Shown here: piece after piece, positions 1 to 47,183 of the stretch
Layout of the letters: each line of letters opens with the position of its first letter
Position numbering within the stretch: the stretch's first letter is position 1
Assembly: GCA_027064135.1 (NCBI GenBank)
Contig: JAMOQG010000127.1
Coordinates: 1 to 47,183, forward strand
Length of the DNA stretch: 47,183 bases
Source of the DNA: Peptostreptococcaceae bacterium
GTDB lineage: Bacteria; Bacillota; Clostridia; Peptostreptococcales; Acidaminobacteraceae
Direction: 5' to 3'
The notes under the pieces: generated by a model
Told to the model about the DNA's origin: nothing
Seen by the model: only the letters and a program-made list of their open reading frames with translations
Database searches by the model: none
Translations under genes and position numbers: made by a program

Positions 1-404
1 ACAACACTTGGTTCTTTTTCCTCATCACTTTTTAATATCACATCAAATGGAGCCACTAAAGATTGACATTTATTATTTTTAAAATACTTTTCTATAGGAA
101 TTATTAATTTAATCTGAGCATATTGACGATTGTATAAAGGACTGGCTTGCAAAAATATTTCACCATCAATTAATTCATATCTGAAATCCGAGTTACTTGC
201 TAACTCAAGATAAGCTTCATATGATATATGTTTATTTATATTGTATTGATCAATATTTTTTTTAACTATAAGACTATCATCTATAAATGGAAGTAACTTT
301 GCAATTGGCTTACTATTTTTAGTTATTACTATTTCTTTTCCCTCATTAACATACCCAAGAAACTTACCGAATGAATTTTGTAAATTTGTTGTTGTCACTT
401 TCAT
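1..404 (-). CDS. Phd/YefM-like antitoxin domain fused to Uma2-like nuclease domain (3' end cut by window edge)
   Basis: An open frame from ATG at 404 runs off the left edge, giving 134 codons. The start is preceded by GGTGG. Residues 1-42 look like a Phd/YefM antitoxin: MKVTTTNLQNSFGKFL, then a KEIVITKNSKPIAKLLP strand typical of the family's DNA-binding/dimerisation fold. From about residue 60 the sequence changes to a Uma2/DUF820 pattern: YEAYLELA, then FRYELIDGEIF, then APFDVIL, as in PD-(D/E)XK-like nucleases of unknown target. The catalytic half lies outside the window. The domain calls come from recognised sequence patterns. A self-contained antitoxin-nuclease or a regulated endonuclease is inference. 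No separate toxin gene is visible. Confidence 0.72.
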   Translation of the reverse strand, partial: MKVTTTNLQNSFGKFLGYVNEGKEIVITKNSKPIAKLLPFIDDSLIVKKNIDQYNINKHISYEAYLELASNSDFRYELIDGEIFLQASPLYNRQYAQIKLIIPIEKYFKNNKCQSLVAPFDVILKSDEEKEPSV

Positions 405-748
405 ATAAACCACCCTATTAGTTTTAGGTATATTTTATATTCCTTTAGGCATTATGCCAACTTTTTAGCTAATATAACTTGCTTATCATGGTTCTTATTC
501 TTTTAATTATTCCATATTCTTGATAATCCCTACCACGATTCGATTAATAATTAAATCATCTTCTTCAACGTTTTTTTCTTTTACATTTTCGTTTTCAGAC
601 ATTAATACTATCTTTTTTTATTAACATCAATCATGCTAGTTCCTATAACTTTTCTTCTTCATTATGAACCGCAAAAGATTATTAGAATCAATACTTTCAT
701 CACAATGATTAAGTAATCAATAATATTCTTAATAAAATTCTGATTAAC
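405..748. other. Gene-poor, decayed stretch with a broken coding remnant
   Basis: There is no intact gene between the antitoxin-nuclease fusion and the fab terminator. On the minus strand 507-602 encodes a 31-codon frame starting MSENENVKEKN and ending in GIIKNME. Just upstream, in another frame, lies RRKVIGTSMIDVNKK, ending near a run of seven A at about 610-617. Joining the two across that run gives a continuous protein-like segment, so this looks like the frameshifted remains of a gene. I do not recognise the family. No promoter or repeat stands out. Confidence 0.4.
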
Positions 749-783
749 AAAAAAAGAGCTAAACCCAAAGGCTCAACTCTTTC
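749..783 (-). terminator. Intrinsic terminator of the fab operon
   Basis: Read on the minus strand, a 13-bp stem (AAAGAGTTGAGCC with GGTTTAGCTCTTT, two G-U pairs) with a four-base loop is followed by a run of T. It lies just after the fabF stop codon. Confidence 0.9.
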
Positions 784-800
784 TAAATTTAACTATATTT

Positions 801-2036
801 TTACTCGTATTTCTTAAAAGCTAAAGTTGCATTATGTCCACCAAATCCTAATGAATTTGAAAGCGCATATTTTATTTCCATATTCTTTCCTTCTTTAGCA
901 TAATCTAAATCAATTCCTTCATCAGGTGTTGTATAGTTAAGTGTTCTATGAACATAACTATTTTTCATTTGTAATAATGTATCAATTGCTTCAACACCTC
1001 CAGAGGCTCCTAATAAATGTCCTGTCATAGATTTAGTAGAATTAACAACTAATTTATAAGCATGCTCTTTAAATAAATTTTTAATTGCCATAGTTTCAAA
1101 TTTATCATTCATTGGAGTTGATGTTCCATGTGCATTAATATAATCAATATCAGTTGGTTTTAAATTCGAATTTTCAACTGCCATTTTCATACTTCTAGTT
1201 CCACCCTCTCCTTCTGGTGCTGGTGCAGTAATATGATGCGCATCTGCAGAATATCCAAATCCTACTATTTCTCCATAAATATTTGCATTTCTTTTAACTG
1301 CATGTTCATATTCTTCTAAAACAAGAATTCCAGCTCCTTCAGCCATAATAAATCCATCTCTATCTTTATCAAATGGTCTACTTGCTGCTGTTGGGTCATC
1401 GTTTCTTGTACTTAATGCTTTCATTGAAGAAAATCCTGAAACTCCTATTGGAGTAATTGCTGCTTCCGAGCCACCTGCAAACATAAAATCTGCATCGCCT
1501 CTTTTAATTACATTATAAGCATCACCAATAGCATTAGTCGCAGAAGCACATGCAGTTACAACGGTAGTATTAGGACCTTTAGCTCCAAATTTCATTGAAA
1601 CTTGTCCTGATACCATATTTGTAATCATCATCGGAATAAAAAACGCACTAACTTTTCTAGGTCCTTTCTCTAAAAGTCTTTTATGTTGATCTTCTACTGT
1701 TTGAATTCCACCAATACCACAACCAAGAATTGTTCCAAATTTATTCATATCTATATTATTAACATCAAGTTTTGAATCTTTTAAAGCATCTCCTGCAGCT
1801 ACTACAGCAAATTGAGTGAATCTATCCATTCTTTTTACTTCTTTTTTATCTAGATAATTAGAATAATCAAATTCTTTTACTTCTCCAGCAATTTTAGTTG
1901 TATATTCACTTACATCAAAATTCTCTATTTTTGTAATTCCAGATTTTCCTTCTTTTAAAGAATTCCAAAATTCATCTATTGTATTACCTATCGGAGAAAC
2001 AACTCCCATTCCAGTAACTACTACTCTTCTTTGCAT
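801..2036 (-). CDS. fabF: 3-oxoacyl-[acyl-carrier-protein] synthase II
   Basis: Condenses malonyl-ACP with a growing acyl-ACP in the elongation cycle of type II fatty acid synthesis; cytoplasmic. The 411-residue protein has the usual family length. The full catalytic triad is present: Cys163 in TACASATNAIG, His303 in NAHGTSTP and His340 in MTGHLLGASGG. It is the last gene of the fab operon and follows acpP by 46 bases, with a strong ribosome-binding site (AAGGAGG) before ATG. A terminator follows. Confidence 0.97.
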   Translation of the reverse strand: MQRRVVVTGMGVVSPIGNTIDEFWNSLKEGKSGITKIENFDVSEYTTKIAGEVKEFDYSNYLDKKEVKRMDRFTQFAVVAAGDALKDSKLDVNNIDMNKFGTILGCGIGGIQTVEDQHKRLLEKGPRKVSAFFIPMMITNMVSGQVSMKFGAKGPNTTVVTACASATNAIGDAYNVIKRGDADFMFAGGSEAAITPIGVSGFSSMKALSTRNDDPTAASRPFDKDRDGFIMAEGAGILVLEEYEHAVKRNANIYGEIVGFGYSADAHHITAPAPEGEGGTRSMKMAVENSNLKPTDIDYINAHGTSTPMNDKFETMAIKNLFKEHAYKLVVNSTKSMTGHLLGASGGVEAIDTLLQMKNSYVHRTLNYTTPDEGIDLDYAKEGKNMEIKYALSNSLGFGGHNATLAFKKYE

Positions 2037-2082
2037 TTTTTACCTCCTTAAAAAAAAGAGGATAACTCCTCTTTCACTTTTC

Positions 2083-2310
2083 TTATTTATGAGTTTCTAC
2101 GTATTTAGCAATATCACCAATGTTTTTAAAACCTTCAGCATCTTCATCTGGAATTTCAATACCAAATTCATCTTCAATAGCCATAATAATTTCTACAGCA
2201 TCTAAAGAATCAGCTTCTAAATCCCCCATTAAAGAAGTTGTAGCTGTAATAACAGTATCCTCATCTAACGCTAATTCATCAATAATTATTTTCTTTACTT
2301 GTTCAAACAT
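2083..2310 (-). CDS. acpP: Acyl carrier protein
   Basis: A small acidic protein of 75 residues that carries acyl chains on 4'-phosphopantetheine. The attachment serine is Ser35 in the motif LEADSLDAVEIIM. Length and acidity are typical. It lies between fabG and fabF, which are its partners in the elongation cycle. An opposite-strand open frame over the same bases is a shadow of this gene. Confidence 0.97.
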   Translation of the reverse strand: MFEQVKKIIIDELALDEDTVITATTSLMGDLEADSLDAVEIIMAIEDEFGIEIPDEDAEGFKNIGDIAKYVETHK

Positions 2311-2362
2311 TTTTTTACCATCCTTTTTATACTTTTCTAATTTATTTTTTATAAATTGCTAA

Positions 2363-3103
2363 CTAAATTAATAATCCACCATCAACATTTATTACTTGTC
2401 CAGTAATATAATCTGAATTAGTTGATAATAAGAAATTTACAACTTTTGCAACATCTTCAGGTTTACCTAAATTTCCTAAAGGAATATTTTCTTCATATTT
2501 TTTTATTACATCTTCAGATAATTTATCAGTCATTGCACTTTGAATAAATCCTGGTGCAACCGCATTTACATTAACCCCTCTTGTAGCAAATTCTTTAGCT
2601 AAAGATTTTGTAAGACCAATAACTCCAGCTTTTGAAGCTGCGTAATTAGATTGTCCTGCATTTCCCATTATTCCAACAATTGAAGAAATATTTACAATTT
2701 TTCCAAATTTTTGTTTAAGCATATGCTTACCAATTATTTTCGAAGTATTGAAAGTTCCTTTTAAATTAATATTAATTACTTGATCAAAATCAGATTCTTT
2801 CATTCTTAAAATCAAATTATCTTTAGTAATTCCAGCATTATTTATTAAAAAATCTATTGAATCAAATTCTTTTTTTACTATTTTATATAAATTTTCAACA
2901 TCTTCAAATTTTGAAACATCACATTTCACTGTTAATACTTTCACTTTATAAAGTGCTTCAATTTCTTCCTTTAATTTATTAGCTTTTATTTCACTATTAT
3001 TATAATTTATAACAATATTGCATCCGCTTTCAGCTAAATTCAATGCTATTGCTTTCCCAATACCACGAGAACCACCTGTGACAATTGCAGTTTTATTTAA
3101 CAT
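2363..3103 (-). CDS. fabG: 3-oxoacyl-[acyl-carrier-protein] reductase
   Basis: Short-chain dehydrogenase that reduces 3-oxoacyl-ACP with NADPH. The 246-residue protein shows the nucleotide-binding TGGSRGIG at residues 9-16, NNAG near 88-91, and the catalytic Ser141/Tyr154/Lys158 set in NISS and YAASK. It ends in a conserved INVDGG segment. It follows fabD after 9 bases and precedes acpP, so it is part of the fab operon. Related dehydrogenases share these motifs, but the gene context makes FabG the clear reading. Confidence 0.95.
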   Translation of the reverse strand: MLNKTAIVTGGSRGIGKAIALNLAESGCNIVINYNNSEIKANKLKEEIEALYKVKVLTVKCDVSKFEDVENLYKIVKKEFDSIDFLINNAGITKDNLILRMKESDFDQVININLKGTFNTSKIIGKHMLKQKFGKIVNISSIVGIMGNAGQSNYAASKAGVIGLTKSLAKEFATRGVNVNAVAPGFIQSAMTDKLSEDVIKKYEENIPLGNLGKPEDVAKVVNFLLSTNSDYITGQVINVDGGLLI

Positions 3104-3112
3104 AAATCACTC

Positions 3113-4045
3113 CTATTGTAATTTTTCTATAGTTTTAGTTAATGATTTTAAATCTTCAACATTCAAAATTTCAACATTTTTCGAAACTCTTTTAATAAAT
3201 TTACCTAAAGATTTTCCAGGACCAACTTCAATAAAAGTATTATAGCCTTCTCTAATAAGTTCGTTAATTGAATCTTCCCATAAAACAGGGCTACTTACTT
3301 GTTTTACTAGTAAATTATTAACATAACCTCTTTTTTTAATAATCTTTGCATCAACATTTGCAACAACAGGTATTTGAAAATCATTATATTCAATACTTCT
3401 TAAAATACCATTTAATTTTTCTCCAGCACCTTTTAACAATGTTGTATGAAATGGCGCTGAAACAGGTAAAAGCACAGCTTTTTTAGCTCCATATTCCTTA
3501 CATAAACTAGCTGCTTTTTTAACTGCATCTTTCTCTCCAGCTATTACAATTTGACCTGGACAATTATAATTTGCTGTCTCAACAATTCCCATATGACTAG
3601 CATTTTCACATGCTTTATGTACTTTCTCTTTATCAAGAGATAATATTGCGGCCATAGCCCCTTTCCCAACTGGAACTTCATTTTGCATAAATTTGCCACG
3701 TTGTCTTACTACTTTTACTGCATCTTTAAATTCCATCGCTCCAGAAGCAACAAGTGCTGAATATTCACCTAAACTTAGTCCAGCAACTGCCTCAGGATTA
3801 ATTCCTTCAGCTTCTAAAACTTTTAAAATTGCAATTGAAGTTGTAAGTATTGCTGGTTGAGTATTTTCTGTAAGTTTTAGTTCTTCATCAGAACTATCAA
3901 ATACAAGCTTTTTCATATCTTGGTTTAGTGCTACTGAAGCTTCATTAAAAACTTCATCAGCAACATCATATTTTTCTGCTAATTCTTTGCCCATACCTAA
4001 GTATTGAGCTCCTTGACCAGGAAACACAAATGCTATTTTTCTCAT
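3113..4045 (-). CDS. fabD: Malonyl-CoA:ACP transacylase
   Basis: Transfers malonate from CoA to ACP to supply the extender unit. Over 310 residues it shows the N-terminal FPGQGAQ, the nucleophile Ser91 in GLSLGEYSAL, and the partner His200 in SAPFHTTLL. Length is normal for FabD. It lies between fabH and fabG with only 11 and 9 bases between genes, so translation is probably linked. Confidence 0.96.
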   Translation of the reverse strand: MRKIAFVFPGQGAQYLGMGKELAEKYDVADEVFNEASVALNQDMKKLVFDSSDEELKLTENTQPAILTTSIAILKVLEAEGINPEAVAGLSLGEYSALVASGAMEFKDAVKVVRQRGKFMQNEVPVGKGAMAAILSLDKEKVHKACENASHMGIVETANYNCPGQIVIAGEKDAVKKAASLCKEYGAKKAVLLPVSAPFHTTLLKGAGEKLNGILRSIEYNDFQIPVVANVDAKIIKKRGYVNNLLVKQVSSPVLWEDSINELIREGYNTFIEVGPGKSLGKFIKRVSKNVEILNVEDLKSLTKTIEKLQ

Positions 4046-4056
4046 ATTTTATCTCC

Positions 4057-5046
4057 TTACCATTTAATTAAACAAGAACCCCAAGTTAATCCGCCACCAA
4101 ATCCAACTAAAACTACATTATCACCTTTATTTATTTTTCCATCTTTTAATGCTTCATCTAATGCAATTGGTATTGATGCTGCTGAAGTATTTCCAATTCT
4201 ATCTAAATTTACTTTAACTTTTTCCATTGGTAATTTCATTTTTTTTGCTGCTGCTTCAATTATACGAATGTTTGCTTGATGAGGAACCATATAATCGATA
4301 TCAGTTAACTCAATACCAGCTTTTCCAATAACTTTTTTTGTTGAATTACTCATAATTCTAACTGCAAATTTAAAAACTCCTTGACCTTCCATTTTCATAT
4401 AGTGAAGTCTACCATCAATTGTTTTTTGAGTTGCAGGGTTTCTTGATCCACCACCTGGTATATTTAAATACATTGAACCCGATCCATCAGCTCCTAGTTC
4501 AGTAGCTAAGATTCCACTTCCTTTTTCTACTTCTGAAATAACAACAGCTCCAGCACCATCACCAAATAATACACATGTATTTCTATCTTCCATATCTAAT
4601 ATTTTTGACATAGCTTCAGCACCAATAACTAAAACATTCTTATTAACGCCACCTTTAACCATTTGATTTGCTATTGTTATCCCATAAAGGAAACCTGAAC
4701 AAGCAGCTGATACATCAAATGCTGCTGCATTAACAGCTTTTAATTTATCTTGAACAATACAAGCAGTAGAAGGCAGACTCATATCAGGTGTTAAAGTTGC
4801 AAGTATTATTAAATCAATATCTTCAGATTTCAATCCTGCATTTTCAATTGCTCTTTTACCTGCTTCATATGCTAAATCTGAAGTTGCAATTTCATCACTT
4901 GCAAATCTTCTCTCTTTAATTCCTGTTCTACTTACAATCCACTCATCGGATGTATCTACTATTTTTGCTAAATCATGATTTGTAACAATTTTCTCAGGCA
5001 CAAAACTACCTGTTCCAATTATTCCTACGCTTTTTAAATTATTCAA
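4057..5046 (-). CDS. fabH: 3-oxoacyl-[acyl-carrier-protein] synthase III
   Basis: Starts fatty acid synthesis by condensing acyl-CoA with malonyl-ACP. I place the start at TTG 5046: it has AGGAG seven bases upstream, begins NNLKSVGIIGTGS as family members do, and clears the plsX stop by 10 bases. The longer frame to 5082 would overlap plsX. The resulting 329-residue protein has Cys116 (AACSGF), His256 (PHQANI) and Asn286 (GNTSAAS), the complete KAS III triad. Confidence 0.95.
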   Translation of the reverse strand: MNNLKSVGIIGTGSFVPEKIVTNHDLAKIVDTSDEWIVSRTGIKERRFASDEIATSDLAYEAGKRAIENAGLKSEDIDLIILATLTPDMSLPSTACIVQDKLKAVNAAAFDVSAACSGFLYGITIANQMVKGGVNKNVLVIGAEAMSKILDMEDRNTCVLFGDGAGAVVISEVEKGSGILATELGADGSGSMYLNIPGGGSRNPATQKTIDGRLHYMKMEGQGVFKFAVRIMSNSTKKVIGKAGIELTDIDYMVPHQANIRIIEAAAKKMKLPMEKVKVNLDRIGNTSAASIPIALDEALKDGKINKGDNVVLVGFGGGLTWGSCLIKW

Positions 5047-5056
5047 TATATCACTC

Positions 5057-6040
5057 CTATAAGTTCTTTTCAATTTTTCCAATTAAATCATTTTTTAATG
5101 CCTTTTCAGCATAAATAATTGCATTTTTGAATGCTTTTGGATTAGAACTGCCATGAGCTTTAACAATAAGTTCTTTCACACCTAATAAAGGTGCTCCACC
5201 ATATTCTGAGTAATCAAGTTTCTTTTTAATATCAGATAATCCACTTTTTACAGCTAATGCAGATATTTTAGTAAATACATTTTTCATAAATACATTTTTA
5301 AACATATCAGAAAGTGATTTTACTACTCCTTCAGACAATTTCAAAATAATATTTCCAGTAAAACCGTCACATACTATTACATCAACTTGTCCAAATGAAA
5401 TATCTCTTGCTTCAACATTTCCAATAAAATTTATATTATCTAATTTCTCGATTTCTTCATATGCTTCTTTTACTAAAGCAGTTCCTTTTCCTTTTTCATC
5501 TCCAATATTTACAAGTCCTACTTTTGGATTTTCAATTTGAAGTATTTCTTTTGCATATAAACTTCCCATAATGCTAAATTCTTTTAAATTTCTTGCTTTA
5601 CATTCTGCATTTGCACCTGCATCTGCAAGAACTGAAATTCCCTTATTAGTTGGATATACAGACACTAAAGCCGGTCTATCAATTCCTTTAATTCTTCCTA
5701 CCTTTAAAAGTCCTCCAGCTAGTAACGCTCCTGTATTTCCAGCTGATAAAAACGCATCAAGCTCTTTTTTCCTAAGATCTATCAATCCTTTTATCATTGA
5801 TGAATCTTTTTTCTTTTTTACTGCCATTACCGGTTTATCTTCACCGCTAACGATTTGTGTTGTATGGACTATTTCGATTTTTTGTAAATTAACTTCATGT
5901 TTTGTTAATAATCTTACTATTGTTGATTCATCTCCATATAGCACGATATTACTCTCGATACTATTTAGAGCTTCTTTAACTCCTAATATTACAGCTTCTG
6001 GAGCATTATCTCCACCAAATGCATCTATACCTATTCTCAT
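5057..6040 (-). CDS. plsX: Phosphate acyltransferase PlsX
   Basis: Makes acyl-phosphate from acyl-ACP, the donor that PlsY uses to begin phospholipid synthesis; a peripheral membrane enzyme. Its 327 residues begin MRIGIDAFGGDNAPEAV, the family signature, and include the LADAGANAECK and GFTGNIILKL segments. GGAGG precedes the ATG, and the start lies one base past the fapR stop. The order fapR-plsX-fab is typical of Firmicutes and links phospholipid and fatty acid supply under one repressor. Confidence 0.96.
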   Translation of the reverse strand: MRIGIDAFGGDNAPEAVILGVKEALNSIESNIVLYGDESTIVRLLTKHEVNLQKIEIVHTTQIVSGEDKPVMAVKKKKDSSMIKGLIDLRKKELDAFLSAGNTGALLAGGLLKVGRIKGIDRPALVSVYPTNKGISVLADAGANAECKARNLKEFSIMGSLYAKEILQIENPKVGLVNIGDEKGKGTALVKEAYEEIEKLDNINFIGNVEARDISFGQVDVIVCDGFTGNIILKLSEGVVKSLSDMFKNVFMKNVFTKISALAVKSGLSDIKKKLDYSEYGGAPLLGVKELIVKAHGSSNPKAFKNAIIYAEKALKNDLIGKIEKNL

Positions 6041-6041
6041 C

Positions 6042-6605
6042 TTAAACCTCCAAATCTATTGACACTAATCTAAATTTACTTCTAAAAACTTGATCATTAT
6101 TAACGTTAATCCAAACTCTAACAAAATATTCGCTTCCTCGCTTATTAATAACTTCAGCCTTAGCAACTAGTTTTTCACCAGCTTTTACAGGAACACGATT
6201 TTTTACATTTGCAACGCCTATCAAAGCAACATTACTTTCGATTACAGCTAAAGCTAAAGTTTCAGCCATTGCAAAAATATAATATCCTTTAATGATTTTA
6301 GTTTTAGTAAATGCCATTGATTCATCAGTTTGTAAAATTGATATTGCATTTTTATTTAATTGCAAGTCTATCAATTCACCAACAATTTCATCTTCACCAA
6401 GTGATTTTACCTTTTGAAGATTTTTAGTAGCAACGGACTTTACTCTTTCTCTTAATTCAGGAATATTAAGACTCATACGATCAAGTCTAATAGTTTGAAC
6501 ACTAACTCCAAACTTCTCACTTAATTCTTCATCTGTAAAAAAAGGATTGCTTTTCAATACTTTTCTTATCTCCTGATGCCTTTCCGTTTTTTTAATTTTT
6601 TTCAT
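6042..6605 (-). CDS. fapR: Fatty acid and phospholipid biosynthesis repressor FapR
   Basis: DeoR-like transcription factor that represses lipid synthesis genes and is released by malonyl-CoA. Residues 1-50 form a helix-turn-helix (FTDEELSEKFGVSVQTIRLDR). Residues of about 95-187 form the hot-dog effector domain seen in the family (GYYIFAMAETLALAVI, then VKAGEKLVAKAEV). At 187 residues the length is normal. It heads the fab operon, and a FapR-type operator overlaps its own promoter, so it should regulate itself and all genes behind it. Confidence 0.95.
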   Translation of the reverse strand: MKKIKKTERHQEIRKVLKSNPFFTDEELSEKFGVSVQTIRLDRMSLNIPELRERVKSVATKNLQKVKSLGEDEIVGELIDLQLNKNAISILQTDESMAFTKTKIIKGYYIFAMAETLALAVIESNVALIGVANVKNRVPVKAGEKLVAKAEVINKRGSEYFVRVWINVNNDQVFRSKFRLVSIDLEV

Positions 6606-6616
6606 ATTACCTCCGC

Positions 6617-6646
6617 TTAGTACTAATTATTAGTACCTGCTACTAA
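6617..6646 (-). promoter_or_regulatory. FapR operator
   Basis: TTAGTACCTGCTACTAA at 6630-6646 is an imperfect palindrome that fits the known FapR box. A second, perfectly palindromic TTAGTACTAA lies at 6617-6626, close to the start codon. The main site begins just downstream of the -10 element, so binding would block initiation. The match rests on remembered consensus and on the adjacent fapR gene. Confidence 0.85.
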
Positions 6647-6651
6647 AACAT

Positions 6652-6680
6652 AGTATAAAGCCTATTTTTAAAAAAAGCAA
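6652..6680 (-). promoter_or_regulatory. Promoter of the fapR-plsX-fab operon
   Basis: On the minus strand TTGCTT (6675-6680) and TATACT (6652-6657) are separated by 17 bases, a good sigma-A arrangement. The FapR operator covers the expected start of transcription. Confidence 0.75.
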
Positions 6681-6754
6681 CTCTTTTTTTTAAAAATATT
6701 ATTAGGTTTTATTACCTTGTATTAGTTGCAAGTGTTCAACATATTTATTATATC

Positions 6755-6792
6755 AAAAAAAAGAACCAATAACATATGTTATTAGTTCTTTC
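6755..6792 (-). terminator. Intrinsic terminator after rpmF
   Basis: A near-perfect inverted repeat (6761-6790, AAGAACTAATAACAT with its complement) is followed on the minus strand by a T run. It separates yceD-rpmF from the fab operon. Confidence 0.88.
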
Positions 6793-6800
6793 TTAATAAA

Positions 6801-6980
6801 TTACTCAACAGTTAAAATTTCTTTTTTGTTGTAGTATCCACAATTAGAGCATACTCTATGTGGTAATTTTGGCTCATGACATTGAGGACAAACACTTAAG
6901 TTTGGAGCACTCATTTTCATATTAGCTGATTCTCTAGTTCTTTTTCTTTTCTTTGATGTTTTACGCTTAGGTACTGCCAT
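6801..6980 (-). CDS. rpmF: Large ribosomal subunit protein bL32
   Basis: A 59-residue basic protein starting MAVPKRKTSKKRKRTRES, the usual L32 beginning. A zinc ribbon follows, formed by Cys31/Cys34 (CPQC) and Cys44/Cys47 (CSNC). It is a structural protein of the 50S subunit. GGAGGTG precedes its ATG. It directly follows the DUF177 gene, an arrangement conserved across many bacteria. Confidence 0.97.
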   Translation of the reverse strand: MAVPKRKTSKKRKRTRESANMKMSAPNLSVCPQCHEPKLPHRVCSNCGYYNKKEILTVE

Positions 6981-6992
6981 GCTAACACCTCC

Positions 6993-7502
6993 TTATTTAT
7001 CTAACTTATCTTTTAGATTAATTAACTTTGAAAACCTTGGATCTACATCATGTAAATCACAATCGCATTCTCCCTCATTTAAATTTGCTCCGCACTTAGG
7101 ACAAAGGCCTTTGCAGTTTTCACTACATAAAACACTAGGTTCCAAATCAATAAAAAGTGCTTCCGAAAGGATTGTCTCAACATCGATTATTCCATCTTTT
7201 ATTGTCACAACACCTATATCTTCTTCAAATTTATCGCCTTCTTCAAGGATTTCTCTTGAAAAAGATTCAGACACATGTCTAGGTACAGCTGTCAAACATC
7301 TTGCACAGCTATATACAACTTCCATATCATATTTAAAATCAATGAATATTTTATCATTTACTTTATACATATTAATATTTATATCACACGAGCTGAAACT
7401 TTTCACTAAAAATTTTTCAAATCCAGCAGTATCAATATCAACTTTACCGCTAAAACTCTCGAAATCTTTATCAACAAATAAATTGTTTAAAACTATTTTC
7501 AT
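6993..7502 (-). CDS. yceD: DUF177/YceD family protein
   Basis: A 169-residue DUF177 protein, thought to act in 23S rRNA metabolism or ribosome assembly because it nearly always sits beside rpmF, as here (12 bases upstream). A metal-binding cluster of cysteines near residues 128-150 (SENCKGLCPKCGANLN, then ECDCD) matches the family. ATG 7502 is preceded by GAGG. It has its own strong promoter. Confidence 0.9.
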   Translation of the reverse strand: MKIVLNNLFVDKDFESFSGKVDIDTAGFEKFLVKSFSSCDININMYKVNDKIFIDFKYDMEVVYSCARCLTAVPRHVSESFSREILEEGDKFEEDIGVVTIKDGIIDVETILSEALFIDLEPSVLCSENCKGLCPKCGANLNEGECDCDLHDVDPRFSKLINLKDKLDK

Positions 7503-7532
7503 AATAACACCTCAAAATTGAACAACACAATA

Positions 7533-7561
7533 ATTATAAGATTAATTTATAATATTGTCAA
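7533..7561 (-). promoter_or_regulatory. Promoter of yceD-rpmF
   Basis: Consensus TTGACA (7556-7561) and TATAAT (7533-7538) are 17 bases apart on the minus strand. This is one of the strongest promoter matches in the window, fitting a ribosomal protein operon. Confidence 0.9.
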
Positions 7562-7568
7562 GGTAATA

Positions 7569-8759
7569 TTAAACTAATTCTTTTGTATCACGAGCAATCA
7601 TTAATTCTTCATTTGTCGGAATTATCATTATTTTTACTTTTGAATCTTCTGTATTGATAAATTTTGCAACTGCTCTTACTTTATTTGCTTCAATATCTAT
7701 CTTAGCACCCATAAATTCCATTCCGCTCATAATTGATTTTCTATTATCAGCTGAATTTTCACCTAAACCTGCAGTAAAGATTATACCATCAACACCACCC
7801 ATAACAGCAGCATATGCAGCAATATATTTTTTAACTCTTAAATCAAATGTGTCTAAAGCTAATTGAGCTCTTTCATTTCCTTCAGCTGCAGCATCTTCAA
7901 TATCTCTAAAATCACTACTAACACCGCTAATACCCAATACGCCTGATTTTTTATTCATAATATTATCCATTTCTTGTGGAGTTAAATTTTCTTTGTTCAT
8001 AATAAATGTAACTATTGCCGGATCTATATCTCCAGTTCTTGTTCCCATTACTAATCCTTCAAGTGGAGTAAATCCCATTGAAGTAGCAACTGATTTACCA
8101 CCTTTAACAGCAGCAACACTTGCTCCATTTCCTAAATGACAACTAATTAATTTTAAATCTTTAATATCTTTACCCATCATTTCTGCAGCCTTTTGAACTA
8201 CATATCTATGAGATGTTCCGTGGAAACCGTATCTTCTTACACCATATTTTTCATAATACTCATATGGTAGTGGATATATAAAAGCTTCTTTTGGCATAGT
8301 TTGATGGAAAGCAGTGTCAAATACACCAACATTTACAACACCAGGTAACAATTCTTCAATTGCTTCAATTCCCATAATATTAGGTGGATTGTGAAGTGGA
8401 GCTAATTCTATACATTCTTTTAATGCATCTTTTACTTCTTCACTAATAATAACTGATTCAGCAAATTTTTCACCTGCATGTACAACTCTGTGTCCTACAG
8501 CATCAATTTCTTTTAATGATTTAATTGCACCATATTCTTCATTTATTAATGAATCTAAAACATGTTTTAACGCAACACGATGGTCACTCATATTATCTTC
8601 AATAACTTTCTTACCAAATTCAGGTGTTTCATGCTTCAATCTTCCATTTTCCAAACCGATTCTTTCAACTAACCCTTGCGCTAATACATCTTCATTCTCC
8701 ATATCAAGCAATTGATATTTTAACGATGAACTTCCGCAATTAATTACTAAAATTTTCAT
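7569..8759 (-). CDS. ackA: Acetate kinase
   Basis: Converts acetyl phosphate and ADP into acetate and ATP. The 396-residue protein opens [17 protein letters not shown] and contains the family blocks [33 protein letters not shown] and SCHLGNGAS, all expected in an active kinase. GGAGGAGGAG precedes the ATG. It has its own promoter. No phosphotransacetylase lies beside it. Glycine reductase, encoded about 4 kb away, makes acetyl phosphate directly, so this enzyme is the likely ATP-yielding partner. Confidence 0.97.
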
Positions 8760-8820
8760 AAAAACAGCTCCTCCTCCATTACTAACAAAACATTAATTTT
8801 TTCCAGTCTCATACTTTTAT

Positions 8821-8849
8821 ATTATATCGCTAATAATTTAATTATTCAA
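8821..8849 (-). promoter_or_regulatory. Promoter of ackA
   Basis: TTGAAT (8844-8849) and TATAAT (8821-8826) are 17 bases apart on the minus strand, about 60 bases before the acetate kinase start codon. Confidence 0.8.
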
Positions 8850-8882
8850 GAGCTAAATAATAAAATACACATATAAACATCT

Positions 8883-10220
8883 TTAAATAAGCCATTTTCT
8901 TTTAACTATTTCTAATAATTTTTCTTTCTCATTTAGCTTTGGATTTTCCAGCACAATTTCTAATAATTCATTTAATATTTCACCTATTAATTTTCCTTGT
9001 TGTACTCCCATTTCAATTAAATCATATCCATTTATTTTTAATTGTTTCACATCTAACGGTTCTTTGTTATTAATAATTTCTTTACACCTTTTTTCTAATC
9101 TAAATACATGTTCATATTTGTTTGGATTTGCAGTAGCTTTTATATCTGCAATTTGAAATTTTATAAGATTTTCAATATTTACTTTTTTCATTAATTTTTT
9201 AACAGTACTATTTTTAAATTCATCTCTATAAACTACCATATGCGTCTCAATCAAACTTAAAACTTCATTAATAATATCATTTGAATATTTCATTCTTACT
9301 AAAATGTTTCTTGTTATATCAACTGAAAGTTTATCATGACCATAAAAATGACCTACTCCATCATTATCCATAAAAAATGATAATGGCTTTCCAATATCAT
9401 GAAAAAAAGCTGATAATCTTAACACTAAATTGTTTTCTACATTTTTTACTACTTCTAAAGTATGTTCAAACACATCTTTATTATGATTAATATTATGTTG
9501 ATTAAATTCATAACACATTTCAATTTCAGGAATCAATAATTCTAAAATTTTAAGCTCTTTCAATAATCTAATCCCTTTTTCTGGATAATCAGATATTAAT
9601 ATTTTATTAAACTCTTCTCTAATTCGTTCCATTGATAAATTATTAATTAAATTAATATTACTTTTAATTGCATTATAAGTATTATTTTCTATTTTAAAGT
9701 TAAGTTGTGCTGAAAATCTAACAGCCCTTAACATTCTTAAAGCATCTTCTTTAAATCTAATCTCAGGATCTCCAACACATTTAATTGTTTTATTTTCAAT
9801 ATCATCTATTCCATTAAAAAGATCAATTAATCCTTTTTCATTTGAATAAGCCATTGCATTCATTGTAAAATCTCTTCTTTTTAAATCATCTTCAATTTTT
9901 TTCGTAAATTTTACTTCTTTTGGCCTTCTATTATTTATATAATCTCCATCTATTCTGAATGTTGTTATTTCGTATAATTTTTTATTATTAATAATTATTA
10001 TAGTTCCATGTTTTTTTGAAATATCAACTATTTTAAATTCTGTTTTTTCAAAAACATTTATAATTTCATCTGGTGTTGCATCAGTTGCAATATCCCAATC
10101 ATTTGGCTTTTTACACATAAATTCATCTCTTATTAAACCGCCAACAATAAAAACTTCAAAATTACTTTCATTTAAATAATTCATTATTATTTCCACATCT
10201 TTATCAATTTTCATTTTCAT
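8883..10220 (-). CDS. cca: CCA tRNA nucleotidyltransferase
   Basis: Adds or repairs the CCA end of tRNAs. Residues 20-50 hold the nucleotidyltransferase core VGGLIRDEFMCKKPNDWDIAT with the metal-binding Asp pair. Next come the RRDFTMNAMAY motif and the EDALRMLRAVRFSAQL motif of class II enzymes. An HD-type region (RLSAFFHDIGKP) sits near 270. The start at 10220 has GAGGTGG upstream; the frame also extends four codons further. With 445 residues and a partial HD domain it could be the bifunctional or the simple form. Confidence 0.92.
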   Translation of the reverse strand: MKMKIDKDVEIIMNYLNESNFEVFIVGGLIRDEFMCKKPNDWDIATDATPDEIINVFEKTEFKIVDISKKHGTIIIINNKKLYEITTFRIDGDYINNRRPKEVKFTKKIEDDLKRRDFTMNAMAYSNEKGLIDLFNGIDDIENKTIKCVGDPEIRFKEDALRMLRAVRFSAQLNFKIENNTYNAIKSNINLINNLSMERIREEFNKILISDYPEKGIRLLKELKILELLIPEIEMCYEFNQHNINHNKDVFEHTLEVVKNVENNLVLRLSAFFHDIGKPLSFFMDNDGVGHFYGHDKLSVDITRNILVRMKYSNDIINEVLSLIETHMVVYRDEFKNSTVKKLMKKVNIENLIKFQIADIKATANPNKYEHVFRLEKRCKEIINNKEPLDVKQLKINGYDLIEMGVQQGKLIGEILNELLEIVLENPKLNEKEKLLEIVKRKWLI

Positions 10221-10387
10221 ATTCCACCTCACAGCTATAATATCACAATAAATAAAAATAATTATTTAAAATCAAATTTTTTTTTGATATAATATACATG
10301 GATTATACATATATTTCTGATTAAAATTCTGTTATAATGGTATATATGTCGTGTAATAATATTATTAATATTATAAAAGGGGGAAAT

Positions 10388-12355
10388 ATGAAAAAACAAC
10401 TTATGCTTATTTTCAGTTTAGTTATTATTGTTCCAATATTACTGGTAGGGTTTTTAGCAAATGAAACTTCTTTAAATATTCTGGAAAAAGAGTCAAAAAA
10501 TACTACAATAAATACAACAATTCAACTTGCAGATAATCTAGATATGTATTTTGAAAGTTATAATAACGGATTAGTTATGCTTAGCGAAAATATTGACGCA
10601 AAAGAAATTATTAAACATCCTGAATATAAAGAATATTTATTAGGAGTATTTGATAATTATTTAGTAGGTCATCCAGAAGTTACAAGCGCATATATGGGAA
10701 CTGAAAATGGCGATATGTTTATAATGCCAGAGCAAGAATTACCAGAAGGCTATGATCCAAGAGTAAGACCTTGGTATGGTTCTACAGTAGAAAATGGTGT
10801 GCCAACTTGGACTGACCCATATAGTGATGCTTCAACAGGTGATATGATGGTTTCCGGTGCAATGCCTGTATATGATAGCAATAAAAAATTAGTTGGTGTT
10901 GTATCTTTAGATATCAATATAGCGAAATTATCAGAAACTGTAAACGCTAAAAAAATTGGACGTGAAGGATATGCAATATTATTAGATAGTCAAAATAATG
11001 TTCTTACTCATCCTGATAAAACTCAAATTGGAAAACCAATTCCAGTTCCAGCAATTTCAGATGCAGTAACTACTAAAGATTCTGGTAATATATCTTACAC
11101 TTATAAAGGCGAACAAAAATTTCTTTATTTTACAACTTTAAAAACTACAGGCTGGAAAGTAATGGGAAATCAATCAAATGCAGAAATTTTAGATGCTGCT
11201 AAAAAAATGTTTTCGATGCTCCTTACTATTGGTGTATTTTCTATAGTTCTTTCACTTATAGTTGCATATATTTTTTCATCTTATTTAATTAAGAATTTAA
11301 AATTAGTTGTTACAGAAATGGAAAAAATTAAAGACGGAAATTTAAATTCTTATATTGATTTAAAAACTAAAAATGAAATTGGCGACGTTGCTAAAAATTA
11401 TAATATCATGGTTGAGACATTAGCTGGTTTAGTAACTAACATTAAAAATGTTGTTAAAAATGTTGAAGAGGAATCTGAAAACTTAGCTGCAACAAGCCAG
11501 GAAACTGCTGCATCAGCTAATGAAGTTTCAAGAGCTATTGATGAAATCGCTCAAGGAGCAACATCACAAGCACAGGATACTGATAATGCAGTTATGTTAA
11601 CAAATAAACTTGACGAACAATTTAACACACTTTTAGAAAATACTAACAATATGCTTGATTCTGCAAATTCGGTTTCTGAAGGCGGAAAAGTTGGTCTTGA
11701 AGCTGTTGAAGAATTAAAATTAAAAACTAAAGAAAATAACGATGCTACTAATTCTATAGGAGTAGCAATTAATAATTTAAATGAAAAATCTGATAATATC
11801 GGAAATATTATTGGTACTATTTCTTCTATTGCTGAGCAAACAAATTTACTTGCTTTAAACGCTTCAATTGAAGCCGCAAGGGCAGGAGAACATGGTAGAG
11901 GATTTTCTGTAGTAGCTGATGAAATTAGAAAACTTGCTGAAGAATCGGCAAATGCTGCTAACCAAATTGATAAAATCGTTCAAGATATCCAAAATGAAAC
12001 TAAAAATACAGTTTCTATAATGGATGAAGTAAACAGTAGATCTAAAGAACAAAATGAATCAGTAGCTAAAGTAAATATTTCATTTGAAGATATTAATGAA
12101 AGTATTAATGAAATCGGAGAATTAATTAAAATAACTGGTGATTTCATAGATGAAATGAATGAAAACAAATCAAATATTGTTTCTGCAATTGAAAACATTT
12201 CATCTGTATCTGAAGAATCTGCAGCAGGTGCTGAAGAAGTTACTGCTTCAATGGATCAACAGAATTTAGCAATAGAAGATGTTGCAAAAGCTGCTGAAAA
12301 ATTAAGTCAATTAGCCGCTGAATTAAATGCAGAAACGTCAAAATTCAAACTTTAA
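10388..12355 (+). CDS. Methyl-accepting chemotaxis protein with dCache domain
   Basis: A 655-residue membrane chemoreceptor. Membrane segments are at about 5-24 and 277-300, with an extracellular dCache_1 domain between them. A HAMP domain follows (301-352), then a signalling domain with the hairpin tip [20 protein letters not shown]. The sensor domain has Tyr122, Arg127, Trp129, Tyr130, Tyr145 and Asp175. Their spacing matches the known amino-acid-binding dCache signature, so an amino acid ligand is likely. I start at 10388 because AAAGGGGG precedes it; an upstream ATG (10337) has no such site. It converges on the glycine reductase operon. Confidence 0.94.
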
Positions 12356-12366
12356 ATTTTAAAAGT

Positions 12367-12401
12367 AAAATACCTATTCCGTTACTGGAATAGGTATTTT
12401 T
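12367..12401. terminator. Shared terminator between the chemoreceptor and grdD
   Basis: The inverted repeat AATACCTATTCC...GGAATAGGTATT with a short loop is followed by T-rich sequence on both strands. It serves both convergent genes, whose ends are only 48 bases apart. Confidence 0.88.
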
Positions 12402-12403
12402 AA

Positions 12404-13561
12404 TTAAATAATAAATTTTGCATTTTTTAGAAGTTCTTTTGCTTTTTCAATATTTTTCATACTAACATTTATAATAGGACCTGTACATCCCATCCCTGTT
12501 TCAGCATAAATTCCATTTTTCCAAAGTTCTTCACAAGCAACGTCAAGATCGAGAACATCGATTCCAGAAATATATTCAGTTATAACCTCTTTTTGAGGAA
12601 TAATTATTTTTTCATCTTTATTTCCAGATACACATTTAGCACTAAAACTACTAATTATTTCATCATAACCAGCTTTTTTTATTGCTTCATATTCTTCTTT
12701 TATAATCTTTAAAATATTATTATTTGCTATTTGATAAGCATATTTAATTGCATTTTTAACTACAGGTACTCCAGAGGCTCTAGATAAAATAAGGATAACT
12801 TTATCATAGTCAAAACCAATTCCTGGCCCATATCCATAACCAACAGCTTCATATTTTCCACCTGTCGTAAATGAAGAGAACATTTTCATCATAATATTAC
12901 CAGTTAACGTATCCATTACCATAATATCTGATGAACCCATTAATAAATCATTTCCACGCATAATATTTCCGCCATCACTCCTTTTAGATTCAGAAAAATT
13001 AATATTATATCCATTCTCTTTTAATGTTTTAAGCCCTATTTCTACCGCTCTTGCATTATCAAGATTTAATATTCCAACTTTTGGATCTTCAATACCAACA
13101 GCTTTAGCTGCAATTATTCCATAAATTGCATTCTTAAATATAGCTTCAGTTCTAGTTAAAGCTGAAGTTCCTGTTGTAGTTGCAATCATCATATCTTTTC
13201 CCATAGCAGGAGTTACTACTCTTCCTACTGTTGAAACTCCAATTGGAAAATTATAATGATTTGTAACACATGCATCTATTTTTTTATTTTCCAATAATTT
13301 ATCCATGATATCATGCATTTCATTTTGACAATCTGTTTCATAAGATTCGAAATCAGGATGTCCTTTTCCAATTAATACTATTTCAATATTAGTCAGTTCT
13401 TTTTTTGCTAAAAGTGCTCCATCTATCAAGCTTTGTGAACCATGTTCACTTCCAAGTGTAGTTAAACCAATTTTAATTTTATTACCAAAATTTCCACTTT
13501 CAATTGCATTTGCAATTTCAAGAAATTGATTCCCAATTAACTTTTCTAATTCTTTCGTCAT
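12404..13561 (-). CDS. grdD: Glycine reductase complex component C, subunit alpha
   Basis: Protein C releases acetyl phosphate from the acetyl-thioester it receives from selenoprotein A. This 385-residue subunit belongs to the PlsX-like phosphate acyltransferase fold. It retains Cys359 (GMGCTGPII), the residue reported as catalytic for acetyl phosphate release in Eubacterium acidaminophilum GrdD. It is the last gene of the operon, 9 bases after grdC, and ends at a terminator shared with the chemoreceptor. Confidence 0.95.
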   Translation of the reverse strand: MTKELEKLIGNQFLEIANAIESGNFGNKIKIGLTTLGSEHGSQSLIDGALLAKKELTNIEIVLIGKGHPDFESYETDCQNEMHDIMDKLLENKKIDACVTNHYNFPIGVSTVGRVVTPAMGKDMMIATTTGTSALTRTEAIFKNAIYGIIAAKAVGIEDPKVGILNLDNARAVEIGLKTLKENGYNINFSESKRSDGGNIMRGNDLLMGSSDIMVMDTLTGNIMMKMFSSFTTGGKYEAVGYGYGPGIGFDYDKVILILSRASGVPVVKNAIKYAYQIANNNILKIIKEEYEAIKKAGYDEIISSFSAKCVSGNKDEKIIIPQKEVITEYISGIDVLDLDVACEELWKNGIYAETGMGCTGPIINVSMKNIEKAKELLKNAKFII

Positions 13562-13570
13562 AATATCACC

Positions 13571-15106
13571 TTAATCTTCCAGCATTTGCATGCCAAAATT
13601 TCTAAGTGCATTTGCAATTAATTTATTTACTTCATCTTTATCAATTTTTTCTGTCTCTACTTTACCAGGATTTCTTTCTAAAATAACACTTGCCCCATCG
13701 AACAAATTAGTCATTCTTCCTAAGAATAATGATCCTTTACCAACTATCATTGCTCTATTTACATCACCAGTTGTCATATCATCTTTTGCAAATCCTAAAT
13801 AAGGAACTCCTGATGGAATATGACCTTGTGTTGGTGCCCAACCTGGCATTCCATGGACTTTTACAAAATTCATCATATCTTTTCTTTCAATTTGTTTAGT
13901 TTTAACTCCCATTGCCGCAATCATTTTATAATTTGCTTCTGGAACATCTCCTGCACCTGCTGGTTTTGTAATATCAGGATTTTGCATTTCAACAGAATAT
14001 TTATCAATATCATTAATAGTTAATCCAGCTTTTTCAATAGGATCCATAATAAGTGAACCTATAACAGCTTGTGGTGAAGAACCTGCTCCAACAGTATGTC
14101 TTCCGGTTAAATCAGTTCTAATAATAGGACTTACTCCATCATTTTTGCTTATTAAGAAAGCAAAACCTCCTAAAGTATCTTCTAATATTGGCATTTCTTT
14201 TTTAACGTGGTCTTTTCCGTTCATACCTAATTTTGCAGTTGCTCCACCTGCAACAACAACAACATTGTCATATGTTCCTGCTTTTACAAGACTAGCAGCA
14301 TATATAAAAGCATGTATAGGTCCAGCGCAAAAACCTCTAACATCAGAACCTGTAGCATTTACTGCTCCAACTGATTCAGCAATTGCTTTAGCAAAGTTTC
14401 CTCCGCCTCTTTGGTTCATATCTCCACACGCTTCTTCTGAACATTCTATTACATAATCAACATCTTCAATATTTAAATTATTCTTCTGAATTAAATTTTC
14501 AAATGCAATTACACCTGATGCCTTAACCACAAGATTTTCAAGCATTACATGGGCATTTAGATTTACATCAACATCATGTGCTCTTTTTACACATCCAACT
14601 AATTTAGAATTATTATAAATTGGTTCTGAATGTTGAACATCAACTAATTCTTTTATTTCATTATATTCAACACCTTCGCCTAAATTTTTTATTTTATTTT
14701 CACTTATTATAGAATTCATCTCTAATTTTGGCATAACTTCTTTTATAAATTCTTTATCTAATTTTACCAAATCGAATACATCTTCCATTTTAATCATTGC
14801 AATAAACTCATCTTGTGGCATAATTTCTCCAAATTTACCTTGTCTATTAGCATTCTCAAAATTATTTTTAAACCATGGCTTTTCAATTTCTCCAAGCTCA
14901 GCTGGTGTCATATTTCCAATATAAACCTGATTTGGTGCATAGCTCACTACTTCGTCATAACTTCTTAAGTGATTATTAACAGCCTTTAAATAGTCACTTT
15001 CAGGATTACTTAATCGTTCAACAGTTTGAGTAGTTCCATTTTGTAATACCATATCAGGTACGTGCACTAAAATATAACCACTAGATTTAATTACTGAATA
15101 ATTCAT
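13571..15106 (-). CDS. grdC: Glycine reductase complex component C, subunit beta
   Basis: Partner of GrdD in protein C, related to FabH-type ketoacyl synthases and thought to accept the acetyl group from carboxymethylated selenoprotein A. I begin at ATG 15106, which has GGAGG just upstream and the family start MNYSVIKSSGYILVH; the frame extends 14 codons further without such a site. The 511-residue protein carries a synthase-like IECSEEACGDMNQRGGGN segment and GFCAGPIHAF. A terminator-like hairpin precedes it. Confidence 0.95.
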   Translation of the reverse strand: MNYSVIKSSGYILVHVPDMVLQNGTTQTVERLSNPESDYLKAVNNHLRSYDEVVSYAPNQVYIGNMTPAELGEIEKPWFKNNFENANRQGKFGEIMPQDEFIAMIKMEDVFDLVKLDKEFIKEVMPKLEMNSIISENKIKNLGEGVEYNEIKELVDVQHSEPIYNNSKLVGCVKRAHDVDVNLNAHVMLENLVVKASGVIAFENLIQKNNLNIEDVDYVIECSEEACGDMNQRGGGNFAKAIAESVGAVNATGSDVRGFCAGPIHAFIYAASLVKAGTYDNVVVVAGGATAKLGMNGKDHVKKEMPILEDTLGGFAFLISKNDGVSPIIRTDLTGRHTVGAGSSPQAVIGSLIMDPIEKAGLTINDIDKYSVEMQNPDITKPAGAGDVPEANYKMIAAMGVKTKQIERKDMMNFVKVHGMPGWAPTQGHIPSGVPYLGFAKDDMTTGDVNRAMIVGKGSLFLGRMTNLFDGASVILERNPGKVETEKIDKDEVNKLIANALRNFGMQMLED

Positions 15107-15120
15107 TTTACTCCTCCATT

Positions 15121-15148
15121 TTAAAAAAGCGGATAGTATCCTATCCAC
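15121..15148 (-). terminator. Terminator-like hairpin between grdB and grdC
   Basis: On the minus strand GTGGATAG and CTATCCGC form an eight-pair stem (with one G-U pair) around a GATA loop, followed by six T. It sits inside the operon, so it probably ends only part of the transcripts or marks a processing site. Confidence 0.75.
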
Positions 15149-15163
15149 TTTAAGTTTAGATTA

Positions 15164-16462
15164 TTAGAATACTGTTTGTTCACTAACTTCAGTGCTTAAC
15201 GCAATCAAAGCTTTTTCAACTATTTTTCTTCTAACATTTTTCTCTTCAAGCTCATCCAAAGTAGGATCTCCTAAAGGATATGGTATAGCAACAGCAGGTA
15301 CAATTCTATTTGCTCCAACTGTTAATGAAATTGGAACGACAGTACATATATGCACTACTGGAATACCAGATTTTTCGATACCTTTTACCATCGTTGCACC
15401 GCAACGTGTACAAGTACCTCATGTAGAAGTTAAAATAACTGCATCAACTTTATCTGCTATTAAAGTTTCAGTTAATTCTTCTGCAAAAGCAAGTGAACTT
15501 TTTACAGCTGTACCATTTCCTACAGTTGAGTAGAAAGCTCCATAAATTTCACCTATTTCTCCAGCAGCTTCCATTTCTCTAAGTATATCTAAAGGAATAA
15601 CCCTGTTTGCATCATTATTCGCAAATGAAGGATCATATCCACCATGAGCAGTTTCATATCCTAATAATGTATTAACACCTGTTATATCATATCTTCCATA
15701 TTTAGAAGCTGAAGAAGATTCAATTCTATCGGGATTTCCGCATGGTACAATTCCACCCGAAGTAACTAAAGCAATTTTAGCTTTTGATAAATCTTTAATT
15801 GCTTTTCCAGGTTCTACGTTATCAAATACAGGCATTGGATATTCAGTTTCAAATTCTTCATGCTTAAGTTTTTTAATTAACATATCAACTGCACGTTTTC
15901 CACCAATTTCTTCAACAAATATATTTCTTCTTTTACCTGTTGATAAATATCCTTCTTCAGATGGTCTGCCAATTTCTTCGCCGTTTATTAATTTCATTGA
16001 AAATTTAGCAATTGCAGGTAATGCAGTTCTCATTGATGCAGCTGAATTTCCAGTTTCAATCATATATACATCAGAACTATACATATCTGCACCAGGATTC
16101 TCTACATACATACCGGTAAGTACTGGGATATTTAATTCTTCTTTTACAAATTTAGCAATTGCTCCACAAGCAACTCCATATCTTCCAGCATTAAATGCAG
16201 GACCAGCTATAAATAAATCTGGTTCATAACTTTTAATCATTTCAATAATTTCAACTTGTGCTTCTTCAACATTTTCATTGAAATATGAATCACCACAAAT
16301 AATTGTTCCAACTATCTCAGCCTCACCTTTAAATAAGCCATTAAGTCCCATTCCAGGACCTACAACTCCATCACGTTTCTCAGGTTTAATATCAGCTTTT
16401 TCTTCACCGCCTATACCAGCAAAAAACTGATTAATATAATGTACTACTTTAATTTTATTCAT
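15164..16462 (-). CDS. grdB: Glycine reductase complex selenoprotein B, subunit gamma (in-frame UGA = Sec348)
   Basis: Substrate-specific selenoprotein of glycine reductase, which with GrdE binds glycine as a Schiff base and passes a carboxymethyl group to GrdA's selenocysteine. The reading frame is broken by TGA at 15419-15421, in the context TST-U-GTCTRCGATM, the exact GrdB selenocysteine motif. Reading through gives 432 residues with Sec348. I start at ATG 16462 (MNKIKVVHYINQFFAG), preceded by GGAGG; the frame runs 19 codons further upstream without a good site. A hairpin follows the UGA. Ordinary gene finding would split this gene in two. Confidence 0.95.
15392..15406 (-). promoter_or_regulatory. 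Candidate SECIS hairpin of grdB
   Basis: Twelve bases after the UGA codon, CGTTGC and GCAACG form a perfect six-pair stem around a GGT loop in the mRNA. Bacterial selenocysteine insertion needs a hairpin at about this distance, with G/U in the loop. Binding by SelB is inferred. Confidence 0.7.
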
Positions 16463-16558
16463 TTTTGCCTCCAAAGTCTTCTTTTGAATAGCTTCCTCGG
16501 TTCCACTGAACCTTTTCAATTAATTTAAAAAATCTTTTTTAGGGTTTTACTTTTAGGG

Positions 16559-17035
16559 TTACAGAAATTTACAGAAATTTGTTCTAATCGTTTGCATTTC
16601 TTCTTGTATTGCATCTAAATCAAGTACCATTTCCATCATTCCTACTTGATCTTCAAATACATCTTCGTCAACTGACGCTTTAAATTCACTATCAATAGCA
16701 TGGTAAGTTGTTAATCCTAACTGTACTCCTGCTAATGATCCTGCGTAAGTTGGATCTCCATTTGTTACTGTTTCTGCTGCTAGGCCAGCTGTTTCTGCTT
16801 CAGATGCCCCAAACAATACTACTATATTTTCTGCCCCGTGTTTTTCTGTTAAATCTTTTACCCTATTTTGATTTTCTAAATCCATTGCTCCTGCAGCCGT
16901 TCAGACAAAACATTCAGTTACTGAGAAAACTATTTCTGCAGTAGCAACTGTTTTTACACATTCTTCAATTGCTTGACCTGGAACGCCGTCACGGTCACCA
17001 ATGATTATTACTTTTTTATTTTCAAGTATATTCAT
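16559..17035 (-). CDS. grdA: Glycine reductase complex selenoprotein A (in-frame UGA = Sec45)
   Basis: Small selenoprotein that carries the carboxymethyl group as a selenoether and is re-reduced by thioredoxin. From ATG 17035 (AAGGAGG upstream) the frame gives 158 residues, with TGA at 16901-16903 as codon 45 in the motif [17 protein letters not shown], diagnostic of GrdA. Length matches the family. The hairpin after the UGA is less clear than in grdB: TGC-AGGA-GCA right after it and GATTT-AGA-AAATC 18 bases on are both possible. grdE lies 13 bases upstream. Confidence 0.96.
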
Positions 17036-17048
17036 GTTATCCTCCTTA

Positions 17049-18332
17049 TTAGTATGTTCTTGCTGTAAGTTTATTAAAACCTAATTCATTAGTTGCGCCA
17101 GTGATAACTTGTATCTCTGCCAATATTGAACCATCTTCACGAAGTGATCCATCAAATCCACCTGCAATATTGTCAACATAATCAAGCATACCGATAATTT
17201 TTTTCATAGGTGGTAATTCTATTAATTCATTTGCATTTCCAGCTGTAACAACAGCATCAGCTGCTTGATCTGCATCAGCTAACGATTGGCTTGCACCATC
17301 TCTACCAGCATATTCATCAGTAAGTATTACTGTATCAATACCTTTAGCTTCAACTTTTTTACAGTTCATAATTAAATCTGTATCTGGATTTCCAAAACCT
17401 TCTTGAGTAATAATTACTCCATCAAGTCCTAAATATTCAGTTAATTTTGCTACTGTATCTGAAGATCTTTCCTTATCTTGTAAAAATACAGTTTCATTTG
17501 TTATAATAACACCCATGAAATTAATTTCTTTTCCATGTTGTTTATATAAATGTTTAATTACTGGATTATTTAAATGATGATAGGTAGTATTTTTATCACA
17601 TGCTGATACACAATTTCCACTTAAAATGGCTCCATCCATAACTTCTGTTGGATATAACAAAGTAGGAATCAAATGTTTTGCATCTGCTCCGTATACATAA
17701 GTATCATGCATTAAACCTTGTGTTTGAAGCATATATACATATCCAACTTTTGGTAAATCCGAATACTGCTCTGCCTGTTTTAATAAAGGTAAAGTTTCAT
17801 ATGTTTCAATATTATCAGGTTCAATATTTTTCCCAAGTTTTCCAAGATAATCTGCAACTGTAAGACCAGCAAGTCTAACTGCTTTTTCAATTGAATGAGA
17901 TTCTATGCCTTCTTTTTGATTACAAACCATTACAACATTATTTAACTTTGAAAAAGGTGTAAATTCTGCTCCTGGCCCTGACATATCAATAATCCCTTCT
18001 TGGAATCCAACAATTTTACCGCATGTAATAACAGCTGATCCTTTTAATACATGAGTTCTACCTGACCCAACAGTCTTAACATGGTTAATAACTCCTGGAA
18101 ACATTCCAAGATCTTCATCAACTTTAACTCTTGGTTCAATAACATCTTTAACCGGTGTAATTCTTGTTTCTTCACCCGGTTTTGCAATGTCAATATCAAC
18201 ACTTTCAAAATGATCATCATCAATCAAATTAATAAGTTCTTCCTTGTTAATAAACAAAATATTGTCTATTATTTCACACTTTTCACCAAATCTAACATCT
18301 TTAATATTAATTTCGCCTATTTCTAAACGCAA
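17049..18332 (-). CDS. grdE: Glycine reductase component B proprotein, subunits alpha and beta
   Basis: Precursor that cleaves itself to give two subunits of protein B and a pyruvoyl group able to bind the amino group of glycine. The cleavage bond is in [11 protein letters not shown]: Asn240-Cys241 with the start used here, one residue from the reported Cys242. I choose TTG 18332, which has AGGAGG eight bases upstream and gives the family start [13 protein letters not shown]; a GTG three codons earlier would sit against the ribosome site. Length is 427 residues. Confidence 0.95.
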
Positions 18333-18366
18333 GGTTGACACCTCCTATTTTATATAGATAGAGATC

Positions 18367-18684
18367 TTATAAAACTTTCTCTATCATCGCTTTGATATAC
18401 TCTTTATTTGCATTATCTTTTGTAGCTTCATCAATTTTTACTCCATCTTTATAAAGTAAAAGTGCAGGTAATCCCATAACTCGTTGAGATATTGCTAATC
18501 TTCTAGCTTTAGTAGTGTTAAGCTTGCAGAATTTAACTTTTCCTTCAAATTCTTCAGCTAATGCTTCAACATCAGGCATTAATGCTTTACATGGCGCACA
18601 TCCATCTCCAAAATAATCAACTAATACATACCCTTCTGCATTTAATACCTCAGCTTCAAAAGTATCTTTTTCTAATAATATCAT
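18367..18684 (-). CDS. trxA: Thioredoxin of the glycine reductase system
   Basis: A 105-residue thioredoxin that reduces the selenide-sulfide in GrdA. The active site is GCAPC ([14 protein letters not shown]) instead of the common WCGPC; the tryptophan is missing. Thioredoxins tied to glycine reductase in related amino-acid fermenters have similar GCxPC sites. Pro at GLPALLLY is the conserved cis-proline loop. It lies between trxB and grdE in the operon. Confidence 0.94.
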
Positions 18685-18698
18685 TTGCCTTTCCTCCT

Positions 18699-19640
18699 TT
18701 AGAAATTATTTGTTATATAATGTTCTGCTTGAACAGCCGCTATTGCTCCATCAGCCGTTGCAGTTACAACCTGTCTTAATGATTTAACTCTAATATCTCC
18801 AGCTGCAAAAACGCCGTCAACATTAGTTTTCATATCTGGACTAGTTACAATGTAACCTCTTTCCATTTCTACTTTATCAGTAAATAATTCACTATTTGGC
18901 ATAAATCCAATAAATATGAATATTCCAAAAGTACCAAATTCTTCAGGTGCATCTATTACCATATCTTCACCTGTTTTTTTATTTGTTAATACCAATTGTT
19001 CAACAATACCGTCACCACTTATTTCTTTAACAACTGAATCCCAAATAAAATCGATTTTCTCATTTTTAAATGCTTTTTCTTGAATTGATTTAGCAGCTCT
19101 TAATTCATCTCTTCTGTGTACCAGTGTTACTTTAGAAGCAAATTTAGATAAATACATTGCTTCTTCAACAGCAGTATCTCCGCCACCAATACAATATACT
19201 TCCATATCTGTAAAGAAATCAGCATCACATGTTGCACAATAAGAAACGCCTTTGCCTATTAATTCTATTTCTCCAGGAGCTCCCGTTTTTCTAGGTTTTG
19301 CACCTGTTGCAATAATAATTACTTTAGCTTTTAATACAGAATCATCTTCTAATATTAATTCTTTAATTTGGTTATCAAAATCAACTTCTTTAACGCCTTT
19401 TTTCATAAATTCAGCACCAAATTCATTACATTGCTCAACCATTCTAGCAATTAAGCTTGGTCCTGTAGCTTCTGGAATACTACCCGGATAATTTGCAACT
19501 TCATCAGTTGTAACAATTTGTCCACCAGTAGCATTTTTTTCTAAAATTACTACATTCATTCTTGCTCTAGCAGCATATAAACCAGCTGCTAATCCTGCAG
19601 GACCCGCACCAATTATAGCTACATCATAAATCTTTGACAT
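18699..19640 (-). CDS. trxB: Thioredoxin reductase
   Basis: NADPH-dependent flavoprotein that reduces the neighbouring thioredoxin. It has FAD-binding [15 protein letters not shown] near the start, the redox CATC in [18 protein letters not shown]-binding [10 protein letters not shown], and a C-terminal FAAGDI. I start at ATG 19640, preceded by AAGGAGG; the frame extends ten codons further, into the end of grdX. The 313-residue length is normal. Confidence 0.96.
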
Positions 19641-19653
19641 TTTTACCTCCTTC

Positions 19654-20034
19654 TTAAGTTGCACTTTCAATTGCTCCTGAAATCAAATCAAGATCGATAA
19701 TTGCAAAATCTTTAATTATTTTTTCAGGCCATTTTCTCATTTTTCTATCTCTTAATAATTTTTCAGCCATTTGAATACTCTCTTCAATAATTCTTAAGGA
19801 ATCCATATCCATTTCATTATATTTTCTTTTAGAAATCATTACGGACTTGTAAGGAGTTTCATTCGGTTTAACACTTCCACCAAGTGGATGTGACAATAAT
19901 TTATATCCTATATGAACTTGATCTCTCACATATTTAAGTACATCAATAACTTCTCCTTCTAAAAATTTTATTTCTAGATCAGAAAATTTATCTTCCACCA
20001 AATAATTATTAGTAACAATAATAAATTTTTTCAT
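19654..20034 (-). CDS. grdX: GrdX family protein
   Basis: First gene of the glycine reductase operon, 126 residues, starting MKKFIIVTNNYLVEDKF. GrdX is regularly found at this place in such operons, but its role is not established. The start at 20034 has GAGGAG upstream; an earlier start in the same frame (20052) would lie in the terminator region and is unlikely. No known catalytic motif is visible. The conserved part includes HIGYKLLSHPLGGSVKPNE. Confidence 0.88.
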   Translation of the reverse strand: MKKFIIVTNNYLVEDKFSDLEIKFLEGEVIDVLKYVRDQVHIGYKLLSHPLGGSVKPNETPYKSVMISKRKYNEMDMDSLRIIEESIQMAEKLLRDRKMRKWPEKIIKDFAIIDLDLISGAIESAT

Positions 20035-20044
20035 AATTCTCCTC

Positions 20045-20088
20045 AAAAACAAAAACGAGCAAACGACAAAATACTATGTCATTTGCTC
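20045..20088 (-). terminator. Riboswitch-controlled terminator before grdX
   Basis: GAGCAAATGACA and TGTCGTTTGCTC pair over 12 positions (one G-U), followed by GTTTTTGTTTTTG in the transcript. The first arm overlaps the closing strand of the second glycine aptamer by three bases (20086-20088), so glycine binding should compete with terminator formation. Confidence 0.88.
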
Positions 20089-20275
20089 TGTTATTTACCT
20101 GAGAGTTTCTTTTATCAAAAGATAAAATTGCACCTTCGGTGCTGTTAGTATACAGCTCTCCAGAGATTAGTCCAAAAACGGTCCTTTTACCTGAGAAATT
20201 CCCTTTTTATCGACAAACAAAAAGCTTTTTCCTTCGGTGATTAATTAAATAATTCTCTTCCGAATTTTTCATCCT
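20086..20275 (-). promoter_or_regulatory. Tandem glycine riboswitch
   Basis: Two aptamers lie head to tail in the leader of the glycine reductase operon. Each has the family core: a purine-rich GGAAGAGA or CTCTGGAGAG opening, CACCGAAGG, and CTCAGGTAAA. Aptamer 1 is about 20174-20270 and aptamer 2 is 20086-20165, closed by CTCTG/CAGAG. Glycine riboswitches in front of catabolic genes normally act as ON switches, which fits the terminator that follows. Confidence 0.96.
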
Positions 20276-20280
20276 ATATT

Positions 20281-20591
20281 TAGTTGAACTCCATTGATAA
20301 TCAATTGAATTTAATTACAAATTTATTATACATGATTATCTAAAAAAAAACAAACATTTAATTTATTTTTTAACAAACTTTTGATTCTAAATTAAACACC
20401 ATATTTATAGTTAACAAAACAATTATATTTCTAATTTCTTTTTCAATCATTAGTTATAATATGCAATTATTAATTATGATTATAGGCACTATTGAATGTT
20501 TCTATATTGTATATTCATTTAGAAAAACAGGTTTTTATGTAAAAAAAGACAACTTCAATAATAAAAATCATTATTAAAATCGTCCATTTAA
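20281..20591. other. AT-rich intergenic region between degV and the glycine reductase leader
   Basis: Apart from the glycine reductase promoter at 20325-20353 this stretch is very AT-rich, with no open frame or strong hairpin I can support. The degV stop codon lies at its right edge, with no clear terminator. Confidence 0.5.
20325..20353 (-). promoter_or_regulatory. Promoter of the glycine reductase operon
   Basis: TTGTTT (20348-20353) and TATAAT (20325-20330) are 17 bases apart on the minus strand, about 50 bases before the first aptamer of the riboswitch. Confidence 0.78.
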
Positions 20592-21431
20592 TTATTTTAT
20601 GAATGTAATTGCAATACATCCTGGTCCTGAATGAGTTCCAACAACTGCACCAACATTTGATATTAAAATTTCTCCAACTTCATGTCTATTTTCAATTTCA
20701 GAAATAAAACTTTCAAGATATTTTTCATCTTCTGCGTGAAAAAAACCAATAGTTTTATCTTTAAAATCATATTTATTATCTTCTAAATACTCGAATATAT
20801 AATTCATTGCTTTTTTTCTTCCGCGAACTTTATCAAGTGAAGTTAATTTACCATCTTTTATAGTCAAAATCGGTTTTATTTTAAGTACATTTCCTATTAT
20901 AGCTTCTGTTGCAGATAATCTTCCACCTTTTTGAAGGTATTCTAGTGTATCGACAATAAATAGATTTACTAAGTTTTCAACATTATAATTAATATTTTTA
21001 ATTATTTCATTATACTCAAGACCGTTTTGAACATTTCTAGCTGCATCAATTACAATCAAACCATATCCAAAACTTATTGCCTTTGAATCAATAATTTCAA
21101 TATTATCAGTACTCAATAATTCTTTTGCAATGCCAGCAGCTTCATAAGTTCCACTCATTTTTTTTGACATTGTAATACAAATAATTTGATCGTATTCTTT
21201 AAGGTTTTGTTCAAAAACTTTTTTAAATTCTCCGGGACTAACCTGCGAAGTAGTTGGAAGTTTATCTGAATTCTTAAGTTTTTTAAAAAATTCTTCATTT
21301 GATAAATCAACACCATCAAAATATGTATCATTTCCAAAATTGACACTTAAAGATACAACATCTATATTTAAATCTTTTTGAATTTTTTTTGGTATATCAG
21401 AAACACTATCAGTAATAATTTTTATCTTCAT
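20592..21431 (-). CDS. DegV family fatty-acid-binding protein
   Basis: DegV-domain proteins bind a fatty acid, and some (FakB) present it to the kinase FakA for phosphorylation. The 279-residue protein opens MKIKIITDSVSDIPKK and has the family blocks LPTTSQVSPGEF, MSGTYEAA, VDTLEYLQKGGRLS and the final THSGPGCIAI. No FakA is encoded nearby. I prefer ATG 21431, with GGATGTG upstream, over a GTG three codons earlier. Confidence 0.9.
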   Translation of the reverse strand: MKIKIITDSVSDIPKKIQKDLNIDVVSLSVNFGNDTYFDGVDLSNEEFFKKLKNSDKLPTTSQVSPGEFKKVFEQNLKEYDQIICITMSKKMSGTYEAAGIAKELLSTDNIEIIDSKAISFGYGLIVIDAARNVQNGLEYNEIIKNINYNVENLVNLFIVDTLEYLQKGGRLSATEAIIGNVLKIKPILTIKDGKLTSLDKVRGRKKAMNYIFEYLEDNKYDFKDKTIGFFHAEDEKYLESFISEIENRHEVGEILISNVGAVVGTHSGPGCIAITFIK

Positions 21432-21465
21432 ATATATCACATCCGTTCAATTTATCTATAGCTTA

Positions 21466-21494
21466 CAAAAAACCAGAAGCATCAATGCTTCTGA
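21466..21494 (-). terminator. Terminator after the Na/Pi cotransporter gene
   Basis: CAGAAGCAT and ATGCTTCTG pair closely and are followed by TTTTTTG on the minus strand, just after the cotransporter stop codon. Confidence 0.9.
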
Positions 21495-21501
21495 TTCATT
21501 T

Positions 21502-23139
21502 TTATTCGTTTTTCTCAATTACTGTAAAAGCAATATTTGAAGCGTGGTCTGCAATTCTTTCTAAATTACTTAATATATCCAAAAATACAATCCCTGCTGA
21601 AGGTCCACATTTTCCTTCATTCAATCTTTGGATATGTTTTTTTCTTAATTTTTTCTCAAGCATATCAATTTCACCTTCACGCTCAAGAATCGCTCTTGCA
21701 GTAGTTATACTTCCAGTTGAAATAGAATCAAGTGCTTGCAAATATGATTTTGTAACCCTTTCATACATAAACTCAATTTCTTCTATTGCACTATCCGAAA
21801 ATGAAACATTATTTGAATATTTAAAAATTGCTACTTCTGCAATATTATCACAATGATCTCCAATTCTTTCAAGATCACTAACCGTTCCAAAATATCCTTC
21901 AATTATTTTTCTTTGTTCAGAAGAAATATCTCTTCCTGAAAACTCATACATATATTTAACTATTAAATTTGAAATAACATTGATTCGCTTTTCTAAACTA
22001 AATACATTTTTTGCTAATATTTTTTCTTTACCTAAAATTGCTTCTTTTGATGCATTTAAAGATTTTGTAGTAACATTTCCTAAATGAAGAATTTCTTTTA
22101 ATACCTGTACCATTGCAATAGAAGGAGTTTCTAAAAGTCTATCATCCAAATATTTCAATTCACTATATTTACATTTTTCGTCTCCAGTCTCAGGAATAAA
22201 TTTCTCAACAAGCTTAATTATAAGCCCTGAAAAAGGAAGTAACATAATTGTATTAGTTACATTAAACAATGTATGTGCATTTGCAAGTTGTCTCTCAGGT
22301 TGATCAGAAAGGCCCTTAACAATATTAATAGTTAGAGTTCTAAAAAACACAATAAAAATAACTACACCTGTTACATTGAAAATTAAATGTATCATTGCGG
22401 CTCTTTTTGCATTTTTACTTGCTCCTATACTTGATAACATTGCAGTAACACAAGTTCCAATATTAGAACCTAATACTATAGGAAAAGCTGCTTCAATCGG
22501 TAGTAATCCTTGTGAAGCCAAAGCAACTAAAATTACTGTCGTTGCTGACGAGCTCTGAATGATAGCTGTAATTGCAAATCCTGTAAATACAGCAGATAAT
22601 ATATTCATAAATCCACCACTGCCAAAACTACTTAATAAATCAATAAATCCTTGATATTCTCTTAATGGTTTCATTGCATCTTTCATTACGTCCATACCAA
22701 AGAACAATATTCCAAATCCTATAAGAATCTCTGCATATTGTGCAACTTTTTCGTTTTTTGAAAATAATTTTATCATTACACCTATTCCTATTGCAATAGG
22801 CGCAATTGCTGCTAAATCAAATGCAACTAATTGTGCCGTAAAAGTAGTACCAATATTTGCACCCATAATAATACCAATTGATTGAGTTAAAGTCATTATT
22901 CCTGCATTTACAAAACCAACAACCATTACTGTAGTTGCAGAAGAACTTTGAATAATCATTGTTACAAAAGCTCCAACTACTACACCAAAAAATTTATTTT
23001 GTGTTAATGCTTCAATTATTTTTTCCATTTTATTTCCAGCACTTTGTTCAAGACCATCAGACATTATTTTCATTCCGTAAAGAAATAATCCTAAACCACC
23101 GAAAACTTGAAAAATAATTTTTATAGCTACTGAATTCAT
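21502..23139 (-). CDS. Na+/phosphate cotransporter with C-terminal PhoU-like domain
   Basis: NptA/YjbB-type sodium-dependent phosphate carrier. The first 310 residues hold two inverted halves, each with the QSSSATTVM/ILV signature (IIQSSSATTVMVVGF and IIQSSSATTVILVAL) typical of Na/Pi cotransporters, within several membrane segments. From about residue 340 to the end the protein is soluble and helical, like PhoU (SDLERIGDHCDNIAE and LSNLERIADHASNIA repeats). The start at 23139 has GGAGG. It probably shares a transcript with trmL and the CheX-like gene. Confidence 0.93.
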   Translation of the reverse strand: MNSVAIKIIFQVFGGLGLFLYGMKIMSDGLEQSAGNKMEKIIEALTQNKFFGVVVGAFVTMIIQSSSATTVMVVGFVNAGIMTLTQSIGIIMGANIGTTFTAQLVAFDLAAIAPIAIGIGVMIKLFSKNEKVAQYAEILIGFGILFFGMDVMKDAMKPLREYQGFIDLLSSFGSGGFMNILSAVFTGFAITAIIQSSSATTVILVALASQGLLPIEAAFPIVLGSNIGTCVTAMLSSIGASKNAKRAAMIHLIFNVTGVVIFIVFFRTLTINIVKGLSDQPERQLANAHTLFNVTNTIMLLPFSGLIIKLVEKFIPETGDEKCKYSELKYLDDRLLETPSIAMVQVLKEILHLGNVTTKSLNASKEAILGKEKILAKNVFSLEKRINVISNLIVKYMYEFSGRDISSEQRKIIEGYFGTVSDLERIGDHCDNIAEVAIFKYSNNVSFSDSAIEEIEFMYERVTKSYLQALDSISTGSITTARAILEREGEIDMLEKKLRKKHIQRLNEGKCGPSAGIVFLDILSNLERIADHASNIAFTVIEKNE

Positions 23140-23173
23140 TTTTACCTCCAAAATCTTATCCTTTAATTAAACA

Positions 23174-23638
23174 CTAAAATTTATATCCTAATTGTCTTAA
23201 CGCTTCATATGCAATTATTGCAACTGAATTTGATAAATTCAGAGATCTAACATCTTCATGATTAAGCATTGGAATTTTAATTTCATCATTCTTATACTTT
23301 TCATGTAAACTGTCAGGCAAACCTGCTGTTTCTTTTCCAAACATAACAAAACAACCATTTTCATACTTAACATCAGAATGATATTGGGTTGCTTTAGTAG
23401 TACTTAGAAATATTTTTTCGTTTCCATATTTTTCTAAAAAATCCTCTAAAGATTCATGAATTTCTAAATTTAATAAATGCCAATAATCAAGTCCAGCTCT
23501 TTTTAAACTTTTATCGTCAATATGAAATCCGAGTGGTTTAATCAGATGCAGTTTTATCCCTGTCAGTGCGCAAGTTCTAGCAATATTACCGGTGTTTGGT
23601 GGAATTTCCGGTTGAAATAACACAATATTTATACTCAT
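23174..23638 (-). CDS. trmL: tRNA (cytidine(34)-2'-O)-methyltransferase
   Basis: SPOUT methyltransferase that modifies the wobble base of certain tRNAs. The 154-residue protein has the three family motifs: FQPEIPPNTGNIARTC at residues 8-23, the MFGKETAGLP loop, and the knotted end IPMLNHEDVRSLNLSNSVAI. Length is typical. It lies one base past the CheX-like gene and before the phosphate carrier; the link between them is not obvious. Confidence 0.94.
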   Translation of the reverse strand: MSINIVLFQPEIPPNTGNIARTCALTGIKLHLIKPLGFHIDDKSLKRAGLDYWHLLNLEIHESLEDFLEKYGNEKIFLSTTKATQYHSDVKYENGCFVMFGKETAGLPDSLHEKYKNDEIKIPMLNHEDVRSLNLSNSVAIIAYEALRQLGYKF

Positions 23639-23639
23639 T

Positions 23640-24104
23640 TTAATTTTCCTTTAAAGATATATCATAAATAATATCACCAATTTCTGAATGTAGTGGTAAT
23701 CCAATTGTTTGACTATCACTAAACGATAAACTTATTTCTTTACCTATCATTAATGTCGGTGGTGTAATATCAATTGATATACCTTGATTTGCTATTAAAG
23801 TAGCAGTATTACCCATAATCATATTTCCTAATTCTGATATTGCACTTTTAGACATTTCGTCTAATTCGTTTACTTCCATTCCCATCATCATTTTAGAAGC
23901 AATTTTTTTAGCAATATCCATTTCAAAATTAATAATCACTTGTCCTTTTACTTCTCCAGTAATTCCTACAACTAAAACTACGTCTTTCAAAGCAAAAGGT
24001 GTTTTTTTCACATAAGGTCTTCCAACTTCTAATTCTAAATTCATAGTCATTTTAAATACTTCTTTACTTGCTTTTATAAACGGATTTATATATTCAACTT
24101 TCAT
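23640..24104 (-). CDS. CheX-like chemotaxis phosphatase
   Basis: A 154-residue CheC/CheX/FliY-class protein. Residues of about 86-97, SAISELGNMIMGN, contain the Glu-x2-Asn active-site pattern used to remove phosphate from CheY. The rest shows the alternating strands of the family (DVVLVVGITGEVKGQVII, then ISLSFSDSQTIGLPL). No other che genes are in the window, but a chemoreceptor lies 12 kb away. AGGGTGA precedes the ATG, and a TATAAT box lies a little upstream. Confidence 0.85.
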   Translation of the reverse strand: MKVEYINPFIKASKEVFKMTMNLELEVGRPYVKKTPFALKDVVLVVGITGEVKGQVIINFEMDIAKKIASKMMMGMEVNELDEMSKSAISELGNMIMGNTATLIANQGISIDITPPTLMIGKEISLSFSDSQTIGLPLHSEIGDIIYDISLKEN

Positions 24105-24166
24105 GAGATCACCCTTCCTATATGTTTTTATTATACCAAATATTTACAAATTAATATACAGTATAA

Positions 24167-25318
24167 TTAATTATTTAATAATTTTTCTAAAATCCAAGGC
24201 CTTTTAATATCAATTGCATCTACTGGACACATTTCTTGGCAACAGAAACAGCTAATGCATCCATCCACTATTAGTTTTGGGAAATCACCCTTTTCCATTT
24301 TTATTGTATGCGGAGGGCAAGCATCATAGCAAGCTCTACATTTTATACATTTATCCCAGTTAAAAACTGGTTTTGGTTTAATATAATTATTGATTTTTTT
24401 TGTTATTATTTCAGGTAGAATATTATTTAAAAAATCAATTTTTGCAATTTTAGGTGCATTAAACGGTTTTATATTAAAACTATCAATTTCATCACCAAGT
24501 ATTTCAATATTTTCAATATTAGTAGTCAAATTTCTATTTAATGAATTTTTAATAGTAGGAATACTCTCGCTCTCAATAGAAATTAATTTTGATGCTACAA
24601 TATCAAGATCAAATGGATTATCTGAAACTAAAATTACATTGCTTTTAACAATATCACCATTTGAAGGTCCAGCACCTTCCATCCCAATAATTCCATCCAT
24701 AAATGATAATACGGGATTTGATGCTATACAAACATCAATTAACATATCTGCAAAAGTTTCATATTCTGGCATTTTGAAATGAAATTCAGCTTTCAACATT
24801 CCAGGTATTGTTCCAAACATATTCTTTACTGCGCCTGTATATTTCATCATTCCATGTGTTTTTAATTTACTAAGCGAAATAACTTTATCAACTTTTAAAA
24901 GTCCATCAATCATATCAACACTTTTCAAAAGTTTTCCACCTTCAAAATTAATTTTTCTTGAATCAAAATTCATATTTAATTTTATTTTACTATCTTTAAA
25001 CGCTTCAATATAACCACATTCTTTATAAACTTTCATTAATACTTTTTCATTATATAATCCACCTGGAGAATCGCCAACAATAACTTTATTATTATTTTCA
25101 TTTATTAAATAATTTGCAACAGCTTTTACAAAAACAGGATGAGTGGTTACTCCTTTTTCAGGTTTTTTTGCCATTAACAAATTAGCTTTAATAAATACAG
25201 TTTCGCCTTTTTTAATATATTTTTCAATTCCGCCTAATTCTTTTATTGAATCTTTAATAATTCCATATATCAATTCATAATTATACTCTTTACATTTTTT
25301 TAAATATACTTTTTTCAT
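24167..25318 (-). CDS. DUF362 domain protein with two 4Fe-4S clusters
   Basis: A 383-residue protein. The first 300 residues form a DUF362 domain (FIKANLLMAKKPEKG, VGDSPGG, LSKLKTHGMMKYTGAVKNMFG). The end is a two-cluster ferredoxin with CIKCRACYDACPP and CISCFCCQEMCP. DUF362 proteins are probably redox enzymes, but their reaction is unknown. It lies one base past uppP at the end of the cobalamin gene run; an electron-transfer job there is only a guess. Confidence 0.88.
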   Translation of the reverse strand: MKKVYLKKCKEYNYELIYGIIKDSIKELGGIEKYIKKGETVFIKANLLMAKKPEKGVTTHPVFVKAVANYLINENNNKVIVGDSPGGLYNEKVLMKVYKECGYIEAFKDSKIKLNMNFDSRKINFEGGKLLKSVDMIDGLLKVDKVISLSKLKTHGMMKYTGAVKNMFGTIPGMLKAEFHFKMPEYETFADMLIDVCIASNPVLSFMDGIIGMEGAGPSNGDIVKSNVILVSDNPFDLDIVASKLISIESESIPTIKNSLNRNLTTNIENIEILGDEIDSFNIKPFNAPKIAKIDFLNNILPEIITKKINNYIKPKPVFNWDKCIKCRACYDACPPHTIKMEKGDFPKLIVDGCISCFCCQEMCPVDAIDIKRPWILEKLLNN

Positions 25319-25319
25319 A

Positions 25320-26123
25320 TTATCCCCTTAAAAGTAATAAAACAAGAATTCCCAATATTATACGATAGTATGCAAATACTTTAAAATTATGTTTTTTAAT
25401 ATAATTCATAAGTCCTGCAATTACAACGTATGCAACTACAAACGACACAACAGTCCCAACTATAAGTAAAAACAATTGATTATTTGTCATTATGAAATCT
25501 GCTTTTAATAATTTTAAAAGTGCTGCTCCAGCTAAAGTAGGAATGGCTAAAAAAAACGAAAATTCAGCAGCTACTTTCCTATCAAATCCAACAATTAAAC
25601 CTCCAATAATTGTCGATGCAGAACGCGACATTCCTGGAATAAGTGCAAAACATTGAAATACGCCAACAATAAATGCTTGCTTATATGTAATATTTTTTTC
25701 ACTAATAATCATACTTTTATGTTCTTTACTTTCAACAATAATTAAAATAATTGCACCAGCTATCAATGCCATTGATACTGAAAAAGAATTGAAAAGATAT
25801 TCTTCTATTTTTTCTTCAAATAACACTCCAAGAATTCCCGCTGGTATAATTCCAACTATAACTTTTAACCATAAATCAATATATCTTCTAAAATCAGTTA
25901 AACTTTTAAAATGTTCTTTCTTAGGAAATACTTTATCTTTAAAATATATTAAAACTGATAAAATGGCACCTACTTGAATTACTACTGCAAAAAGATTTGC
26001 AAAAGATCCTGTAAAATTCATATATTCATTTGCTATAATCAAATGTCCCGTTGAAGAAATCGGTAAGAATTCAGTCACACCTTCAATAATTCCTAAAATA
26101 ATTACTTTAATTAAATCTGTCAT
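25320..26123 (-). CDS. uppP: Undecaprenyl-diphosphatase
   Basis: Integral membrane enzyme (BacA/UppP) that recycles undecaprenyl diphosphate for cell wall synthesis. The 267-residue protein has the two hallmark motifs: EGVTEFLPISSTGHLII near the start and PGMSRSASTIIGG near residue 163. Several membrane helices are evident. Its start overlaps the end of cobD by 17 bases, with GGAGG inside cobD, so the two are translated together although the functions are unrelated. Confidence 0.96.
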   Translation of the reverse strand: MTDLIKVIILGIIEGVTEFLPISSTGHLIIANEYMNFTGSFANLFAVVIQVGAILSVLIYFKDKVFPKKEHFKSLTDFRRYIDLWLKVIVGIIPAGILGVLFEEKIEEYLFNSFSVSMALIAGAIILIIVESKEHKSMIISEKNITYKQAFIVGVFQCFALIPGMSRSASTIIGGLIVGFDRKVAAEFSFFLAIPTLAGAALLKLLKADFIMTNNQLFLLIVGTVVSFVVAYVVIAGLMNYIKKHNFKVFAYYRIILGILVLLLLRG

Positions 26124-27174
26124 TCAATTCCTCCTTTATTTTCATTATACTATTAATAAGTTCTCTATTACTAATATTATCTTTAACTGCAACTCTATAA
26201 AATCTATCATTTAATCCAATATAGTTATCACATTTTCTAATAAGTATATTATAATTAAGTAATTCTTTTTTCCAATCAATTTCATATTTACTTTTTAAAA
26301 ATATATAATTTGCAACCGATGAATAAACTTTAAATAAATTTATTTCATTTAATTTTTCAAATAGAAATTTATTTTCTATATATATGTATTCCTTTGTTTT
26401 TAAAATATATTCATTATTATCAAATACATTTATTCCAAATTCATTTGCAAATATATTTACAGACCAAGAATCTCTGTATTTATTTATTTTATTTTTTAAT
26501 TCATTATTCGAAGTAACAAGAAAACCAAGCCTAAGACCTGGTACTGCAAAGAATTTTGTTAAAGATCTAATAATTATTAAATTTTCATATTTTTTTGCTT
26601 TATCAATTAAACTTAATTTATCATCTAAAAAATCCATAAACGATTCATCAAGAATTAAATTAATATTTTTTATTTTTAAATATTCAATTATTTTTATAAT
26701 ATCTTTTTTTTCAATATATTTACCTGTTGGATTATTTGGATTACAAATTATAACATTATCAATATCATTAAAATCAAATTTTAGAAATTCATCAACATTT
26801 AATTGAAAATCATTTTCTTCTAAAAACAAATAATGTTTCACATTTTTATTAAATCGTTTTGAAGCTTTTTCATATTCAACAAATGACGGTGATACTATTA
26901 AAATAGATTTCCCATTAATAAACTCAATAACATTGTGAATTAATTGTATTCCACCGTTTCCAACTACAATATTTTTATAATCAACATCATAATTAGAAGC
27001 TATTTTTTTTCTTAATTTATTATAATCCGGATCAGGATAATTTATTATGTTTTCAATCGAATTATTAATATCCTTAATTAAATTATCAGGCACTCCTAAA
27101 GGATTTATATTTGAGCTAAAATCTATAGTCCCTTTTTTATATTTATAAATATTTCCACCATGTACATAATTCAA
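26107..27174 (-). CDS. cobD: Threonine-phosphate decarboxylase
   Basis: PLP enzyme that makes (R)-1-amino-2-propanol phosphate, the linker between the corrin ring and the lower base. The 355-residue aminotransferase-fold protein begins at TTG 27174 with GAGGTG upstream and reads NYVHGGNIYKYKKG. It contains DFSSNINPLGVP, the substrate-loop CNPNNPTG and the PLP lysine in RSLTKFFAVPGLRLGF. Histidinol-phosphate aminotransferase is similar, but the neighbouring cobalamin genes favour CobD. Confidence 0.92.
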   Translation of the reverse strand: MNYVHGGNIYKYKKGTIDFSSNINPLGVPDNLIKDINNSIENIINYPDPDYNKLRKKIASNYDVDYKNIVVGNGGIQLIHNVIEFINGKSILIVSPSFVEYEKASKRFNKNVKHYLFLEENDFQLNVDEFLKFDFNDIDNVIICNPNNPTGKYIEKKDIIKIIEYLKIKNINLILDESFMDFLDDKLSLIDKAKKYENLIIIRSLTKFFAVPGLRLGFLVTSNNELKNKINKYRDSWSVNIFANEFGINVFDNNEYILKTKEYIYIENKFLFEKLNEINLFKVYSSVANYIFLKSKYEIDWKKELLNYNILIRKCDNYIGLNDRFYRVAVKDNISNRELINSIMKIKEELNDRFN

Positions 27175-27178
27175 ATTA

Positions 27179-28111
27179 TCACCTCAATATATAAACAACA
27201 AACGAGTAAAAACCAAGTGCAATAAAAGAAGTCATATACATAATATCTATTGCTCCAATAATTTTTTCTAAATCAAATTCTTTTTTACTTCCTATCATAG
27301 GTTTCTCTACTTCTTTATCAAAATACTTTAACTTCCCACCAAAACAAACATTAAGTGCTCCTGCAACAGGTGCTTCGGAATAACCGCTATTTGGTGATTC
27401 TGATTTTCTTTTATCCCTTTTTAATGTCTTTATAGCTTCTTTATAATCATATTTTAAAAGAAATGCTGCAATTATTATAAAACCCGAAGTTATTCTTGCA
27501 GGAATATAATTTAAAATATCATCAAATTTTGCTGAATAATAACCAAAATCACTATATCTATCATTTTTATACCCAACCATAGAATCAAGGGTATTAACAC
27601 TTTTATAAAAAAAACCAAGTGGCGCTCCACCTAAAAAAATATAAAACAATGGTGAGGTAATTCCATCAACAATATTTTCAGCAATAGTTTCAATTACAGA
27701 CATTATAATTTGATCTTTATCCAAATTTGATGTATCCCTTGTAACAAGCATTGAAAGTTCAAATCTTGCTTTTTCAATATCATTGTCTTTTAATGCTCTA
27801 TATACTTTTAATGGTTCATCTTTTAAACCTTTAATAGCAAGAATTTCAAGAACAAATAATGCGTTCGCAAAAAAAACTAAATAATAACTTGCACTTGCAA
27901 ATACATATAAAATCATATATGGCACTATAAATGAAATAACAGAAACTAGAATAAGCAAAATTAAACCAGAACTTTTTTTATCCACATTTGAATCATATAA
28001 TTTACTTTCAAAGAAACTAATCATATTTCCAATATGCACTATAGGATGAGTAACAAACGGAATTTGACCTATAAGCAAATTCATTATAACACCTAAATAT
28101 ATACTAGTCAT
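27179..28111 (-). CDS. cbiB: Adenosylcobinamide-phosphate synthase
   Basis: Membrane protein that attaches the aminopropanol (or its phosphate) to adenosylcobyric acid. The 310-residue protein shows HPIVHIGNMISFFE near the start, the family core ENIVDGITSPLFY, NTLDSMVGYKNDRY and SPNSGYSEAPVAGAL, and several membrane segments. ATG 28111 has GAGGG upstream and overlaps the cbiP stop by eight bases; ATG nine codons later is also possible. Confidence 0.93.
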   Translation of the reverse strand: MTSIYLGVIMNLLIGQIPFVTHPIVHIGNMISFFESKLYDSNVDKKSSGLILLILVSVISFIVPYMILYVFASASYYLVFFANALFVLEILAIKGLKDEPLKVYRALKDNDIEKARFELSMLVTRDTSNLDKDQIIMSVIETIAENIVDGITSPLFYIFLGGAPLGFFYKSVNTLDSMVGYKNDRYSDFGYYSAKFDDILNYIPARITSGFIIIAAFLLKYDYKEAIKTLKRDKRKSESPNSGYSEAPVAGALNVCFGGKLKYFDKEVEKPMIGSKKEFDLEKIIGAIDIMYMTSFIALGFYSFVVYILR

Positions 28112-29612
28112 TTTTTATACCCTCATCAATAATATTTTTAATTATATCTATATCAAGATTTTCTCTTATAAGTAAAGCTAATTTATCATATTCTTTTTCT
28201 TTAAAATCATCATATGACATAATATCCTCTCTATCAAAAACATCTAAACCTTTTTTAATTCTTAAATCATTTATAAAACTTCTACTAAAATCGATACTAT
28301 CAAAAATACCATGAATATAAGTTCCATATACAGTCTTTGTTTTGTTTACAGCTCCATCAAGTTTATTTACATCTTCACCGAGACTCTTATCAATAGTTAA
28401 TAATGGTTTAACATTTTCATGTAAAGTAGTTACTCCCATATGAATTTCATATCCATTAATGTAATTTCCATTTTCATTAATATGTCCTTCAATTTGAGTT
28501 GTATTTTTTTCAAGTTCAAATACTGTTTCAATATTTAAAAGCCCAAGTCCATTCACACTTTCAATACGACTTTCAGTCATATAAGGATCTTTTAAGCTAT
28601 TTCCAAGCATTTGATATCCACCACATACTCCAAATACAGTTGTTCCTTTTCTATTTAATCTAATAATTTGCTCTTCAAGTCCCGAATTTCTTAAATAAAC
28701 TAAATCCTCTATTGTATTTTTAGATCCAGGAATTATTATAAGATCGGGATTACTGAGTTTTCCTCCTCGCATAACATATCTTAAATTTACATCATTAAAC
28801 GTTTTAAAAATATTAAAATCTGTAAAATTTGATATATGAGGAAGATAAATAACTTCAATATTAATTTCACCATTTTTTTTATTATTCTTAAATCTATCTG
28901 ATACACTATCTTCATCTTCAATCTGTATATCAAAATAAGGTATAACACCAAGCACTGGAACATGTATTAAATCTTCAAGCTGTTTCAAACCAGGTTTTAG
29001 AATTTCTACATCACCTCTGAATTTATTGATTATTACACCTTTAACTCTTTTTTTCTCTTCTTCTCTTAAAAGTTCATACGTTCCATAAAGCGAAGCAAAA
29101 ACTCCACCTTTATCAATATCTCCAACAATCAAAACCGGAGAATTAGATATTTCTGCCATTCCCATATTTACAATATCATTTTTTCTTAAATTTATTTCTG
29201 CAGGTGAACCTGCTCCTTCAATTACAACAATATCATTTTCAGAAGAAAGTTCACCATATATTTTTCTAATTTTTTCTTTTAATTCAGGTTTAAATATTTC
29301 GTATTCCATTGCAGTCATATTTTTAAAAACTTTTCCTTCAATTATTACTTGAGCCATTTTATCAGCGGAAGGTTTTAATAAAATCGGATTCATTCTAACA
29401 TCTGGTTCAATCATTGCCGCTTCAGCTTGAACAACTTGAGCACGTCCCATCTCATTACCTTTTCTAGTAATATATGAATTAAGAGCCATATTTTGTGATT
29501 TAAATGGTGCAACTTTATATCCATCTTGTTTTAAAACTCTACATAAACCAGCAGTTATTACACTTTTACCTACAGATGAACCGGTACCAAGTATCATTAT
29601 TGATTTATTCAT
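28104..29612 (-). CDS. cbiP: Adenosylcobyric acid synthase (glutamine-hydrolysing)
   Basis: Amidates four carboxyl groups of adenosylcobyrinic acid a,c-diamide. The 502-residue protein has an N-terminal ATP-binding domain (MILGTGSSVGKSVITAGLCR) and a C-terminal glutamine amidotransferase domain with the nucleophile cysteine in VFGVCGGYQMLG and a catalytic His near GTYIHGIFD. ATG 29612 is preceded by AAAGGTGG; a GTG three codons earlier is not. It overlaps cbiA by eight bases. Confidence 0.95.
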   Translation of the reverse strand: MNKSIMILGTGSSVGKSVITAGLCRVLKQDGYKVAPFKSQNMALNSYITRKGNEMGRAQVVQAEAAMIEPDVRMNPILLKPSADKMAQVIIEGKVFKNMTAMEYEIFKPELKEKIRKIYGELSSENDIVVIEGAGSPAEINLRKNDIVNMGMAEISNSPVLIVGDIDKGGVFASLYGTYELLREEEKKRVKGVIINKFRGDVEILKPGLKQLEDLIHVPVLGVIPYFDIQIEDEDSVSDRFKNNKKNGEINIEVIYLPHISNFTDFNIFKTFNDVNLRYVMRGGKLSNPDLIIIPGSKNTIEDLVYLRNSGLEEQIIRLNRKGTTVFGVCGGYQMLGNSLKDPYMTESRIESVNGLGLLNIETVFELEKNTTQIEGHINENGNYINGYEIHMGVTTLHENVKPLLTIDKSLGEDVNKLDGAVNKTKTVYGTYIHGIFDSIDFSRSFINDLRIKKGLDVFDREDIMSYDDFKEKEYDKLALLIRENLDIDIIKNIIDEGIKND

Positions 29613-30957
29613 TATAACCACCTTTATATTTTTTCATTTTATTAATTAATTCATTTGCAAATTCTAAATTCGAATAAAAATGAACATGAGGATATCCTGC
29701 TAATACGTTTTTATATGTATATCCTCCTTCATATTTTTTTTCCTTATTCGTAAATTTATTTATTTTATATTTTTTTATAACTTTATTTTCATTAATTACT
29801 TTTGAATGATGAAATTCATGAGCTCTAAAATAAATTCCATTATAATTAACTTCAGAATATCCAAAACGTTGAAGTCTTTTAGTCATTTCCACATCCATAT
29901 CAAAAATTGAAACCATTTTATATAATTTCTTATTAAAATCATGAATATATTTACCTAAATACATAAGTCCACCGCATTCGCCATAAATCATTCCACCAGC
30001 ATCTGCAAATTTTTTTATATCTTTTAACATACTTATATTGTCAGATAATTCTTTTGCAAATTTTTCTGGAAATCCTCCGCCTAAATAAATACCTGAAATA
30101 TCTTTTGGAAGAACTTTATCATTTATTGGCGAAAATTCAATTAACTCAATATTATTTTTTCTGAAATGATCAAGATTATCTTCATAATAAAAATTAAAAG
30201 CTTTATCTTTTGCAACAGCAAGTTTTAAATTTACATCCTTATATTCCATTTTATAATTTGAAACAATTTCATCATTACTCGAAGAAATCTCAATCAATCT
30301 ATCTAAATTAACAGTTTTTTCTATTTCATTTGCAAGCATATTCATTTTTTTATTAAGTTCATCTATTTCTCCTGATGGAATAAGTCCAAGATGTTGGCTT
30401 TCTATCACTATATCTTTATTATAATTTAAATATCCCAAGCATTCAATTTCAGTATATTTTTCAATTGGTTCCTTAATCAAATTATAATGTTTTTCTCCAT
30501 GCACTTTATTTACTATTACACCTTTAATATTTAAATTTTTATCAAAATTCTTAAACCCAAGTACAGTTGCAGCCGCTGATGTTGAAGCACCGCTTCCATC
30601 TATTACTAAAATAACCGATGCATTTAGTGTTTTTGCAATTTCTGCTGAAGATGAAATTTCCTTTCCTTCGCTTTTTACACCATCATATAATCCCATAACA
30701 CCTTCAACTATTGAAATATCACCTGTAGAATGTTTTAAAAAAGAATATTTTATACCTTCTTCACTCATTAAATATGGATCAAGATTAATCGATTTTAAAT
30801 TTGTAATAAAAGAATGAAACATTGGATCAATATAATCCGGACCACATTTAAAAGCATTAACTTTCATTTTTCTATTAACAAATGCTTTTAATAAACCAAC
30901 TGTTACTGTTGTTTTTCCAACATTACTGCTTGTTCCAGCAATTAAAAATTTATTCAT
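29605..30957 (-). CDS. cbiA: Cobyrinate a,c-diamide synthase
   Basis: Amidates the a and c side chains of the corrin ring using glutamine and ATP. The 450-residue protein begins FLIAGTSSNVGKTTVTVGLL, a P-loop, then has NAFKCGPDYIDPMFH, VEGVMGLYDG and the amidotransferase cysteine in YGECGGLMYLG. Length and domain order match CbiA. No gene for building the corrin ring itself is present in the window. Confidence 0.95.
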   Translation of the reverse strand: MNKFLIAGTSSNVGKTTVTVGLLKAFVNRKMKVNAFKCGPDYIDPMFHSFITNLKSINLDPYLMSEEGIKYSFLKHSTGDISIVEGVMGLYDGVKSEGKEISSSAEIAKTLNASVILVIDGSGASTSAAATVLGFKNFDKNLNIKGVIVNKVHGEKHYNLIKEPIEKYTEIECLGYLNYNKDIVIESQHLGLIPSGEIDELNKKMNMLANEIEKTVNLDRLIEISSSNDEIVSNYKMEYKDVNLKLAVAKDKAFNFYYEDNLDHFRKNNIELIEFSPINDKVLPKDISGIYLGGGFPEKFAKELSDNISMLKDIKKFADAGGMIYGECGGLMYLGKYIHDFNKKLYKMVSIFDMDVEMTKRLQRFGYSEVNYNGIYFRAHEFHHSKVINENKVIKKYKINKFTNKEKKYEGGYTYKNVLAGYPHVHFYSNLEFANELINKMKKYKGGYNE

Positions 30958-30967
30958 TTTTCACCTC

Positions 30968-31558
30968 TTAAATATTTAATTTAGTTAAATAAAGAAATCC
31001 TTGATTATCAACAACTGTTGAAATTTTACAATTTTCAATTTCAATATTCCAATAATTATCAATATTACCACTTAATATTTCAGTAAGCATTGATTCTATT
31101 GCTCCACTATGACTTACTATTAAAATATTTTCATCTTTATATTTATTAAGTATTTCTTTTAAGCATTTATTAGTTCTTTCATATAATATTTTAAGACTTT
31201 CACCACTTGGAAAAACATATTCATTTTTAAAAGCAATTATCTTTTCTTTTTCTTTCGGAAATTTTTCACCAATTTCTTTAAACGTTAAATTTTCAAGTTC
31301 TCCAAAATTCATTTCTCTTAAATTTTCTAAATATTCAATGTCAAGATTGTGATTTTTATTAATTTCATTCGCAGTCATTTTTGCTCGTAATAAATCAGAT
31401 GAAAAAAATAAATCAATTTCTAAATCTTTTATTTTTTCACTCACTTCTTTCGCTTGAATTATACCATTTTCATTAAGTTCAATATCTGTAAATCCACAAT
31501 ATCTTTTCTCAATATTTGCATTTGTTTCACCATGTCTTACAAAATAAATGTTTCGCAC
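30968..31558 (-). CDS. cobC: Histidine phosphatase, probable alpha-ribazole phosphatase
   Basis: A 196-residue histidine-phosphatase-family protein with the catalytic RHGETNAN at residues 8-15 and the second His in IVSHSGAIESM. In cobalamin synthesis the phosphatase CobC removes phosphate from alpha-ribazole-phosphate or from the nearly complete coenzyme. The motif alone cannot tell it from other phosphoglycerate-mutase-like proteins; its place between cobS and cbiA makes CobC likely. The start overlaps the cobS stop by one base. Confidence 0.85.
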   Translation of the reverse strand: MRNIYFVRHGETNANIEKRYCGFTDIELNENGIIQAKEVSEKIKDLEIDLFFSSDLLRAKMTANEINKNHNLDIEYLENLREMNFGELENLTFKEIGEKFPKEKEKIIAFKNEYVFPSGESLKILYERTNKCLKEILNKYKDENILIVSHSGAIESMLTEILSGNIDNYWNIEIENCKISTVVDNQGFLYLTKLNI

Positions 31559-32289
31559 TATAAAACCTCCATAATATAAATAGCTAATAAAAATATTATC
31601 TCATTTAATTCAACTAACGCTCCTAATGTGTCACCAGTAATACCATCAATTCTTTTACTAATATATTTAACATACCATAAAGTAAAAATCACATTTACAA
31701 TAAAAAATGTATATATTTTATAGTTAAATATTGCAAATGAAAAAGTAAACAACATACTAATTGCTAATTGTTTATTATTTACTTGCCCAATAAAAATGTC
31801 ACCCATTCCAGTTTCTTTTGGATATTTTCCGATTTTTGATGCAATTATAGTACACATTCTTGAAAAAACAGGCATCATTAATAAAACAACAAATAAGTTT
31901 TCATTTATTTTTAATATCAATAAAAACTTAAAAATCACTAAAATTATCATGCTTAAAGCTCCAAATGTGCCAATATTTGAATCTTTCATGATTTCAATGA
32001 TTTCATCTTTTTTTCTTCCGCTATATATTCCATCAAATGTATCTGATAAACCATCCATATGAAGTCCACCAGTAATTAATATTTCAAAAGTTACAATTAA
32101 AAATGCAATAATTGTTTTATCAAAATATAAAATTGAAATTTTATAAAAATAAGTTAAAATTAAACCTATTAAATATCCAACTACCGGAAAATAAATAATC
32201 GATTTTTTCAAATCTTCTCGTGTTACATCTAATTTCAGATTAATTGGTATTCTTGTTAAAAATTGTATTAATAATATTAATCTTTTCAT
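31558..32289 (-). CDS. cobS: Adenosylcobinamide-GDP ribazoletransferase (cobalamin synthase)
   Basis: Integral membrane enzyme joining adenosylcobinamide-GDP and alpha-ribazole to give the nearly final coenzyme. The 243-residue protein has FLTRIPINL near the start, the family signature TGGLHMDGLSDTFDGIYSG at residues 74-92, DSNIGTFGALSMI and multiple hydrophobic helices. It lies between cobU and cobC with tight spacing. Confidence 0.94.
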   Translation of the reverse strand: MKRLILLIQFLTRIPINLKLDVTREDLKKSIIYFPVVGYLIGLILTYFYKISILYFDKTIIAFLIVTFEILITGGLHMDGLSDTFDGIYSGRKKDEIIEIMKDSNIGTFGALSMIILVIFKFLLILKINENLFVVLLMMPVFSRMCTIIASKIGKYPKETGMGDIFIGQVNNKQLAISMLFTFSFAIFNYKIYTFFIVNVIFTLWYVKYISKRIDGITGDTLGALVELNEIIFLLAIYIMEVL

Positions 32290-32295
32290 AATCCC

Positions 32296-32865
32296 CTACT
32301 TTAATTTTAAAGGTAAACCTGATATAGTTACATAAACATCATTCGATAATGTACTTAAAAGTTGATTTACTCTTCCAGCAATATCTCTATAAATTCTACT
32401 TAATTTATTATCTGGTACAATTCCAGAACCTATTTCATTAGTAATTATTATCATATTCAATTCATATAATTTTGCATTATTTATTATTTTTTTTATTTCA
32501 TCAATAATATTTTTTTCAATTTCATCTATTTTTTCACGAGAAATTTTCTCCCAATTATAATTTTTCTCAAACATAATATTTGATAAAAAAACAGTTATGC
32601 AATCCAAAATTACAATATCACATTCTTCTGATATTAGCTTAATTGAATTAGATATTTTTAATGGACGTTCATACGTTTTCCAATTAGATGGTCTTCTTTC
32701 AATATGTTTTTTTATTCTATCTTTCATACCATCATCAAATGGAATTGCAGTTGCAATATAACCTTTTATTCCGTCACTTTCTTTTAACAGTTTTTCTCCA
32801 AAAGTACTTTTTCCACTTCTAGCTCCACCAGTTATTAAAGTAATATTACTCATTTTTATCGCCAT
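32296..32865 (-). CDS. cobU: Adenosylcobinamide kinase/guanylyltransferase
   Basis: Bifunctional enzyme that phosphorylates adenosylcobinamide and then attaches GMP. The 189-residue protein has the P-loop TGGARSGKSTFGEKLL, the RRPSNWKTYERP segment bearing the guanylyl-accepting histidine just before it (KHIERRP), and LDCITVFLSN. ATG 32865 overlaps the DUF2225 gene; ATG 32853, four codons in, is equally possible. It is the first cobalamin gene of the run. Confidence 0.93.
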   Translation of the reverse strand: MAIKMSNITLITGGARSGKSTFGEKLLKESDGIKGYIATAIPFDDGMKDRIKKHIERRPSNWKTYERPLKISNSIKLISEECDIVILDCITVFLSNIMFEKNYNWEKISREKIDEIEKNIIDEIKKIINNAKLYELNMIIITNEIGSGIVPDNKLSRIYRDIAGRVNQLLSTLSNDVYVTISGLPLKLK

Positions 32866-33532
32866 TTCTATATTCTTCCATAGCCAATGACCACTGATCT
32901 TTATTTCTTATTTTTATTATTCTATGTTTATTAATATCTTCATGCGCATTAACCTTAGTAAACCATTTAACTGCTTCTTTAAATTCACCTAATTTTCTGT
33001 AAGTTTCTCCTACAATAAACATTATCTCCAATTCATTTTTATAATTAACAGATAATTTTTCTGTTGAAAAAGCAATTTCATTATTCTTTATCATATTTTT
33101 TAAATATTTCATTTCATTTTCTTTATCGTTTTTATATCTATAAAGCCACGCGAGTCTTAAACAAGCTGTAGCTATTGATGATTTTTTTTTATCAATTACA
33201 TTATATGTTAAAAGCAATAATTTATATATTTTAATTGCATCATCAATTCCCCTAATTCCATTTAATTCCTGATATTTCCATTTACTACTCATTTTTTCTT
33301 TATATTTTTTTATTTCTTGACTATTGAGCTTTTCTTCATCTGAATTAAAACTAGTAAAACCACAATGTGGGCATACATTAACGCTGTAAAATATTGGATT
33401 TAAATCTTTATAATGAGGGCAAAAATCACTATCTCTTTTTTTTACCACAGCTTTTCGTGATAGCAATTTAGTAATTTTATACTCTTTCTTACAGACCTGA
33501 CACCTAACTTCATTTTCGTAAAAACCTTTCAT
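32846..33532 (-). CDS. DUF2225 family protein
   Basis: A 228-residue protein. The first 60 residues hold a zinc-ribbon-like pair of CxxC motifs (VRCQVCKKEY and VCPHCGFTSF) separated by a DFCPHYKDLNPIFYSVN segment, the DUF2225 pattern. The rest is helical and repeat-like, resembling tetratricopeptide helices (AWLYRYKNDKENEMKYLKN, then ETYRKLGEFKEAVKWF). Function is unknown. It lies between the FtsA-like gene and cobU; its end overlaps cobU by 20 bases. Confidence 0.85.
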   Translation of the reverse strand: MKGFYENEVRCQVCKKEYKITKLLSRKAVVKKRDSDFCPHYKDLNPIFYSVNVCPHCGFTSFNSDEEKLNSQEIKKYKEKMSSKWKYQELNGIRGIDDAIKIYKLLLLTYNVIDKKKSSIATACLRLAWLYRYKNDKENEMKYLKNMIKNNEIAFSTEKLSVNYKNELEIMFIVGETYRKLGEFKEAVKWFTKVNAHEDINKHRIIKIRNKDQWSLAMEEYRNGDKNE

Positions 33533-33533
33533 G

Positions 33534-35561
33534 CTACCTCCAACTAATATTTATTATATCTCCATCTTTTAATATATCTGTATATTTTGCTCTTTCACCA
33601 TTTAACCGAAGATCAAGAATCCCTTTTGCAGTTCTTAAATCAAAATCAATATGTGAAAACACATCTACAAAAATCATGTTCTTTTTATCTTTAAAAGTTA
33701 AATGTTCATCATTTATTATTAAATGATAAATTTGATTTGACTCTTCTTCAATGCTCTTGTTTATATTTATAACATTATTTTTTTCAATACTATTTGCAAT
33801 TTTTTCTCTATACTTTATTTCTTTATTATATTGAATTTCATCATTTACTTTTAATAAATAATCTCCATCAATTTCTTCATTGTTAATACTAAAGTAATAT
33901 TTATTAATATCTATATTTGCAATATCACATAAATCACTTAAAGTTCTTATTTTATTAAGAACAACTTCATCATTATCTTTAATAATATAGTCAGTGCCTA
34001 CAACTTTTCCATTAACTTTAAAATCGTTAATTATTTCATAATGAATTCCATTTAATGTAACATATTCAGATAAGTCTAAATAATCAAAAATTCTTACTTC
34101 TTTACCTTCAATCATAGTTGCTTCTTCAATATATATACTATCCATATTTTTTATTTTAGAATCTAAGCTTGAAATTGCACCATTAATATATATTTTTGCT
34201 GATTCTCCATATTCTCCATAAACATATTTTTTTACCCCATCCACTTTAAATGCTATTTTTTTACCTCTTTGCGCTAATAATTTTCTAGCACTATATCCAA
34301 CCAAAATTAATGCATGTGAAACAGATAATCTTTTAGAATTAAATATTCTAATTTTTTTTCCATTTACAGATACCTGCAAGAAATCTTTCTCTTTTTCCAT
34401 TAAACCATTAAAACCAATTCCAATAGGAGTAATATATTCTGGCCCTGTCAAAGGATTATTGCCAAAATTCAAATTAGCTATTGATTCTACACCTTTTATT
34501 ACCACTCTTTCCTTTTGTATTTCCAGTTTTTCTGAAATTTTTTCAGTAAATCCTGGCACCTGGCAGCCACCACCAATACAAAATACAGCACTTGGTTTTT
34601 TACCATTTTTATCTATTATTTCCATTGTTATTTTATCACTTAAATCTTCTAAAGTTTCATCTAAAACACTCAAAATTTCTTTTTTTGATTTTTTATGTTT
34701 AATTCCCACTATATCTTCAAATTCAACTTCCTCATTTTTCAATAAATCAATTTTTAATTTTTCAGCAACAGAAAAATCTAAAAGATATTCCATTACAAGT
34801 TTTTCAGTAATAGAATCTCCCGCTTTTGCAACCATTCCATATGAAATTATAGATCCGCCTTTTGTAAGTGCAATATCCGATGTTCCCGCTCCCACATCAA
34901 CAAGCGCAAGATTAAGCATTCGCAATTTCTCAGGAATTGCAACATTAATAGCTGCGATTGGCTCTAAAGTTAAATTTGCAACTTCAAGTCCAGCTTTGTC
35001 TATTACTGTATACAAACTATCAACCACAATATGTGGAAGAAAAGTAGCGATTATATCAACTTTAAGCGAGGAACCGCGATGATCAATAGGCGACTTAATT
35101 AAACTCCCATCTAAATAATACATTTTAGCAGAATAACCTACACAGTAATATCGTGTTTTAATATCAAATTCTTTATCAAGTTCTTCTTGAGCGTGCTGAA
35201 TTCCTTCCATTTCAATATTGTCAAGAAGGTTACTGTGAATTAGTTTTGAATTGTCAATTTCTCTTGAAACAGTTACTTCCTTTGTTTTTAATGCTCTACC
35301 CGCAGCTGCAATAGCGACTTCATGAAGTTTCATCTCATTTCTTAATTCAAGAGTTTCAACAATCTTTTTTACAACGTTAACAACACGATTAATATCGTGA
35401 ATTTGTCCATCATACATTGCTCTTTCAGGATGTTCCATCATTTCATAATCAACAACTGAAAAAACATCATTTTCAATTTTTCCTATCATACCAACTACAT
35501 TTCTTGTACCGATATCCAACGAAAACATATATTTCCCTGGTAAAGAATTATTTTTTGTCAT
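33534..35561 (-). CDS. FtsA/PilM-like actin-fold ATPase with long C-terminal extension
   Basis: A 675-residue protein. Residues of about 10-390 have the actin/Hsp70/FtsA pattern: phosphate loop MFSLDIGTRNVVG, a second loop ALVDVGAGTSDIAL and the adenosine motif VFCIGGGCQVPGFT. FtsA and PilM are usually 350-420 residues; here about 285 residues follow. They contain at least three short units that each end in a turn with K-D/N-D or K-D-G-D (KDNDEVVLN, KVNDEIQYN, KDGDIINIS), resembling small beta-grasp domains. ATG 35561 has AGGTGAT upstream, inside nth. Role unknown; a membrane or cell-envelope scaffold is inferred. Confidence 0.8.
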   Translation of the reverse strand: MTKNNSLPGKYMFSLDIGTRNVVGMIGKIENDVFSVVDYEMMEHPERAMYDGQIHDINRVVNVVKKIVETLELRNEMKLHEVAIAAAGRALKTKEVTVSREIDNSKLIHSNLLDNIEMEGIQHAQEELDKEFDIKTRYYCVGYSAKMYYLDGSLIKSPIDHRGSSLKVDIIATFLPHIVVDSLYTVIDKAGLEVANLTLEPIAAINVAIPEKLRMLNLALVDVGAGTSDIALTKGGSIISYGMVAKAGDSITEKLVMEYLLDFSVAEKLKIDLLKNEEVEFEDIVGIKHKKSKKEILSVLDETLEDLSDKITMEIIDKNGKKPSAVFCIGGGCQVPGFTEKISEKLEIQKERVVIKGVESIANLNFGNNPLTGPEYITPIGIGFNGLMEKEKDFLQVSVNGKKIRIFNSKRLSVSHALILVGYSARKLLAQRGKKIAFKVDGVKKYVYGEYGESAKIYINGAISSLDSKIKNMDSIYIEEATMIEGKEVRIFDYLDLSEYVTLNGIHYEIINDFKVNGKVVGTDYIIKDNDEVVLNKIRTLSDLCDIANIDINKYYFSINNEEIDGDYLLKVNDEIQYNKEIKYREKIANSIEKNNVININKSIEEESNQIYHLIINDEHLTFKDKKNMIFVDVFSHIDFDLRTAKGILDLRLNGERAKYTDILKDGDIINISWR

Positions 35562-36231
35562 TTTTATCACCTTTACTATAATATAAACATATATCTTTTA
35601 AATTGCATATTTCACATTTTGGATTTCTTGCTTTACATAAATCTCTGCCATGAAATATTAATAAATGATGAAGCCTAATCCATTTATCCTTTTCATACCT
35701 TTCAGTTAATGTTTTTTCAGTTTCTCCAACTGTTTTTGCATTTACAAGCCCAATTCTATTTGAAACTCGAAACACATGTGTATCTACTGGCATTCTAGGC
35801 ACTCCAAACCCAACAGATAATACAACATTAGTTGTTTTAATACCAACTCCATTTAATTTTAATAATTCAAAATCATTTTTGGGTACTTTTGAATCAAATT
35901 CATCTACTAACATTTTACACGTTTTCATTATATTTTTCGACTTATTTTCTGCTAAACCACAAGTTTTTATTATTTCTTTTAATTTTTTTTGCCCAAGCTT
36001 TAAAATATCCTCAGGAGTTTTATAATTTTTAAATAATTCCTCTGTAATAATATTTACCCTTTTATCAGTGCATTGTGCAGATAAAATTGTTGCTATTAAA
36101 AGCTCAAAAGTACTATCATGTATAAGACCACAAAATGCATCAGGATACATTTTATCAAGTTTTTCATATACTATTATTATTTCTTTATCACTTATTAAAT
36201 TATGCAAAATACCCACTTCTTTCACTATCAT
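35548..36231 (-). CDS. nth: Endonuclease III (DNA glycosylase/AP lyase)
   Basis: Removes oxidised pyrimidines and cuts at abasic sites. It contains the helix-hairpin-helix LNGVGIKTTNVV with the catalytic Lys, the catalytic Asp in PVDTHVFRVSNR, and a C-terminal iron-sulfur loop with Cys spaced CX6CX2CX5C (CKARNPKCEICNLKDIC). The start is uncertain: ATG 36231 begins inside pilZ, while TTG 36207 overlaps the pilZ stop by only eight bases and may be the true start. Confidence 0.93.
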   Translation of the reverse strand: MIVKEVGILHNLISDKEIIIVYEKLDKMYPDAFCGLIHDSTFELLIATILSAQCTDKRVNIITEELFKNYKTPEDILKLGQKKLKEIIKTCGLAENKSKNIMKTCKMLVDEFDSKVPKNDFELLKLNGVGIKTTNVVLSVGFGVPRMPVDTHVFRVSNRIGLVNAKTVGETEKTLTERYEKDKWIRLHHLLIFHGRDLCKARNPKCEICNLKDICLYYSKGDKNDKK

Positions 36232-36553
36232 CAATCATTACTTTAATAGCATATATAAATTCTTCTTCAACAAAGACTATTTCAAGTCCAACCTTATAAT
36301 AATCCTCATATTTTTCAGTCCAAACTACTCGCGAGATTAAAGGAAATATTTCGTTTTCAATCTCCATATTAATTTTAACATGATTCTCTACTTCAATCGG
36401 ATTCTTAATATGAATACACATTCCACCTTCCGAAATATCAACAAGAGATATTAAAAGTGGATTTATTTCAATTACATCTATTTGGAATTTTTCAATATTC
36501 GCAAGTATTTCTTCAGTTGTTTTATACCGTTTATGAGACCTTAATTCATTCAT
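36200..36553 (-). CDS. PilZ domain protein
   Basis: A 117-residue single-domain PilZ protein, a likely cyclic-di-GMP receptor. It has both halves of the binding motif: RSHKRYK (the RxxxR type) at residues 5-11 and DISEGGMCI (the D/NxSxxG type). No output domain is attached. It is the first gene of the long minus-strand run and shares a short promoter region with the divergent MATE gene. Confidence 0.88.
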   Translation of the reverse strand: MNELRSHKRYKTTEEILANIEKFQIDVIEINPLLISLVDISEGGMCIHIKNPIEVENHVKINMEIENEIFPLISRVVWTEKYEDYYKVGLEIVFVEEEFIYAIKVMIDDSERSGYFA

Positions 36554-36623
36554 AAAAACCTCCCTAAATAATTATTAATTATTATACTACTATGATATAA
36601 TAAAATCTTAAGGAGGTAAACAA

Positions 36624-37985
36624 ATGAATAAAAAGAAATTACTAGTATCGATACTTATGCTATCTTTACCTGCAATAGGTGAAATGGCTTTAAATACATT
36701 GTTAGGATTTACAGATACAGTTATGATTAGTAGATTAATCGGAAAAAATGCGCTTGCAGGTGTTGGATTTGCGAATCAAATAGTTTTTACTTTAATCTTT
36801 ATATTTTCATCTTTTAATACTGGTGGAACGGCTATAATAAGTAGAACTTATGGAGAAAAAAAATATAATGAAATGAATAAAATTTCAGGTGAAATAATAA
36901 CAGTAAATATAGTATTAGGAATTATAATAACAATTCTTGCACTTGTTTTTAATGAAAAAATATTTACAATTTATGATATGTCACCAGAAGTAAAGAAAAT
37001 GACAATTGATTATTTTAGAATTGTTGGTTATGGAATGCCATTTATGTTTCTATCATTTTCATTTGCCACAATATTAAGAGGCAGTGGAAACACACGAACT
37101 CCAATGATAATCACTCTTATAGTTAATATTACAAATATCATTGGAAACTATGTGCTTATTACAGGCTGGGGTCCTTTTCCTGTTCTCGGAGTAAAAGGTA
37201 CTGCACTTGCAACAACTGTTTCAAGGGGAATTGCAACTATACTATATATTAAAATATTATTTTTTGATTCGGGTATTGCAAAAATTAAACTCCAAGATTT
37301 AAAACCAACATTAAAAAATATTAAACCGCTTTGGAAATTAAGTTATCCTGGCGCACTCGAACAAGCTTCAATGCAAATTTCTTTTGTTGTTTTAGGTGTA
37401 ATAATTTCAATACTTGATACAACATCTGAAGCAGTTTTTAGAATACTGATAAATATTGAATCTATTTCATTTATGCCTGCTGTCGGATTATCAATTGCTG
37501 CAGCTACTTTAGTAGGAAAATCACTTGGTGAAAAAGATTCGCATAAAGCAAAAATAACGGGTTATTATTCTTCAATTATTGGTGTTCTTTGGGGGATTTT
37601 TATGGGAATAATTTTCTTTACTCTCCCTGATAAATTAATTGGTATTTTCACTACTGATTCGTTATTAATAAATGCAGGTTTAACCGCTATGTTAATTGCT
37701 GGTTTCAATCAGCCATTTTTAAACTTTATGATAGTTCTAAGCGGTGCTTTAAGAGGTGCGGGTGATACGCGAGCAGTAATGATTATAACCACTTTAAGAT
37801 TATGGCTTATTTTTGTGCCTGTAAGCTATATACTAGTTTCACATATGAGCTTTGGTGTTGAAGCCACTTGGATTGCTGAAATATCTTCGTTCTTAATATT
37901 TGCACCAATTATGTTTAAAAGATTTTATAGTGAGAAATGGATTGATATCCAAATATATGAAAAATCATCAAATAAAATTGCATAA
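36624..37985 (+). CDS. MATE family multidrug efflux protein
   Basis: A 453-residue, 12-helix transporter of the MATE (NorM/DinF) class that exports cationic compounds in exchange for Na+ or H+. Family features include LPAIGEMALNTLLGFTDTVMISR near the start, the two-fold halves, LRGSGNTRTPM and its counterpart LRGAGDTRAVM. AAGGAGG precedes ATG. A TATAAT box lies in the 70-base divergent gap with pilZ. The substrate cannot be predicted. Confidence 0.93.
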   Translation: MNKKKLLVSILMLSLPAIGEMALNTLLGFTDTVMISRLIGKNALAGVGFANQIVFTLIFIFSSFNTGGTAIISRTYGEKKYNEMNKISGEIITVNIVLGIIITILALVFNEKIFTIYDMSPEVKKMTIDYFRIVGYGMPFMFLSFSFATILRGSGNTRTPMIITLIVNITNIIGNYVLITGWGPFPVLGVKGTALATTVSRGIATILYIKILFFDSGIAKIKLQDLKPTLKNIKPLWKLSYPGALEQASMQISFVVLGVIISILDTTSEAVFRILINIESISFMPAVGLSIAAATLVGKSLGEKDSHKAKITGYYSSIIGVLWGIFMGIIFFTLPDKLIGIFTTDSLLINAGLTAMLIAGFNQPFLNFMIVLSGALRGAGDTRAVMIITTLRLWLIFVPVSYILVSHMSFGVEATWIAEISSFLIFAPIMFKRFYSEKWIDIQIYEKSSNKIA

Positions 37986-38028
37986 AAAAATGAATTTTGG
38001 GTAAACATTATAAAGCGGAGGTATTAAA

Positions 38029-39831
38029 ATGAAAAATATAAGAACAGTATTTTTATCCACTCTAATCATAATGATTATAATTCTTTTTTTTCAATTTGAT
38101 CCATCATTTTCAAATGTTGATTTAACTCCTGAAGAACAGGAATGGATTAAAAATCACCCAACAATTACTCTAAGCCCTGATCCAATATTTTATCCAATAG
38201 AATTTATTGATGAAGAGAATAATTACAACGGTTTTGCAGCTGATTATCTAAATTGGATACAGAAAGAAACAGGTTTAAATATTGAATTTGAAATTTCAGA
38301 AAACTGGTCTGAAGTACTTGAAAAAATGAAAAATAAAAAAATAGATTTAATTGGAGCAGCAGTAGAAACTAGTGAGAGAAATGAATATATGATATTTACC
38401 GAGCCCATTATTTCGGTTAGTAATATTATTATTGGTAAAGATAATATTTCTAACAATATATCGCTTAAAGATTTAGACGGATTTAATGTTTCAGTTGTAA
38501 AAGACTATGCTATTAACGACTATATCGCAGAAAAATATCCTAAAATCAAATTAACTCAAGTTAATTCAACTGAAGAAGGATTAAAAAGAGTGTCTTTTGG
38601 TATGAGCGACTTATTTATCGGAGATTCACTGCAAATTTCTTCTAATATGAAAGATATAGAGCTTACAAATTTAAAATATATTAATGAAACTGAATTCACT
38701 TATAATCTTTCTTTTGCAGTTAGAAATGACTATGTAATTTTAAAATCAATACTTAATAAAGCTCTTCTTTCCATGCCAGAAAAAGAAAAAGATATTATTT
38801 ATAATAAATGGATTAAAATTAAACCCTTTGATAGAAAAAAAGAAATAATGATTTTTAAATTAGCTGTATTTTTAACATTCATTGTGCTTCTAGCTTTTAT
38901 TAACAATCTTTTTCTTTCATATCGTGTAAAAGAAAAAACTAAAGAGTTAGAAATCTCAAATTCAAAACTAGAAAATTTAAATAATGATTTAAATAAATTA
39001 GTTGAAAAGAGAACTATTAAATTAAGTGAGAATATTAAAAAACTTACCGAAACTAAAGATCAGCTTGCTGAAGCAAAAAAAATGGCATCACTAAATGAAT
39101 TAATCATCGGCCTTTCAAATGAATTAGATTCACCAATAGGAAATTTAAAAACAATAGTAAGTTTTATGCAAATAAATAATAATTCATTTGAAAACAAATT
39201 AAATAATGATACACTCACAAAAGATTTTTTAATTAAACATTTTGATCTTTTAAAAGAAAACACAAATTTATTAGAATCTTCAATAAGAAAAACAGATAAT
39301 TTTAATACAACTCTCAAATCATTAAAACTTCATCAAAAACTTAATAAAAATGATTTTGTAATGCTGAATACACTAATACTTGAGTTAAAAAAAGAATATT
39401 TATTCAAATATAGAAATGTTAATATGAATCTTGTTATAAATGTTAAAAACGATGGTAAAGATATAAAAGTTCCTGAAGATCAAATTACATTTATTGCAAA
39501 AGAGCTTATCAATAATAGTTTATTTCATGCATATTCCGAATCAAATACTTATGAAATAATTCTTAATTTCATTGTAACAAAAGAAAATCTAATTATTTCT
39601 GTAAAAGATTATGGGAAAGGAATACCTAAAGAAAATATTGACAAAATTTTCAATCCATTTTTTACTACGACTAGACAACGCGGTTCAATTGGCCTCGGAT
39701 TATTTATTGTATATTTAACAATAAGAAATATTTTAAAAGGACAGATAAATCTTGAAAGTGATGAACATGGAACTACATTTAACATAACTTTGCCATTAAA
39801 AACTTTCAACTTATCACAAGATATTAAATAA
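38029..39831 (+). CDS. Receptor histidine-kinase-like protein with periplasmic-type solute-binding sensor, lacking the phospho-His
   Basis: A 600-residue membrane protein. Order: a membrane anchor (10-22), a family-3 solute-binding sensor domain (32-265, LTPEEQEWIKNHP then GFAADYLNWI and DLIGAAVETSERNEYM), a membrane helix (274-296), a coiled coil (300-355), a dimerisation helix, and an ATPase domain (about 480-595, NNSLFHAY, DYGKGIP, GLGLFIV). In the dimerisation helix the conserved His is replaced by Asn364 (GLSNELDSPIG). No response regulator lies nearby. It may be a pseudokinase or signal through a partner. GCGGAGG precedes ATG. Confidence 0.85.
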   Translation: MKNIRTVFLSTLIIMIIILFFQFDPSFSNVDLTPEEQEWIKNHPTITLSPDPIFYPIEFIDEENNYNGFAADYLNWIQKETGLNIEFEISENWSEVLEKMKNKKIDLIGAAVETSERNEYMIFTEPIISVSNIIIGKDNISNNISLKDLDGFNVSVVKDYAINDYIAEKYPKIKLTQVNSTEEGLKRVSFGMSDLFIGDSLQISSNMKDIELTNLKYINETEFTYNLSFAVRNDYVILKSILNKALLSMPEKEKDIIYNKWIKIKPFDRKKEIMIFKLAVFLTFIVLLAFINNLFLSYRVKEKTKELEISNSKLENLNNDLNKLVEKRTIKLSENIKKLTETKDQLAEAKKMASLNELIIGLSNELDSPIGNLKTIVSFMQINNNSFENKLNNDTLTKDFLIKHFDLLKENTNLLESSIRKTDNFNTTLKSLKLHQKLNKNDFVMLNTLILELKKEYLFKYRNVNMNLVINVKNDGKDIKVPEDQITFIAKELINNSLFHAYSESNTYEIILNFIVTKENLIISVKDYGKGIPKENIDKIFNPFFTTTRQRGSIGLGLFIVYLTIRNILKGQINLESDEHGTTFNITLPLKTFNLSQDIK

Positions 39832-39842
39832 GCATTTACTCT

Positions 39843-39887
39843 AAAACTCTTTTCAGATATAATTACTATTTACTGAAAGGGGTTTTT
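39843..39887 (+). promoter_or_regulatory. Terminator-like hairpin holding the ribosome-binding site of the next gene
   Basis: AAAACTCTTTTCAG and CTGAAAGGGGTTTT pair over 14 positions (two G-U), with a 16-base loop and T-rich sequence after. The second arm contains the AAAGGGG site of the MFS gene, whose ATG starts at 39890. Confidence 0.75.
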
Positions 39888-39889
39888 AA

Positions 39890-41038
39890 ATGAATAAAAA
39901 AGAACAAAATTATTTAATCATTATGATATTTTTCACAATGCTTATCACTGCAATTTCATATAGTTTTATAGGTATATTTATACCAACCTTTAAAGAAATT
40001 TTTAAAGTATCAGATAAATTAATAGGCATATTTTTAGCAATAATTCAAATTTCTTCACTAATTGCTTATATTTTAGCAAATAAATTAAATAATAAATTCG
40101 GACAAAAAAAACTTATGCTTATAGGAATTGCTTTAAGCGGGATTTCAGTTTTTTTAATAGGTTATTCACAGACTTTTATGCAAGTTATGATAGGTTATGT
40201 TTTTACAACTTTTGCTCTTAGTTTTACACTTTTAAGCATAAATACAACAGTTCCACTAATACTTGTATCATTTCAATCAGTACTTTTCAATATGGTACAC
40301 GGCTTTTTCGGGGTTGGAAATACTATCAGTCAAAAAATAGTAGGGTTTTTATTAAATAACAATGTAGAATGGAGAATAATTTATAAATCTATAAGTTTAG
40401 GGTTTTTAATAGCATTTTTACTTTATCTTTTCACTTATGAAACCCAAAAAAACATTTCAGAAAAGGCATCTGAAAACATAATCGAATTAAAAAAAGAGCT
40501 TATGTTATTTATTTTTGCAATGGGTTTTTATGTTGCAGCAGAAATTCAAATGGGAAATTGGTTTATGAATCTTCTTAAAAATAATTACACATTGACTGCT
40601 CTTAACGCAACAACATATACTACAGTTTTCTTTGGAACATTTACGCTTGGAAGATTTATAGGTGGTATTATAACAGAAAAGTTTGGATATTTCAGATCGA
40701 TTATTTACGCTTTGATACTTTCCATAATATTTCATTTAATTGGAATGTTTTTACAAGCAAATGGGCTTTACATTATTTCTATAGTAGGTTTATTTTTATC
40801 AATTATTTTTCCAACTTCAATTGCACTTATGGGGAAAATATTTAAAGAAAATTCATCAAAAGCAATTTCAACAGTTTCAACAACAACAGCTTTATTTATC
40901 CTTTTCTCAGGATTATTAATGGCAAACTTAAATGATTTAATTGGTGCCTATTTATCATTTTACACAATTACAATTTGTCTTGTTTTAAGTCTTATATTTT
41001 ATATAAAATTAAATTCAAAATTTGTTGATTATAAGTGA
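39890..41038 (+). CDS. Major facilitator superfamily transporter
   Basis: A 382-residue, probably 12-helix membrane carrier. It shows the MFS loop pattern between helices 2 and 3 (LANKLNNKFGQKKLMLIGI) and repeated hydrophobic segments. The overall look resembles sugar or drug carriers of the FucP/YfkF kind, but I cannot name the substrate. Its ribosome-binding site lies inside the hairpin at 39843-39887, so expression may be attenuated or conditional. Confidence 0.85.
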   Translation: MNKKEQNYLIIMIFFTMLITAISYSFIGIFIPTFKEIFKVSDKLIGIFLAIIQISSLIAYILANKLNNKFGQKKLMLIGIALSGISVFLIGYSQTFMQVMIGYVFTTFALSFTLLSINTTVPLILVSFQSVLFNMVHGFFGVGNTISQKIVGFLLNNNVEWRIIYKSISLGFLIAFLLYLFTYETQKNISEKASENIIELKKELMLFIFAMGFYVAAEIQMGNWFMNLLKNNYTLTALNATTYTTVFFGTFTLGRFIGGIITEKFGYFRSIIYALILSIIFHLIGMFLQANGLYIISIVGLFLSIIFPTSIALMGKIFKENSSKAISTVSTTTALFILFSGLLMANLNDLIGAYLSFYTITICLVLSLIFYIKLNSKFVDYK

Positions 41039-41063
41039 AAAAGGGCAGATTATTTCTACCCTT
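41037..41063 (-). terminator. Terminator of pgeF overlapping its stop codon
   Basis: AAAGGGTAG and CTGCCCTTT form a stem with one mismatch, followed by a T run on the minus strand. The TAG stop of pgeF lies in the first arm. Confidence 0.8.
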
Positions 41064-41838
41064 TGACTATTAATGCTACCATTGAGCCTCTTTTAAGTCC
41101 ATGCGCTCTATGTGAAAAAAACAAATCACTATTACATTTTGTACAATAATCACTTATTTCAATATTCTCTTTTCTTACTCCAGCTTCAATCAAATCAAAT
41201 TCAATTGTTCTTTTTAAATCAAACATATATTTTTCATTCTTTTTTTCAAAAAAGTCATTATATAAATCGCTTTTTAAAACAAACTCATCATACACTTCTT
41301 TACCCACTTCATAACAGCACCCACCTATTGAAGGCCCAATTCCAACTATTATGTCTTTTATATCTGAGTTATAAACATTTTTAAATTTATTTATCATTTC
41401 TAAGGAAATATTTAAACTAGTCCCTTTCCATCCTGAATGCGCAACTCCAATTACTTTCTTCTTAACATCCGCAAAAAATACAGGCACACAATCTGCGTGA
41501 AAAGTCACAAGTCCAAAATCTGATAAATCAGTAATTAATCCATCAAACTTAGTACAATTTATTTCATTTCTGTTTTTAACCACTAAAATTTTATTATCAT
41601 GAACTTGATCTGAAAATATTGTATTATCTCTTTTTAAATCAAATATATTCAAAAATATTTCAAAATTTCTTTTAATATTTTCTTCTGAATCACTACTTCC
41701 AAGCCTTAAATTCATACTTGAAAAACACCCTTCACTTACTCCACCATGTCTTGTCGAAAAGCCATGTTTTAAAAATCCATATTCACTAAAATTTTTAAAC
41801 GTTAAATACTCTACATTATTTGCTATTATTTTTTTCAT
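41056..41838 (-). CDS. pgeF: Peptidoglycan editing factor PgeF (laccase-domain protein)
   Basis: COG1496/YfiH family, now known to prevent or repair wrong amino acids in cell wall precursors. The 260-residue protein has the metal/active-site motifs: FSTRHGGVSEG near residue 27, TFHADCVPVFF around 112-122, GVAHSGWKGT around 131-140, and GGCCYEVG. Length is normal. AAAGGAT precedes ATG. It is followed by its own terminator. Confidence 0.93.
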   Translation of the reverse strand: MKKIIANNVEYLTFKNFSEYGFLKHGFSTRHGGVSEGCFSSMNLRLGSSDSEENIKRNFEIFLNIFDLKRDNTIFSDQVHDNKILVVKNRNEINCTKFDGLITDLSDFGLVTFHADCVPVFFADVKKKVIGVAHSGWKGTSLNISLEMINKFKNVYNSDIKDIIVGIGPSIGGCCYEVGKEVYDEFVLKSDLYNDFFEKKNEKYMFDLKRTIEFDLIEAGVRKENIEISDYCTKCNSDLFFSHRAHGLKRGSMVALIVKG

Positions 41839-41846
41839 ATAATCCT

Positions 41847-42593
41847 TTACAAATCAATTTCCATTAATGATTTAAGTTTTTTTACATTGAGATTGTTTTC
41901 GTTAAAATAATCAATCACATGTTTTTGAGTACAATGACCCGTATAAATATTTTCAATACCTTTAAATAAATCAATAAGTTTTTTTGTGTTTTCATTAATT
42001 TCTTTTAAATGAAAGCCTCCAATTACAGCATATACTTTATCATTTTTCATAATTTTTTTAGCATATTCAATAATATTTTCAATGCCAGAATGAGAACAGC
42101 CTGTTATTACAATAATACCTTTTTCTGTATTTATTGCAATAGCTGAATCATCATATATATAATCAATAGAACCATCTTCTAAATAATACTTTGTAGCTCT
42201 TCCTTTAATTTCTCCTAAAAAACAAATGCTATCAGAAATATAATAAGGTTCTTTTGATTCAATTAAATTATATTTCACTTTAATTTCTTCTCTTGATTGA
42301 TTTAATCCTACATACCTATCATTTGTTGCATATCTTTTTAAAAAAGCATCTGGATGGCATATTAAAGTCTTATTAGATAAATACTTAAGACCATTGCCAT
42401 GATCATAATGCCCATGACTTAAAATTACTGTTTTAATTTCATCAAAATCCACATTCATCATTAATCCGTTTTTAAAAAATAAATCAGATTGTCCTGTATC
42501 AAATAATATTTTTTCATTCTCTTTTTCAATATATAACGATAATCCATGTTCATTTAAAACATTGTCATTTTCTAATAACACTTTAATTTTCAT
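41847..42593 (-). CDS. Metallo-beta-lactamase fold hydrolase (COG1237 type)
   Basis: A 248-residue MBL-fold protein with the metal site LSHGHYDHGNG around residues 60-70, GCSHSGIEN near 165, and GGFHL near 191. This pattern fits the COG1237 group, related to enzymes acting on pterin precursors; the substrate here is unknown. I prefer ATG 42593; the frame extends to a TTG four codons upstream, inside the M42 gene. It overlaps that gene by 11 bases. Confidence 0.85.
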   Translation of the reverse strand: MKIKVLLENDNVLNEHGLSLYIEKENEKILFDTGQSDLFFKNGLMMNVDFDEIKTVILSHGHYDHGNGLKYLSNKTLICHPDAFLKRYATNDRYVGLNQSREEIKVKYNLIESKEPYYISDSICFLGEIKGRATKYYLEDGSIDYIYDDSAIAINTEKGIIVITGCSHSGIENIIEYAKKIMKNDKVYAVIGGFHLKEINENTKKLIDLFKGIENIYTGHCTQKHVIDYFNENNLNVKKLKSLMEIDL

Positions 42594-43650
42594 TTTTATT
42601 TCCAATTGGTTTTAAATTGATATCTTTTTTTATATTTTTAATTGATTTTACAAGTAATTCAATTTCATTTTCAATATCATCTAAATTAACAACTTCTGAT
42701 GGCGAATGCATATATCGAAGAGGTAAAGACATTAATGCTGTAGCTACTCCTTTACCAGTAATTCTTAATTGATCTGCATCTGTTCCTGTTTTAGCAGGAG
42801 TTAATTCATATTGAAGATTAATATTCTCTTCTTTAGCAGTATCAATAAAAATTTTATTAACATTTTTGTTAATTGGAGATCCCATAGAGATAACAGGACC
42901 ATTTCCAATTTTTACATCACCATGCTCACATTTATTCATACCTGGATAATCAGTTGCAAAAGTGACATCTACTGCTATTGCAATATCTGGTCTTATTTGG
43001 CTTGCTGCAAAATATGCTCCATTTTTAATTGTTTCTTCGCTCACTGTAGAAACAGAATAAACGCCAACATCAATATCCTCGTCTTTCAATTTTCTAATTA
43101 CTTCAGCCACTATAAAAGAACCAGTTTTGTTATCAAGACCTCTTGCGACTATATTGTTATTTAATAAATTTTGAAATCCAATATCATAAACTACAAAATC
43201 TCCAACATTTATTATTCCTGAAAGTTCTTCTTTCGATTTTGCTCCAACATCAATAAATATATCACTTACTTTAAGTTCATTTTTAGGTCCACCTTGATGC
43301 TGAGCTATTACACCAACAGCTCCTGGAATTTCTTTTTTTCCTAACACTTTCACTCTTTTTCCAAGTGCAAGTTTTGGATTAATGCCACCTGATTTTTGCA
43401 CATATATATATCCACTATCATCAATGTAATTTACTATAAAGCATATTTCATCAGCATGCCCTGCCAATAAAACTTTAAATTCAGAATTTTTATTAAGAAT
43501 ACCCATTACATTCCCAGAAAGATCAGTTCTTATCTCATCCGCATACTCTTTAACATAATTCATCCATTTATTTTGAAAATTTTCTTCACTTCCTGATGGA
43601 GCATATGTCATTAACAATTCTTCTAAAAATTCTCTTGATTCTTTTCTCAT
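42583..43650 (-). CDS. M42 family metallopeptidase
   Basis: Glutamyl-aminopeptidase/endoglucanase-like cytosolic peptidase that trims peptides with two metal ions. The 355-residue protein has LAGHADEICFIV (metal His/Asp), GLDNKTGSFI, the catalytic Glu pair in STVSEETIKNGA, VDVTFATDYPG and RYMHSPSEV (metal His). ATG 43650 has GGGAGAT upstream; a TTG five codons earlier is less likely. It fits an amino-acid-fermenting lifestyle. Confidence 0.92.
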   Translation of the reverse strand: MRKESREFLEELLMTYAPSGSEENFQNKWMNYVKEYADEIRTDLSGNVMGILNKNSEFKVLLAGHADEICFIVNYIDDSGYIYVQKSGGINPKLALGKRVKVLGKKEIPGAVGVIAQHQGGPKNELKVSDIFIDVGAKSKEELSGIINVGDFVVYDIGFQNLLNNNIVARGLDNKTGSFIVAEVIRKLKDEDIDVGVYSVSTVSEETIKNGAYFAASQIRPDIAIAVDVTFATDYPGMNKCEHGDVKIGNGPVISMGSPINKNVNKIFIDTAKEENINLQYELTPAKTGTDADQLRITGKGVATALMSLPLRYMHSPSEVVNLDDIENEIELLVKSIKNIKKDINLKPIGNKNEN

Positions 43651-43712
43651 TTTATCATCTCCCAATTAGATAATACTATTTTATTAACAACTTTTCAACT
43701 TTTAGACAAAAT

Positions 43713-43743
43713 AAAAAAGCCCTCGTATATCAAAGAAGGCTTT
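43713..43743 (-). terminator. Terminator after ncRNA copy 1
   Basis: AAAGCCTTC and GAGGGCTTT form a nine-pair stem (one G-U), followed by a T run on the minus strand, ten bases past the end of the copy 1 closing helix. Confidence 0.85.
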
Positions 43744-43752
43744 ATATTAAAT

Positions 43753-43960
43753 GTGGAGTTGATAACATCCGCTCTTGAAATTCTTACTCACTACTTGACT
43801 TCCAAATAACTCTTTCGAATTAAAAATCGATTCTTTCAGTAAACTAACAACTTCCTAAACTTTCACTTAAATTAAAACTAAAATCTTCTAACTTGTTTCT
43901 ACTTGCATAAACCAATATCTAAAAACTTTACACTTAAATTAAACAAGTCACCAACTCCAC
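43753..43960 (-). ncRNA. Candidate structured non-coding RNA, copy 1
   Basis: A 208-base element without an open frame. Its ends, GTGGAGTTGGTGAC and GTTATCAACTCCAC (minus strand), pair over all 14 positions with two G-U pairs. Inside, CTTGTTT and AAACAAG form a further seven-pair stem. It shares several long blocks with copy 2, such as GAAGATTTTAGTTTTAA and AAGTTGTTAGTTTAC, and is followed at once by a terminator. The orientation is set by the terminator. I cannot assign an Rfam family from memory; the raiA-type RNAs of Clostridia are about this size and should be compared. Confidence 0.7.
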
Positions 43961-44004
43961 GTTATATAGCTACCCATCCTCTTACTTTTTAAACATTTTT
44001 TTAA

Positions 44005-44029
44005 TAAAAAAAGACTTCAAAAGTCTTTT
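44005..44029 (-). terminator. Terminator after ncRNA copy 2
   Basis: AAAAGACT and AGTCTTTT form an eight-pair stem with a five-base loop, followed by a T run on the minus strand, just after the closing helix of copy 2. Its sequence differs from the copy 1 terminator. Confidence 0.85.
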
Positions 44030-44033
44030 AATT

Positions 44034-44244
44034 GTGTGAAGTTGATAACATCCATTTTTGAAGAAAATTCTTAAACTAATAACTTATCAAATAGACTCTA
44101 CAAATTAAAATCATATTTTGTAAACTAACAACTTTCTTTTATTACACTTAAATTAAAACTAAAATCTTCTACCTTTACCGCTTTACTTAAACATATTACT
44201 TAAAAAACTTTAAACTTAAATTAAATAAGTTATCAACTTCACAC
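44034..44244 (-). ncRNA. Candidate structured non-coding RNA, copy 2
   Basis: A 211-base element about 281 bases upstream of copy 1 in the same orientation. The ends GTGTGAAGTTGATAAC and GTTATCAACTTCACAC pair perfectly over 16 positions. Compared with copy 1, a G-C pair has become A-U with both sides changed, and two G-U pairs have become A-U, so pairing is kept. An inner hairpin TTTACAAA/TTTGTAGA lies in the second half. The upstream AAAAAAATGTTTAAA is also shared by both copies, overlapping the end of the UPF0489 gene here. Confidence 0.72.
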
Positions 44245-44282
44245 CCATTATTTACCCGACATATAAAGCTTTAAACATTTTT

Positions 44283-45014
44283 TTACATTTTTTTCAAAAT
44301 TATTTCTTTTATCATATTAATACAGCTATTTTCACATTCTTCTAAATTAAATTCGTCTTTTTTTAGATATTCAAAATACTTTTTTGAACGTGCTATTGTG
44401 ATAATTTCTGCTTTTTTTATTAATTTTTTAATAATATCATTATTTTTAGGCTTAAAACTATCTTTCTTAGAAAAATAATCAAGATCAATATCGAGTACAA
44501 TATCTTCATCTGGAATTTTAAAATCTACACTCTCAAACATTTCATTTTCAAGTGAACTAAAAAAATCGCTTGATACTTTATAATGAGCTCCTCTATCATA
44601 TTCATGTTTATCCATACAATTAATCATATGATAATCTGATAGATAACTAAGTTCCATAGCAGTATTAATATGCTCATCATTACTGAGTTCATCACTTACA
44701 CTTATCAAACTCAAAACATCTTCATGTTTTATTGAACTTACTTTTCGTTTTATAATTTTTTCAGCTAAAATTTCTGCATTTTCATCATCTTTTATTGTTG
44801 CTTCTAAAAGTGCGCTTTGATAAAATGGCGGGTTAGTATCAGGATGAAAATCTATTGAAACTAAAGTATAGCTTTTATTATTTTTGATTGAAAAATTACC
44901 CCATAGTGGCAAATTATATTGATGTTTATCAATTACATATATTATTTTATTTTTTATTTTAATAATTCTTAAATTTGAAAATTGATTTTCTTTAAACATT
45001 TTTTCACTTTCCAT
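44283..45014 (-). CDS. UPF0489 family protein
   Basis: A 243-residue protein with the family's acidic metal-site-like motifs VSIDFHPDTN near residue 52 and DIVLDIDLDYFSKK near 172, as in UPF0489 proteins with an arginase-like fold. The reaction is unknown. The start is unsure: ATG 45014 has only a weak ribosome site, and ATG 44999 (MFKENQF) follows GGAAAGTG. No partner genes beyond the surface protein are evident. Confidence 0.75.
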   Translation of the reverse strand: MESEKMFKENQFSNLRIIKIKNKIIYVIDKHQYNLPLWGNFSIKNNKSYTLVSIDFHPDTNPPFYQSALLEATIKDDENAEILAEKIIKRKVSSIKHEDVLSLISVSDELSNDEHINTAMELSYLSDYHMINCMDKHEYDRGAHYKVSSDFFSSLENEMFESVDFKIPDEDIVLDIDLDYFSKKDSFKPKNNDIIKKLIKKAEIITIARSKKYFEYLKKDEFNLEECENSCINMIKEIILKKM

Positions 45015-45041
45015 TTCTTAAATTATATTTTATTAATCATA

Positions 45042-45075
45042 AATAAATCCCAACTTTAAAAGTTGGGATTTTTAT
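45042..45075. terminator. Terminator after the surface protein gene
   Basis: AATCCCAACTTT and AAAGTTGGGATT pair almost perfectly, with T-rich sequence on both sides. It lies just past the stop codon of the SLH protein gene. Confidence 0.88.
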
Positions 45076-45077
45076 TT

Positions 45078-47183
45078 CTATTGTTCTAATGGAATAAATC
45101 CATGTGTTGCAGCTTCTATTGCTCCATATGCCCAAAATTCTGATAAAACGTCTGTAAACGATGGTAATTCATTAATATAATTCTCTCTATCGATTACTCT
45201 ATTTACCATTATTACCAATTCTGAACGTTTTGTCTTATCATTTGGCCTAAAAGATCCATCTATAAATCCAACACTAACACCTGCATTATAGAATCTGTTA
45301 ATATGACTTTGGGCCCAATGTCCATCAATATCGTTATATGTCGCAGGGGTATTATCAATTTCAATTCCCTTTATTTCCCAATATTTTGAGAATACTGCTG
45401 CTATTTCAGCATGTGAAATAGATTGATTAGGTTTAAAACTTCCATCTTCATATCCATTAAATACACCAATTTGAGATACTGCCTGAATATAATTAAAATA
45501 CCATTTATCAGAAGTTACATCCGAATAGATTTGTTCTCCTGGATTACTAACATCTAATTTCAAGATTCTTGCTAAAATAGTAGCCATTTCAGCTCTTGTA
45601 ATCTCTTTATCAGATCTAAATGTTTTATCTGGGTAACCAAGAATATAAGCGTCAAGAAATTCTATTGTTCCTAAAGGAACAATATCTGTTTCAATAAGAA
45701 TCATCTCATCTATTCCAGCATCTTTATTAACTCCTCCACTTAACGGAACTTCATTTGCATCATCTGGAATTATAATAGATTCTTCTACTTCAACAATTAC
45801 TGTACCTCTATCTTCTTCTTTTTTATCATTTTTTACAGTATAGTAAAAATATGCTCTTCCTACAAAATCTTTATCAGGAGTAAATATAATTGAATTTTCA
45901 TCAATTTTTACACTTCCACTTGCTCCATTTTTTACTGAAACAAACTCATCAGCATCTTTATCATTTTCCATTAACTTTTCTTTACTAACTGTTAACACTT
46001 GATTTTTTAAAGTATTTAAATTATCAGTAACTGCCTTTATAGACTTATTACTTGGTGGTACATATCCACCACCGCCAGTTGATCCACCAGTATTTCCACC
46101 AGTTGATCCTCCAGTATTTGTTTCTTTTACTGTTACTGTTCTTATTACTTCTACATTGTTTCTATCTGTGTCTGTTACTTCATATTTTACAGTATATCTT
46201 CCAACTGTATTTTCATCTACTGTTCCTGTTATTACTATTTTATTTGTTATATCTCCATCTTCATTGTCTGTTGCTGTTACTCCGTCTGATTCATTAAATG
46301 AACTTCCTTTTTCTATTGTTACATTTGTAGCTCCTTCTATTACTGGTAGTTCATTTGTTGTTACTGTGATATCAAATGTTATTGATGATTCATTTCCTGA
46401 TTCATCTGTTGCTTTTACTGTTACTGTTTTTGTACCTAATTCAGTTGGTGTTCCTTCTATCTTAGTTGTTGTTTCGTTATAAGTTAAACCTGAAGGTAAA
46501 TCAGTAACTACTACTGTAACATTTGATTCATCTGTTACTTCTATTTCTATTGGTGTTATTGTTTCATTTACTGGAACTGTTTTATCATTAATTGCTTTTA
46601 TTTCTGGTTTTGTTGTATCTTCTACTGTTACTGTTCTTATTACTTCTACAGTATTTCCATCTGTATCTGTTACTTTATATGTCACAGTTTGAGATCCAAC
46701 TGCATTTTCATCTACTGTTCCTGTTATTACTATTTCAGATGTTATTACTCCATCTTCATTGTCTGTTGCTGTTACTCCGTCTGATTCATTAAATGAACTT
46801 CCTTTTTCTATTGTTACATTTGTAGCTCCTTCTATTACTGGTAGTTCATTTGTTGTTACTGTGATATCAAATGTTATTGATGATTCATTTCCTGATTCAT
46901 CTGTTGCTTTTACTGTTACTGTTTTTGTACCTAATTCAGTTGGTGTTCCTTCTATCTTAGTTGTTGTTTCGTTATAAGTTAAACCTGAAGGTAAATCAGT
47001 AACTACTACTGTAACATTTGATTCATCTGTTACTTCTATTTCTATTGGTGTTATTGTTTCATTTACTGGAACTGTTTTATCATTAATTGCTTTTATTTCT
47101 GGTTTTGTTGTATCTTCTACTGTTACTGTTCTTATTACTTCTACAGTATTTCCATCTGTATCTGTTACTTTATATGTCACAGT
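45078..47183 (-). CDS. SLH-domain surface protein with Ig-like repeats (5' end cut by window edge)
   Basis: At least 701 codons of the C-terminal part are present; the true start lies beyond the right edge. The visible order is: 165-residue repeats made of an Ig/cadherin-like unit (DTTKPEIKAINDKTVPVNET) and a DUF5011-like unit (VTIEKGSSFNESDGVTATDN); a Gly/Ser/Thr linker near residue 355; a unit with LTVSKEKLMENDKDAD; then three SLH domains from about residue 515 (GYPDKTFRSDKEITRAEMA, GYEDGSFKPNQSISHAEIA, GFIDGSFRPNDKTKRSEL). SLH domains bind pyruvylated cell wall polymers, so the protein should sit on the cell surface, possibly as an adhesin. Confidence 0.93.
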   Translation of the reverse strand, partial: TVTYKVTDTDGNTVEVIRTVTVEDTTKPEIKAINDKTVPVNETITPIEIEVTDESNVTVVVTDLPSGLTYNETTTKIEGTPTELGTKTVTVKATDESGNESSITFDITVTTNELPVIEGATNVTIEKGSSFNESDGVTATDNEDGVITSEIVITGTVDENAVGSQTVTYKVTDTDGNTVEVIRTVTVEDTTKPEIKAINDKTVPVNETITPIEIEVTDESNVTVVVTDLPSGLTYNETTTKIEGTPTELGTKTVTVKATDESGNESSITFDITVTTNELPVIEGATNVTIEKGSSFNESDGVTATDNEDGDITNKIVITGTVDENTVGRYTVKYEVTDTDRNNVEVIRTVTVKETNTGGSTGGNTGGSTGGGGYVPPSNKSIKAVTDNLNTLKNQVLTVSKEKLMENDKDADEFVSVKNGASGSVKIDENSIIFTPDKDFVGRAYFYYTVKNDKKEEDRGTVIVEVEESIIIPDDANEVPLSGGVNKDAGIDEMILIETDIVPLGTIEFLDAYILGYPDKTFRSDKEITRAEMATILARILKLDVSNPGEQIYSDVTSDKWYFNYIQAVSQIGVFNGYEDGSFKPNQSISHAEIAAVFSKYWEIKGIEIDNTPATYNDIDGHWAQSHINRFYNAGVSVGFIDGSFRPNDKTKRSELVIMVNRVIDRENYINELPSFTDVLSEFWAYGAIEAATHGFIPLEQ
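46190..47183 (-). repeat. 495-bp tandem repeat inside the surface protein gene
   Basis: The sequence repeats with a 495-base (165-codon) period: for example, the same block begins at 46606 and 47101. From about 46300 onward the copies look identical by eye, while the copy nearest the 3' end of the gene differs in its last 150 bases or so. Confidence 0.9.

Follow-up and report, generated by a model that had tools for sequence, protein, structure and literature searches.

Tandem and stress-controlled small RNAs

Homologous small RNAs (sRNAs) encoded in tandem are a known arrangement, of which OmrA/OmrB, PrrF1/PrrF2 and AbcR1/AbcR2 are described examples (PMC4211561). Control of non-coding RNAs by a stress sigma factor has likewise been reported in Listeria, where Rli33-1, which belongs to the multicopy LhrC family, depends on Sigma B, the RNAs of that family being 105–121 nt long with UCCC motifs (PMC8079631), and where SbrE (Rli47) is up-regulated by SigB (PMC3565269). 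For C. difficile, the SigB promoter consensus is given as WGWTT-N13-17-(G/T)GGTAWA (PMC7482061), and a shorter form of it also appears (PMC7494833). Among structured clostridial RNAs, the raiA-type RNA ModT is described in C. difficile as having a SigA promoter and a consensus with two pseudoknots (PMC11706538).

We analysed a window of 47,183 nucleotides (contig JAMOQG010000127.1, assembly GCA_027064135.1; its genome is called G000 here) together with a sister genome of the same genus (G001). The window holds two copies, A and B, of a structured RNA. Like OmrA/OmrB, PrrF1/PrrF2 and AbcR1/AbcR2, they are two related tandem RNAs with conserved and diverged blocks; the described pairs, however, are different RNAs from Gram-negative bacteria (OmrA and OmrB measure 88 and 82 nt), whereas A and B lack an Rfam match. 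With SbrE/Rli47 and Rli33-1 they would have in common that a stress sigma factor controls a non-coding RNA with a transcript of its own. Unlike the LhrC relatives, they span ~212 nt before the terminator, are C-poor (11–15 C per copy) and are predicted to fold into a three-way junction. Sibling sRNAs and SigB-dependent sRNAs are thus known kinds, and the sequence family of A and B has no match at threshold in Rfam 15. In the literature on SigB-dependent, tandem, raiA, Listeria and CsfG RNAs, A and B are undescribed among the matches listed, as judged from titles and abstract openings.

Two diverged copies of a structured RNA upstream of an M42 aminopeptidase gene

The two units are direct copies on the minus strand. 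Upstream of them lies a UPF0489-like gene (44283–45014, minus strand; 24.3 bits, under the 27-bit cut-off) and downstream, outside the RNAs, an M42 aminopeptidase gene (42583–43650 from its ATG, minus strand). Sequence comparison and folds place copy A at 44034–44245 and copy B at 43750–43961, each ~212 nt long. Their offset of ~281–282 bases agrees with the initial annotation, which had proposed tandem direct copies about 281 bases apart. The copies have diverged considerably, with 76% identity by BLAST (query bases 4–211) and, when flanks are included, 184 identical columns out of 254 ungapped alignment columns. The same annotation had found no open frame, and only two ORFs of at least 20 aa overlap the pair, of 23 and 29 aa, both with TTG starts. 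Further along the contig, 45078–47183 (minus strand) is occupied by a long ORF with near-identical repeated domains that is interrupted by the contig end.

Single-sequence folds give each unit a closing helix (P1) of 14–16 bp, as had been claimed for its ends, together with a P2 hairpin in the 5′ half and a P3 arm in the 3′ half. In copy A, the 5′ and 3′ strands of P1 fall at 44229–44244 and 44034–44049 (minus strand), as supported by the single-sequence fold and the four-sequence alignment, and the consensus fold places P2, a long hairpin of 23 consensus pairs, at 44145–44227. The folds of copy B place the corresponding P1 strands at 43947–43960 and 43753–43766 (minus strand). Fold energies were low relative to shuffled sequence (z of −5.6 for A and −5.0 for B, with none of 200 shuffles as good). 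An independent run on all four sequences, that is, two copies from each of two species, gave z of −5.5 to −6.8, and the opposite strand gave −2.3 to −4.8. The four-sequence consensus kept P1 and P2 and showed small helices in place of P3, an arm predicted when a sequence is folded alone or when a copy is folded together with its ortholog.

Changes within P1 mostly preserve pairing. At columns 9/213 an A-U pair in A corresponds to a G-C pair in B, both sides having changed, and at columns 15/207 and 17/205 A-U in A corresponds to G-U in B, so that the one double and two wobble changes noted from the window stand on the four-sequence alignment. The accompanying statement that no pair is broken holds for the inner 14 pairs of P1 but not for the two outermost column pairs, each of which is unpaired in one of the four sequences. 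Across the alignment 98.6% of 220 cells were paired, compared with 94.2% after shuffling, and sliding the structure by 1–3 columns brought pairing down to 40–57% of cells. With a structure derived from the same four-sequence alignment, the covariation score was 0.303 versus 0.212 in shuffles, and 13 cells had changed on both sides versus 7.2, neither value being reached in 500 shuffles. Counted by pair in these four sequences from two species, there was no excess: seven pairs had a change on both sides versus 6.1 shuffled (reached by 190 of 500 shuffles), and further pair types numbered 23 versus 21.1 (reached by 110 of 500).

Each copy is followed by a hairpin and a T run on the minus strand, at 44005–44029 for A and 43710–43743 for B, identified from the folds. 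In all four sequences the hairpin is present in the minimum free energy (MFE) fold as well as in the centroid fold, with the T run after it, and the stem behind B covaries between species, A-U replacing G-C at one pair and U-A replacing U-G at another. A consensus terminator scanner reported neither; by inspection, the A hairpin with only two G-C pairs and the 10-nt loop of the B hairpin lie outside its rule. We accept both as predicted intrinsic terminators, weak by the scanner's rule, in line with the terminator that the initial annotation had placed after each copy.

Conservation in a sister species

G001 likewise has A followed by B ahead of the M42 gene, with 92% identity over 561 bases; the G001 contig ends just within the 3′ end of the upstream gene. 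Across species A resembles A and B resembles B, so the duplication predates the species split. Identity between the genomes is 93.4% for copy A and 96.2% for copy B, corresponding to 14 and 8 substitutions per 212 positions (5.2% pooled). In the part of the M42 gene that was compared, 46 of 216 third codon positions had changed (21.3%), along with 5 of 216 first and 2 of 217 second positions. The RNAs therefore change more slowly than adjacent third positions (Fisher p of 1e-5 for A, 2e-8 for B and 3e-9 pooled). Among the flanks, identity is 69% in the A–B spacer, 78% in the B terminator, 92% in the A terminator, 91% from the B terminator to the M42 gene and 92% in the M42 part overall, and some of these flanks (91%, 92%) are conserved nearly as well as copy A. 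The description of the locus as a duplicated functional RNA is supported by this cross-species comparison, in which place is kept, substitution is slow and most changes keep pairing.

To look for relatives, we used a covariance model (R1) of four sequences and 55 pairs. Among 41 genomes of the family, five had matches at E ≤ 1, namely G000, G001 and three weak ones (E 0.1–0.6) that we rejected, as they aligned poorly and had no motif of the kind described below within 200 bases upstream. In 393 genomes drawn from the order, R1 at E ≤ 0.1 found nothing beyond G000 and G001. These searches ran with stricter filters and scored at most 57 (family) and 6 (order) candidates in each genome, and may have overlooked a diverged relative. 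A pattern of 18 bases taken from the 3′ helix occurred in eight genome-contig stretches and one viral contig, of which only Clostridiaceae bacterium HSG29, which we take to be G001, matched R1, and did so twice. The homologue search that had been proposed as a check thus found the pair in one further genome of the same genus, with pairing mostly conserved.

A SigB-type motif precedes each copy

Ahead of each copy we found a SigB-type motif, which the initial annotation had not mentioned. An exact match to ATGTTTAA-N13-GGGTA(AA) lies before copy A at 44253–44278 (minus strand), and one to ATGTTTAA-N13-GGGTA before copy B at 43971–43996 (minus strand). Both keep their elements and spacing in G001, where 2 of 26 bases differ in the A motif and 4 of 26 in the B motif. 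The motif, with a spacer of 13, thus stands ahead of all four copies, 8–10 bases before the closing helix, and GTTTAA-N13-GGGTA is common to the A and B promoters of both species while the spacer sequence changes. Copy A fits the C. difficile SigB consensus in full in both species; copy B departs from it in the second box, by two of seven positions in the window and by one of seven in G001.

With at most one mismatch allowed, G000 has 18 motif sites versus 5 for a reversed control, and G001 has 11 versus none. The looser pattern GTTTAA-N12-15-GGGTA is not enriched over the whole of G000 (10 versus 9 in the control); eight of these ten sites, including A and B, have a spacer of 13 and the other two a spacer of 14. 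Some motif sites fall within ORFs or read as having TATAAT-like boxes, which speaks against the SigB reading. Exact matches number seven in G000 (A, B and one each on contigs C125, C62, C155, C147 and C82) and three in G001 (A, B and the ortholog of the C125 site). The C125 match precedes a third intergenic RNA-like locus, that on C62 precedes a gene that reads as flagellin-like, the C147 match is intergenic and the C82 match lies inside an ORF.

G000 also carries a candidate regulator in the form of an rsbV-rsbW-sigB-like operon, which encodes a STAS protein, an RsbW-like HATPase and a sigma factor. This sigma factor is the only one of four matches in G000 to score above the cut-off of the SigBFG-family model; it falls below that of the SigB equivalog model (199.9 bits, cut-off 315), and the RsbW-like protein is under the cut-offs of its RsbW models.

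Together, two homologous non-coding RNAs in one genome, each behind its own SigB-type motif, and a SigB-like factor with its partner switch suggest that A and B are paralogous, separately transcribed structured sRNAs, or siblings, of a SigB-type general stress regulon, a reading to which we assign a probability of about 0.62. Under stress-sigma control of this kind, the RsbV-like protein would free the sigma factor from its RsbW-like partner, and polymerase would then start at each ATGTTTAA-N13-GGGTA promoter. Transcription of each copy would begin close to where its closing helix starts and stop at its own terminator, for a predicted RNA of about 240–255 nt including the terminator. The closing helix may protect the ends and present the three-way junction with its long P2 hairpin and P3 arm, and the most likely action of the siblings, whose roles may overlap, would be in trans, either on stress-related mRNAs or on a partner protein. 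The pair would then represent a new, testable RNA family for which the probable controlling switch is also at hand.

How A and B would act was considered from their invariant blocks. Six blocks of at least six columns are invariant, and these lie mostly in helices (mean unpaired values of 0.01–0.22, taking the minimum over four sequences); 21 of the 23 consensus pairs of P2 never vary in the four sequences. The only run of at least four columns that is open in all of them is GGAU, at the junction, and in the predicted folds it bears little resemblance to an exposed seed for base pairing. This makes protein binding a serious alternative to mRNA pairing, and it is possible, though we hold it to be rather unlikely, that the RNAs act mainly by binding protein or as a scaffold. 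The comparison covers two close species and one duplication, so invariance may reflect little elapsed time, and an opening of P2 to pair with targets would likewise conserve both of its strands.

That A and B are discrete sRNAs read by the housekeeping sigma factor, their SigB-like motif being a relic or chance, is a more doubtful proposition. A sigma-A-like match (9/12) does overlap the copy A promoter, and several motif sites read as carrying TATAAT-like boxes. Against this, the promoter scan reported no sigma-A-like site at the copy B promoter, and the elements shared by A and B have been retained in both species through the turnover of their spacers.

The order RNA–RNA–M42 in both species, on one strand and with a terminator ahead of the gene, would also suit regulation of the M42 aminopeptidase gene in cis by two tandem leaders, acting as riboswitches or attenuators. 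We consider this improbable. In a riboswitch, the aptamer helix and the terminator would be expected to exclude one another, but in all four sequences P1 and the terminator hairpin form together, in the MFE and the centroid fold alike, which makes a tandem riboswitch unlikely. A promoter motif precedes each copy, and the M42 gene has a promoter-like site of its own after the last terminator, a sigma-A-like candidate (TTGAAA-17-TATTAT, 10/12) found by the promoter scan at 43670–43698 (minus strand). Its hexamers and spacing appear by eye to be identical in G001, and sigma-A-like sites in the stretch as a whole show no significant excess (6 versus 3.7 in shuffles, sd 2.3). Near 11 M42-type loci of seven other genomes of the family, R1 gave three matches, with E of 3.3–6, none of them convincing.

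Known RNA families and mobile elements

We scanned the whole window with Rfam 15 at gathering thresholds and found nothing for A or B; elsewhere in the window the scan reported a SECIS_4 element (15381–15418, minus strand; 62.7 bits) and a glycine riboswitch (20169–20272, minus strand; 57.2 bits). At the locus itself, matches up to E 10 comprised PyrR, SNORD64, DUF3800-I, Phe_leader, SNORD26 and ctRNA_p42d, all far below their gathering scores, and we treated these six as chance. The initial annotation's failure to match a known family is thus borne out by the Rfam check. Its suggestion of a raiA-type RNA is not supported: although A and B resemble raiA/ModT (RF03072) in being structured clostridial RNAs within a size of ~215–260 nt, raiA was missing from both Rfam scans, and RF03072 found nothing in the whole of G000 at E ≤ 1 with 19 of 19 candidates scored, in a search whose sensitivity was not demonstrated in the 14 control genomes (none over the cut-off).

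A diverged pair of 6S RNAs regulating RNA polymerase is very improbable. A and B do resemble 6S RNA in size (~200 nt), in their paired ends and in their number, two copies being present in B. subtilis, and the 6S model (RF00013) found no other 6S in the whole of G000 (rated 97.9% complete) at E ≤ 1 with 15 of 15 candidates scored, in a search where 4 of 14 control genomes exceeded the cut-off. However, RF00013 does not match A or B, 6S was not among the six weak Rfam matches and the promoters look SigB-like. The four single-sequence folds, which are predictions, show branched three-way junctions in place of a rod with a central bubble.

Searching G000 with copy A brought up no additional full copy: among the best 40 of 152 candidates, A and B were followed only by matches of 30–37 bases at E 0.003, and phage and plasmid collections held no match to the RNAs. 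A mobile MITE-like repeat, which the initial annotation had named as one outcome that would overturn its reading and which would explain inverted-repeat ends and two copies, is hardly credible given this lack of dispersed copies, the fixed synteny in the sister species, where A and B remain distinct, and the promoter motif and terminator of each copy. The whole pair as query gave one extra match in G000, on contig C149 (59 bases, 79%, E 2e-4), in which 34 bases align with copy B; as it has neither the motif nor the rest of the RNA, with R1 reaching 12.8 bits at best, and at a different place, and no Rfam match, we regard it as chance or a fragment. The match (C149:3500–5500, positions 927–986, minus strand) lies close upstream of an ORF that reads as transposase-like, and its 34 aligned bases are 88% identical to the AAGTTGTTAGTTTA block that is invariant in the RNAs.

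A third structured RNA and other motif sites

Behind the exact motif match on contig C125 of G000 lies a third structured RNA, also intergenic and ~294 nt long (about 31211–30918, minus strand), with a fold z of −5.96 and a terminator hairpin. Its closing helix, GUAGCAGC/GCUGCUAC, becomes GUAGUGGC/GCCGCUAC in the G001 ortholog on contig C188, through one double change and one wobble; the G001 version also has an expanded run of AACAAGT-like repeats that is missing in G000. The G000 RNA has no Rfam match, and compared with A and B it gave no R1 match and only BLAST pieces of at most 15 bases with E of at least 0.04. A 22-codon frame near its 3′ end is probably non-coding, judging by its four changes between species, all of them replacements, and by a start very close to its Shine-Dalgarno-like run. 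A motif that fits the SigB-like operon of G000 leads to three structured RNAs without an Rfam match. If these three are expressed in step with SigB, they would be where to look for the post-transcriptional side of the general stress response in a non-model clostridium. It is tempting to speculate that the SigB response of this lineage works largely through structured RNAs driven by the best SigB-type promoter matches, namely the twin RNA, with helical invariant parts that probably bind a protein and so far from one genus, and the third RNA of ~294 nt, which differs in sequence; we offer this as a tentative and rather unlikely extension.

Among the remaining sites, two one-mismatch motifs recur with similar letters in both genomes, their orthology being judged on the motif alone. 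One lies on C62 of G000, before a DUF427 gene, and on C43 of G001; the other is on C110 of G000, before a gene for a 272-aa protein without a Pfam match, and on C77 of G001. Neighbours at some motif sites read as transposase-like or uracil-phosphoribosyltransferase-like. Shortly after the exact match on contig C155 of G000 lie two tandem c-di-GMP-I riboswitches (1276–1478, minus strand; 50.9 and 35.3 bits, cut-off 35), where a link between SigB and c-di-GMP is possible.
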